Shown: positions 1 through 64,000 of the stretch, piece by piece
Layout: each line of letters begins with the position of its first letter
Position numbering within the stretch: the stretch's first letter is position 1
Assembly: GCA_030141605.1 (NCBI GenBank)
Contig: JAQGDQ010000269.1
Coordinates: 247,541 to 311,540, forward strand
Length of the DNA: 64,000 nt
Source: Tubiluchus corallicola
Taxonomy: Eukaryota > Priapulida > Priapulimorpha > Priapulimorphida > Tubiluchidae
Direction of reading: 5' to 3'
The notes under the pieces: generated by a model
Seen by the model: the letters and a program-made list of their open reading frames with translations, nothing else
Told to the model about the DNA's origin: nothing
Databases searched by the model: none
Program-made: the position numbers and the translations under genes

Positions 1-81
1 GAAAATCAGACGGAAAATGCAAGTTGCCATAGCAACGTTGTGTCGGTATTGGACGACCGTGTTCTTGTTTTTGATCCAAAG
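1..81 (+). CDS. KIF18A: Kinesin-8 exon 1 in window (5' side cut by window edge)
   Basis: Frame 1 encodes 27 residues ending in [11 protein letters not shown], the strand before the nucleotide pocket in KIF18A. The donor gtatga starts at 82, phase 0. No acceptor is visible upstream, so the true exon start is unknown. Confidence 0.85.
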
Positions 82-2402
82 GTATGAAGTTTCCAGATAA
101 TTTGATTTCTTCTACTGCTTTACAACTGATAGCAGCTGCAGAAAGTGATAAGCTTATGGTGGCACTGACAGTTGCCATGATAATACATGTATTGTAAATG
201 TTGCAAATTAATGTGTTAAACATTAAGACGTGCTAAATTTTACATACTTGTCTTTGGCTTTACTATGGAAATTTTTTAAATAGAAGTGCCAATTGAACTA
301 TTAGGAATACTAAATGTGATTTCTATAAATGTATGGTGGATTCATAGTCAAGTGGTCTTGTGCATGTGTTTTGCATGAATGGCTCACAGTCGTCTGTGTT
401 CCATCTAAATCATTCTGAGCGATTTCGTATGCCATACTAACTTTGGCTGTTTACCTAATATTGAAAGGATGCATACACATATAAATGTGACTATGACGCA
501 TTAGCCAATTTAGTAGCTATTTTAGAGTGATATCCTTGATGATGAGCCAGACTTCAATCTCATCACAAGCATCGCATTGAGTAGACCATACCATTGAATA
601 CTCACTTGTTTCTGGCTTGCAGTATGCTGAACTTCTGTATACATAAAAAGTCAAGAGAACATTATAAGTTCCCATAAATGCAATGCTACCCAAGAAAAGC
701 AGAGAGTATAATGGTACAGCGGAGATTGCGCATTTAACATATATCACACTGTATCTGCAATAATTAGTTAATAGTACTGTTTGTAGAATATTTTTATTGA
801 TACTATCAATCATGAATATAAAATAGCCTCAAAAACCGACTAAAAGGTTAATCAGTTATGAAGGCTAGACTGCAGGACTAATTTACAAGGAATGTTTGTA
901 CGTGGATGAAACGAAAACTTGTGGAAAGTCTCTTTAAGCTGGGATGAGTTCACGAGAGTAATGCTGTGTGTGCTGTCCCTCCTGGGTAATTTATTATTTT
1001 TTTATTTGGAGAACTATAAATAGTATTTGAATAGGTTTTATTTCGGTTTCAATTTTTGATAAAGTTTTGATGGTTTATGTGTACATTGTAGATGCGTTAA
1101 CGCACTGATTAATTGATCCACAGGTACATGAATAATAATGTATTTACAACTGAGATATTATTATACAGTAGTTAGAACTCTTTGGTTCTTATCTAAGGTG
1201 TATTATTAGTGTTTTGGATGAAACAGTTAACAACTTTACATGCATGTGCTACTTGAGAATTAAAACTATTTAAACATACTTCAAGTGAGGTGATTAATCA
1301 ACATTGTGAAATTGTCGTGACTTGACTTGATTTTTGCTTATCATTTTAAGGCAGAGCAATCTCCAGGTTTTTTCCAAGGCCGCAAATTGAGTGGCAATTT
1401 GGCTCAGCGACGAACAAAGGATCTGCATTTTGGATTTGATCATGTTTTTGGGGCGGAAGCTTGCAACCAAGTGGTGTACGAACAAAGTACAAAGTGTATT
1501 CTGGATGGCCTGCTTGATGGGTTCAACTGTTCCGGTACGAACATTTGATTTGCAATGTTGTAAACTGCTTTGCAAAATTGTAAATAAAAAGTCCCCTGAT
1601 TTTCAATTTTTTTTTGTGCAGCTCCAGCATTCTTGATTTACAGATAGATAAAGTACTCCGCTGATGCTTGGTCGTAATGTATCAAATGATGTTGAACATG
1701 TGGTTAACTTGCTAATTTAAAATCTAAATGCAAAGCTTATCTTGCTGATCGGCGATTGCATTACATTTACACAATTTTTCTCGTCTGATTATTCCATTTT
1801 ATGTTCTTCGACAAGGGCTAGTTTTTGTGTACTGTATCTATCACAATTTTTTACACCTGCTGTTATATATCTATATATATATATATGCTAAGATATGATT
1901 ATGGCCTATTTGAATCCTTGACTCACTACCTTATTGGAATACCAGGAACACTGTACTAAGCTAGTTTTTGCTTAGTTTTTGTGTAACTCTCTAATCTGTT
2001 GTTTAGGTCAAATATTAGTTCCTGCATTTGCACACTTTATTATGATGCTTTTTTATTACTATTGTTGCAATTTAGATTTTAGTTGTATGGCTCAGTGGAA
2101 GCAGCGTACCATCTTAGCTATCGAAGCTAAGATGGCACCGAGGCTGATCAGCAATATTTATTCATTTAAATTGGGAAAAGGGAAATTTTAAAATATGTCC
2201 CAAAAGATTTCCACGCAAAGTTATATTATTTAGCAGTATGGTTGCCTGTTTGAAAGTCCTATGTAACTAGAAAAGTCTTAATAATTCTTAATTTAATAAT
2301 TTCTTAATAATTTAAAATATTAAAGCTGGTAAAACCTCACCTGACTCACATTTCCAGTGTGCACCACTGATTCACCAATAACACACTATTCATCTTAGTC
2401 AG

Positions 2403-2433
<31 letters not shown>

Positions 2434-5400
2434 ATATATGTAATATATATATACATATAATATATATATAATACAATTAAAACTTTTCCTTAGTTAACAG
2501 AGAATGCACTACGAATGCTCTGTTTATTTTTCAAACTTTACACGCAATGTTATCTAAATGTATTGCAAATGATTTCCTGTGAAAATGGCTGTGCCAGCGG
2601 GCATCCCGGGAGTTCAAATTTTCAAGTTTTATACAACATTGCTGCTAACGCAAGTCCTATATGTAATAAGGCAGTATGTAAGTGATACAAAATTTCAAAA
2701 CAAATTTTCAACTTTATTTAGGAAAAGGTTTTTTGCTGTTGCAGTGTTTGCGTACGGTGCTACAGGAGCAGGGAAAACCCACACTATGCTAGGTAACTCC
2801 GAAAACCCCGGGGTGATTTTTCGCACCATGATCGATTTATATGAGCGTATTGAAGACCTGAAGGATGAAAAGACAATCAATGTTGCCATTTCTTACTTAG
2901 AGGTAAACTATTTACTTTAAGTTGTAAAATGTTGAAATGTTGAAAAACATTGTAAAATAAATGTGAAGCTTGTTTTAAATGTGACAACAGTCAAACTTAT
3001 TTGGAAAGTTTGAGTCTTTATTAAATGCACTGTTATAAGTGAGTTTTCAGTAACTGAAATTTTAAGATCATCTGAAAGAAAGAGTTAAAATTAACTAAAT
3101 CCACTTGCTGTGTGGTGTGGCGGGCATTTGGTTGCTATTCATTGTAATAGCAATTTGCTGTTTTTCAACAATTCACCTAGTTGCTCTTCTCTTTTGTATT
3201 CTCTCTTTTTTTATCTGCACTGGTTATTTATCTTTATCGTATTACCGAGTGTTAGTGCACATTCAATCATGATTAGGACACCTGTTTGCTAGATTTGTCA
3301 TTTATAAGTTTATTCTTGACAATGAGCTAGATTTTGGTCATGCCACAATCTTCTACATTAAGTATGCCTCTCTTGTTAAGTCCAGGTTTCTGGCTTGCCA
3401 AAAGTTAAACTGTATGAAAGGCTAAAGGTGGAAGAAAAATGTTATTTGTCTTGGTATTCTATTGAATGCTGTTGTTTGTATTTGCTGTTCATTCATATTA
3501 TTCACTATTCAATCATGCCTTAAGTTACTTTTCTTAATTTGCTTCATACAGTTTTAGATAACTAGATAAAGTGCAAAATCTTTAAAAGCTTTTCATTATT
3601 TTCAGAAAATGAACCAATCTACCTGGCTAACGTCTTTAGTTATTTATCATTTTAGCTTTAATTACATGTTTTTAATAATTTTCAGAAAAGTAGCATTGTA
3701 TAAGCTACACTTATAGCACCTGTCAGTGCAATTTTTCAGTCTAGAACTTATCACTTGCAGGTGTACAACGAGACCATTCGTGATCTTCTCGTTGCTTCTG
3801 GTCCTCTAGCTATACGTGAGGATCCTCACAAGGGTGTAGTCGTCAGCGGGCTGTCCCTCCATCAGCCGAAGTCGGCTGAGGAATTGCTACACATGCTGGA
3901 GTATGGTAATAAGAACAGGACCCAACATCCGACTGACGCTAATGCCGAGTCGTCACGCTCACATGCTGTGTTCCAGGTATTTTTAATTGATGCAAAAACA
4001 CAATATTTACAAATTTTACCATTATTGTTCACAGGTATTCGGAAAGCCATCATTTTAATATTCTTCCTAATTTAATAAATTTGATTATTTTACATTAATT
4101 TTTAAATGTTTATAATTGACCTGCACAATTCACAGTGAAAGTACAGGTCACAAAAATTCGAATCGGATCGAATCAATGATCAGATTTGGATCGGTACCGA
4201 AGCTTCTGCTTACAAAGTACATAAAAGCTCGATAAGAGGAACTGTCTGTGGTGTGTTAGAATGTTATAACAATTAAGAAATAACATCTGTGTTATACTTT
4301 ATGTTGTAATTATGATTTTGTATAATGTTCTGTTAAGTCTGTTTTTTATAAGTTTCTTGACCCAATGTGTCTAGCTACTTCTGTAGGTGAATGTGAATTA
4401 AAACATGGTACACGATATTTTAAACGATAACATAATTGTGACAAAGTTTTTGGTTTCAGGTGTTTGTAAAGCAGAAAGACAGAACTGCGAGCCTCTCTGC
4501 TGACGTGAAAGTAGCTAAAATGTCGCTGATAGATCTCGCAGGTTCTGAAAGGGCCACTGCCACCAAAAACCAAGGAGCAAGATTTCGCGAGGGCGCGAAC
4601 ATAAACAAGTCGCTTTTGGCCCTTGGTAACTGCATCAACGCTCTTGCTGATGGTCGGGTAAGTTTAAATTTTAGATTTTGGTTTTTCTTGCAAGTGAATA
4701 GATGTGTGTAAATGTGAATTTTGAATAATTTAGATAAACTATTCTCTCTCCCTCTCTCTCTTTCTCTCTCTCTCGCTCTCTCCTTCCCTCACATTCGCAG
4801 CTAAACATTCAGCTTTGGTCTGTGAAATTTATCATTAAAAGCACCTGCATTAAGTAATATTTTTGCCATTCGTCATGCTGCTAAAAAATGTCCATTTAAA
4901 CAATACTTGGGCGTAGGTAAATTTTTACGTAAAAAGAATGTCTTGTAACAACCTTTCAGGCAACGGTGATCAAAGTGCAGGCATTCTTTGAGTCCAGAGA
5001 TTGATAAATTACAAATAGATATTGTTTGCTTCATTTTAGTAACATTCTAGGGGTGTTGCTATATCACTTAAATTTGATTATTTAAACTGGGCATAAAACT
5101 GATTGCTACTTGCAATATATTTATGTGCCATGCCATAAATTCTTATGATGCTTGCCTTTGTGTTACGTAACAGGGTATAATGTGACTTCAGTTGCAATTA
5201 GACCTGCAACGTGAAACTTGTTCGCCGCCACATTTGCTTTTTTTACTAGGCAAAGGAACATAGGTCTTTAAAGCTGCGATTGGTCATGATTTCTGTGTGT
5301 TTTCAGAGCAAGAGTCAGCACATACCATACAGGAACAGCAAGCTTACTCGACTGTTGAAGGATTCCTTGGGTGGCAACTGTCAAACCGTGATGATTGCTG

Positions 5401-8400
5401 CTGTCAGTCCATCCAGTTTGACTTACGATGATACTTATAATACACTCAAATATGCTGACCGAGCGAAACACATTAAAGCCACAGTAAGTTGTCTATTTAA
5501 GGCACCTTTTTTCCTGATTATCTTGTGTGCAGCCCAAAGCATTCCACGATTGTCTTGATTTGCAAAAAAGGCATAAAAACAAAAAATGAAAGGACTTGCA
5601 GCTGTTCAACAAGAACTTTCATTGGGGACCTGATCTACCATCTTTGCATCTCAATTTTTTTACATATAGAGATGAATTGGAATTAATTGGAAAGTAATAA
5701 TATAAAATATTTGAATGACACAAAGAGTTTGTGTTGCTGAATTAGTTCACTCTATGAAAACAATAAATGTTTATACAGCCCTAGATTGTTTTACGTGCTT
5801 CTTAATTTCCAAGTCCATCTTAGCTCCCAGCCGACATGAACCTTTTGAATTTTCATACTCGTGCTCAAATTTTCTTTATAAGTCAAATGCAATGTTTTGA
5901 ATGTTGAAATTCTCTTTGTAGCTGAAAGGGCATGGTATGAATATCGAAATTCTCTTTGTAGCTGAAATGCATTGTTATGATTGTTGACTTTCTCTCTCTA
6001 GTTGAAACACAATGTTACGAATGTTGAAATTCTCTTTGTAGCTGAAATGCAATGTTACGAATGTTGAAAATCTTTTTGTAGCTGGAATGCATTGTTATAA
6101 ATGTTGGCTTTCTCTTGGTAGCTGAAACGCAATGTTATGAATGTTGACTTCCACGTGAGCCAGTACGTTAAAATCGTGGAAGAGCTGAGGCAAGAAGTGA
6201 GCGAGCTGAAAGAGAAACTACGGAATTATGAGGAGAACGCAGTAGTTCATGCAGCGCCTGACACCAGACCTGCTGTTTTAGTCACCAGTAACACTGAAGA
6301 AATAGAAAGGTAAATCATTCCTTTTCCTGTAAAAATCTTGCTTATCTTGAAAAGTGCAGTCTTATGCTCCGTTAGGTGAAGTTAGTAAATCCAAGTTAAA
6401 TAAATGAAGTAATGTTAGCTAAACAGACAATTGCATGTCTTGTTGTCGAGGAACAGAATGGTATGGTATAGTTACAAATATAGTGGCTGTTTAGAAGTTG
6501 ACAACACAGCAAAAAAGTTTAAAAAGTTTTTGTTTCAAATAAGGTCACCCTTCATTGCTGGAAATGAGCACAGCAAGCAATATATTATAATTGAAAACAT
6601 GGATTTTTGATTATTGGTTTTATTTTGGACAGAGTGTATATATCTGTCAAACATTGTTTCTAAAGCAGCTAAAAAAATTGTTTCTGTCTTACCTCATGAG
6701 CTCAAAAGATATTGTCAGTAGGGAGTAAAAAGGCATTTTTGCAAAAAAAATTTAAAGCTTTGTGAATGTTTAAAGCTGAATCGTGAAATATTTAAAATCT
6801 GTCGAAATCAACGTTTGGTTATTTTCCACTGTTTAAATCTTTTCAAAGCACTTCATATTTTAGTTTTTTTTGTTTCACATTGCTAAATTATCGTATAATT
6901 ATCGATTATCATATAGTCTGTTTTTTGTATGGTATGAACGTGTGTTGTGATAATGATGGTATAAGCGGTAACGCTACTCGACCGCCAGTATGCTGATTTG
7001 GCAGAAAATACAGTACTTTTTAGCTTCCAATATGATAATCAACATGATACAATATGGTAACCCTGGTCGAGAGTTAGCCATAGAACTTGGCTCCGTCCTT
7101 GCCAAAACAACAATGTGATAATATTTATTGCATTTTACATTTAAAATTAAAAAATATGCTTTTATATGACTACGTCTAAGTATAAAAAGACGGTAAGTAC
7201 AAAAGAAAAAATCATAAAATTCTCGGCCGGGTGTGCAATAAAAAAATATTACCTGGGTCATTAAACAGAAACAGAAGTATTTTTATTGTCGGCTGAACCT
7301 GTGTTACTGCAAACTTAATTGTCACGAACCTCTGTTTACTGTACTGGCAGGTTGAGGGATTCGTTAAGCAAGGTTTTTGCTCAGCGAAAAAAGATACGGA
7401 AAGAAATTTTGGACAGTGAAGCCAGTGCACGCGACATACAAGTCAGAATGTATCGCCGACAAGAAAGTCTGTCTAAGTTCAGTTTAGTTACTCCAGAATC
7501 ACACGCACTTACGGAGGTGAGTATTAAATTAGATACTAAGCTGGCTGATCCAAATAGTTCTGATTATTAAAGTCAAACTAAACCCTGACTATAATATAAG
7601 TTTTTACAACTTAAAGTCCTACTCTCATTGCTTATTATAAACTTACAGTAAAACTTATTATTTTTTATTTTTTGTCACTTCATTGTTAGCGGCATTAAAT
7701 TTGAAAAACTGGCATTTTTCATTGTGCGAGATGAATGACATTATAAGTACAGTCACACTTGCTATGCTACGCATGTCAATCTCGCTCACTCATGCCAAAG
7801 GCTCGAAACATGGCGATCTTTGCACAAGGTTATGCTACTTAGCATTATGCTTACCTGCTTGAAAATTTATGTAACTAAAAAAGAAAATTCTTAGTTGTTT
7901 AAAATGCTCGCCCATCTGGTAAAATGCCACTCACCTTTACGATGGGCACCACTGACTTATCAAAAATGCATTCTTAATCTTATTGACAATATACTGTAAT
8001 TTACACTTTTGCTTAGTTAGTGGGGTATGACGCTATGAATGCTCTGATTATTTTATGCAACGTTATCTAATCTGTTTCAAATGAGGTGCCGCTAAAATGG
8101 CTGCATTTGTGGCCATCCCGGGAGTTTACAGGCTTTATATAGTGTTGCTGCTAATATATGGCTTATTACATGCTCTCTGCTTAATAAGGCAGTGATTTCA
8201 ACATGATTTTTTAGCTTTACGTAACTAAATGGTTTTCTTGTGTTTTGACTTTTAAGCAGTGGTTTTATCATAAGTTGTGCCGCATTGTAATGTTATTTAC
8301 CAATTTTTCAAGTGAACACTGGTCTCTGTGATTCTTACTAAAAATGAGCCTGCAGGCTTTTTCTTTACCCTTTGTAACTTGCCAAATTGAAACTCATTTA

Positions 8401-11400
8401 TACAGCTGTATGGACTATGCAATATTGTTGTAGGTGAAGAACAATGTTGCCACGTTTATGGAGCAAATGCGGTCACGTCGCGCTAGACTTACACAACTCA
8501 AAACGGCTGCGTTAAACAAGCAGGAGCAGAACAAAGAATGGTTAGAACAGGTAGAGGCGGAGATAATGAATACGGCAAGCAGAGATTTCCTTTCTACGTG
8601 CCTCCGTTGTCATCAATTGGAACAGGAGCTGTCCGAATCGAAACTACATAACCGATATCTGAAGAGGTTTATTCTCACACGCGAACGAGAATGGCAAAAT
8701 TCGAACAGGTAAACTAACCGTCTGTCACAAATTCATATAAACTAATCCTTTATACAAACTAGTTGTTTGTAATTAGCATAACCAAACCTTGTTTGAGTGC
8801 AGAATTTCACGTAACCACATTTTTCTTGTCTTCCGTTTGTCATTTCTTCACATTTCTTAATTAACTAGTATTTCTATTAGTCCATTGTGCAATTAACGTT
8901 AATTTTAGCACCATTTTTCTTGATAGTGTAAAAAGTCCATTGGTCACTTTCATACCTTTAATATGGCTATTATACACGTTTATAGTGGACGATGAAGCTG
9001 AATAGCTTATGTGTCTAAGACAATTGTACTATACAAAAAACTTCTTTAGGTTAGGGTTTGATTACTATGCAGCCATGCCATTTTCTCAACACCATAACTA
9101 AGGTATGATTGATAAAGCCGTACGTCTTTGATGATGTCCCAGAATGTCGAACAGAGCTTAAATGTTCAGACGCTTATTTCATAAATGCATAAATTACTTT
9201 ATTTAGTTGGCTTCACTCTTTCTGCAATATAGTGTAATTAGTATTAAGCACTCTACTTTGTTTCTAGTGCAACTGGTAACCAATAGGAATACTGGTAACA
9301 CCAGCCATTGCGGGGTTTCATGCATTTTTTTTGTTTTTTGCTAAGGTTGATGAACATGGTTTTAACGTTGTTGAGGAAACAGCATTTCATTTTGAAAGGC
9401 AACGACATCATGACCTCGGATTTGCAGGAAAGTTACAATGCAATTCAGTCCTCACTCGAAGGACCACATCAGGTAAGCAGGCAAACTACTACGTTTTCTT
9501 AACACTTAAAATTATTGCAAAATTAAAAATATAAAAACATGTGTAGAAAAAACCACATAAGCACAGTAAATAGAAAACGCAAGTGAAAAACAGATCAGAC
9601 TAAAATCATAGCACAGTCTTAGAACACGGTGAGACACGACAGAAACTAAACAGACACAACATTTACTAGAAAAGAGTCTTACCAAGATGTGTAACATAGT
9701 GGCGCCCTCACCCATGCCATTCCATTGGTAAACTGAAATTTTTTAAACACGCATTTTAGACAATTACAAATACAATAATATTTTTCACTGAGATGGTAAT
9801 ACAGCTATGTCAGTATGTCATCGTTGCCATTGTAAAAAAATTTTTGTAGTTTTTAATCTGATCACCTCTATTTATATATTCCACCAAATTCATGAATGAT
9901 GAAATTACATCTTTAATTAATCATAACTCGCAAGTTGCACACATTTTGTGCTATTGTAAGTCATCATAAACATTAAATATTAAAGGAAAATCGCAGCCAA
10001 TCTTCTAATGTAAGTCAAAACAGTCAACTCTATAAAATATTGAAAGGGGAACATACAATTTTTTCAAGAATGACTTACATGAAAGAATTATTACCACGCA
10101 AACGCAATTTCGCATTCGCGTGGCTAGTTCTTCACTGCTACATACATTTCGCCATTCGTTAGTTAGATGGACAATTGAACCCACATTTCGGAAATGCTTT
10201 GCACGAAAACTAAGTGCTGTACCTCTCAGTTCAGAAGTGTTCATTTGTGACAATGTGCACACGTTAGAGAGTTCATGCGTGAACACAGTGGTAAATTTGT
10301 TATCTTAAAACTTGCCGAGTTTTAGTACAACTCACTGAATCTCTCACAATAGTGCTGTACTTCAGTTTTCGCTTTTGCAAACATGTAGAACACGCTTATG
10401 GCATGTTTTTTCTGTTGAAAATCATGTTTGTTTGTGATGTCTTCGATAGTTGGCTCACTCGTCATTAACTAAATTTTTTATTTATTATTTAATTATCAGG
10501 AATATTTTTTCAGTATTTTTGGTATTAAAATGTATACTTTTTACCATACTTCAATCATCTTGTTTTCCTTTAAATGAAGATTTATTTGAAATGACCTTGT
10601 TTGCAGATTGCTTGGGCTGATCAAACCACATCCTCTGAGCAGAACGGGATGCTGGGAAATTTTGACATTAATAACATCATTGACATGCCAGTAATGAGTT
10701 GTGTGTCTCTTACACCTGTTGGTGAGTGCTAGATTGTATGTTGTTTAGTTTGTAAATGGGATGTGTAATATTTACGCCTGCCGCCGGGTGTTAGATTTTG
10801 CGCCGTTTGCTCGTTAGAATGTGTACCGCTTACATTTGTCAGTTTGTATTTGAATGTGTGCAACTTACGGTCGTCGGCAAGTGTTAGAATGTGTGTTGCT
10901 TGAACTTGTGAATAAGTGTTAGACTGTGTGCCACTTTTGCTGGTCGGTAAGCATTAGCATGTGTGTCGGTAAGTTAATTTTTACGAAAGTATTACGACTG
11001 TGTGATGCTTATGCCTATTGGTAAGTGTTTGATTGTGTGTCGCTTACACCTGCCGGTAAGTCTTAGACTGTGTGCTGCTTACGCTTGTCTGCAAGTGCTA
11101 AATTGTGTATGCTTATTGTCCATAAACGCCAGAGGTCGAACAAGTTAAACCGTCACGGATATAACTATATTACAGTCTGTTGACGGTACATCTTTGGCAC
11201 AAGGTGCTGAAACAGCTGCTATTCTAATTACGCTAAGTTAATTGTATTATCTACAAACAATACAAAATTTGAAACAATAAATGAATTCGATTTATGAAGC
11301 AAAATATGTAAAGTTTTTTAAACTAGTAGCAGCTTGAAGGATGCTGGATTCACAATCTAGGTTTTAGAATTCTTCATAGTTTCCTACTGTTTCGTTACTA

Positions 11401-14400
11401 CCGTGATCAACTTTTCGCTGCCTTGTTTTAACCAGTTTAATTTCTTAAAAACAGCATCGACAGAAAAAATGTGCGGTCAAACTTCGTTATAATGCCAGGT
11501 CTAGGATGCCACTAAATATGGCGCTATAGTGGGTTTGGCTATAAGACGAGGTTCATTAAATATTGCAGCCATTCTGCTATTTTGTTTCCCGGTAAATTTT
11601 AATATGTGATAAATAGTATAATATTTTTATACTTACAACAATACATGTTTTATATACTGAATATTTTTGTTGCGTTAACAATGTAGGTGTAGTTCTATGG
11701 TTTTATATTGTAAAACTTTGACGTAACACAACTTGAAATACTGGTTAATTAACCTACTGTTGATAAAAGAAATGTGTAGCCACGTGGCCCACGCACACTC
11801 TCAACATAACATTACTGGATAATTATAAGTAGCCGCCGCATAAAACTTGACCTCTAGTCAAACTGCTTTAACAGCCGTTAAATTCACACCTGTTCAGTAC
11901 TGAACCACAGCTACGCAACTCTTCATTATTGTGTGCTTCTTGCTCAAAACCTCAGCATTCACGTTCATACAGTCATTTGCAACAAGACCTAAATCTTAAT
12001 TTAAACATCATAATTATTTTTGTGTGCGGAGGTCATTGTTCTTTTTGTGACTGTTTTTCAGCAACAATTCATTGTATTTTATCTTGGCTGGCATTATAGC
12101 GAGGTAGATTTATTGTGTACAATAGACTTTTGGCACAGCAGATACATTGACGAATGGCGGTAGGCAAGGTTGGCCGTATTCCCTATATTTAATATATTAT
12201 GGGAATTGGGACAGGGTAAAAGTTGGCATTATGGCAAGGCTGGCGTTACGAGGGGGGGGGCAGTATAATGACGCTCGACTGCAATTGTTGAGTACTTTCA
12301 TTGTTTTTGTTCATTTACTTCTCTTGCATTATTGCCTTAGCCCAAAATTTCTGTTATTACAATTGTTGCACAATATTTCTGTCATGTTATTTCCCTTTTT
12401 TTTCCGAAGGACCACTTTAACCAACATTTATAAACTAATAGTTATTTCCGAAGGACCGCTCCGGAAATAATCATTAGTTTATAATTGTTGATAAAGTGTT
12501 ATCCACATTAAGAAAGAATTAATAACAATAAAAATGTACTGAGCGAAATTTGTTCAGGTACTCGTGCACTGTACCAGAGTAAGATTTTTACCTTTTTAGT
12601 TTCTTTTTTACACTTTGCACTATCAGTTCATCTTTTCCAAAATTGCCTGTTAAGATACTTATGCGACACGTATGTAGAGGTGATGGCTGCAAACTACCAT
12701 CTAGTTAAGAAAAAATTTTGTATGTGTTTATTAAATATTTGCCATTTGTCGACTTTAATCATAATTTCTGCTTTTTTATTTCATCTGGATAAAATCATAA
12801 AAAAACTAGCTGGTGTATTAAAGCATGTTAGTTAGGTTATTAAGTCATATTTAAATTTAATGTTTAAATATTTCAGTTTATAGCGTTGTAACTTGATTTG
12901 TGTTTTGATAGTAAAATCGTCCTTGAGGCAGTCGAATAGATTCTCACTGGTTGCAACTCCGCCACCGGTGGCAGCGTCATCACCTGTTGTTGTCATAGAG
13001 GAGGCACGTGGATCAGAACCTCGACAAGGGACTCCTCGTTTGGTTAATAAGCCGGGTTTTCCATTGGCTGCTTCTCCTTGTATGTGTAGCTTTTTTAATT
13101 CAGCTGTCTAGTTTGTGTTATTGTAATTTATTTGTGTGAATGTAAAGATAACCGTTAGTTCAAAATCGTTCAGCTACTTAATTATCTTGTGTCTTTGCAG
13201 TTTCCAAAACAGTGTGCAATTGTTTTTGATTGTCATTACACATATCTATATTGATATTGATATTACTATATTGTAAAAGATATACAGCTATAGTGTAAAA
13301 AAAGTTTTCTGTCGATTCATGTTTTCGTTCACATAATTTCAGTGCTAGAAAAATCACCGTTAATAGCACAAGGTTCAGCTGGACATACTCCACCTGTGGT
13401 ACATTCTTCGTCGCGTAAATCCAAGGTACGTACCGTACAGGCATATATTTATTTATATTTAAAAGTATGATAATAAGTTAAGTAACTTAGCTCTAGACTG
13501 GGTATAACAAAACCAACCATTAAACTTGTCATATATATTGCAATTCAATACTGCAAAAAGCATTTTCTGCCAGCTGTTAAATGATATTCATGTAAAAACA
13601 GTACATGCTAACTGACTTAGGCTATTTTAACCAGCCACAAACTTGCAGAAACCAATTTACCTTTTGTGACCCCTTTATTGAGAGTTATATTATGTTGCAC
13701 AAACAATTCAGAAGCCTATAATGTCTGTTTTGTTTTTGACTTGTACATTCATATGTTAATGTGTCTTTTTGTAGCTTTTCCTTGAAGATGAAAACATAAA
13801 AGTTCCAAAGCTGTCTTTGTTAGAAGATTATGAGGACAGTCCGATAAAAAAGTGGCAAACTGAGAATAGCATGCTAACAAATGTTCTTGAACCAGTGTCC
13901 ACAAAATCACAAAATGTCTCCACTAACCCCACTCTTGGCGCACCAGGTCGAGTTGCCACGCCTCTTCGTCAAACACCCAAACACCTATCAAAGCCTGCCA
14001 TTCGTGTTCCCGTAAATCCTAATTATCCCCGTCAAGTGGGCCGTTCTCCTGCACATGATGCGTCTGACCCTAATAGCACATTCACATTGGATAGCAGTGC
14101 CTCGACTGTGGTGCCACCTTCCTGGATGCCAGTTGCAACTCCTGAACCGTCTCAAGCTGATCTGTCATGCACTGCATCACCACCATGTATTGTGTCACTA
14201 AGTGCATCGCCAATGAGAATAAAACCAGATCAGCCAACTGATCACCCAATTGTCGCTTTGACAAATGTAGAACCAGCAACTGCAACTAATGTAGTAAAAG
14301 ATGATGCAGACTCTAAACCAAAAGATGTTGATCAGCAGATAGAACCTCCAGCAGAGAAAGAAGTTGTTGAGTCGGCTTCTGTAGGTGCTGTATCTATTGC

Positions 14401-16457
14401 TGTTGAAGAAAATGTTCAATGCGGCAATGCTACGTCAATACCAGTAGTAACTGAAGCTGAAACAGTTGTTACTGGTAGTCAGTCTCTGACTGTTGAAGCT
14501 GAGCAATACAGAACTTCAATTTCAAAGATTGTTCCAGAATTCAAAGTTCCGCTCTCGCGAGACCGAGTAAGTGTAATTTTTTGTCCGTGGAATGTTGTCA
14601 TTTAATATCAGTCTTGAGAAGTTCGTTTGTCAAAAAAGGTGATGCTTGACATATAGTGAGTTAGTATAAAATTTCATAATTTCATTAGATGCAGTATAGA
14701 TGGAAAATTTATACTAATGTCTACCTGACTGTTTTATTACTCAACACAATCTTTGTTTTTGATAGTTGAAACTGTAGATAAACCCCATTAGGCAAAACAT
14801 TGTAGAAATTTGTCATCTAGTTTGTGTCTGATACAAAATGGGGTTTGTATTTACTATATAGATCATTATGAGTGCTGTCCTGCTATAGCTATTTGTGAGG
14901 ATTTTTTTATATATATCAGCATAGGTTGTGAAATTTTCTGAAGATAATACTGATGTTTTTCTGTAAATTTTTATGATAATGAGTTTTTTAATCATTTTGT
15001 ATTTCAGCTGTTATAACCTTAAAGGTTTCTTGGTTATCAACACTAGGGTGCATAGTCAAATATGTTCATTGTGCATCTACTCTACTAATTCATAAGACAT
15101 GTTGTTATGAGTTTATAGGGGTATGACTTGTGAAATAGTAAGTGTTTATTCCAGGTATCATGAATTTAGTAAGGTGTGATTAGTAAAATAGAAACTGTTT
15201 GTTCCAGGTGGCTAAATCATTGAGGTTTGGTGACTCGCCGCTACAAAAACTTGATGGCGGACATACGTTTGCAACATTGGTTGATTCTCCTGTGTTATCT
15301 GTGCAGGACGAAGAATTCACAACTGCTGAGCCAAAAGAACTACCCCAGACTAGGTAATTAATAAAAACTTGCTAATTCTTTTATATACGTGTTTTTTTAA
15401 GTTTGTCCTAGTAAATGCTTAAACTATTATCTTGATTTCTATCTTTAAATTTTGGTTGTTTTCAGTGATATTCGAAGAGTGACATTTGCCACTGTACCAA
15501 GCAGAGAAAAGAGACGATTGCTTCATCGTGGCCAGTCTTATTCTCACACGAATCTACAAAATCTTAATCGAAACCAGGGTAGCCAAAACCGATTACCTAA
15601 AACTAACACACCCAACACTGCACAGCATGGTGTGTTGACAACTTGGAACAACAACTTCAGTCACACTGAAAACAAAACCTCAGAGGCATTGAAGCGGCTA
15701 GGAATACCGTCCCTTGTTGAGAGTTATTCACACGGTATAAAACTCACTTATCCTTTTCTCTGACTTCCACAGTGAATTCTCTATTCTGTGATGTGAAATT
15801 TCTGAATCTTGGATCCAACTTTGGCATGTGACTTAAGCATTTCTGTCGTTTTGCATTTTCAGGAAAATCGCATCCAGGTTACATGTCAATGACAGCATCG
15901 TCAAAGTTCAAGCGCTATAAGCACCGAAGGTAAGTTGTGTGGATATAACCTACTACTTATGTCTTCTCCTTTAATCCCTCATTTTCAATCTCTCTCTCTC
16001 TTTAATGCTGGTGCTCCCTCTTTTTAGTCACTTTCTCCGTCTCTCTTGTTTTTCTCTGTCTCTCTTTTCTGTCTTTTCTCTCTGTTCTTCTTACATTTTG
16101 TCTTTCATTTTCTGGTTTTTATATTAAATTTTGTGCTTCAATTTTCCTTTAGGTCATTGTCGTCCGGTGAGAATCACCTGCCAGGAACTGGAAGCAAAGG
16201 AATGTGCCGTGCGCCACTTGCCAAAATGCAGGAAACAAGTCAACAAGACAAGCAAAAGCCCAGATTTCATAAACCTCTGTACGTATAAAATTATTGTGTC
16301 TTTCTTTATAATTTTGGTTCTGTTTTATTACAAATGCTCAATTATCATTTTTGAAGCTTGTGAAAATTTTTGTATTTGCATAAAATACAACCGGTTTGCT
16401 TTTACTTTCAGGTCTCGTAGCAAGTCATTCAGCACCGTGGCACGCAAGATCAGATAA
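1..16457 (+). CDS. KIF18A: Kinesin-8 motor protein (KIF18A/B family), 5'-partial, 19 exons
   Basis: Plus-end directed kinesin-8; family members walk to microtubule plus ends and dampen microtubule and chromosome movement in mitosis. Coding exons: 1-81, 1351-1534, 2745-2902, 3761-3976, 4460-4657, 5307-5483, 6122-6309, 7351-7516, 8434-8708, 9346-9472, 10607-10721, 12912-13079, 13343-13425, 13775-14566, 15208-15353, 15466-15734, 15863-15929, 16153-16278 and 16412-16457. All phases agree, and the 3582 bp give 1193 residues plus TAA. Numbering from the window edge: P-loop GATGAGKT at 93-100, switch I NAESSRSH at 202-209, switch II DLAGSE at 238-243, the [13 protein letters not shown] helix near 284-296, then the neck (about 339) and coiled coil (about 360-500). 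A long Ser/Pro-rich tail follows, then a basic C-terminus. The residues before FDPK, including the first beta strand, lie upstream of base 1. The motor matches KIF18A closely from memory; KIF18A and KIF18B cannot be separated. The tail is longer than in human KIF18A (about 900 residues in all). Internal exon 14 (264 codons) is unusually large. Confidence 0.93.
1351..1534 (+). CDS. KIF18A: Kinesin-8 exon 2
   Basis: Acceptor ttttaag before 1351, donor gtacga at 1535, phase 0 to 1. It encodes the segment running from [12 protein letters not shown] through [10 protein letters not shown] to LLDGFNCS, matching KIF18A upstream of the P-loop. Confidence 0.9.
1862..1886. repeat. AT microsatellite
   Basis: Short run of alternating A and T in kinesin intron 2. 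Confidence 0.7.
2110..2134. repeat. Perfect 10-bp stem hairpin beside a tRNA A-box-like sequence
   Basis: CATCTTAGCT (2110-2119) and AGCTAAGATG (2125-2134) form a perfect stem around a 5-base loop, extended by C2109-G2135. Just upstream, at 2090-2100, tggctcagtgg fits a tRNA A box. This may be a tRNA-related pseudogene or SINE head. Confidence 0.5.
2225..2680 (+). repeat. Dispersed repeat R1, copy 1 (interrupted by AT microsatellite)
   Basis: Colinear with 7835-8205. Shared blocks include ggcatcccgggagtt against ggccatcccgggagtt, a run around gaatgctctg, ttgctgctaa, and aataaggcagt. The AT-rich run 2403-2475 interrupts this copy. Class unknown. Confidence 0.7.
2403..2475. repeat. AT microsatellite
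   Basis: Imperfect TA/CATA repeats inside repeat R1. Confidence 0.8.
2745..2902 (+). CDS. KIF18A: Kinesin-8 exon 3, P-loop
   Basis: Acceptor gttgcag before 2745, donor gtaaac at 2903. It encodes [17 protein letters not shown] (Walker A) through ISYLE. The upstream open frame from 2579 is intron, part of a dispersed repeat. Confidence 0.95.
3318..3355 (+). repeat. SINE-like fragment
   Basis: gacaatgagctagattttgg with tcatgccacaa resembles 43933-43963; a decayed member of the same family. Confidence 0.4.
3761..3976 (+). CDS. KIF18A: Kinesin-8 exon 4, switch I
   Basis: Acceptor cttgcag, donor gtattt at 3977, 72 codons in phase 0. It encodes [10 protein letters not shown] and [12 protein letters not shown] (switch I, nucleotide sensing). 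Confidence 0.95.
4460..4657 (+). CDS. KIF18A: Kinesin-8 exon 5, switch II
   Basis: Acceptor gtttcag, donor gtaagt at 4658, 66 codons. It contains [12 protein letters not shown] and [16 protein letters not shown]. Confidence 0.95.
4742..4790. repeat. TC-rich microsatellite
   Basis: Imperfect (TC)n in kinesin intron 5. Confidence 0.8.
5307..5483 (+). CDS. KIF18A: Kinesin-8 exon 6, end of motor core
   Basis: Acceptor gttttcag, donor gtaagt at 5484, 59 codons. It contains [19 protein letters not shown] and [18 protein letters not shown], the microtubule-binding helices and start of the neck linker. Confidence 0.95.
5881..6121 (+). repeat. 40-bp tandem repeat of the 3' splice site of kinesin exon 7
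   Basis: Six units at an exact 40-bp spacing. The acceptor G is at 5921, 5961, 6001, 6041, 6081 and 6121, each after a pyrimidine tract (tctctttgtag type) and followed by exon-like ctgaaatgcaatgttatga. A weaker seventh acceptor-like site lies at 5880-5882. The final unit runs into exon 7. Use of upstream acceptors would add multiples of 40 bp and shift the frame; the +120 bp choice meets a stop. Confidence 0.9.
6122..6309 (+). CDS. KIF18A: Kinesin-8 exon 7, neck and first coiled coil
   Basis: It begins [20 protein letters not shown], the KIF18A neck signature, then heptads ([18 protein letters not shown]). Phase 0 to 2, donor gtaaat at 6310. Its acceptor is the last of an array of 40-bp repeats (see repeat entry). 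Confidence 0.92.
7351..7516 (+). CDS. KIF18A: Kinesin-8 exon 8
   Basis: Acceptor actggcag, donor gtgagt at 7517, phase 2 to 0. It encodes [20 protein letters not shown], as after the KIF18 neck, then a charged helix. Confidence 0.88.
7835..8205 (+). repeat. Dispersed repeat R1, copy 2
   Basis: Second copy of R1, in kinesin intron 8, without the internal AT microsatellite. It includes aaaatggctgcatttg, catcccgggagttta, and gcttaataaggcagtg. Confidence 0.7.
8434..8708 (+). CDS. KIF18A: Kinesin-8 exon 9, coiled coil
   Basis: Acceptor ttgttgtag, donor gtaaac at 8709, phase 0 to 2. It encodes a 91-residue alpha-helical charged stretch with [20 protein letters not shown]. Confidence 0.85.
9346..9472 (+). 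CDS. KIF18A: Kinesin-8 exon 10
   Basis: Acceptor ttttgctaag, donor gtaagc at 9473, phase 2 to 0. It encodes the helical segment [16 protein letters not shown]. It is supported by phase and coding character more than by similarity. Confidence 0.75.
10030..10490 (+). repeat. Dispersed repeat R2, copy A
   Basis: Shares, over about 450 bp, the order of motifs found inverted at 46300-46740: gaatgacttacatgaaag, tagttcttcactg, catttcgccattcgttag, gttcatgcgtgaacacag, cttaaaacttgcc, gttgaaaatcatg. Partial copy C is at 52020-52180. Probably a non-autonomous transposon; no terminal repeats defined. Confidence 0.75.
10607..10721 (+). CDS. KIF18A: Kinesin-8 exon 11
   Basis: Acceptor gtttgcag, donor gtgagt at 10722, phase 0 to 1. 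It encodes a Ser/Asn-rich linker ending CVSLTPV. Its last 25 bases and donor are the first unit of a 35-bp tandem array. Confidence 0.75.
10697..11110 (+). repeat. 35-bp tandem repeat of the 5' splice site of kinesin exon 11
   Basis: The exon end plus donor (tctcttacacctgttggtga) recurs about 11 times. The anchor ga(a/c)tgtgtg is spaced at exactly 35 bp at 10817, 10852, 10887, 10922, 10957, 10996 (here 39), 11031, 11066 and 11101. Several units keep a strong donor consensus: gtaagc near 10947, gtaagt near 10969, 11021 and 11056. The real donor at 10722 is the first unit. Confidence 0.88.
11470..12270. mobile_element. Possible non-autonomous DNA transposon with degenerate ends
   Basis: Left end cggtcaaacttcgttataat with gccagg, and right end (reverse complement) ctcgtaacgccagccttgcc, are loosely inverted, as in pogo/Tigger-type elements. 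An internal gcattatagcgagg recurs at 12093. No coding frame, and the target duplication is uncertain. Confidence 0.35.
12413..12498. repeat. Hairpin (fold-back) of 38-bp arms
   Basis: Arm 12413-12450 (cactttaaccaacattta..) is inverted at 12461-12498 (..gttgataaagtg) with few mismatches around a 10-base loop rich in CCG. Possibly a mini-MITE in kinesin intron 11. Confidence 0.75.
12912..13079 (+). CDS. KIF18A: Kinesin-8 exon 12
   Basis: Acceptor ttttgatag, donor gtatgt at 13080, phase 1 to 1. It encodes a Pro/Ser/Arg-rich disordered tail segment ([18 protein letters not shown]). Confidence 0.75.
13343..13425 (+). CDS. KIF18A: Kinesin-8 exon 13
   Basis: Acceptor aatttcag, donor gtacgt at 13426, phase 1 to 0. 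It encodes [19 protein letters not shown] and a basic end, part of the disordered tail. Confidence 0.75.
13775..14566 (+). CDS. KIF18A: Kinesin-8 exon 14, large tail exon
   Basis: Acceptor tttttgtag, donor gtaagt at 14567, 264 codons in phase 0. The Ser/Thr/Pro- and Glu/Val-rich sequence with many SP/TP sites suggests a phosphorylated disordered tail. Confidence 0.85.
15141..15207 (+). repeat. Duplicated acceptor region before kinesin exon 15
   Basis: The segment around gtgtttattccaggtatcat (AG at 15154) is repeated 53 bp downstream as ctgtttgttccaggtggcta (AG at 15207). The downstream one is the real exon boundary. Confidence 0.65.
15208..15353 (+). CDS. KIF18A: Kinesin-8 exon 15
   Basis: Acceptor gttccag, donor gtaatt at 15354, phase 0 to 2. 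It encodes [18 protein letters not shown] and onward. A duplicated acceptor lies 53 bp upstream. Confidence 0.8.
15466..15734 (+). CDS. KIF18A: Kinesin-8 exon 16, with RVTF motif
   Basis: Acceptor ttttcag, donor gtataa at 15735, phase 2 to 1. It begins [18 protein letters not shown], whose RVTF fits the PP1-docking consensus, and ends [16 protein letters not shown]. Confidence 0.85.
15863..15929 (+). CDS. KIF18A: Kinesin-8 exon 17
   Basis: Acceptor attttcag, donor gtaagt at 15930, phase 1 to 2. It encodes [20 protein letters not shown], a basic tail. Confidence 0.8.
15989..16095. repeat. CT-rich tract
   Basis: Imperfect (CT)n and TTTTCT-rich DNA in kinesin intron 17. Confidence 0.7.
16153..16278 (+). 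CDS. KIF18A: Kinesin-8 exon 18
   Basis: Acceptor tcctttag, donor gtacgt at 16279, phase 2 to 2. It is a Gly/Ser/Lys-rich basic segment. Confidence 0.78.
16412..16457 (+). CDS. KIF18A: Kinesin-8 last coding exon 19
   Basis: Acceptor actttcag, then [14 protein letters not shown] and TAA at 16455-16457. The basic C-terminus fits a second microtubule-binding tail as described for kinesin-8. Confidence 0.8.
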
Positions 16458-17200
16458 TGTAATCGCTGTGTGAAACGAACAAAAAACAATCGATTACTGA
16501 GTGTGTGTGTATATATTGCTTTTTAGAGCATCGTGTTGGTTCTTGCACTATGTTGGTGCATTGTGAGCTTGCCTAAGTTCTTAACCTCGTAATTATCGCT
16601 GCCAAGCAAATAATCAGTGCTTCCCAGTTTCACTGACTGATATGAACATTTCCAGTATTTTAAACCGCGTGACGGTTTAAGTCTTATGACTTGTCTGATC
16701 GGTTTTGCCAGAGTTTGCTTGATAATCCATTAATGTACAATGTAAATAATTCTGCCCAATAAGTGTCAAAAAGAAATGAGTAGCTTTGTTTCTTCAATAA
16801 GGTAAAGAATTTTCCTCAACAATAATTGATTGTTTTGTTGATGCCTTTTGCAGTCCATTATTTATAGTGTTCCTGAAAGTGATGGTGTGATTTGTATTTG
16901 TCTTTTTGTTAAATTGTTTTGTTGTTGAAATGTTGCTTGAATAGATGCAAAAAGTGAACTTGTAGTTTGCACTAAGCTATCATGTAAAAGATACATTAGC
17001 TGTGTTGTTTGAAATGATTTAAACAGCATTTACTATAATAGTAATTATAAGAAAAAATTGTAGTTCTGCTTTTTGCTGTAGTTGCACTGTATAAAATACC
17101 TTGTTTTGGTGTATTACTAATGTCTCACAAAATTAAATAATGGAGATCAAGTAATCACACGAAATAAACTGTCCTATAATAAATAAATTGTTGTATTCTA
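16458..17200 (+). other. KIF18A: 3' UTR of the kinesin-8 gene
   Basis: AT-rich sequence without exons, running from the TAA stop to a cluster of poly(A) signals near 17.16-17.19 kb. The end point is inferred. Confidence 0.6.
17163..17187 (+). promoter_or_regulatory. Poly(A) signal cluster of the kinesin-8 gene
   Basis: AATAAA occurs at 17163-17168, 17178-17183 and 17182-17187, followed by a T-rich stretch at 17211-17220. This is the best candidate for transcript cleavage. Confidence 0.55.
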
Positions 17201-17250
17201 ATCTAGAAAATCTTTTTTTTCATGACATTTTGTCATTGAAATTGCAACAA

Positions 17251-17465
17251 ACCATCAAGAAATGATTAATTTACACTAATAATATAGTCTGTACTGTGCT
17301 ATATTCATGTAAAGCCTGATTTTGCACAAAAGCAATGACATTAAAGAATTTCATTTAGATTGTACCAAGACATCAAATATTATTAATTTATACTGGTAAT
17401 ATAGTCTGCACTGCTACATTCGTGTAGTCTGATTTCAGACAAAAACAACGACAACTAAAGAATTT
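17251..17465 (+). repeat. Two diverged tandem copies of about 112 bp
   Basis: Shared ordered blocks: taatatagtctgtactg against taatatagtctgcactg, ctacattcgtgta, ctgattt..aca, and taaagaattt. Lies just 3' of the kinesin gene. Confidence 0.65.
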
Positions 17466-17964
17466 GCTGTTAATAAATGTTACTGCATGGTAGTCTCATT
17501 AGTCGTAGTCATTTCATGTCATTTAGACCTTTTATAACTCGTGGCAATTGTTCAGATATTTTGTAATTATAGTTTATTGTTTAGTTATAAAGTGCAATAT
17601 CTCAGCTTAGAAGCAATGTACAGACCTGATATTGATATCAAAATGCTCGCCACCCAAATGGTCTGCTGTTTAAGAATATGGCAATAAATCAGATTTTATA
17701 ATATGAGCTAAATGATCAATTTTGCCCTCTCAACACACAATTGTTTTAACAGTTTCTGATTGCTGCCAATTTATTGTTTACTAAGTCTACAACAAACTAG
17801 ATAGGCAACTACAACAAACTAAATAGGGAACTAATCAATGCTAAAGAAGAAATGTCATAATAATTGCCGTTATTATTAAATATTTGTTTTTTCTTCTGTA
17901 AAAAACGCGAATCCTATACCGTCTCAGTGACAGTGGGTCAATGATCTTTTGGACAGGGTGCACA

Positions 17965-18025
17965 GTATGGCTGGTTAGCAAAGTGGTGCGGTGTATCGTA
18001 GCAAGGCGGGATTTTGAGCAAGACT
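17965..18025 (+). repeat. tRNA-like SINE fragment
   Basis: An A-box-like ttagcaaagtggtgcggt is followed at tRNA spacing by a weak B box, gggattttgagc. Reads as a decayed tRNA-derived SINE head. Confidence 0.4.
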
Positions 18026-18585
18026 ACACCAGGAAAAAACATGGCAGCTTACAGTTGTAATATATGTGGAGAGTATTAACATTAAAAATCTCATTATTGT
18101 TTTCGCATTTTTGGACTACGAAAAAATATTATGGAACAGGAAAGCGATCAGGTAGGGAGCAAATATTTGGTAAGGTGAAGTGCTTATGTATTTGTTTTTG
18201 TAAGTCGCTTTGGATTAGAGTTTTGAGAAACAGTGAGTAAGAACTAGGGTTAGATGAGTGTACATGACTTGAGATGAAATTCACAGTTGCAATCACGTAA
18301 AGCGGCACTAAAAGTAACTAACCAAATCAGGATGGAGTGAAGGTCCTGGACCACAAGCCGTGCTGCATAGGCACGTCCATTTGAGTAAGCTAGGGTCACA
18401 TTCATGGTGGTTACTGGTAGTTTTCTTTTAAGTAATTGCTCGTTAGTTTGTAAATGCATTTAATAATTGCTTCTGTCGACACTAGTTCTTGCATCTTCAT
18501 GGTTGCCATGTTGTGAGTTGATGCGATTTGTAAATTATTTTGTGACAATGGCCTATACGCTCAAGCAATACCCTATACCCTCTTA

Positions 18586-20046
18586 ATGCGCTCAGAATTT
18601 CCAGCAGTGTGTAAACAAGCAAACATAACTCCAATACACAAGAAAGATGCTAAAGATGACGCAAAAAACTACAGACCAATTTCAGTAGTGCATGTACTAG
18701 CCAAAGTATTTGAAAGAGTTATCTACAACCAAATAAATCATTACATTGAAAATAATAAGTTACTGTCAAATCAATTCGGTTTTAGAAAACTACATTCTAC
18801 AATAGACGCAATAATTGATGCCACTGAAAAGTGGCGTTACAACTTAAATAAAAACAAATATATAACAGCAGCATTTTTAGATCTAAGTAAAGCTTTTGAC
18901 AGCCTCGATCACAATTTACTACTAGACAACTTACGCCAACTAGGATTCGATTATACTTCTCTCAAACTAATTAATAATTACCTACACAATAGAAAACAAA
19001 GAGTCAAGTTGAACAAACACACTTTTTCAACATGGGACACACCACAGAGCGGCATCCCGCAAGGTACGATATTAGGTCCTTTACTCTTTTGTTTATATGT
19101 TAATAAAATTCATTTAGTTTTACATAATTCAGACTTAACACAATATGCCGATGATACAACTATCTATACAGCACACGCAGACTTTCTAACATCAAAAAAT
19201 AATCTAGAAAAAGACATAACAAATATAAATGCAGCATTTAACTATTTTGGTTTAAAAATGAATGATGATAAGACAGAATTTATGGTAATATCACCCAAAT
19301 CAAATGACATTACTTCTTAGGCAACACTAAAAGTAGGTGACTGTTCCATAGAACAAGCAAAAAATGTAAAATTTTTAGGCATTACTGTCGATAATAAACT
19401 CACTTGGGATGAACAGTTTCAACAAATACACAACAAGATGGCATTAAGCACGGCATTCTTACGCCAAACCAGAGGCCATCTGACCAAGTAAACAAAAATT
19501 CTCATCTACAAAAGTCTAATATTACCACATTATCTGTATGGTTGCACTTTACTTCAAAACTTTAAGAATGAAAACTTTAGAAAACTAAATACAATGCAAA
19601 ACTACGCACTTAGATTAATTCATGGCTATTCTAATAAAACTGCTAAACAACATGCTGCATCTGCAACAAGCTTAAGAACGTCCTCAAAAATACCAATATT
19701 AGAAGCCTATCGAGATTACAAAACACTGATATTTCTTTATAAATATATCAACAAACTGAGCATTCCATTTATAAACAATCCCTTAGCATTCATTCCTGAT
19801 ACCACTTTAAACAATAGAACACACAATTTAAAGCAAATTACAGTAAACAAAAAATTTGGAAATAACTCTATATCAAAACAGGCCATACATTTATGGAACT
19901 TACTACCCAGTGAAATAAAACTAATAGAATCTCTCTACCACTTTAAAAAGAAATTAAAAGAATATCAATATAACAGGTTTCAACTTCCACATTGTGCATC
20001 TGATACTAATTACACAGACTCAATTTTCATCTACCCCCGCCCCTAA
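18586..20046 (+). pseudogene. Reverse transcriptase ORF with two in-frame stops
   Basis: One frame runs 18586-20046, interrupted by TAG at 19318 and TAA at 19489. Visible motifs: NYRPISVVHVLAKVFERVI (RT fingers), AAFLDLSKAFDSLDH (motif A), SGIPQGTILGPLLF (motif B), QYADDT (catalytic motif C), GLKMNDDKTEFM (motif D), KFLGITVDNKLTWDE (motif E). A C-terminal region follows with LYGCTLLQN and LWNLLPSEIK, typical of CR1/Jockey-like LINEs. It copies LINE RNA at a nick in genomic DNA. The stops and missing 5' half make it inactive. It is unusually intact otherwise, so insertion is fairly recent. Confidence 0.88.
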
Positions 20047-20378
20047 CTCCATAAAGCGATTAAAAATGTAAAATAAAAAAAAATATGTAATGTAAAACAT
20101 GTTTCTGTTGTGTCATGTTAAATGTATATATAGTGTAAAATATGTCTTGTAAAATTTAATGTTTTTTTTTTGTAATATTGTTTTGTAAAAATATTTTAAT
20201 ATTGTGTTTGTAAATATGTTCATTTATTGTATATAATTAGGCCTTAGTTTTACACTTTAGTTTTTTTTTAGTCTGCACTGGACGCATTTGTCTTGAACAG
20301 TGTTGTTTTTAACATTACGCTGAGGATTACTCAATTTTATTGTAATGAGTGAACCATTTTAATGACAAATAAAGAATT

Positions 20379-20400
20379 TATATATATATATATATATATA
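20379..20400. repeat. (TA)n tail of the LINE
   Basis: TA microsatellite at the 3' end of the retrotransposon, right after AATAAA. Confidence 0.75.
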
Positions 20401-20650
20401 CTGCAAACTACTCGAGTAAGGTAACTTACTCTCGTAGATCTAGCAGAGTATGGATCCATTGCTTGTGTAGGTATGGCCTGTTGGTTCTAGCTTGTCATAT
20501 GTGGCTGTAGGTGCATCATGTGAAGGGTACAGCTAAGCCTCAAAACCATGGTAAAAACTGATTGTTGCTCAATTTTTAGAAGCACCTGACCCTGGGTGTC
20601 CTCATTGTAATTTGTGTTTTTTTGCATTTGTGCTGTTCCGTTACTTTGGA
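20401..20650. other. Short spacer between two LINEs
   Basis: Unremarkable sequence; nothing recognised. Confidence 0.4.
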
Positions 20651-21720
20651 TATCAACTCAATTCAATTCAATTTATTTATTGACTCCGCAAGAATGATCA
20701 AAATACAGTATCAGGAGTACATGCAATATTTCGAAGCAAAGGAGAAGGGCAGCAAAGAACCCGTAGGTTATCTAGTCAGCCACCCTTCAATAGCTATGAT
20801 TAAATAAAATTAACTACGGCATTGTTCTCAATTTAAATTTGTATTCGGTTGATGTGTATAATTGGCAATTAAATGATGGATATCGTAATACTGTAGGACA
20901 TAATAATTTAAATAATGAAAGATTTACAATTCTAAAATACTGTGAATCATGCGAAACAAACACAATAAAAATAACTTAAAGTTTTTAACATAACAGAAAA
21001 TGCATAATTTGAGCATTAACTAAAAAATCTGGCAAGAAAACAAAAAACAGTAGAATGATCAACCAAAGCTGTTGAGAAAAAAAAATATAATAAATTAAAC
21101 CAAGGAAAAATAAGGCAAATATAAATCATACAAAACAAAACAAAAAAAATACAGAAGCAAATAAGAAAAAACAAAACTGAAATGTTGTAATAATAACATC
21201 AATGACTGAAGTTGTCGAGAAAGAAAATATAATAAATTAAACCATCGAAAAACTATATCAACTGTAAATCAGACAAAATGAAATCAAAATATAGCAAAAA
21301 CTTAAACAAAAACTTAAAGTGTCGTAACAATGAAAAAAATATGTATAGGTATTACAAGTACATAAGTAAAATGTCTCATTTATTTGTATCCTGCAATAAG
21401 TTGTTTTTTATAGTTTAGAATTAACTTTTTGTAGTTACTTGACTTTAACTGGTCTGATAATGAATTCCACAGCAAAGTTCCTTGGTGTTTTAAAGAATTC
21501 TGGCCTTTAGATGAGTTAAATCTTTCAATAAAATAAGATTGGGTGGTAGCAAACCTAGTAGAATGGTGATGCATGTGACATGCTAAAGTATAATAATTGC
21601 TAAAGAGATCCGGAAGTGAATTATTTTTGAATTTATATACAAACTTGAGCAATTCTAATTTATACAGATCATATACTTTTAGTAGATTTAATTGCAAATA
21701 CACTACATATATCAACTACA
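20650..21720 (-). mobile_element. 3' end of a second LINE, minus strand
   Basis: A C-terminal ORF piece lies at 21380-21715, followed by a 3' UTR running to lower coordinates. It ends in a simple repeat tail, (TTGAA)n-like, seen on the + strand as actcaattcaattcaattt at 20656-20675. CR1/L2-type elements carry such pentanucleotide tails. Confidence 0.7.
21380..21715 (-). pseudogene. LINE ORF2 C-terminal fragment
   Basis: Open for 111 codons. It contains LYKLELLKFVYKFKNNSLPD, a typical post-RT region of CR1/L2-type elements, and GTLLWNSLSDQLKSS, the counterpart of LWNxLP. The RT core is not found upstream on this strand, so it is a short 3' remnant. Confidence 0.72.
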
Positions 21721-21866
21721 ACTGTAGGGACCTAACAGCAACAATATTTTACTTTTGATTTTCCTAGTCTTCTAAAGAAAGAAAGAAAAAATTTGTTAAT
21801 TTTATACATGCACTTTATACTATTGAATTTTCTGCATTCAGATTAAGTGGCAATTGAATTTATGTA

Positions 21867-22658
21867 CAGTCTAGCCTCGTTATCTCGCCACTGTCCGTCT
21901 AGGGCAAATTTTTGGCGAGAGGCGAGTATGGCGAGATAACGGGAATGTAACGAAGTTAGTCTATATGTATATACATAATAGTTGATTAACATAGTGTTCC
22001 TCTATGTACATATAAAATATATTTCGCATTATGATACCAATCAACATTGAATCAGAAATGAAAAAATGTCATAAAAATAATCTTAGAATGTTACTTTTTT
22101 ATTTAAAAAACCTTTTTCGAGTATACACTTAAATGCAATAAACTTAGCAAAAGATTTAGAAATGTTCACAAATGAGTTACTGACGACTGAAATAATTCAG
22201 AAGAGACGACTGTTTCATTGATGATACATGCAAGCAGTCAACACGACGTTTAACTCAAACTTAAACGCAGCTTTGGTGTTATAGAGTAAGGATATCGGTG
22301 ACGCTTTAGTTTCTCTGCGCATTAACCAACCACAGCACTTCTAATCTAATCCTGGTGAGACACACACTAGATTAATTATGTCTGTCTATCAAGCACAGCG
22401 GCATTGTCTACATACCGCGGTTATATTGATCGACATGCGGTATATGTATTGATCGATTCACCCCTGAGTTTGTCTGTTTGGCGACATAACGAATATAGTT
22501 TACATAAGCACTCATCCTAGCATGACTTGGCGAGGGCGAGAAGCGAGGGTGGTGACTTAACGAGGTAAATATCAAAGCAGGAAATCCGTCATGGCACTTT
22601 CTATGGCGAGAGACGAGTTTGGCGGCATAACGAGGGGTGAGATAACGAGGCTAGACTG
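21867..22658. mobile_element. Pogo/Tigger-like MITE, 792 bp, TA duplication
   Basis: Left end CAGTCTAGCCTCGTTATCTC and right end ..GAGATAACGAGGCTAGACTG are perfect inverted repeats for about 20 bp, flanked by TA at 21865-21866 and 22659-22660. Subterminal ggcgaga/gcgag motifs repeat inside. There is no transposase ORF, so it is non-autonomous. CAGT ends and TA target fit the Tc1/mariner superfamily. Confidence 0.85.
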
Positions 22659-22920
22659 TATTTTATTTCGTTTGTAATAGTTCAGCTTATCCTTTTTTTA
22701 AATTGCTCATTATAGTGTTTGTCTTTACAAAACAAGTATTTGTGATATATAAGACCGTTGCTAAGTAACAACCATCATGTAGCACGAGTATTGATCAACG
22801 AAGAATTGTACTCTTGTAATATAAGCTTTATTTATTTTGAGTGAATTTACAATACAATTCAAAACAAGTCCTAGTCATTTTTCCGAGTGCAGAAAAATGT
22901 AGTGCATTTTAGTTAGGTTC

Positions 22921-22962
<42 letters not shown>

Positions 22963-25900
22963 ATGCGTGCGTGCGTGATTGCATAGCAAAATCGTCCATA
23001 AGTCGGCAATTTTCTACTTATTCACACATACTGAATCTCGGATACCAAGCTCATCGCTGTATGTTATTTCAAAGCTGAGATAATCCACGTTGAAGTTGAG
23101 CTGCAGGCTATGCACTAAAAAACGTAACCTTGCAAAAATCGCTGTTAAAGTTAGCCATTATTAACACTTAGCAACCACGCAAATGTTGGTTGCGACTGAC
23201 TTTGTAAGAACACATTACAGGTATGCTTAAATCCAGTAGATGGCCCTTCCTGATGAAGATCTAAGCTTGGCAACAGAAAAAACCCAAAGAAAAATTACTG
23301 CTTCCGCAAGCTACTATCGGAGTTTGAAAATACAAGTTTTTTACAATTACATTATTAGTTTCTAGTCAGAAAAGTATGTATGGGGTTATAAAATTAAGTT
23401 TTTAGTATTTTTTACTATTTTTTAGTTGAATACTAATATTACAATACGTTATATTAAAATAATGTATGCATATCTACCTTATTCAGGTACCACAGCAACA
23501 AATTATGTGCATTGCACATATATGCTTGTTTTTGTAAAGCAAATTACACGGTGTTTGAGCTGTGTTTAAATTATTAACAGCATACTATTTATGCTTCTAT
23601 CAGTATTTTTAAATCGTGCAATGTAAATTGTTTGAAATTTACTGCCATGGCACTTATAATATTAGCAAAACTTTGCCATTTAATGCTGTGTGGAAACAAG
23701 GCGTATCAACATTTCACGATGCCCTCAGCTGATAGTTCTGTTCTGCCCATCTCTATTGTTAATTTGTGGTTGATTATTTAACGAGAATATTAAACAATTA
23801 CTTGTGGGGCATTAGAAACACTATTAACCTAGTTTCTACGTGGTCGTTATTAATTACCATTTATTTGCATAGTCCTTATATTCAAGGAGGCTGCACAGCT
23901 TGTTGTGTAATACTTATGATATGATTGTTATGTGGACTTATATAAAAACTGAGTTCAGTAACTGCCTGTGGTGTGTTATAAAATGTGCCCTTTTCATGAA
24001 TATGAAAGTATACATATTTTCCGAAGAGGATAAGAATTTTTTCTAAAATGTGACGCCCTTCAAACTTTAGCGCCTTAGGCTATAACCTAGTTAGCCTATT
24101 GGTCAATACACCCTTGTGTGGAAAGGAGCTTAAATTTTGTTCTTATTATTGTCCCAACGGATGGCGCTATATGCATTGCACAGTATGCAAAGATGATTAT
24201 AGCACCTGTGATGCCGTCTGTTAAGATTACTTGTAAAATAAATAGAACTAACTCTCTTCTCAAGTTTCAGTCCTAGATATCCTTCCTGTATGCATGCTTG
24301 TAGATGTCATTTTCCTACCATGAGCACCATGTATGGTAATAATTTTCCCGTCATTTTAATTACGTTCGTTACTTCCAACCTATTTACGAAATTTGAATAT
24401 TAACTTGCATAAGTTTGTATATATTTTGGTTATAATTATATGCTCGCAAAGCGTATTTTCTTGTCGATGTTTACCGTGTAAAGTGGGCGTTGTTTATAGT
24501 ACCACGAGTTGTGTTATGCTGGCTTATCCTGACCAGATCATGGACGTGCATTCCTGGTTTCATCCTCTCCGGGTCATCTGCTCCTGTGTGACGTTTACTG
24601 CACTGGGTAGAACCGCTTTCAGTCTTGGAGCACGATTTTCTTGTATCGTGGGCTATAAATTTCCGACGGTTTGTTTATTGGCGAGAATTTTCTATAATGT
24701 GTTGCGTGATGATAAACATTGAAATTCGCTGTTTTGAAAGGGCATCTTTAGCTTTAATGAAAGTCGTGTGAAAGACCAGGAAAGAAAATAACTGGCAAAC
24801 ATGCTTTTAACTTCGTGCTGAAAGGTTTATTGTAATTTTCTCGAAGCAGTGTAGTGGGTTAATTGGAAAATTTCAATTTGGCAACTTGCCAATTTCGGGA
24901 CTTGTGCCGTACAAGGCATGTTCTGACGGACAAAATAGTGCTGTGCGCGATCTCTTACCTACATCTGGCATTTAAATAAAATAGATTTATTAAATGTACC
25001 ACATTTTGCTTCTTCCTCATCGGCTACTTCTGGCAAAGGCTCAGGTTTTGCTTAATTGTTGGTCTAATATATATATATCTTAATGACGGAATAATCTACA
25101 ACCGTTTTTAAGTGAGTTCGAGCTAAGCAAGAGTCTAAATTTTTCATATGAGCTGCTTTCTTAACATTTGCAGGTAATGGCACCGCTCAGATCTTATCAT
25201 TGTGCAAAGTGGTACCTGACTTATAGAGGCGTTCAATTGTGTGGTCTATAGAGAAAGAATTGCTGCTAATTGCTAAAAACTCTTTTCAAGCTTATTATAT
25301 ATTTTTTAATTTAATTGAGTTTAGTTACAGTTTGGTTCACTGTTCGGACTTCGTATAAAACTTTAATTCTTTAGAACTGGAGTTCAAATTTGGCGTGAGC
25401 TGTGTGTAGTAAAATGCCGATTAGACTCGCTGCTTTGTTCGGGTTTTCTGTGGGCCTACTAAGCTGCTACTTATTTTTAACCTATTTGTTTGTCGGACGC
25501 TTAACCCATTCTGTAACTAAGCTGGAAGGTTTAATAAGTATCATTACTCATACAAGATATTGAATCGCGTCCCGAGTGCCTTATAACATTTTAGAGCTTA
25601 TGCGGGTACCTTTCGATTATTCTTTCTCCAATTTATTAAAAACATGAAGGAGCGGAGAGCTCATTACTTAATACGATCTACTGATTGGTAGTCTTGGGTA
25701 TAGTTTTAGCCCAGTTTTGTTCCACTTATTCGTTCGTTTCTGACATGCTGTGTAAATAAATTAACTTGATTTTATTCTACAAATATCATGCGTAGTAGGT
25801 GTTCCTGTCACACAATCACTGAAGATAGTTTTTTGCGAGGATTAATTAGTAGCAGACGTCATTGAGCAAACGCAGTGAAATTGCTTTACTTGATCTGCCA

Positions 25901-27093
25901 TTCATTCTCAATTTACCATCTTGTTGTAAATCTCACCCGAAGTTTACATTAGCAAAGTTAATTCAGCAGAAAAGTAGAGCGCGTCTGTCTAGTCGCTGGC
26001 TTATTGGCTTTGCTGCTGTGATGGTCGGTAGAAACTGGTACGTCGTAATCGATAGTTTGCACTGCTGGTGATCTAGGCATGATTATGAAATTCGGTATTT
26101 GTTGGTTGAGATACACTTAGGCTTTAATCGTTTAGTGGATCGGTTTTGCACGATTGATACCTTTAAACCGATTTTATATAAATTTATATCATTTACGGCA
26201 ACGGCAAAAGTGGCGTCGATGTCTTTCAAGTAGCGCATCTTCGTTTATCTGTTAGGAACCGCAGTAAAGTGATTTATCCAGCAAATTATTTGTTCTTTTG
26301 TAGTTGAACGTATTTATGCAAAATCAATACTTTTGCCATTCATTAAATGAATCGCTTTAATCACAGTCATGAATGGTGATTGATAATTTACAGTTATTAT
26401 GTAGACTGCTTTTCAAAACTGCTGCGGATACGTTACAATAACATATGGCTGTACCTAAGTAAGATCTAGAATGGGAGTTTGTGCATGTCGAAGTTAGTTG
26501 ATTAGTTCGATTTTCATATTTTGAACGCAGATCTAAGTGTAGCGGTGCAAGAAATAATAAAGGTTTTTTTGGAATGTACAGCAATTTTTGCTAGGTGCGT
26601 TTGGTTCAGTGTAAGCTCGACTGGATTTATAATGAATATATAAAGTAACTATTTTGTGCATGTATGGCGAGAACAGCACACTAAATTTTCCGTTTCTCAT
26701 TTCTGCATCTACCGGCCACTTCTTTTCGTGCCCTCTAACTTCCCCATACATGTGAATACACCTTTACGTAGGACTAGTCTAGTCGTCATCGCTTTCTGAG
26801 ATTGTGCGTTAATGTTTAGCAAATTTTCTGTGATTATTCACGCAGTTTGAAAAGTTGAAATTTTGGGTTTGTTTTACTACGTCGCCAAGATATGACTATG
26901 GCATGCGTTTCAGCTTTGTCATAATTATGCAATAGCATTACCTATGCGACATTACTTTCGGGGTGTGGGTTGTTCTATTTATAATAGACCGACAAAACCT
27001 CCAGTTATAATAACACGTTGTTGTCGCACGTTCGTTGTGCAAAAACTTCGCTTCTTAAGATTGGTTTAACACCAAATTTGACTCACCTACGCC
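22659..27093. other. Intergenic region before the CCDC91 gene
   Basis: AT-rich, with a GT microsatellite at 22924-22954. ORFs here start at non-ATG codons or are short. No gene recognised. The CCDC91 promoter is presumably within its last kilobase, but no motif decides it. Confidence 0.5.
22924..22978. repeat. GT microsatellite
   Basis: (GT)15 followed by GCATGCGTGC variants. Confidence 0.9.
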
Positions 27094-27147
27094 ATGTCTG
27101 GATCCGGAATTGTACCGCCAAGTCGTCGAAGTCGAAACCGAAAACAT
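27094..27147 (+). CDS. CCDC91: CCDC91 exon 1 (tentative)
   Basis: ATG at 27094 opens MSGSGIVPPSRRSRNRKH, with donor gtaaga at 27148 in the phase needed by exon 2. It rests only on phase, codon look and donor; another first exon is possible. Confidence 0.5.
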
Positions 27148-30100
27148 GTAAGAGATTTTTTATGCAGGCTTTAATATTAAACAAATTACTTTATTTAAAT
27201 TCTTTGAAAGGGGGCTCTCGAGATTCTTTCTCGAGCTGCAGTTGTTAATTTTTAAATGAAATCTGGTTGCCACGTAAATTTGTAATCTTAATTTCAAGGT
27301 TATTTAATAAAGGTAAAGCCTACCTACAATTTTATTCAATTTTTAAAATCAAATTTGCTTCAAGCACAAAGGAGTTATGAAAAAGGTGGGACTATGTGTG
27401 GATTTGAACCACCGCTCTTTTGGTTACAGTTTCAGTATTATGAACACTAGGGTACTTAGTTTGGTGAGCACAGTCTAATGGTCATAGAGTTGAACATGTT
27501 ATCCAAAAGTTCGTGGTTCAAATCCAGGCGTAGAATGGATTTTTTCAGATGTCCTCTTTTGTGTTGAAGCGCGTTGGTTTGAAAAGTTCAATAATTAGGT
27601 ATCATTAAATATTATATTCTATTATTGAAAGATTCGTGGTCAGTGTTTCGTTCAAAAATATTGAAGATTGCTTTAGATCATAATCCAGTGGACTATTCAG
27701 TATGTAAATCCAAGCAAAAAGGAGCTTGATTATTAATTCATTGTTGTACATCTATTAGCTGCAGCAGTTTTTGTGCTTCATCTATACCAAACTATTTATA
27801 ATAGCCATAGTTTATCAAACTGTTTCCATGCGATTTTTCTTGAACCTCTTCTGTGCGCATGTAAATTTGCAATTCACATAAAAAGTTCACTAACACAAAA
27901 ATCTCGTTTTTTTACACATTTTCCGTTTATCTTAACACATTTTCTCTGATATTCCTACAAGTTTACTGCCTGCGAAAACATGTTATTCCGGATCAGATTA
28001 CAGCTACTGTTCTCAGCACGTGTTACTAATAATCTTGAGGCGCCCACGAAATGAGATAAATGCTCTGTAAAGCTATGATAGCTGCTATTATAGCAGTGCA
28101 AATGAATTGGTAATAGCTTTTGGCACGATTTTCCCATTACTGAAATGTTGTACGTGCTTTTGTGGTAAATTATCATCGCCACTAGCTGTTTAAAAGCATC
28201 GTGTCGTCGTTGTGAAATTTACGATGTGATCAGTCATGACTGCAAAAAATAGATCAGTTCTTTTACTATGATGAAAATATTTCGCTCAACCAAAATGACG
28301 CCGAGTATGACTTAAATTTTGTTTTAAACATGTATTTATTTTAGTCAAAAAAAGATCTACAGTATTAACGTCACATTTATAAAAGAAAACAAGAAATGAA
28401 ATAGTCCATTAAGACAGAAAGTGAGAAGGACTTGTACGTTTTAAAGCCCTCTGGACAGACTGAAATTTTCAAGTACCATTTAACATTATTTACTATCAAA
28501 TACCATTTAACATTATTTAAATATTAACATACATGTTTTAATTCCAGCTGATCCTGACATAGTTCAATATTTTGTTTATAATTTTAGTTAAATGCAATTT
28601 GTTCGCTAGAAAAGGGAGCAATCATTTGTGCACCTTTGTGTCATAACAAATGCTGATTAGTGTTTTAATTAATTTTGTAATTTAGTGATGAAGTTAAAAT
28701 TAGGGTTAAAGTTGCCTAATATACCGATTATCCTACAGGGCCCTCAAGTTTTAGCGAAATTTGGTAAAAAAATCTGTTTTTTATTACGGTTGTGTGGAAA
28801 TATGTGCTAATTTCCAATTAGTTTACTTCAAGCTATGTAAATGTCACTAAAATATATCACAAGTAAAAGATATTCAGGACAGGTGCTTGCCAGTTAAAGG
28901 GTGGCTCCGTCTGAGGGGGCCCCAAAAGTTCATAACCCGGCCCTGCTAATATAGTATTTGCCCATATAGACTTGTCTATTACATGCTAGTGTATCATGTT
29001 TTTAGAAGACATTCTCTTATTACTGCAATAAAATATGATATGAAGGGGAAAAGTTTGCTGAATCCTCAAAATTATCTCGAATCTCACCTAAAGCTGTTAA
29101 ATTTGCCTGCCAATGATTTAATTTTAAATCAACACAGGTGGCACCGCTATTCGATAGTATATGTATAGTACATTTCATTTCCTCTGAACACTGAAGTTTT
29201 TGTTCCTGTTGATTTATGAGCAGTTTTGCACAGTTGATTACCTTGAATTTGCGTTTTTTCATGAGAATTTACGCATGTAAATTTGATAGCATACTGCGTG
29301 CAACATGCAGTTACGTGCTCCACGAAAGCTGTCATTCTGGTTACGGGTTTAGGCAACTTCCATTTGATGTGTGAGTGGTTTGGAATTTCTGTATGTATAT
29401 GAATATATAAATAAATATATATATATATATATATATTTTATTTATATGTGCGTATGTTAATTCTTTATTTGTCATTAAACATAGAGAATGAATGATGGAA
29501 CGGGGATAGGTTTATTTATTATGAAAAGTGTTAGGACTAATGCATTTTATCAAGCCTTCTGTTGGAAACCACTTTCTTTAGCAACGTCTAAATCACCTTA
29601 TTTTGCTGTTACGCGTGTATCAACTGTTTTCTGTGTCCGCGTTGCTCGACGGCAGTGTTTTTAAGTCATATATTTCTGAAAAAAATTTTGGTGGTTTTTT
29701 CCAGAGACAAGGAGTTGTGGAACCACCCATTCCCGACTTTGAAGACGACTTTGATGAATTTGGACATTTTGAGGTGGGTCTTAGAATTTTAATGCACTCA
29801 AGTACCTACAGATGACCGATTAAATCAATGATTTTTGAAAAATAAAAATTTTACCAACACAATTATAATAATTATTTTGCACATTGAAAGTAATATTATA
29901 GCTGAGTAGTTAGACATGAGAATCTAGACTTGCTTCGACCATGCTGGTTGATAGCTGAAGTGGCTAGAATATTTGGCAATTTTTCAAAGCTTTCTTCCTT
30001 CTACATTTGACTGCTGAGTACTAGACTTGTTAAATTTAAATTGGACATGCCTTACAATTTGACTTGATATCCTATTTTAATCCTTATTAAAAATTACCAT

Positions 30101-33100
30101 TCATGTGGACATATGTGAAGTGGGCTTGTTGGGACATTTCCCTGGGGTTTTATTTCTAGATATGTACGGTCTTCCTGGAAAAAACATTCCCTTAATCCAA
30201 CTGGTAGCCCTTCATTTTGGTAGAGGTATTTGTAAAAGAGATCTTCATCATTGTTTGGCCCGGTTTCTCCTCCTTCCAAAGGTTTATAAATTTCCCTCAA
30301 AAACCCGTACCAAGCAGTAAGACCTTTTTCTACATAGTGTTCCTGTTGGAACGTTGGATGAAAATTTCCAGAAATTGCCATTTTTGTTCATTGCCAGAAA
30401 AACGTGTTAGTGGGTGCTCAGTGGTTTGGCGGAAGATCTATAGCTCTTTGGAAATGATGTGGGTCTTTTTTTTACAAATGTCTTTAACGGAATGAATGGT
30501 TGTGGCTAATTTGAGGAAACGCTTTTCTCGACGACCCTTCAGAAGACACAGTTTTCAGTTCAAGATGTCCACTTTTAGGCAGCATTCATTCATTTTCTGG
30601 GATTGAAACATTAGATATTATGTATAAACTACGCTGTGCTGATTCGTCCTCCCATTAAGTGGGACCCCAGTGGCTTCTCAAGCATGTGTGTAAGTTGGTT
30701 CACAAGTCTTTGGCATGGCTTCAAATGAAAACCTTCTGTGCCGCAGTGCCAAAATAACCTCCCCGGATTCATCCACTGCGCTGCGCTGTACATTATGGAT
30801 GTTAGAAGCTGCTCGCATTCTTGTGTCAGAGTTTGACTGGTGTGAGCGCGTGTGTGCGTTCATTAAATTCTCATTGGAAACCTAGATTCTGTTAGAGTGG
30901 CTAGTTCATCGGTGAGTGAGTGTAGGTTTGACCTTGAATAAATATTGGTCGGAGTCACTGTGTGCCATGTCTACAATTTTTTTATATTAAGGTGTACATT
31001 GCTAAATGTCGCTGTGTATTTACAGCGTACGCAATTGGCTGTTTTGTTTATCGTTTTCCTTACTATGGAAACTAAACGCATTTTGCTGGCATCTGTGTTA
31101 AGTCACTTTTCAAGCACTCTAAGGAAATTTTGTCATAGCTTTGGGCATGTTGCCTTGTTGACATGTTACATTACTATGTCCAGGGGCGACAGAAGATTTT
31201 TAACAGTGGTCATTTGTTGTGTTTTATTCGCCTTGTGTGTGGTTTTCGTATATATTTGGCATGGTGCCAGGGTTTAACGTGTTTGCATGCCTTATAAGCT
31301 AATTAGCGTCCGTTTTCACTTTGTTTAATACTCAAACGATATCATTTTCGTCTTCTTTTGATTTGCTTTTTTGTTTAAGTATGAACCTGTTTTCAAAATT
31401 TTGGCTGATTAAAATCTATGTTTCTATATTTTTCTACCTCGTCAGTTGCCATCTAGAATTGGTAGCTAGCTTACTTGTGCTCATATTTGACGATCATTTC
31501 ATATTATTTTAAAGTTTTGTTAACCAGAAGCACTTTATTGCATATGTGTTTTTATTTTAAAATTTTAATTAGAACATCCTACTTTGTCGATATAATTAAT
31601 TATTTGGCATTTAGAAAACAAATGGTGAGCGATGTGATACCACATCAAAAATCTTTGTTGAACTAGAACGTTCCTCAGCTCCTACTCAAGTTTTTATCTT
31701 GTTTCAAACTTCAAAGCAGCCTCTTGGCAAAGCAAACATTTGCTGTTTTGACAAGTCGACTATCAATTCAGTTGGTTGGGCATTAAAACGTATCGCCCAA
31801 AACTGCGTTTCATTTTGGCTTTATTTATTTTTTTGGAAACTGGATTAAGCAGAAAAATTAGACGTTTAATGAAATTCTTAAGTGATGAATATGATGCAAA
31901 AAATAACAGTTTGTGAATTTTGTGTGGAGAAATAGCCAAGTAATTGAGGCATGTCAGTATATTGTTAGCTGCAAAGTTAAGCAATGCCTTGCCTGATTGT
32001 AAATGCTTGGTGATTGCCATGACAAATCTTGTATTCTCATGCTTTCTTTGCCCTGTGGTTACTTCTGTTGTTAGTGAGAGAGATGTATGTCTGTCAGTGC
32101 CAGAATTTCACCTTAGAGGTTTAGGGGATTACCTTCGCTAGTGACCTAGGGTCTGCTCCAGCCACATTACCATTTATGAGTAGCACTAAGCTTTTCCAGT
32201 GAGTCCTTGATTTTTGCTTCTGATGTTCCAAAGCAAATAATGAAGAAATCCTCGTTTAAAAAGCTTTAAAACAGTAAAAGTTTATATATTCTAGTTGTTA
32301 GCCTAAGACAGTTTTACTGTATCATGGTATCATTTCATTTGCCTGTTACTAGTAAAATTACTTATCATACTCACTGAAAACTAGCAGCATTATAGTCTCA
32401 AAAGGGGAATTAATTATAAGATAATAGCTATATCTGATTAGTGTTTATTTTTTATTTGTTTTTTCCAGAGTGCTGATCCTATGGAACAGTCTGAAGCCCA
32501 GCCATTGCCAGATTCTTTAGCACATTCGAATCCGTGGGCATCAGCCTTCTCATCTCAGTTTCCAGGATTCAAAGGTAGCAAGAAATATTACAGCCCTTGA
32601 TTTGACTTTGGGGTCATACACATATCACGATATCAAGTTTCAGCTGATTTCAAGGACCTATCTTGTTTTATAATGGCATTTCCAGGTATCCTGTCACTTA
32701 TCTACACTAAACGCGATATCGTTATATGTGGACATGTTAGTTTTTCTATTATTCTGTGTAACTGTCATGGAGCGCATTCACAGAGAGCTACATAAGTGCA
32801 TTTACGCAAAAAGTCACACTCTTTGTTATCATGTCATACCTGAGAGGTAACAGAAACATTGAGGTTTTAGCCTACACCTTTCTAACAGGTTCAAGCAGTT
32901 TTAATGACTTCTTGTACTGTATTCCTGTAAATTAGTAAATCGTATTAAAAAGGGAAGCTTTGTAAATGCTTCACATCACACTAGGCTGCTAATTATATCT
33001 TAACTTGTCGTGATAATTTTGCTAATATTTTCTTAGATAATTTTCTTTGATCAGTAACTAGTAGGATTAATTATTAGGATTACCTAATAATTTGAGTAAT

Positions 33101-36100
33101 TGATATTAATGTCATTTAATCAGATAATAATAATAATATGATACTAGCACAGCTACTGTAACTTGATAAAAATCACATGTAGATATTGTTAACAGTATGG
33201 CCCTGTAAATAGAGGATGCACATGTACTTATTTTTTGAACAAGGTGAAAGCTTGACAATATACTAAATAATATTCGTACCTCTGTATTATGTATATTTGA
33301 GGTGTAATGTTACATTAATTTTATATTACTTTTACATTTTGATTACACTGCAAACTAATTTACTTTCTATCTGCCATCACATCATTTTGCATGTGCGGAA
33401 AGTGTTGACAGCTTATTTTTGGGGAAATTTTTGAAAGTATCCTAATTCCGTCTGTACATTCTTAGGACAGGTATCTCCCGGAGGCACCCCTCTGCCTACA
33501 GACTATAACCAACCCGAACAAAACGACATGTATTACGGTGGCACACAGCATGGTCAACAACGGGGCAGTCCAAGTGCTTATTATGGCAGTCCTGGAATGA
33601 CACAGAACTATGGTCATGCAAATACGCACTATAGTTATTCGCCAGAGCAGCGGTCAACTGGCCGCTTGAATCCATCGCCGGCAGTTCTAGATTTGGAAAA
33701 AGATGTTTTAGAATCTGCTCAGGTAATATCTTCAGCCAGTTCTTTTATTGCGATTCAACTCCTTCTAGGCCTTTTCACGAGTATTTAGGTATTGTAGGAT
33801 GATAATCTACCTACAACCACACTCGACCACGTATAGTCCAGTGTTAAGATTTGCATCTCAATTCATTTAGTCTTGTTATACGTGTTATTTTTATACATTT
33901 TTCACCTTCACATTCTATAATCTGTCTAAGTTGTTTCCAGATATACCATTTTTTTAACTCTAAATACTGATTCAGAGTTGTAAGTGTAAGATCTTTAGTA
34001 CCCCCAATAATCTTCACGTCGATCATGCACATGAAATTCCGTGCAGTAAATTTTATTTAAAACAAAACTAGGTTGGTAGACATTACAGAAGCCAGAGTAG
34101 TTTATGAGTGTCAGAGAAATATCTTATTACGGGTAAAAAGCAGAAGAGGTTGTCATTGTAGAGCAGCTAACTTTTTCCTTTTTGAACTTAAAGGCCTATA
34201 TAACCCCAACAAACATTGAAGTTTTTTAATGCATTATTATGATTACACAAAGAATTCATATGTGTTATTAAACAAAAGAAATTTATAAATCGAATAACTT
34301 ACCTTTTTCTGGTGAATTTCGAATGCGTCATTGCCTTAAAGATAATCATGTTTCGCATCTTTGGTGCGAGTGAGCAAGAATGACGTACGAGGTTCAGAAA
34401 GCGTCTTTGGTAACCGATGTTTGTTTACCGATCTTTGGTGACTTCATGGCTGTACTCATAACGTCATTCGTCTCGCGCAACGAAAAATGGCCGTTCTTCA
34501 AATTTTAACACTGTTAACAACGAGGTGATAAAGAATCAAAAGAAACAAGTTTTACAGTAAGTTTATAATAAAATAAATAGAATATTCATGATGAGATTTA
34601 AGTTGTAAGAGTTTATATTGTAATGGGGGGGGGTTAGTTTGACTTTAAATATTTGCATTATGATCCTTGGATAGGGCTTTTTGATTTTCTTTATTTATTT
34701 ACAGGCAATAAGAGACTTGAGTTCATCTTATGGGAGCCAGAATAGGAGTAAGCCACCCATCTACCCTCATTCCTCCTCCGGCCAATATTCTCCTTCTTCT
34801 GCCCATCAGGGGCTACGAGTGGGTGGTCGACCATTGAGTGGCGGTGATGCAGCTCGAATGTCGCCTACTCGTTACGAAGAACAGCCTCCTCCGCGCCCTC
34901 CTCCACCCGTCATGATGGAGGAACCAATTCAGGCGCGAGAACGCAGAGACGTGCATAGTGAACTGCCCATCTCAACTGCTGCCCCGTATGTTCCGGTTGA
35001 ACAGCCTGGCCAGGCATCGCCACAAGGGTCTCAGAAAGAGCAGGCATGGTACATGCATTCTGCTGGCTCTCCCCAAACTGTCCCTCAGGAACCGCGTGCC
35101 AGAGCACCCACACCCACTGGAGATGTGCTGTCACTGAAAAAGGTACATTTCATTTGTGTTGCTGTGAGCCATTTTGCAAAATATCAGGCTATAGATATAT
35201 AATTGTAACTGCAGAAATAGTTTTGATGATAATGTTAATTCATAACAGGTAGTGTTCCATTGACTATGCAGACTGTAAATAACAGATTCACATTATGGTA
35301 CAAACCCACAATTAATTGAATTTTCAAACCAAACTTAAAAAGTGGAAAGTGTGAAAAAGTTGAAACGTGGTCTGGATTTGAACTGGGGCAGATGCCATGA
35401 CTGGATGCAGACACCCAGCGATCATGACAGCCCTAAACAAACAGCTGTGATTTTGTCTGTTTAGTTTGTGTTTTTAGCTTTAGTAGTCAGCCCAAGCATC
35501 AATAGGCCAAAGTGATTAAAACCGTCAAAATTTGGGTTTGAAAATATAATGCAGCAGTAGAAATCTAAATCTGAGTTTTTATGGTCTTTCATGCCATTAG
35601 AAAAGAGTTCTAGGAGCCCTAATGTTTGTCGATCCATTCGATGATTTCGTAGTACCTTTTACCTTTATTTGTGACGAAACTAACAATTCTAGTGGTTTGC
35701 AGCAAATAATGAATTTGACGGAGGAGAACCTACGGCTAGTCCAGGAGCTTGCAGACATGCAGAAGGAGCTAAAAGAACAAGAAGAGAAGTATAACGCTGT
35801 GAAAGCCCAACAGGAGTCACAGTTAGAGGATATGAGGCAAGCTGGTCATAATGCACTAGCAATGGTAGTCGAGGAGTACAAGGTACGGATATGGCTGGAA
35901 TACCAAAAAAAAATTATTCAGTTTTACCAGTTACAGATTTTAGTAATCTACTTTTCATGCAATTACCAGGAATAATGGTGCATATTACTGTGCGAGACAA
36001 TAGATGGCAGTTAATGGAATTTGATAACACAGTTGTTCTGATACTTCGCACATTCACCATTGTCCAAATATTGATTGATTAGATTTGATTTGATTTGATT

Positions 36101-39100
36101 AGGTTATTTTCATTGTAGCATGAAAGCCATGCAAAAACATTATATGGGGGGAGCTAATAAAACACAATATCAACTGCATAACTAATATGAGTCAGTAAAC
36201 AATCTGCAATACGACAACCTTTCAATTTAACAGAAGAGGCAACCCCATGCATTACACCAGGTTTAGGTTGGAATTTTTGTCAATTGGTGAGAAGGAAATT
36301 TAGCATGTTGTCATTTCTTATACGTAGAAGTATTATGAGTGAACAAGATTTGGCACAAAGTGTACAAATTTTATGTTTGAGCAATAGATATTTTCTATAA
36401 AGTTTTTTTTGATCAAAAAAGGGCAAGATGCTTATCTAGAACATTTCGACAACAAAGCAAAAAACAATTGCCTATTCAATATTTTCTGCAATATTTTCAG
36501 CTCTAATTAGAAACAAAAAGGAAAAATTTGTGCTCAAGCTACCCCTGACACAAGGTAATGATAGTTCAATTGTCAACCAACATCGTTATCAGCAATAAAA
36601 CAGAATTTTGACTACTTTGCAGGAATTGTGCAGGACTTCCGTACTCCAACAGCAAGAAGAGACGATGCAAAAGGCAAAAGAGATTCTTGTGAAAGAAGCC
36701 GAGACGCTCCGCCAGGCAATCGATGATCAGGAACACAACTTGAAGATAGACTTGGAAGCAGACAGGTTGAAAAACGAGGAACGACTCAAACAAGCTTTAG
36801 AGGAAGCTCGCAAAGATCAACAGGTGAATACCTGTATTAGTTATAAGGTGTCTGTGTCATCTTGCCTGCTTATTTTTGACCCTACCTTTTACTTTATTTG
36901 CTCATTTAGCTAATTTATTCCGTTTTATCGTAAACTGCACATCTAGCTATTTTGGTTTGATTTTACTTTTTTATCTGAGAGCATCCCTGAGCTAGGAGAA
37001 CACTCCTGATTTTTTTGTTGTTATGCATCAAGTTTTCTTGGGCATCCATTTTTAATTCAAGTTAATTCAGAAAGACAAAAGGCTAGGGTCACAAAACTGC
37101 AGGGTAGACATGTGGGATAGAGGCATGGACAATGGTATTGTCAGATGGTGAGCTCAGCCAAAGAGATCAAATACACTGGACTTAGGTTATTTTTTGTTTA
37201 ACATTGAATAACTTCAGTAACATAGTATGTAGAGTCACAAAACTTGCATGGAAAACACCTGGAGTAGGGGCTCAGACAGTGGTGTAGGTTCTTTTAATAA
37301 GCTGTTATTTGAGCAAAAAATGTGAAAATTAGGGCAAACTGCTCAGCTGCACATGAGTTAACTACACTGTACCAGGCATAGTCACGTGATAATAATTCAC
37401 ACTGGTAAGTCAAACATGAGAATAATACATGAGTAAACCGTATGGGATTAAAGCGCAGTCAAGTGATAAGCACAATTGCGGGTTTGAATCTGAACTAATT
37501 CGGTCTTCTGTTGTTTTAAGTAACTGGAATTGCTTTCCAAATTCCAGATTAAGATAGGAATGCTTTAAAAAGGAGTTCATTGAGGAGTTCTATGTTAGGT
37601 ACATAGCAGCAGTATTACATTCCTGTGATTTGTACAACTGCTTCAGAACTGACTGATTTCATCTTTAACTGAGTTTAAATTTGACTTATGGTTTCACCTT
37701 TAGAAATATCTAGTCATAATATCTTCATTGAGGAAAGTTTTCACTGAATGATGTTAGCGTACATTGTATTAATTTGACACTTAATTGTAACTCTTAAAGA
37801 CCAACTCAGTAACTGACAATTGAGATGCCACTTTACTTAATGTTTTGAAAAAACATTGACTGCGACAGACACCCGGTCATGACCGGACATTAACATTTCA
37901 CTACAGCAGGGGTGTGGAAACTGCGGCCCGCGAAGAGGTTTGTCAACCCAATGAAAGTGCGGCCCAGCGATGAATTGAGTTGCAAGTATCAGAAAGATAT
38001 TTCTAGCTGAAGTTTGCGATCACAAAGATAGTGTGGTAGTTTTTTTTCCACCAGAACGGATAGCATCAACCCTTACAAGACGGTTGTCATTAAATGTCAC
38101 TGTCGGACATGACGAAATTTAACTTTACTCACTTGGAACACAAAAAAGTGATGTAATCACAGAACACAGCAAACTACCACGAAAGCTACCACTGAAACGC
38201 TCAAATGTGCAAGAAATGTGAAAAGTAATCTGATTGGCTTGTAGGAAGACCAACCAGCCAATCTCTGGGCTTCTATTATTGGACTGGTTGATCATTTTGA
38301 CTTGGTTGTTTTACAAAATAAATTATAAATAAAATTATAAAATAACCAAGTCAAAATGGTCTACCTGCTATTACCAAGAAGACGACTGGGCAGATCAATA
38401 TGAATTTAGCCAGCAAGCTGAAAAAGTGAGGTCGCCCCTGATATGGGGGATTCCTGGATTTTAGTTTCTGCTTAGGCTCAGTAATGCATACCTTGATCAG
38501 TAGCTGTTTGATCATTTTATCAGGTGTAGTATTCTTATAGATCATAACATGGATAAGAAAAAGAGGACGATTGAAGAACATTGAGTGTTTCAAGACAGAT
38601 TAATATGCACTATACTACACAGACTGTGTGATCCACTATACTAATATGCATTGCAATAAAATTACCACTATCTGACATGAAAGTTGAAATCTATGGTTTT
38701 TAATATAAATTTTAATAACTCCTAGAATAGTTTTCCTGAGTGTAGTAGTAATGTGTGCAGATCAGATGCAGAAAAATAGTTATTAGGTCCTACTGTTCTT
38801 GCCTCCTTGACCAAACTGCATGCGGCCCACGGGAATTGCAGGAAAGTTTAATGTGGCCCGGCTAATCAGATAATTTGCACACCCCTGCACCACTACAGCT
38901 AATGAATAGTAATTGAATGATAAAACCAATGACATGATTTGTGTTTTTAGATTACCTGCTTACTAAGCTAAATGAAATCTTATTTGGTGAAACTTATTGC
39001 ACTTATTTTGTTAGCTATTAATAAGTCTTTTCAAAAAAACTTGAATGTTTTTTGAGATGGTCAGTATATTTTTTCGCAGCTGCATATGGAAAATATTCAC

Positions 39101-42100
39101 ATATATCGAATTGTGAAGCTGTAATTCTTTGTATTGATGCCATCTGTGTTTTTGATGAGAAAGCAAAACATGTACAAAGCTTACATGTGTTATACGGAGC
39201 TTCCTCTAATGGTTGAGAATCATTTGGTCGTCCCTTGCTGCCTATTTTGTTATTATAATTGTCTGCATATTTTAACTTCCTTAACAAACATGTCGTACAT
39301 TAGAAGAATTGATGAATTATTGATTGCTCTGATTACAGCTTTTAAAATATTTTATTTAAGGTATACTGTTACCAGGTCCTTCCGCATCTTTAAAGTAAAC
39401 AGCACCAAGTAAACGAATAGTTAAACTAAACATCAGTTTCACCGTCATTCATTACGAGTGACTTCATGAAATATTATGCTGCTTAAACTCTGCTAACATT
39501 TAGTTACTAACTGATTAGTGCTCATAATGTGTTATTTTTATCCTATAACATTGGCATGACAACAATGTTATATTATGTTGACCTCACTGTTAGCATCGAC
39601 CTTGTGATGTGTATATTTATTTGGCTTGTTCCTTGCTTCCTCATCCACTGAATGTAAACTTCCTTGAACTCCAGGAAAAACAATTTTGAAATCTAGCAGA
39701 TGGTGAATGGTGCATTTCTCTGGAGATTCTATTTACATTTGTTTCCTCATGGAGGGGAATTATTATCCCGGAATTTATCCTGAGCGCTCTCTAAGAGCGG
39801 TAGTCATATTTGCATGTTAGTGGACTTGCTGAGTGCCTGTGCTAAGAGCAATGTGACGGCTGTTAGTAACATGAAGTTGCTTGAAAACTTTCAGAAACAG
39901 ATTCTGCTAAAGGTTGTAATGTTCTGTGTGAATTTTTCAAGAGATTTGTATTGGGGTAGTCTTCTACCAGGTGTTCCAAGATGACCAAATTGAGACCCTT
40001 TGAAAAGCAAATGTGCATTGCTAGAAGAATACCCAGTAGTTGCAGAAAGAAAAACAGACAATGCAATGCTTCTGACATATAACTAAATAACTAATAGTAA
40101 AACACAAAAGTACTGTTGCTGCCGATTGTTATTGTTACAATAGAGGATGTAACTAATTACAACCCTGCTTAAAACTAACTGTTTACTGCGTGTCATTATT
40201 CTGAGGCATGAAAATTGAGAATGCTTCTAACTCTTAGAAAGGTAGTATTAGAAACTTTTGCATTCATTGTGCTTTAGAATGATGCGATTCAGACGACAGT
40301 CAATTTTAAGCAGAGTTGTAATTAGTTACAACCTTTATTGTAACAACATTAACATTTAGTAGCAACAGTACTGTTGTTTTTCACTATTGATTGTCTAATT
40401 ATTTGTCAGAAAAAATTCTGAGATGCCTGTTTTCCTTTCAGTCAAGCAGCATTGTTGCAATTGTTGCTGCAGCAAAGTGCCTTTGGTCACTACTGTTTGT
40501 TGTTTGCAGCATTTGACTATGGGCAGTGGGCATTCTAATTGTAACTGCTATTGCTAAGCACTCCAGAAAACACACTAAAATTTAATGCCCATATACTCCA
40601 CTTGGTCTCACCCATCGTAGGCTACCACAGCCTTTTTTCCTACAGCCATTATTATTTTTTAGTAGTTATTGCTTATCATAGTAACTAGTCTATTAGTTAC
40701 AGTCGGTATTTTGTAATGATCACGTCTTGTCATAATAATTGTAATTAGTCTCTTAATTACATTCAGTATTTTGACACATTTTGTAGTACTTTTCGTGGCA
40801 ACTAGTTCATTAGTTACAGTCAGTATTCTGTAACAGTTAATTCTTGTCACTGTAACTAGTTTTTAGTTACCTCTTACGACGATGTTGAAATAATATTTGT
40901 ACCATATTAACAGGTTTATTGTAGTTTTTTCTTACAGTGCATCACTTGACATAACGAGTATGCAGATTCTTGTAAAGCTTTCGACATGTTGTGACATGTT
41001 TTCTCTTGTTTTTTTCAGGAAATATTTTCTGTTGACATGGACAAAGAGCGTGACAAGCGTTGGGAGGCCATCAGCAAGGCACTAATGGAGGAGAGGGATA
41101 ACAGTCGGAAGGCTGTGGAGGCAGCTGTGCAGGAGGAGAGGGAGAGGGGTCGAAAGATGCTCGACAATGAAAGGGTAAGCAAAGTGAAGTGAAGAATTAA
41201 TTATCAGGCAACATGAAGAAAACGAAACATACAAATGATATTACAGTTTTGAAGTTTTGTGAGGCTAAGTCAGTTTCTTCTAATGAAAAGTTAAAAGAAT
41301 TACTGTTTCTTGATGGAATTCTGAGACTATTCTGAGAGCAAAATATTTGTTTCAAGGCTGTAAACATGTTGATAAAATATTTTTTATAATCCACGTCATT
41401 TCCACTGTTGTTATTTACTTTAAACGATCAAAAGAACTCCAAACTTGTCAAGGCAACTCACATCATTTAGATCACATGAGTTGTCAAGAGGAATCTGACC
41501 AGGGTTCTGGTTTTGGCCACTTTGCTTCTACTGTCAAACCCAATCCAGCTTGGCCCCGTGCGAGCATCGCACAGATAGCGGTAAATGACAAACTAACCAG
41601 GGCAAACCGTTAGAGTAGGTAACACATAATACAAGTCATTTAAGATGAAAAGCAGCTCTTTGTTTCTTCAGGATGAATTGTGTATAAAGTTCAAGTAAAG
41701 AAATTACATCAGCTAATAGCATTGATACAGTTTGGAATGATTTTTTCTGCATGTACTAGTGCAGTATTTGATCTATTACTCATCAGTCTTTATACATACA
41801 ATGTGATCTATTCATGTCGGAACATGTTTAATTGGCTTAGTTTCTAGAAGTTATTGAACTTCAACTTGTATCCATGTTTATGTTCGTGTTTATTGTTTAT
41901 GCTTGTAGGAGAAGTTGTTACAAGTAGTTGAAGAGGAAACCTGGCAATCCAGAAAGGCCCTCCATGAGGGAATTAATGAAGAACGAAGAAGAAGTAGGGT
42001 ATGTTGTAATTTATCTCTATTTATACTTGCATAAGTGGTTTCGTTTGGCAGTGTTTATCAACATCTGTTACCCTTAACATTTTATGTTGGGATATCTTAC

Positions 42101-44695
42101 TAAAAAGCACATTGCATTATACTACAAGCATGTTAAAATCCTATAAAATTAACATTCCTTCAAAATTTTGCATAGGTTACTTGGATTGTCTTAATATTTG
42201 CAAGACTGATTCTGACTCTAGAGGGGTCTACACACACAATGATATTGATACTCATATCATAGATATTGTATGTTGATAAGATTATTGAACACCTGGAGGG
42301 GATAAGGAAGCACATTTTCTACTTGCACAATATTATTGTCAATATAATTGTGCATATGTAACCCCTTAAATATTGCCGTAATCGAATACATTCCTGAAAG
42401 CATGGTGCTTCCTTTTTTTGTTGATTAGTTGAACTTACTTGTGATTATGTTCATGACTAATTGTCTTTTGATTTTTAAATCAAGAAATAAGGAAACGTTT
42501 GTAGTACTTGTCTGTTATACAAGAATGAATATTTACGAATGTTTCCAGTCAGATTTGGGAAAGATAAGGCTAGATGAAGAGATAGAGATAAGTTTTATCT
42601 AAATCTGTGAAAGAAGTACAGCAAACATGAGCAGTTAAAGCTCTTCGTCGACTATAAAGTAAATAAATACATAAATAAAAGTCAAAAGTGCTACTACGAA
42701 GAGTATACTTTTAATGCGTAGGAGAGAGTTTTGATATGAGAGAGAAGAAAGAATTAATAACATATGAATGCAGAGCAAGTCGCATACTTTTACACATGCG
42801 TCTGTTTCTTTCAGGCAGCTTTAGAGAGGGCCCTTATAGAAGAGAGGAGGAACAGCAGAGAAGCCATACAACATGCGCTGACCATCGTCCGCAGCAATGT
42901 TCACACCTACATTAGGGACCAGAGAAAGGTATTTAGTCATATTATTCTCACACAATAGTGCACTTATTATTGCACTGGCATTCATTGATATTTTACTGGC
43001 ATTATTGCTTTCAGATAGTTATTTTGAGTTGCATATTTAGAATCAACTGAGTGTGCTCAAAAATACATCAAATATACAAGTGGGATGTATCCAAAGGGCA
43101 CTGTGTTTTGGATATGTTATACCACATCTTAATATTCCCAGTTTTGCACATTTAATGCAGATTTGGGCTCTGGGGTGGAAAATAAGTAATTTATTTGAGT
43201 TTCAAGCATAATTACTTTCTGTACCACTTTAGCAAAATCTGAGTCCAATTCCAAATTAGTTTGGTCAAAAAAATAAAAAAAATCCTATTTAGGGTTAAAT
43301 ATTTTTCATACCACTATAATTTCCTATATCTTATTCTTTAGAGTGCTGCAAAAGTTGTAAACTGTGTAGCAAAGCCTACTTTATTGCTCTGCATTAGTCA
43401 ATCATAAAAATGCAAAAAGCAGGACTAAATTAGAAAGTCTGAAATTTTTGCACTCACTGGAATTCAGACACAAGACCTGCTTTCCAGGCGGCTATAGTAA
43501 TCATTACCCCACAGAAGACTTATTTTTCAGGTTCAGACATGTACACTAGAAACCAGCAGAGATTAACTTATTTTCCTTTTCAAACAACCACAAAATAAAA
43601 AGTTGATTTTCATCTAATAATACACTGATTGCAGTATCACATGCTTGTATTTAATGCCACCTGTTAGCAAAAATGCAAATATTCCACTACTTAAACAATA
43701 CATTGACATGATGACATGTTTTTCTTATAGGCCGATGCTCTACTCCGTCAACGTCACCTGGTCGCTCTAGATGTGTTCCTAGGTGGCGCTAAACAACAAC
43801 TCCAGGTGCTCAGCGACGAGGTTAAGGCAATGGCCGGTATGGAGGATGAGACGACTCTTTTGAAGGATGAAATTGCTGAGTATGAAGCTAAAGCAGAACA
43901 GCTACAGGTATGCAAGTAGGTTGTAATGATCCTGATAATGAGCTGGGTTCAGGTCCTGCCACAAACCATTTCACTACAGAAGGCGGCACACTGCCGCCTA
44001 TATTTTCATGCAAGGAACAGAATGCCTTAGGTGTCAAACTGTGTAAAAAGGAAATAGCAAGGTTATCTTTGTTTATCATATGATCTGGGAACTAAGTTTA
44101 GGTTTTGGTCCTGCTACAACCGTCCAATGTCCAATACAAAATGGACTCTGTCATTCTGGTTATGGTTTACATTGTGATAAATTGTATAACAAGTATTCTG
44201 GTCTTACGTCAGTAACATCACATTTTCTTAATAAGCTAATTTTAACATATACTGTTTACTACTGCCATCTAGGAAGAGGAGAAGGAGTTGTTGCAAAAGC
44301 TTGAAGCAGAAGAAGAACAGTTGGCTGCTTTGGAAAAGCAGAAATTTCAGGAGCGAGAAAAACGGAGCAGTCCTGCAAAAGAGCTGTCTCCAGAAAAAGA
44401 ATCCGCAAAGGAGCCCAATGAACAAGAAGTGAAAGACTCCTCACCGCTGCAAGAAGACTCCACAAACCTCTTTCTAAAAGAAGACACAGTATCGAAGGAA
44501 GAAGACAAAGACGTAGATAGTTTTGAGGAGCGTCAACCGTTACAGCATGCTGAGGGTGATGCCAAACTGGAAGGAACAACAGAACCTGGTAACGTGGAGG
44601 TGATAGATGATGAAATTGTTGGGGAGCGCAGCGAAGAAATTGAGGACGAGCCTCAAGACAGGACGAGCAAGTCGTCTTTAGGGTCTGAAATCTAA
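27094..44695 (+). CDS. CCDC91: CCDC91 (p56), GGA- and AP-1-associated coiled-coil protein, 12 exons
   Basis: Accessory protein of trans-Golgi clathrin sorting; in vertebrates it binds GGA ear domains. Coding exons: 27094-27147 (less certain), 29705-29773, 32469-32574, 33466-33722, 34705-35142, 35703-35882, 36623-36823, 41019-41174, 41909-41998, 42815-42928, 43731-43907 and 44273-44695. Phases agree, giving 754 residues plus TAA. The acidic-aromatic DFEDDFDEFGHFE (about 29-41) corresponds to the FGGFE ear-binding motif near the vertebrate N-terminus. A Gln/Tyr/Pro-rich disordered part follows (about 42-308), then a long coiled coil (309-614) with QLEDMRQAGHNALAMVVEEY and LRQRHLVALDVFLGGAKQQL, closely resembling human CCDC91. 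An extra acidic tail (615-754) goes beyond the roughly 440-residue human protein. Confidence 0.88.
27384..27425 (-). repeat. tRNA-derived SINE fragment, minus strand
   Basis: The reverse strand reads ccaaaagagcggtggttcaa then atcc, a strong B box. It pairs as an inverted copy with 27466-27545. Confidence 0.55.
27466..27545 (+). repeat. tRNA-derived SINE copy
   Basis: A tRNA-like body: ctaatggtcatagagttgaa (D-arm and A-box region) and cgtggttcaaatccaggc (B box and T arm). No acceptor stem closes cleanly, so it is a SINE head or tRNA pseudogene. Confidence 0.55.
28716..28953. mobile_element. hAT-type MITE with 8-bp target duplication
   Basis: CTAATATA flanks the element at 28716-28723 and 28946-28953. 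The inner ends are CAGGGCCCTCAAGTTTTAGC (28736) and, inverted from 28945, CAGGGCCGGGTTATGAACTT. CAGGG ends and an 8-bp duplication are hAT (Charlie-like) traits. Twelve extra bases lie between the left duplication and CAGGG. Related inverted sequence lies at 58725-58880. Confidence 0.7.
29402..29436. repeat. AT microsatellite
   Basis: (AT)n in CCDC91 intron 1. Confidence 0.8.
29705..29773 (+). CDS. CCDC91: CCDC91 exon 2, GGA ear-binding motif
   Basis: Acceptor ttttttccag, donor gtgggt at 29774, 23 codons. It contains PDFEDDFDEFGHFE. Confidence 0.85.
29930..29985 (+). repeat. SINE head fragment
   Basis: ggttgatagctgaagtggct, with agaatatttggca after it, matches ggttgaaagctgaaatggaa and agagcatttggc at 47964-48000. 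Confidence 0.5.
30094..30381 (-). CDS. Unidentified 95-codon ORF, antisense in CCDC91 intron 2
   Basis: ATG at 30381 to stop at 30094. The composition looks coding: aromatic and acidic residues, few repeats, with WYGFLREIYKPLEGGE, DEDLFYKYLYQNEGLPVGLR and ECFFQEDRTY. The protein family is not recognised. A short piece of related coding sequence (LFYKRLYQDEG) is present on the - strand at 56003-56042, so this is probably a fragment of a repeated gene or mobile element. No ribosomal or splice context supports expression. It could be one exon of a longer decayed ORF; the flanks on the same strand have stops in all frames within short distances. Confidence 0.4.
   Translation of the reverse strand: MAISGNFHPTFQQEHYVEKGLTAWYGFLREIYKPLEGGETGPNNDEDLFYKYLYQNEGLPVGLRECFFQEDRTYLEIKPQGNVPTSPLHICPHEW
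32469..32574 (+). CDS. CCDC91: CCDC91 exon 3
   Basis: Acceptor ttttccag, donor gtagca at 32575, phase 0 to 1. It contains SNPWASAFSSQFPGFK. Confidence 0.82.
33466..33722 (+). CDS. CCDC91: CCDC91 exon 4, Gln/Tyr/Gly-rich
   Basis: Acceptor cattcttag, donor gtaata at 33723, phase 1 to 0. It has MYYGGTQHGQQRGSPSAYYG, a low-complexity prion-like stretch, then LDLEKDVLESAQ. Confidence 0.85.
34180..34670. repeat. Possible MITE in CCDC91 intron 4
   Basis: More CpG-rich than its surroundings, with three catctttggtg/gatctttggtg motifs (34357, 34430) and loosely inverted ends (ctatataacccc against ggggttagtttg). Boundaries unclear. Confidence 0.3.
34705..35142 (+). CDS. CCDC91: CCDC91 exon 5, Pro/Ser-rich
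   Basis: Acceptor atttacag, donor gtacat at 35143, 146 codons. It holds the polyproline PPPRPPPPV, a possible SH3 or WW ligand. Confidence 0.88.
35363..35445 (-). repeat. tRNA-derived SINE fragment, minus strand
   Basis: The reverse strand contains ccagttcaaatccagaccac (B box) and upstream gggctgtcatgatcgctggg, like an A box. Confidence 0.5.
35703..35882 (+). CDS. CCDC91: CCDC91 exon 6, coiled coil start
   Basis: Acceptor ggtttgcag, donor gtacgg at 35883, 60 codons. It ends LEDMRQAGHNALAMVVEEYK, the strongest match to vertebrate CCDC91. Confidence 0.92.
36070..36420 (-). mobile_element. LINE 3' end fragment, minus strand
   Basis: The + strand begins gatttgatttgatttgatta, an (AAATC)n tail when read on the - strand, followed by 3' UTR-like sequence. 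The tail type matches CR1/L2-like elements; no ORF remains. Confidence 0.45.
36623..36823 (+). CDS. CCDC91: CCDC91 exon 7, coiled coil
   Basis: Acceptor actttgcag, donor gtgaat at 36824, 67 codons of heptads (KAKEILVKEAETLRQAIDDQ). Confidence 0.9.
37084..37300 (+). repeat. Two diverged direct copies, about 147 bp apart
   Basis: agggtcacaaaactgcaggg at 37084 against agagtcacaaaacttgcatg at 37231, each followed by similar sequence (ggcatggacaatgg against ggctcagacagtgg). Confidence 0.5.
37907..38887. mobile_element. hAT-type non-autonomous element, 981 bp
   Basis: Ends CAGGGGTGTGGAAACTGCGG and, inverted, CAGGGGTGTGCAAATTATCT; GCGGCCC blocks lie near both ends, as in hAT/Charlie elements. CACTACAG flanks it at 37899-37906 and 38891-38898, with three extra bases (cac) before the right copy. 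Internally, cattttgacttggttg at 38293 is inverted at 38345. There is no transposase ORF. Confidence 0.85.
40105..40378. repeat. Fold-back element with arms of about 110 bp
   Basis: Left arm from agtactgttgctgccgattg through gtaactaattacaaccctgc is inverted at the right, running from gcagagttgtaattagttac to gtagcaacagtactgttg, with similarity continuing inward (gcttaaaactaactg against gcttaaaattgactg). Imperfect arms suggest an old MITE. Confidence 0.8.
40681..40880. repeat. 54-60 bp tandem repeat, about 3.3 copies
   Basis: Units start gtaactagtctattagttac (40681), gtaattagtctcttaattac (40741), gcaactagttcattagttac (40798) and gtaactagtttttagttac (40852). Each unit head is itself an imperfect palindrome. 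Confidence 0.8.
41019..41174 (+). CDS. CCDC91: CCDC91 exon 8, coiled coil
   Basis: Acceptor tttttttcag, donor gtaagc at 41175, 52 codons, Glu/Arg-rich helix. Confidence 0.9.
41909..41998 (+). CDS. CCDC91: CCDC91 exon 9, coiled coil
   Basis: Acceptor tgcttgtag, donor gtatgt at 41999, 30 codons (EKLLQVVEEETWQSRKALHE). Confidence 0.88.
42815..42928 (+). CDS. CCDC91: CCDC91 exon 10, coiled coil
   Basis: Acceptor ttctttcag, donor gtattt at 42929, 38 codons; the end TYIRDQRK parallels the vertebrate protein. Confidence 0.9.
43731..43907 (+). CDS. CCDC91: CCDC91 exon 11
   Basis: Acceptor ttcttatag, donor gtatgc at 43908, 59 codons. LRQRHLVALDVFLGGAKQQL matches the conserved C-terminal block. Confidence 0.92.
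43931..44125 (+). repeat. Two SINE-like fragments with B-box-like cores
   Basis: gagctgggttcaggtcctgc with cacaa (43939) and ttaggttttggtcctgctac (44098) resemble one another and gagctagattttggtcatgc at 3325. The first is followed by a GC hairpin (AGGCGGCA 43981-43988, TGCCGCCT 43992-43999). Confidence 0.45.
44273..44695 (+). CDS. CCDC91: CCDC91 last exon 12, acidic tail
   Basis: Acceptor gccatctag, open to TAA at 44693-44695, 140 residues. Glu/Lys/Asp-rich, with SP sites and no close vertebrate counterpart recalled. Confidence 0.88.
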   Translation, partial: EEEKELLQKLEAEEEQLAALEKQKFQEREKRSSPAKELSPEKESAKEPNEQEVKDSSPLQEDSTNLFLKEDTVSKEEDKDVDSFEERQPLQHAEGDAKLEGTTEPGNVEVIDDEIVGERSEEIEDEPQDRTSKSSLGSEI

Positions 44696-45110
44696 TGATG
44701 GATGCTTTTTTTGTAGATGATAGTTTTATAGTATTTTATATAACATTGATGTTATCTGATAGTGTAATGCTCGAGTTAGCTTAAATTAACGTAAGTTGAA
44801 ATTTATTGTGTATAAAAGTATTTTAGTTAGTTAAAATGTCTGATTAAAATGTGTGTTTGATACTGAACTTTTTTCATGTGCAGTCTATTTTGCTTTGTCC
44901 TCTTTGTTTGTAAGCCAATGTCTGCAATGGGTGCGATTTATTCGCTTTTCCGTTTTCCATTTTAAGTGCACTTACAGTTGAATTATCATCATAGCTTCAG
45001 TTTTGTCTCTGAGAATGTATGGATGCATATTCTCTATGACACAAATGACAGAAAGAGAGTTATTGATAGTGTATAATAATTATTACTAACAAATAAAGTT
45101 ATCGATGTTG
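44696..45110 (+). other. CCDC91: 3' UTR of CCDC91
   Basis: AT-rich sequence from the TAA to an AATAAA at 45092. The end is inferred. Confidence 0.55.
45092..45097 (+). promoter_or_regulatory. CCDC91: Poly(A) signal of CCDC91
   Basis: AATAAA about 400 bp after the stop, with T-rich sequence near 45118-45125. Confidence 0.55.
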
Positions 45111-45474
45111 TTTACTAATTTTTTAGAGAAATTGATGTAGAAAAAAGTCCCAGCTAACCATTTTTGGGGAAAACTGGTTGTATTTTGGTGCTAATTTCTT
45201 ACAGTCATTATTTTGGGGAAAATTTTTGTTGTTAATTATTCACTACCGTGTTGTGTGTACAAGTTAGCAAAGGTAGTATAACTAATCTCAGCTGTTTGCA
45301 GGTGCGAATCTTCTCTTTGGATTTAGCGTTGACCCGTAGGATTATGATTCCCGCATTTTCGTTACTTTTAAACATAGACTTATAAAGCAAAATAGTTAAC
45401 TAGCTGATGTAGCTGATGTGTGATCTTATTTATTTACAACCATTAAGCCAAATTTTCTATTGAAAAACAAAACC

Positions 45475-45557
<83 letters not shown>

Positions 45558-45601
45558 TGTGCGTGTGTGTGTGTGTGTGCGTGCATGCATGCGTGTGTGT
45601 G
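45475..45601. repeat. Long GT microsatellite
   Basis: About 125 bp of (GT)n with GCGT and GCATGCATGC interruptions at the right end. Open frames in both directions are products of the repeat. Confidence 0.97.
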
Positions 45602-46299
45602 TATTCAAATCCTCATGTACTTCACAGTTTTGCTGCTTTTCCAATTCGCAACTTAGCTGTACTTTTTGATACGTGGAGAGTTTTTTGAGTAGGTTGTTTT
45701 GGGAGAGATTGCCAGCTTTCATTTTGTTGTCATTCTGGCTAAGTTGTGCATCTGGTCACGCCTGGCCAGGTTTGACCATTGAGAAAGAGCAGCTGAATCT
45801 CGGTCAGGCTCCTCCTGATAACTCCAAAGTGTAGTGTAGTAGTGTGTGGCATGGACAGGGTGTGCGGCTGTAATGAGTCTGAGTTGGTTTCATTGTTAGG
45901 TTTGTTAAATACTAAAATTTGTTGTTTGTCATTGTTACAGACCAGCTTAATTGTTCTCGTTACTGTTGTCATTGTGAGGGGAAAGTTATTTGATGTAGCT
46001 TTATATTTTTATATCTCATTAGTATATTTTCTAATAAGTATACAAATTGTGTTATACAAAATTGTCTTGCTGTCAATTTTAATTATCACAAAAAGATAGT
46101 GCTGGTACGATTTTGCCTTTTACTTATGATAGATTAAGTATTGATTTTGACTATAGATTCTTAATCGATTGTGCTGGAATTGTTTAACGGAAAACAGGAT
46201 GATTTTTCATATACCACCCCATTTTCGAGTCCAATAAAAAGTATACATTTTAGCACAATTAATACTGCAAAGTGTTTCTGATAATTAAAAAATATGTTA

Positions 46300-46740
46300 A
46301 AAACTTAATTAACGGCAGGCGAGTCCAACTATTGATGACATCACGAAGTAACATAATTTTCAACAGCAAAAATATTCCACGAGTGTGTTGCACACGTGTT
46401 TGTGAAATCGAAAATTGAAGTACATGTACAATGCTAGTGTAAGATATTTCGTGTGTTGTACTAAAACTAGGCAAGTTTTAAGATAAAATTTCAAATTTAC
46501 CGCTGTTCTCACGCATGAGCTGTCGAACATGTGTAGTTTGCCGCAAACTAACACATCTGAACTAACAAGTACAGCATCTGTTTTTGTGCAATGCATTTCC
46601 AAAATGCAGATGCTAGTGCCCGTCTAACTAGCAAATGGCGAAATGCGTGTAACAGTGAAGAACTAGTGGTGTGAACGTGAAATTATGTTTGTGCAGTAAT
46701 AATTCCTTCAAGTAAGTCATTTTCGAAAAAATAAATGTTT
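46300..46740 (-). repeat. Dispersed repeat R2, copy B (inverted)
   Basis: Reverse complement of copy A (10030-10490), with the same block order: gaaaatgacttacttgaagg, ctagttcttcactg, catttcgccatttgctag, ctcatgcgtgagaacagc, cttaaaacttgcctag, gttgaaaattatg. Confidence 0.75.
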
Positions 46741-47963
46741 TCTTTCAATTGTTTTGACCTAAAGTTTAAGATGGGGTCCAGTTTTGCCTTAAGAAAGACA
46801 TAAGTGTAAAAAAAAATAAATGCCGGATGCTTTTATTTTGCAACTTACGACTGAATATATAATCTCGTGCATGTGCGGCCTCTATGTTTTGATATAGAAG
46901 TATTCTATTATTAGGAGAATAGAAAAATCGAGCAAAATTGTTTTTTGTCATTGTTCATTTTATAGATTTTCATTTTGCAAGAGCTACTTAGTCAGTTCTT
47001 TAGTAAATTTATGTAAATATTTAAGTATTTAATGTGTAATACTCAAGTGTGTTTTGTCAGGTTCTCAAAAGATTTATATAATGTTCCATAATTATGCTTG
47101 TGTGGTAATTCCTAAGTGCCTTTATATGTGCTCAGTATAGTGGTATTATGTTTAATAAAGTTCTATCGCTAGGATTTACTGTTTTACATCAAAATTGCGC
47201 AACTATGATGGTCCCTTTATATAAGTTTACATTGTATTACAAATATTTACTTCAAAATATGTGCGACTAACATAGCAAATGGCTATAAATATAGTATGTC
47301 TTAGTTTATATTATTTTAGTTTATGATTATATATCTATAAATTGGTGTTATAATTATTCAAGTGTATTGTCTGGCATCATAGTATTGTATAATGTGCAAT
47401 ACCAGGTTTAGTTTTGGTAACATTTTGTTTTCTTACTGGTATTTATGGTGGTGTCTAGCAAAAACTTTTATAGATATTTAAACTATTTGTATTTGTGGCT
47501 AATATTATTAATACTGTTGAGTTTATTTAAGTGGTATAATTATTTATTTGCCATTGAAAGGATATTGTTTATGTATTATTGTATATAGTAGCAACCACTT
47601 TAGCAATTATTAGGTAAAGCAAATGGATCAAAAGGTGTCCTGAGTGAAACAAAAATAATGAGTCCCTATTAACTTAATTTGAATCATTAGTGAATAAAGG
47701 TTTTGAGCTATAATACTTGTGTTTATTTGTTAGTTTAAAATAGTGATCTGTCTGTTTTGAGCATGTAAAAGTCTAGTTGCTTCATTTATTATCACAAATG
47801 TTTCATATCTACTACATGTATAATTAAATTCATAGTTTAGTCTATTGATTTGTGCTGAGTTTGAAAATGTTCACTGTGTGGAACATAGTAGTGATAATTC
47901 CGTCCTTTGCCAATATCATCTTGTTTTTACCATTTTGTTTGCTTATGTAACTTCATCTATGTG

Positions 47964-48040
47964 GGTTGAAAGCTGAAATGGAAAGAGCATTTGGCCTGAT
48001 GCCACAATGATGTGGGTTCGAATCCTGTTAGACTCACTAT
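47964..48040 (+). repeat. tRNA-like SINE head
   Basis: A box gaaagctgaaatggaaagag and B box gtgggttcgaatcctg at tRNA spacing. No closing acceptor stem. Confidence 0.55.
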
Positions 48041-50606
48041 TTTTCAGATACGTCCTTATTCTAAAATTTAGCTAAATTTTGTATTCCTAATAGGCCTTGA
48101 AGGCCTACTTCTGTCTGGTTGGTGTAATGCAGCTTTTCATTGTCTTTCTTAGCTTATTTCTTAAGAATCTAGATTCTTATTAATGTAAATCATACATTGT
48201 GTAATTTTAGCTCTTCCTTCTGCACTATCCAGTTCTGAAAAATATATTTATTGTTACAATAATTATACATATATGTTTTGTAGTTATTCTTTTTTAGATA
48301 ATAAAATTAATATCGTTATTCCAAATACGTCTGTTGCAAAGCAAGTTCATCAGTAAAATTTGTCGCTTAACCAATTTGCGACAAAAGAAGTATAGATAAA
48401 TAATAATGTTGCCGGTAGATGTCGCCACAGTCGTCAGTCAACATTTTATATGTTTTACCAGACGGTGGATCTGCCAATAGTAATACGTACGCTTTAATTT
48501 ACTAAAGCGTAATAACTTGTGGAAATACAATAATATTACTTTCTCCTGTAAAATTACAATAGCGACATCATCAAAACAAAAAAACAACAAACGTGAAACC
48601 ATTATAATAGGAACACTGCTCTTCTTCTTGCTTTCAGTAACAAATTACGAATAATTTAGAGGTCCTAATACTGTAGTTCTTATTATGCTAGTTACTAATA
48701 CCGCTTAGTAACAACTTTGCAGCTATATAAGCAAGATATAAGCTATCGAAATAGCAGAGATCGAAATATCATATCAATTGCACCTACAATCCTCCCGAAG
48801 CAATTCGCTCAAAGCGGTAAATTTAGACATAGATAACTTATAGGTTTAAACCTTTGTATTTGTAAATATGTGATGTCATTTGTGAAGTAGACTTTTGTAA
48901 ATGCGTTTTTCGCTCTTGTATTATTTTTTACTTCACTTGTTTTGAAGAGATTACATTTTCAATAAAATAAATACATAATTACAAAACAAGCCAGTAGGCG
49001 AGTCGATCACTGCTCATTGTTGTCCGTTGCAAGACCACCTATCAGATGGCCGCTGTTAGGAATTCGTGTTGAAAGAGTTACATGTTCGCAACTACTTTCC
49101 AGTCCACCACAGCCTGTTGTTCCATTCGACTGGTTTGTAACAATAGACCAGTTTACAGTCAAGCCGCTTGTCTAATGGAATCGCTTACTGTGAAAACTGA
49201 TGTAGAAAAATTATTGTCCTCATGCTATACCTCCACATACAATGTATATACATGTTCACTTAGCATTAAGAAATTGTTGGCCATAGTGTCGTTTACACTA
49301 TACATATGTAAAACTAAAGTACATACAGAGACTGCTTACACTGCGTAGCCCATGACCACTATTGTAGCTTATAACGTACATAGCCTCTTAGGCTGTTTTT
49401 GGCATTTTATATGGACCGTAAGAATGGCCAGAATTGTTATTAATTTTGAGATTTGAGATATACTTTGAAATTAGACAAAATATTTTACAGGATTACATAG
49501 AGACCAAAATGAGTGACGCTTAACGTTCTGCAATCACAACTCTGTCAAAACGGTGCCAATAAATCCCATTTGGCACTAATGAGGGTTAATCTTGTCAAAC
49601 AAAGTAGGTACCTACTACATGTTTTCATTACTTAGAGTTCGTGCAATAACACAGTGAAACTTGCGTTAATGGCACGTTTTGAATATGTGGTGATGTAGTG
49701 TCAACATTTAGGCCCATTTTGTGTCGTGAACCTTTAGGCCTGTTTAGTGTCACATTGCTGTACAACGGTGTTCATTACATGAAAGGTGAATTATAGCGTA
49801 TTTAGTGTAATGGAATCTTGTGGCAAGTGATTGAAATTTTAAAACTTATATGTATATTATCAAAGTTAACTTCTATGTAAAAAGTTACTAAAATGCTAGC
49901 GAATGAATGATTACTGACTGTTATAGGCTGTTAGATACCACGTATTGCTACAATGGATTACATCAGATGAGAAACAGGTCAAGTGTGTACCAGCTGATGC
50001 CTATTTTTCTTCTGTTGTTATCGGCACTCCACGTTTTTTCTTGCTGACACTTTGGTTTTTGTTGTGAACGAGTTGAAATTGTTTTGAAATTTGGTGACTG
50101 CTGTTGCGGCAGGCTTCGAACACGAGGATTACAGTAGCCCTTAAAGATTACATCATTGCAGTGGTGCGAGAAATTTGAAAGTTTTATTACTGAAATTAGA
50201 GAGCAAAAACTTGAGAATAAAGCTCACTCACGGACAGGCTGCTTTCTTGAAGTAAAATTGAATGCAATATTTTTATATATCGCCAACACACCTATAACAG
50301 GTCCTAAATTTTATGTATATTATTATAATGGTGCTGCTTTGAGAAAGAAAAAAACAAGAACAAGTGACTAACAACAGAACTGATTTTTATATTACTAGAC
50401 TTCAAGAAATTAGCAAAGTACAAAACAGTAAGAAAATAATTTGACAAACTAAAGTAAGAAAAAACATCCGTAATCCACTAATAAAACTTAAATATAAAGC
50501 CCCTGCAAGTATAAAATTCAGGGTACAACTTAAAACGAAATTCATTTGTAAATTGAAGCAATTAAAGAAAAACAGAGCCCAATGTTAAACTATAGTATTG
50601 TATTCG

Positions 50607-50635
50607 TATTGGGTAGTATAGTATACTACCCAATA
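50607..50635. repeat. Perfect palindrome with 14-bp arms
   Basis: TATTGGGTAGTATA, one G, then TATACTACCCAATA. Confidence 0.9.
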
Positions 50636-51737
50636 AAGTATTGAAAAGGGAACGTGCTATTTTGAAGAATGATGCCAAGTTTATGCGAAGGGGGAGTTCT
50701 CACACTGAACCCGTTGACATGAGTGGAGTAGGCTCTGGGCGAATTTTAAGGAAATATTTACGTCCACGGCCGAGCAATACCTAACGTTAAATGTAAATAT
50801 TTACTATCCTAAAATAACATGTCACAAAGTGGTAAGCAGCCTAGGTATCTACGAGAACACACCTAGACGACGACTGGTTCTTTTGGATATCATTACTGTT
50901 CAAATTACTTCGAGCGTTGCTTTACTGTTAAACTCTTAAGAATCTTTTCTCTGATGTCTTTAGTAACTTAGCAGATGATTCAATCTGACTTTACCACTTG
51001 TTTAAGCAAGTGAAAAACATATTTATTGGGTATAATAACAAATTTCACAAGGGAAATTATATTTAACAGGTACTATATAAAATACAATAGTGCATTAAAA
51101 GGGTTAGTTCCTACCCCCTTACACTACCAGCTTTTCAGACTCTTTCTATCTTCAACAGCATCACGTTCGTAAGATGTCAGCGCGTAGATAGGAGTGCCAT
51201 CGAGCTCTCTGCTATTGCAAAGCGTAAGCCTGTTCCATGTGTTTCCACCAGAGCTCCATATTCTGCACATGACTTCCACTAACCACAGGTCACACGTCCA
51301 TAAACGTGTCCGTCGGAATGTTGTACAGTTGGCGTCTCCGCTAAACAGGTCGCACAGAGAATCCGTGTCAGATTGTCGGTTAGGACCTCACTGCTGTGTG
51401 GTCGCCTCCCATACCTTGAAACGCAGCAATGGCTATTTATCTTCACATTAGTCCATATGGTTTCTTTGTGCTTTAGCAACTCGTTAAAGTCGATTCTTAT
51501 GGGACTAGCAACCATCGGTCAGTATTATAACATTTACATGACGACCAAACTGCCGTTTTTATCCTATAAAAGTCACGGATCCAATTTTACAGATCTGCTA
51601 TTCGTATGAATTCAATGTCTGTCTTGGTGCATCGGTCAGCCTCACTTTTCTCGCGTACATTGTTGATTCGGGTACTGGATGAAGCCCAACCCGGGAACTT
51701 AACAGATTAAACCTATTATATACTCATTAACACATTA

Positions 51738-51913
51738 CGTTTTATATCTAAAGAGAAGTCAATTTAGTCTCTATAAGGCATGGGAACTGTACAGTTTAGA
51801 AACTAATTTTGAACGGTGAAAGTGTATTTCACAGTTCAAAATTAGTTTCTAAACTGTACAGTTGCCATGCCTTATAGAGATTAAATTGACGGCTTCTCTT
51901 TAGATATAAAACG
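51738..51913. mobile_element. Hairpin MITE, 176 bp, TA duplication
   Basis: Arms of about 80 bp begin CGTTTTATATCTAAAGAGAA and end with its inverse TTCTCTTTAGATATAAAACG, with near-perfect pairing inward to attttgaac/gttcaaaat around a loop of about 20 bases. TA at 51736-51737 and 51914-51915. Structure fits a Tc1/mariner-type MITE. Near identity of the arms implies youth or gene conversion. Confidence 0.88.
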
Positions 51914-52019
51914 TAAAATGATTATTAAAGTTACAAAAACAATTTAATATTTCTGGGAGGTAACAGTAAATGAGATAATAATGCATTACTTGCATATTTT
52001 GGCTAGTTTATTGTATCGG

Positions 52020-52185
52020 AACATTACAAATGACTCACGTGAAAGAATTATTTACGCAGAAGCGTTATTTTACGTTTACCTGTTTAGTTCCTGGCTGTTC
52101 CATGTATTTCGCCATTCGCTAGTTAGATGGGTACTAGCGCCTGCATTTTATTGCTTGAAAACACCTCACTGGTAAATTCAAGCAA
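52020..52185 (+). repeat. Dispersed repeat R2, partial copy C
   Basis: atgactcacgtgaaagaatt and catgtatttcgccattcgct with agttagatggg match the left part of copy A; the right part is missing. Confidence 0.65.
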
Positions 52186-53426
52186 TAAACGCATCCATTC
52201 AGTAACCAAACAAAGTAATTACTTAGCCATAGCGAATAAGGATGTCAGTAACGCGGAAACATTAGTACTGGAGTGAACTTCGTTGTCATCATTCATGCAA
52301 ATGAAAATAACTCTAATTACACGTGTACATAATTGCACGCAAAGGTTACTTTAGGTACGTGAACTAAATACAAGTATAGTTAGCAAGCAAGTTAGTTAGC
52401 TATCGAGTTAAACATTTATAAATCAAAACTTGCGGGTTTATATGTGAACGATATATGAGAATAAACGATTACAAAGAAAAACGAATATTAGTAGCTAGAA
52501 AAATTAATTTGCACGTACAGCTTTGACACGTTTTGACAGCTTGAAAAACACGTTTTTACAAAAAATAGTTACAAAAAACTTTTGAAGTTTAAATAATCCT
52601 CTTCGCGATAGTTATCTCAATATCGTTACCGTTATTGTTGTTTTTGCTGACCGTTTTTGTTCTTTATTTTGATTTTATTTGCTGGATATATCGCTGTTAT
52701 AGTTGAGCCATAATTATCGATTATTAGATTAATCTGATTGTTGCTACTTTTAGTTCGATCTTACAAAAATTTCTAACGTTTGTTCTTTCTCCTTTACCTG
52801 TTTGTTATTGTTGTACTGCTGGTACTTTTTTCTCTCTTTTTTGTCTGCTCATCCGTTCAATGATCATTTTAATGCTTTTAAGAAACTTTTAGTGACATAG
52901 GATGGAGAGTCTTGCAAGTGTTCTCATTGTAATTATGTATAATGTTCTGCTAAATTTCTGTCTACCTGTGTATTCTGTGCAGCTTAAACCCCTATAATTT
53001 TAGTTAGGCTTTATTTTAAAAGTCAAATCAACTTTTATTGAGTGTTTTACAGGGTGAATGCTTTTATAGGTATATTTGTATTTATTAAATATTCTTTAAC
53101 AGTCGGTTGTAAAAGCTTGATAGCTTACGTTTATAGTTAGTATGATCCGCCTTAAAATAAACTATATTCTACCGTCTGTAGCCAGTCATTCGTCAATGAC
53201 AACGATGCATTTTAATTTGCTTTTATAAATTATGCCCGGTCCACATGACCAGTCAGAACACAAGCTGACATTCAAAACTCTGAAGGTTTCATTAAAATCA
53301 GTGTAAACTGAATGTGCTGATTATCGATTGCTATAATCCATATTACAGTGAGAGCCATCTGATCAGTTGAACAGATTCCGATGACTTGAAATGGACCAGT
53401 GTTGTTTAATTTTGAAGTTCTTCAAA

Positions 53427-53760
53427 GCGACAATGACAACAACAATAATGATGATGACGATGGTAAAGACAACAAAAGCAGCAAGCAAGCAGCTAATATG
53501 CAACAAGAATACCAACAACAGCAGCAACAGCAACTATAATTACGACGGCATCTATATTCACAACAACAACAAAAAGACAGAAGTAACAATGGTGACATAT
53601 GATGCTGCTGCTGCTGATGGTGATGATGATTGTAGTGATGGTGGTGGTAGGAATCACAACAAAAAAGAGCGAGCAAGAAACAGACAAATAACGATAACAA
53701 TGACAAATAACAAACAACAGACAAACAAACGAAGAGGAAGCGAGCAAAGAACAAATAAAA
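53427..53760. repeat. Trinucleotide-rich low-complexity DNA (AAC/ATG/CAG types)
   Basis: Interrupted AAC, GAT and CAG triplets. Open frames on both strands (Asn/Thr-rich on +, Cys/Ser/Leu-rich on -) arise from the composition. Confidence 0.8.
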
Positions 53761-53814
53761 ACAAATGTAACAATATGGCCCTCTGTAACTTGTTCGAGTA
53801 GGTTATATAAAATA

Positions 53815-54062
53815 TATTTTCGTAGTACAAAACTTTTCTTGTACCAATTTTCTCTGTATCGAATTTTCCTAGTGACAAACTTGTTCCGTACCATTTTACC
53901 TTGTACGCCAAGCTTCGTTTACCACATTTACTAGTACCGTATTTTCTCTGTACCAACTTTTCCCAGTATCATAATTACCGTGTACTAAATATTCCTAGTA
54001 TTTTCCCAGCACCAAAATTTCCTCGTATCATTATTACTCGGACCAAACTTACCTGTTACTGC
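53815..54062 (+). repeat. Degenerate 16-bp minisatellite
   Basis: About 15 units of consensus TTTTCCTAGTACCAAA, such as ttttcttgtaccaa, ttttctctgtatcgaa, ttttctctgtaccaac, ttttcccagtatcata, ttttcccagcaccaaa. Lies 440 bp upstream of the ZIP start codon. Confidence 0.8.
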
Positions 54063-54499
54063 ACACCCTTCAAAGCATATTTAGCTTTCGTGACATAAAA
54101 ACATAAGATCAAATCAAAGAAAAAAAGTCACAATTCAGATGTTACTGTTATACAGTTGCATCAATATGTCAATATAACATCTGCCCAGCAGACCAGTAAA
54201 GGGATTGGTGAGTGGATGAGTGGCAGCAAATATGCAACATAAACAAAAAGATATTTTGTCATATTAATGTCATTTGTGGTGTCATTCGTCTTCTGACACG
54301 ACTTGTTACCTCTTCACTCCATGTTGCCCTGTCTCCTGAAATATCCTATTGTTATTGGTATTACATTTAGTAGCAAAGAATTCACGTGACGTTTTGTTGC
54401 TGTTTTTCAGTGCGCCTTCCTGCAAGTTACGGAAAATATAGCAATAAACGTTCAAGTTTAAAGTTTGCGATGGAAAGATTTTAAAACAGTGAACCAAAA

Positions 54500-55117
54500 A
54501 TGACAAAATTCGCTCGCACTCGCTTGATTAAGTACATTCTGGCATTTATTACTATATTGGCAATAACAAAAGCTGATGATCCTGCTGATAATGATGTACT
54601 TAATGACAGTTATAACCTTACCAAAACAGTCACACATCACGAAGATGCTCTTCCTGAATTTGATAAAAATGACGATGCTGCCGTAACGAGTTTGCCACAA
54701 AAAGATCGTGACCAGAGAAACCACTATAGCCATAGCAGTTCTGGTCATCACGCGGGGGCTTCAAATCGCACAATTCACGAAAGTTCGATTTTTATAGCCG
54801 AAATTTTTAACAAATACGGACGCGAACACGTGATGGACTTCGAAGGTTTCGAACACCTGCTGGCTAACCTTGGCTTGACCAGTTTCACCCTGAATGATCA
54901 CACGATGTTCGAACACTTACAGTCAAATGAATCTCTCCATTCCTCGCATAATCATACCTCGGAAAACGACCTGGAACCAGGAGAAGTGAGAGAAGAAAGT
55001 GCTGTGAGGAAAAAGCGCTACACGCATCTACCCAAAGGGAATCACTTAGGATCTCGACATGGTCATCCTGATATAACTCCAGATAATGACAACGTAATTT
55101 TAACACTACAAAAACAG
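54500..55117 (+). CDS. SLC39A6/10: ZIP exon 1: signal peptide and His-rich ectodomain
   Basis: 206 codons from ATG, donor gtattc at 55118, phase 0. Acidic ectodomain with SNRT, NESL and NHTS glycosylation sites. Confidence 0.85.
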
Positions 55118-58100
55118 GTATTCGCATATAATTATCATTGTAATTATACAAGAATGTTTATTTTCTTATTTCAAAAGGTAGATTATAATATTTAGATAAA
55201 AAGTGTTGTGCATATGTGAACAATTAAAAACCGTTTAACAAGTGGGCTTGGGGCACAATATAGACTAAAGACATTAGCCTAAAAACTATACTATGGCCTA
55301 AGCATAAAATCATTATTGCAGCGCGTGTAATTTGTTGTTGCTTAGGTATAAATTTTTGCCAACTTTCAAACTTTTGCATAGTATCTTACTGTACCTCCAT
55401 TTCTTGAGCGGCCAATGGCCTTGTTTTGGGTGTCTTAAAATACGAGTTGCAAACATTAACCCCTTCTCAAATCGTTTTAGTCAGCTATCTTTGACTTCTT
55501 GGCCTGATACTGCAGGTCGTAACCCTTAAATTACTGTGTGTAATTATTGTATTAACTTAAATTACTGTATTAACCCACAACCTGTCTACAGATTCACAAC
55601 TTCTAATTGTGTATGAAGTGTTGCTGAAACGCGAGGCTTTACCGCTCCGCCGGTCATTGAGCGTTTTTCCCGTACTTTTAACGCAAGGTTTCTTATATTT
55701 ACCAAATCTCCATCTACATGGAGGCGTGACCCAGACGCGGCTAAGTTTTTAGGTGCGTTGTTTTGGGGACACGCAAGTGGTAATTTTCCCATCGTTATCT
55801 ACGTAGTAGATTTGAAGACTTTGGTATGACCATAACTTCACTGAGGCAGTAACCTATTCATATTTTCAATCATTGCTGGTCAGAAACAACAAATGGGTGT
55901 CTTTGTGCAGCTGTTTGTTTTATTAGTAGCATCTTATCACACAAGATATACAGCGTTTATCATTTTATTGGTTTAGACATAATAAATACGTTTCCTCAAA
56001 TTAACTCATAACCTTCGTCTTGGTAGAGGCGTTTGTAAAAGAGTTGCGTCATTTTATGTTATGTTTTTTTTTTATTTATTTTCACATTCATAAAAAAATA
56101 TACATAAAAAATAACTGTAAAACAATAGAAATATGAATGTGGGAAGAGAGGTAAAGAGACAAGCTGCATACATCTGTCGTACACAAGCCATTTATCAAAA
56201 TTCAAAATCTTCAATCTATTTTTGAAAAGTTGAGCATTGCCTGTATTGACGAAAGGTGCATCATTTACCGAACTGAGTAGGGAATTCCATATAATCAAAC
56301 AATACGGTTAGAGAAGAAACCCATAACCTTTCTTATTCGTTCTACGAACACACAGCTTGAGACTATGGTTATTTTTGCCGTATCATTGAGAGCTCTTGTA
56401 TAAAAATTTCGGGATCTAAATCAACATCCCTATGAATTATTTTATTACACATGACCAAATCGTTTAGTAGATTGTAACTCGGTTACGTCTCTTCTCATAC
56501 AGCCATAAATTTCCGTCCAAGACGCTAAATAATCGCCTCTATGACGTTTTTTCTTTATTGTGTTCCTGCAATGAGCAAAAAATGGCCATTTTTGGAGGCT
56601 TTTCATCGCCCTTCCTAGAGCCACACCATTTGATGTCGGGCTTTTTCCCTACCTCAGAAGTCAGCATAGGAATGAACGTATACGATAGGAACTTATGCTG
56701 CTGTGCACACTTTCACAAACTATCACATCTTGCTCATATTTTTTATAACTTTATTGTCGCTGCAGATAATGAAATCTAATGTGACTTTGAAGCCAGTAAT
56801 TTCAGTTTTATATATTTTACAAACTAAGGAGTGGTTGATAGTTGTCCATTTTTCATTTCTGCCATCACGCATGAGAGGACATATCAATAGTTTAAATAGA
56901 TTAATATAATGGCTGACCGAAGGGAGCATGTAATACATATTAAATGAACTTTCAAATCAAAAATTTTCTCTGTGAAATTCGACTGCGTAGAGAATTCTTA
57001 GCTTGCATATTTATTATTTTTTGCTGGCTGGCAAAATGGTGGTGTCAAGACGCCAGATTAAATCATATGGCAAACTAACCGTGATTAAGCGGCTCAAAAT
57101 CTTGAAGCCCATTAACTTCGTTTTATGCCGACTTATGCGATTTTACCCATGGCCATTACAGACCACTACATTATCTTCTGAGTCACAGTAGTTATGAAAC
57201 AACATATTTGAAAACTTGCTACTTCCATACAAATGTTGAGTTAAAATTTTACGCCAGTAGTTGTAGAAAAATAAAAGAAATAAATTCGGGCTTCGGAGAT
57301 CGGATGCTACATATCGCTCTTATCTCTAGTAACTTCTTTCATTCAAAACTGAATGTTGTCGAGTGGCGCTATTGTCTGGACTGAAACTTAGCCTACGTAT
57401 TAAAAAATAAAAGGTCGAGTTCGGAGATCGGATCAACCTGTCGCTCCCGTCTCGCAAACGGGCGCATGCACAGTTACAGCTGGGTTCATCACAGTGTAAA
57501 TCATAGCTTACCCTCCTATTACCTATTCTGTGGTTCTCCGGTTCACAGCTGGCTGCACGATGCACCTTGTGGCTTACAACAGTGAACGGCTGATCGTTGA
57601 AAGGATAAGCCCTTGCTGAGGCAACATTTGCTTGACTGAAGAAGCAAGGATCTACCACAACTCTTCCCAATAAACTTAATCTTATCAAAATGTATATATG
57701 AGCAAATAACTTCTAAAACAACAACTTGTGGCGTCTTAGTTGCGTTGTGAAGCTTCTATTAAACAACTTAGTTACAACGTTTAACGTTATTTTCCATTAT
57801 GTTATCAAGTTGCTATGAAAGCCAAGTCAAACATTTGTTCAAAATTATCAGCAATGGGACCAGAATTTTATTGTTTTGTCAAATGCAAATGTCAAATATT
57901 AATTTTTGTCAACTGCAATCTTGAAAATGTGCGCCAGAACCTAGTTTGATTTTCAAATGGTTGTAAATAATTAAATATCGTTTCAACGGTTTGTTAGGCT
58001 TCGGAATGGAATAAATGTGATTGATCCATTCTGTAGACGATACTTACACCGGCTTTCCGAGTTACATAAGCTCCGCTGACATCGTTTAAATATGATTATA

Positions 58101-61100
58101 ATCAGAAAAATACCGTAAAACTAACTATTTCAGGATACTAATATTACATTGATATGTAACATAAATTTTGACCACATTTAAACTTATTGAGGTTTATAAA
58201 ATACTGACCAGGAAAGAAACAATTTGCCTGAAATATCGTTAATTTAGTCGTGGATTCAAAAACTAGAGGACATAGTCCAAAACTTTTTATGAGCGGTCAT
58301 GTCTGTCTCGACATTTGTAAACATTTATTTATCGTGAGAGAAGTTAACCAATGAAATAATTTGCGTGCCATGGTGATTACTGCACCAATCCTAGTAAAGT
58401 GTAAATCATTAACTGACGGTTACTGTGTGGAAAAATTTTGGGTTTGTATGAATGTGCTCGCTTAACCTTTAATTGTGATAGTATAACAGTATAACATGGC
58501 TGACAAATTGCAGCTGCTGTTCATGTACAGAAAAAACTGCAACGCGTAGCTTCTGGAGGTGTGTGGAAAATTACACACGGTGATTGGGCCGTCAGCAGAA
58601 CTCGAGTGAGCAAGATTGACGGTCTGCTTGACGTTAACCAGACATGGGTATCTTTTACAAATACAATACCTCTAGCAGGATGCAGAGCTACCAACATTTT
58701 TTGGGGGAATGTTTTTCTCTAGGCCAGATTGCGATCTTCTGGGCCCATGGGCTAATGAAATTGTGGGGCCCCTCAGGCGGAGCCATCCTCTAACTTTCTC
58801 TCACTCGTCTTGAATAATTTTTGGTGACATTTACATAGATTGAAATAAACTCATTGCAATTTCTTTAAATAATTTAGAATAGCTAATTTTTGTTTGTCAA
58901 TAAAATATTCTTTAAGAAATCCGCTATTTTACCGTCATCACCATCGTCGTCACCGTCGTCGTCATTATTTTTGCTAAGAAGCTTCAATATTGGTGCGTGG
59001 ACTGACATGCTGTATAGTTAGCACAAACATATAGACGTTTGCCTTTGAGAACACTTAATCCTAGGGTTGACTTTTGCGGGCTGGAAGTTAATGCAGACAT
59101 AACAGCTATACTACTAATTTGCAATATCTTTACCCCGTTGGAGTGCATAATTATTTCTTTTTCTTCTGGTTTATCGATTATTCTTTAGTTTTTGTTCATT
59201 TGTTCACTTTGTTTATATAATTTTAATGTTTCACATTCTTTCATTACAGTGTCTGTCACCGGATGAAATTCTATCCCAATTTAATATTCACACTTATGAC
59301 TCTATCAGCGAGCATATCTTTTTGCACATCTGCCCAGCGGTCATCTATGAGCTGGACATTGCAAACTGCATGCAGAAATTTAAGCGGGAGCTGGAAGATG
59401 AAGAGCCAGAGGGGCATGCAGAGATCGTTCACGTGACAAAAAGAAAAATAACTGATATTCCCATGAATGGTAAGAAATATAGGTGGGGGGGGGGTCACAG
59501 GGGTGCAACATTATTTGGACCTGAGATCTTGAAAAATATGTATTCAGCTGGACTAAATTTGTAAAAGGTATTTGTAAAAGGTAATGCTAAAATTGCTTTT
59601 ACAAAATGACCTATTAGCTCCCACTTGCCTGCAATAGAAACCGGTAGGAGCCATAAACCTAATAAAATCCTAGCCAATGAAATATTTCGTACTCAGTGCG
59701 ACCCAAACAAACAAAAAGTAAAAGACACATGCTCTTACACTGTTACTAGATACGAACAGCTAAGAAACACCCTTTATACGGAAATTATTTCTATGTATCC
59801 AAACTTTACCCTACACTTATCAGATGATGTCAAACTAAAATTATTATCACGTTCAAGTGATTCAGAAATTCTTCAAATTTCTTGTAATTTTACTTTAAAA
59901 TGTATCAATTCTAGGATATAATTATTATAACTTCTAAAAACGAACCATAAAATATAACTAAGATCGTTTATGTAAACCAAATACTATATGTGTATATAAC
60001 CGTATGTATATATGTATATTTATGTTACCCTATTGGGTCTATACATGAAAGTTTGATGCTTTGTCTTTAGTTTAAATTATTGTGTTTAATTTGTATTATT
60101 GTGTTGTTACTAATGTATGTTTAATTGCGTTATATATGTATGTATTTATATTTTTGTAAACAGTGACTGTGTGAATAGTAATTACCTAATAAGCATTTGG
60201 AAGTGTGGATTTAAGTGCCCTGATGTTCTTCTAAGAAGACCAGACATAGTGTAAGTGTTAACAGTTTTCTTCTTTCATGTCCTGCAGATATGCAGGCCAA
60301 GTATAATCCCAATTTATACACATTTTTATTGTTAATTCAAAGTAAAATACGTGAATAATACATGTTTAGATAAGAACAGGTTCCTGTAATTCCGGGAAAC
60401 CTCAGATCAAAATTTTAGAGGTTTGCTAAAATTTTAAGCAAAAGAATGAAATATGTAAAATGTTGAAGTTCCATAAAAAGTTCAATGTGTACAATCTTGA
60501 GTACAAACAATGCAAAAGTAGAAAGACAGGTTTGTTAACAAGCATCGAACATAGTTTTTGTTAAGCTGAACTCAGAAAAACAAGCAGGACACTTGTTTGA
60601 GTTGAAAATGGTGTAAAGTATTTGACTAAACGGCTCGTTTCCCAAGTTGGGTATTTAAGAATCAGACTCAGAGGCACCATTTTGGTTTTTTGTCAAATGC
60701 AAGCTCAAATATTCAAAAATGATTTGAAATTTTGTTTTGAGATGTATTTTAATAGTTTCCAAATTAAATTCTAGCATATTTAGATGCTTTATTTTGCAGA
60801 TCTATGTTAAATTTTGCCAAATTATAATGATTTAAAGAGTTTTGCCATTTTCAATGGTGGCCATTTTTAATTTGACCTCTGACAGCCCTCAAAGATCAAA
60901 TCTGATTTCCCTCCTCATTTAAAATAAAAACGTTATGGTGTCCCCTATCTATGTTAGAAATTGCAAAAAAAATTCTCAAAAAGTGCACAATTGTTTGTAA
61001 CATGACAGCTTATCCGCTGCACAAGTTAAGGGTTAGGGGTTGTTTGTTGCGATAGTCACTCTGGCAAATTACGAAAAATTGAGATATATAACCAAACCAG

Positions 61101-61479
61101 TATGATATCATAATTATTACAGATGCTTTGCATTCGAGAACTTCTACTCCTAAGTTTGGTATCAGCATTTCTTGAAATTAATGCGCAAGCTGGACGTGCC
61201 AGATCCAAGCACATACAATTTAGGCAAACAACCAAAAGCACATACAATTTAGGCAAACAATCAAAAGCACATACATTTCTATTAAGTAATCTATTTATTC
61301 TTATTACAGTTTGGGGAGCTGCCATGGTAGCCATTTTTATCATTTCATCTGCTGGACTCCTGGTAGTGGCAGTTGTTCCGTTGTTAGATAAGGCTTTTTA
61401 TCAATTCATCTTACACTTTTTGGTTTCTTTGGCTGTTGGATCACTTTCAGGCGATGCGTTACTTCATCTGTTTCCTCAC
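54500..61479 (+). CDS. SLC39A6/10: LIV-1 subfamily ZIP zinc transporter (SLC39A6/10 type), 3'-partial
   Basis: Zinc importer of the plasma membrane. Exons 54500-55117, 59250-59469 and 61310-61479 give 336 residues; the rest lies beyond the window. The start ATG at 54500 opens a signal peptide (KYILAFITILAITKADD). Then come a His-rich stretch (HYSHSSSGHHAG, 81-92), IAEIFNKYGREHVMDFEGFE (about 101-120, as in ZIP6/10), N-glycosylation sites and a basic cleavage site VRKKR near residue 173. Exon 2 carries the prion-like domain cysteines with CPAVIYELDIANC, the CPALLY-type motif of ZIP6 and ZIP10. Exon 3 encodes two membrane segments ending GSLSGDALLHLFPH. The zinc-site helices (HNFxDG, HExPHE) are not in the window. 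ZIP6 and ZIP10 cannot be separated. Confidence 0.88.
56003..56042 (-). pseudogene. Remnant related to the 30.1-kb unidentified ORF
   Basis: The - strand reads QLFYKRLYQDEGYE, matching DLFYKYLYQNEG of the ORF at 30094-30381. It is stopped soon after. Confidence 0.45.
56050..56540 (-). mobile_element. Decayed LINE C-terminus, minus strand
   Basis: Frameshifted but readable: RRDVTELQST, HSLKLCVRRTNKKGYGF, and IIWNSLLSSVNDAPFVNTG in the ORF 56059-56298. This is the usual end of CR1/Jockey-type ORF2 (WNSLPxxVVxA) in ZIP intron 1. Confidence 0.7.
58353..58722 (+). repeat. Direct repeat R3 copy 1 with exon-like ORF (58514-58722)
   Basis: An acceptor-like aaattgcag precedes a 69-codon open frame (VASGGVWKITHGDWAVSRTR, LLDVNQTWVSF, PLAGCRATNIFWGNVF) ending TAG at 58720. 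The same sequence recurs at 63686-64000: the exon-like part is identical as far as the window shows, the intron-like part has diverged. Protein family not recognised. Its phase does not fit ZIP exon 1. Confidence 0.6.
58725..58885 (-). mobile_element. hAT-type fragment related to 28716-28953
   Basis: On the - strand, ctatgtaaatgtcaccaaaa, ggatggctccgcctgagggg and cccca match the element at 28836-28925. The outer end is lost. Confidence 0.6.
59250..59469 (+). CDS. SLC39A6/10: ZIP exon 2: prion-like cysteine domain
   Basis: Acceptor tcattacag, donor gtaaga at 59470, phase 0 to 1. It begins CLSPDEILSQF and contains ICPAVIYELDIANCMQKF. The open frame beyond 59469 is intron. Confidence 0.88.
59580..60180 (+). 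mobile_element. LINE 3' fragment: ORF2 C-terminus and 3' UTR
   Basis: HLPAIETGRSHKPNK, YTVTRYEQLRNTLYTEI and LSDDVKLKLL match the C-terminal Cys/His-containing region of Jockey/CR1-type ORF2 (IETGR, YxxLR). The 3' UTR from about 59930 matches 63340-63485 in inverted orientation. Confidence 0.65.
61208..61280 (+). repeat. 29-bp tandem repeat, 2.5 copies, beside ZIP exon 3
   Basis: Units starting agcacatacaatttaggcaa at 61208, 61237 and 61266. Confidence 0.9.
61310..61479 (+). CDS. SLC39A6/10: ZIP exon 3: membrane segments 1 and 2
   Basis: Acceptor ttattacag, donor gtatgt at 61480, phase 1 to 0. WGAAMVAIFIISSAGLLVVA and HFLVSLAVGSLSGDALLHLF are typical LIV-1 helices. Confidence 0.92.
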
Positions 61480-63685
61480 GTATGTATATAGGTTATTTTT
61501 ACTAATTATGTTCCAAAAGAAATAGTACAGTAGAATTATGCTGATATGCAGCATATGATATGAGGGACATCACCTTTGTGATATAGGGCGCTTTCGTTAT
61601 TACACCACAAACACTTTTTTGCTACTAATTTCTAATACGTGCTGACACGTGGGTTCAGTGAACCTTTCCATTTAAGCATAGTTCACAGACATGTATTTCG
61701 AATAGAAGCAAACAAAACAGTTTTTAATATTACTGATAAATCTTTGGTTTAATGAGATAACAAGAACTAAAAACAATTCACTTAAATCCAAAACAACAAC
61801 AAAGTTGTTATAATTACGAACCTCGTTTATAGATAACCTACGATAAACAGAAGACTAGTTAGCCCCAACGTAGTTACTCTTCCAAAGCTCGGGCAGGGGG
61901 TGGAATCTTACGTGGCCACTTCTACAATGCTTGTCAGGTGTACCGGAGTCGTAAGTGGTTACTTCTCCAATCCTGGTGGAGTGCAGTGGAACTACCATTG
62001 ATACAACGTCTCACGGCTCGAACACCTAACCCTTTGGTGTGTCAGTACCCTTTAATCACTTTCTGTCGTCACAGTAATTAAGTCTTGACTTCGACTGCTA
62101 ATAAATGTTCGTCGGAAACCATATTCGACGACTTCACTGGCTTAGCACAATCGAAACTCTGCGTTGAACCAGGTTTCAATTTCTAGAACAGGTAAAACTG
62201 GATGACCTTGTCCTTTAACACGACGATTTATTGGCTAGATAGCCTGTTCAGTTGAGCGTATGACCAATCACTTTTTTTCTTGTAAAGGAGATCTAGGGAC
62301 AGGTATGAGGTGGGACCCTTCTCAGACCTAGCTAGGTGCATGCTCATATAAGTACAGTCACAACTTGCTTTATTGTAGTAGATAAATTCGCTTAATGAGC
62401 AATTAACCAATGACTCATTCAATTAACATAAGCAGTTAGCTAAATTAAGCTATTAATGCAGCCTAAGTATGGGACATACACAAAATGATACTAGAATACC
62501 GTTCAACTATATTGAAAGGGGTTGCAATGCTCTTCGGTAGTTCTTATATTCCAGACTGACGTCACGTACGTCACACAGCATTTTTGAAATAAGCTACTTG
62601 ATGTGTGTACATAAACTCATGAAAAGAAAACAATTAACAAAGTTCTTTGGTTGCACAGTATTATTAGTCAGTGACGAAGAAGATATAGTATCAAGCAACA
62701 GGTGAATTTTTTAGAATACAAACAAATAACATATGTACGTATATATATGCATGTAATTTATCGATGAAATCAAATTATATCTATACATGAACAACGAGGT
62801 AAATGCCACAATCTGTACATTAGTGATTTTTGTCTAAATGTCACTTTGCGCACATTTTCTACTCAATGTTACAACATTTAACACAGCGTTATGCCTACAA
62901 GGTACTATTTAAATTTTTTAAAGAACACGGTGGTAAATCTATAGCGAAACACCTATATGCAGAACTGAAATTACACCATATATATAATTCATTTCATACT
63001 AATTAACAAGTCAGCATAAAATATGAAAAATTTCATGACATATTATGTACGAATTAGGGTGCTCAGAGAAGTGAGTTAAATCAGCAAAGGTTACATTATC
63101 GTAGCGGTTTCTAATATTAGATGTTCTCAGTTTGAATGTCCCAGCAAGGACATAACCTATTTTCTCTTGGCTGTCGCGCCCATCTACTTATTTCTATTCG
63201 CAACCGATGTGTCTGAAGACGCATTCTTGTAAAGCTTATCCAATGATGCTCAAATGCTGTCGATTTAAAACGTTTGGAGACTGGGGTTCAATGCCAAGTT
63301 CAATTGTAATTTCAATTCCATACATAATGTTTAAAAACATTAAAAATGTAACGAACAATATTATACAATTTTAAATTAAACATACATCAACAACACAATA
63401 ATACAAATTACATACAATAATTTAAACTAAGGCAAAACATCAAACTTTCATGTATCGGCCCAATGGCATAACATAAACATATATATATTCAAGGTAGTTA
63501 CATGCACATATAGCATTTAATTTACAGAAATGATATTAGTTAAATATAATGCATTTTAAATTTATAATAATTACATCTTGGTGCTGAAACATTTTAAAAC
63601 AAAATTTCAAACAATTTGAATCATTTAGCCTAATAATAATTTTAGTTTGACATCATCTGATAAGTAAACAAAGTTTGGATACATA
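61480..63685 (+). other. ZIP intron 3 and beyond
   Basis: No further ZIP exon recognised. Contains the LINE copy at 63310 and a SINE-like B box (ctcagtttgaatgtcc) near 63128. Confidence 0.5.
63310..63490 (-). mobile_element. LINE 3' UTR copy, minus strand
   Basis: On the - strand, gatacatgaaagtttgatgt and ttagtttaaattattgta are near-identical to 60040-60090. Same family as the fragment at 59580-60180. Confidence 0.7.
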
Positions 63686-64000
63686 GAAATAATTTGCGTA
63701 CCATGGCATTACTGCACCTAACTAGTAAAGTAAACTATTAACTGATTGAAGGCTGTGGAAAAATTCTTGGGTTTGTATGAATGTAAGCCGCTTAACCTTT
63801 AATTGGTGATATATAACAGTATAATATGTATTGGACAAATTGCAGCTGCTGTTCATGTACAGAAAAAACTGCAACGCGTAGCTTCTGGAGGTGTGTGGAA
63901 AATTACACACGGTGATTGGGCCGTCAGCAGAACTCGAGTGAGCAAGATTGACGGTCTGCTTGACGTTAACCAGACATGGGTATCTTTTACAAATACAATA
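63686..64000 (+). repeat. Direct repeat R3 copy 2, cut by window end
   Basis: Copy of 58353-58668. Bases 63841-64000 are identical by eye to 58509-58668, including the acceptor-like ttgcag and the open frame. Confidence 0.75.

Follow-up and report, generated by a model that had tools for sequence, protein, structure and literature searches.

A mirage-type minisatellite across the 3' splice junction of a KIF18-type kinesin-8 exon

In the window, the whole 64,000-bp stretch of DNA analysed (C2175:247541-311540 of a 343.5-Mb genome in 2,344 contigs), a 40-bp segment in which 16 bp of intron end adjoin 24 bp from the start of the following exon is repeated in tandem in front of a predicted kinesin-8 exon. 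The array has the anatomy by which a mirage minisatellite is defined. Very probably, minisatellite turnover crossed the splice junction of this gene, and the resulting array is tolerated because its last acceptor still works.

Results

Host gene and start of the coding exon

The host gene was identified by comparison with human KIF18A. When the exon that precedes the array is joined at 5483 to the acceptor at 6121, the predicted protein matches human KIF18A in an alignment that no gap interrupts at the junction (E 6.2e-35; best stretch 1.5e-34). By this homology the gene is a KIF18-type kinesin-8, KIF18A and KIF18B not being told apart. As the alignment runs gap-free through the junction, the last acceptor is assigned as the authentic start of a conserved kinesin-8 exon. 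This exon, called exon 7 in the original prediction, is the fifth with kinesin homology found in the window. The central point of that prediction, that the intron-exon junction itself had been repeated, was supported, the last copy being the true start of the conserved exon. The features of the gene and of the arrays are collected in Table 1.

Table 1. Splice junction arrays and adjoining exons. Positions are those of the window unless a locus is given; a slash marks an exon boundary.
Feature	Position	Strand	Basis or remark
Kinesin-8 exon preceding the array, TTTTCAG/AGC... to ...AKHIKAT, ACA/GTAAGT, phase 0	5307..5483	+	KIF18A homology
Junction-crossing minisatellite, six 40-bp units and a degenerate first one	5867..6147	+	TRF, self-identity
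Copy 0, degenerate, AAG ending 5882	5867..5905	+	If used: stop after 5 codons
Unit 1, TAG ending 5921	5906..5945	+	If used: stop after 21 codons
Unit 2, TAG ending 5961	5946..5985	+	If used: stop after 21 codons
Unit 3, TAG ending 6001	5986..6025	+	Top of the seven by crude matrix; in frame (+120), TGA after 21 codons
Unit 4, TAG ending 6041	6026..6065	+	Nearest to unit consensus; if used: stop after 27 codons
Unit 5, TAG ending 6081	6066..6105	+	If used: stop after 21 codons
Unit 6, predicted productive acceptor, TAG ending 6121, and exon start	6106..6145	+	Frame and KIF18A alignment
Kinesin-8 exon after the array, end ATAGAAAG/GTAAAT, phase 2	6122..6309	+	Frame and homology
Later exon of the KIF18-type gene, two candidate donors	10607..10721	+	Donor choice by eye
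Second array, about 12 diverged units of about 35 bp repeating the donor (5' splice) junction	10686..11115 (approx.)	+	Wrap-around alignment, TRF
3'-junction array of another kinesin, eleven 71-bp copies of an acceptor (TTTCCAG) with its exon start (GSEKVRESKGQG)	L036:4676-5449		

Geometry of the array

TRF recognised the array over 5867-6147 with period 40 (score 289) and period 80 (score 318), and over 5890-6147 with period 120, which gave the highest score of the three (376). Self-identity at a lag of 40 bp is 0.78 over 5867-6147. The whole window was scanned at the same lag with 281-bp placements at a step of 10; each of the 12 highest-ranking placements listed (maximum 0.77) overlaps the array, as compared with a window mean of 0.28 (sd 0.04).

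Six exact copies had been predicted at 5881..6145. Six full units are indeed present, and their acceptor AGs fall at exact 40-bp steps (TAG in 6/6 units; five steps). However, the copies are not exact, their pairwise identity being 79.5% on average with 27-37 of the 40 bases common to a pair, and the array extends further than predicted owing to a seventh, degenerate unit on the upstream side, copy 0. The AG of the latter ends 39 bp ahead of that of unit 1, and translation of its exon-like part in the frame of the exon yields KCNVLNVE, so that the peptide is still recognisable. Unit 4 differs from the unit consensus by one base and unit 3 by eight. Units three steps apart are identical at 33, 35 and 33 of 40 positions, and neighbouring units at 30-34. 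The best TRF score at the 120-bp period faintly suggests that the units may form two triplets, (1,2,3) and (4,5,6), of which one arose later by duplication; the suggestion is faint because the three-step identities barely exceed those between neighbours. A 321-bp query over the array had a single match in the 343.5-Mb genome, the array itself, in a search where the lack of a match does not prove rarity.

Upstream acceptors

All six upstream AGs, that of copy 0 included, lead to a stop within 5-27 codons, in agreement with the prediction that splicing to them would be non-productive. The acceptor at +120, which alone had been expected to keep the frame and then meet a TGA, does so at 6065.

Acceptor strength was estimated with crude splice-site matrices that were taken as given and not derived. 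The reference set was obtained by entering 53 of the 111 kinesin-domain matches, which gave 28 introns; four of these are doubtful (donor scores below -3), and the row for the window among them is wrong. Unit 3 scored 3.4 (68th percentile of the 28 inferred kinesin acceptors) and unit 6 scored 3.2 (64th percentile), followed by units 1, 2 and 4 (1.1 each), unit 5 (-0.5) and copy 0 (-2.0, under all 28). By this crude matrix, the productive site is among the best-scoring acceptors, but unit 3 does equally well.

The T, A and G columns of the acceptor are invariant in 6/6 full units, and 19 of the 40 columns are invariant overall. By hand calculation, the chance that three given columns would all be invariant is about 0.10. 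Survival of all six TAGs at 20% divergence could mean that the KIF18 copies were kept, this chance figure being about 0.10; the figure is insufficient to demonstrate selection on the AGs, which was not accepted. Compared with the last unit over eight codons each, the five full upstream units show 15 N (amino-acid-changing) and 3 S differences (18.7 N and 5.3 S sites). Differences that mostly change amino acids are as expected of non-coding relics.

A second array on the donor side of the same gene

At its donor end, a later exon of the KIF18-type gene carries a second array, which was absent from the original prediction and repeats the donor junction. Wrap-around alignment of this array gave a score of 381, whereas none of 12 base shuffles exceeded 58, and TRF recognised a part of it (10987-11115). 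Of the 13 places where a unit begins, seven retain the GT. Two candidate donors were considered for the exon at 10607. The donor at 10691 (GTAATG) is weak but in phase 0, and fits TTTGTAG/CTTTTCC before 13775; that at 10722 (GTGAGT) is stronger and in phase 1, and would require the next exon to be entered at GAAG, an acceptor 12 bp downstream. Intronic donor-like sites at 10969 and 11056 outscore both candidates by the crude matrix.

A third array in another kinesin gene

A further, independent 3'-junction array was found in another kinesin locus, L036. Its last copy is coding and runs on into the real exon ...TLTEANNINRSLLVLG, which is not listed by Pfam and was found by reading. All six upstream copies with an intact AG reach a stop. 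Ten copies lie upstream of the last one, and the first four of them have lost the G of the AG, whereas none of six is lost in the KIF18 array. This G column is the sole one of 73 alignment columns to show all four bases (Poisson 0.006 for one pre-chosen column). Since the column was noticed ahead of its test, it gives no more than a hint at the removal of unwanted acceptors in L036. More than one gene of this genome is affected, namely the KIF18-type gene with two arrays and the L036 kinesin.

Also in L036, at 708-1090, repeats of about 111 bp with a donor-like CTGGTGAGC stand right before a kinesin-domain exon (TRF 708-933; further copies by eye). They may represent another 5' junction array, though their junction status could not be established. 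Nor could junction status be established for the array at L042:9500-9604, whose unit includes TTTTCAG.

Minisatellites across the kinesin loci

Arrays were counted at a TRF period of 20 or more and a score of 100 or more. By this count, minisatellites cover 7,526 of 185,758 bases (4.05%) of 20 kinesin loci in 28 merged arrays, and 692 of 64,000 bases (1.1%) of the window in four arrays. The genome has 111 kinesin-domain matches, and 73 of these are listed in the 20 loci, two of which, L038 and L039, have about 900 bases in common. One match, C1917:180273-180434, is cut by the locus edge and was left out, leaving 72 that were whole and examined. The 72 kinesin-domain exon matches are all free of TRF arrays, three of them lying within 80 bp of one. 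Blind placement at 4.05% coverage would be expected to touch about 6 of the 144 match ends, which are not exact exon ends.

A process that seeks junctions was rejected, as junction arrays are not in excess (0/72 matches crossed versus about 6/144 ends expected). They are in fact rarer than minisatellite coverage alone would give, which counts against the explanation favoured here. Given that minisatellites occupy 4% of these 20 loci, there is no call for a junction-seeking process, and minisatellite turnover alone is enough for occasional junction arrays. It may be that most arrays touching an exon are weeded out.

Several other repeats were recorded in the course of this survey. In L038, the array at 4879-5296 (72 bp) lies 58 bp past a kinesin-domain exon match and that at 8853-9319 (239 bp) lies 21 bp ahead of such a match; neither crosses the match. 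Searched across the genome, a pattern of three GGTAAGT sites had 2,817 matches and its backwards control 724; as the places listed are mostly one long array and a dispersed family, no conclusion was based on these counts. No tie to a splice junction was found for the C5 array retrieved with this pattern. The dispersed minisatellite family carrying GGTAAGT (GGTAAGTCAAATGTAGACA..., units of about 42 to 60 bp) was seen in C16, C17, C38 and C46, and in C17 and C38 it lies on opposite strands a few kb apart, like a large inverted repeat. In C917, myosin-head exons at 20400-23919 and 90660-94210 are on opposite strands, several pairs having identical scores; the pairs are either an inverted duplication or an assembly palindrome.

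Within the window, two open frames at 18517-20046, of which the first encodes a reverse transcriptase domain (PF00078, 9.3e-35), were by reading assigned to a LINE-like element. An intronic 29-bp repeat of 2.4 copies at 61207-61275 lies just before an exon of a ZIP zinc transporter; it was rejected as a junction array, as it stops short of the acceptor of that exon.

Discussion

Formation of the array and choice of the acceptor

Setting out from the observed anatomy, coding copy and upstream stops, the most probable course of events is as follows. Tandem copies of the 40-bp segment would have arisen, probably through slippage in replication or through unequal exchange, and perhaps a triplet of 120 bp was amplified later. 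The copy furthest downstream is the only one to run on into coding sequence, and it would hold the genuine 3' splice site. All remaining copies would be intronic relics, which look like splice sites because they were born with those features. Most likely, the last acceptor is selected through its pairing with the downstream signals and donor of the exon (exon definition), and the branch point would most likely lie between 6081 and 6121. Use of any upstream copy would lead to an early stop, and nonsense-mediated decay should remove the product.

Other readings of the array

Non-productive AGs at every upstream position would also be expected if the upstream copies formed a bank of poison acceptors, used at a regulated rate and tuning kinesin-8 output via nonsense-mediated decay, possibly by copy number. 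Five of the six upstream acceptors are within the range of the 28 inferred kinesin acceptors (percentiles 18-68; copy 0 is below all), TAG is retained by all six full units, and a study of how TERT is spliced (PMC11830802, in the text available) deals with a 38-bp VNTR of TERT intron 6. Nevertheless, such regulation is unlikely here. Conservation of the AG shows no clear excess over chance (about 0.10), and the array RNA folds no better than its shuffles (z 0.82; 79/100 shuffles as good). Junction copies would often be non-productive anyway, as they are in L036 too, and the amphioxus mirages are reported as normally spliced in the accessible portion of PMC3087553. On these grounds the suggestion that the array acts as a productivity switch was not sustained, and the results give no positive evidence of purposeful upkeep of the upstream copies. 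A broader proposal is that an acceptor bank of six or seven, the last alone productive, acts together with the donor bank, mRNA yield being set by allele copy number. It would amount to a tunable, length-polymorphic splicing brake derived from minisatellite turnover and to a genome-wide class, in an animal maybe outside the cephalochordates. Taken as a whole, this is improbable.

Two further readings are both very unlikely. An assembly artefact of a short repeat has a precedent in one amphioxus mirage, which was seemingly misassembled in the genome draft according to the text available from PMC3087553. In the present array, however, all units differ from one another, the outermost upstream copy is by eye the most degenerate, and the whole is consistent with the frame and phase of the gene. 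Chance similarity, or a dispersed repeat family with one member placed at the junction by coincidence, might be entertained in a genome with minisatellite-rich kinesin loci (20 surveyed) and a dispersed family carrying GGTAAGT. Against this, the genome search with the array returned the array only, within the limit given above for that search, and the unit holds exon sequence that is conserved in human KIF18A.

Relation to known systems

Mirage minisatellites are known from the amphioxus genes for Adh3, troponin C, the globins BflGb6 and BflGb9, and PGBD5 (PMC3087553, PMC3902484, in the parts available), PGBD5 and troponin C having been added by PMC3902484. According to the same portion of PMC3087553, BflGb6 has 6 and 3 repeats in two haplotypes, with units that are 81-100% identical, many of them with AG/GT. 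The Adh3 mirage, as cited there, has units of 10-72 bp and shows somatic instability. Adh3 data and globin RT-PCR in that text suggest that splicing in amphioxus is regular. The KIF18 array, known here from the DNA of one assembly, resembles these cases in its tandem units spanning the intron-exon boundary, the authentic copy at the exon edge and the kept AG. Amphioxus mirages occur on the 3' or the 5' side, whereas the KIF18-type gene carries both, one array each. Further differences are the kinesin-8 host, the more diverged copies and the step of exactly 40 bp. The kind of repeat has already been described in lancelets, and the new case is the kinesin-8 gene. Among the reports found, the term mirage is used in this sense for amphioxus, and other groups may have reports. 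As to the host of the present array, searches of the genome for GFP, a family present in amphioxus, for cellulose synthase, known from tunicates, and for COX1 yielded no match, the controls responding for cellulose synthase and COX1 but not for GFP.

Intron gain by tandem genomic duplication, as presented in the available part of PMC4974935, likewise involves a tandem duplication in a gene and multiplies splice signals. Here, in contrast, an existing intron was lengthened and its acceptor multiplied, with a gap-free KIF18A alignment and without a new intron. TERT VNTR6-1 is likewise an intronic minisatellite of comparable unit length (38 bp), but a splice junction is present in each unit of the KIF18 array and none is mentioned for the TERT unit in the available text of PMC11830802.

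The KIF18 array offers a clean natural experiment on how the spliceosome settles on a single acceptor when near-identical ones stand every 40 bp. It is also an intermediate of the type put forward to explain how introns lengthen and are gained. With three arrays in two kinesin genes, this genome looks suited to measuring the invasion of splice junctions by minisatellites and its tolerance. If the host is not a lancelet, mirages extend to another group.
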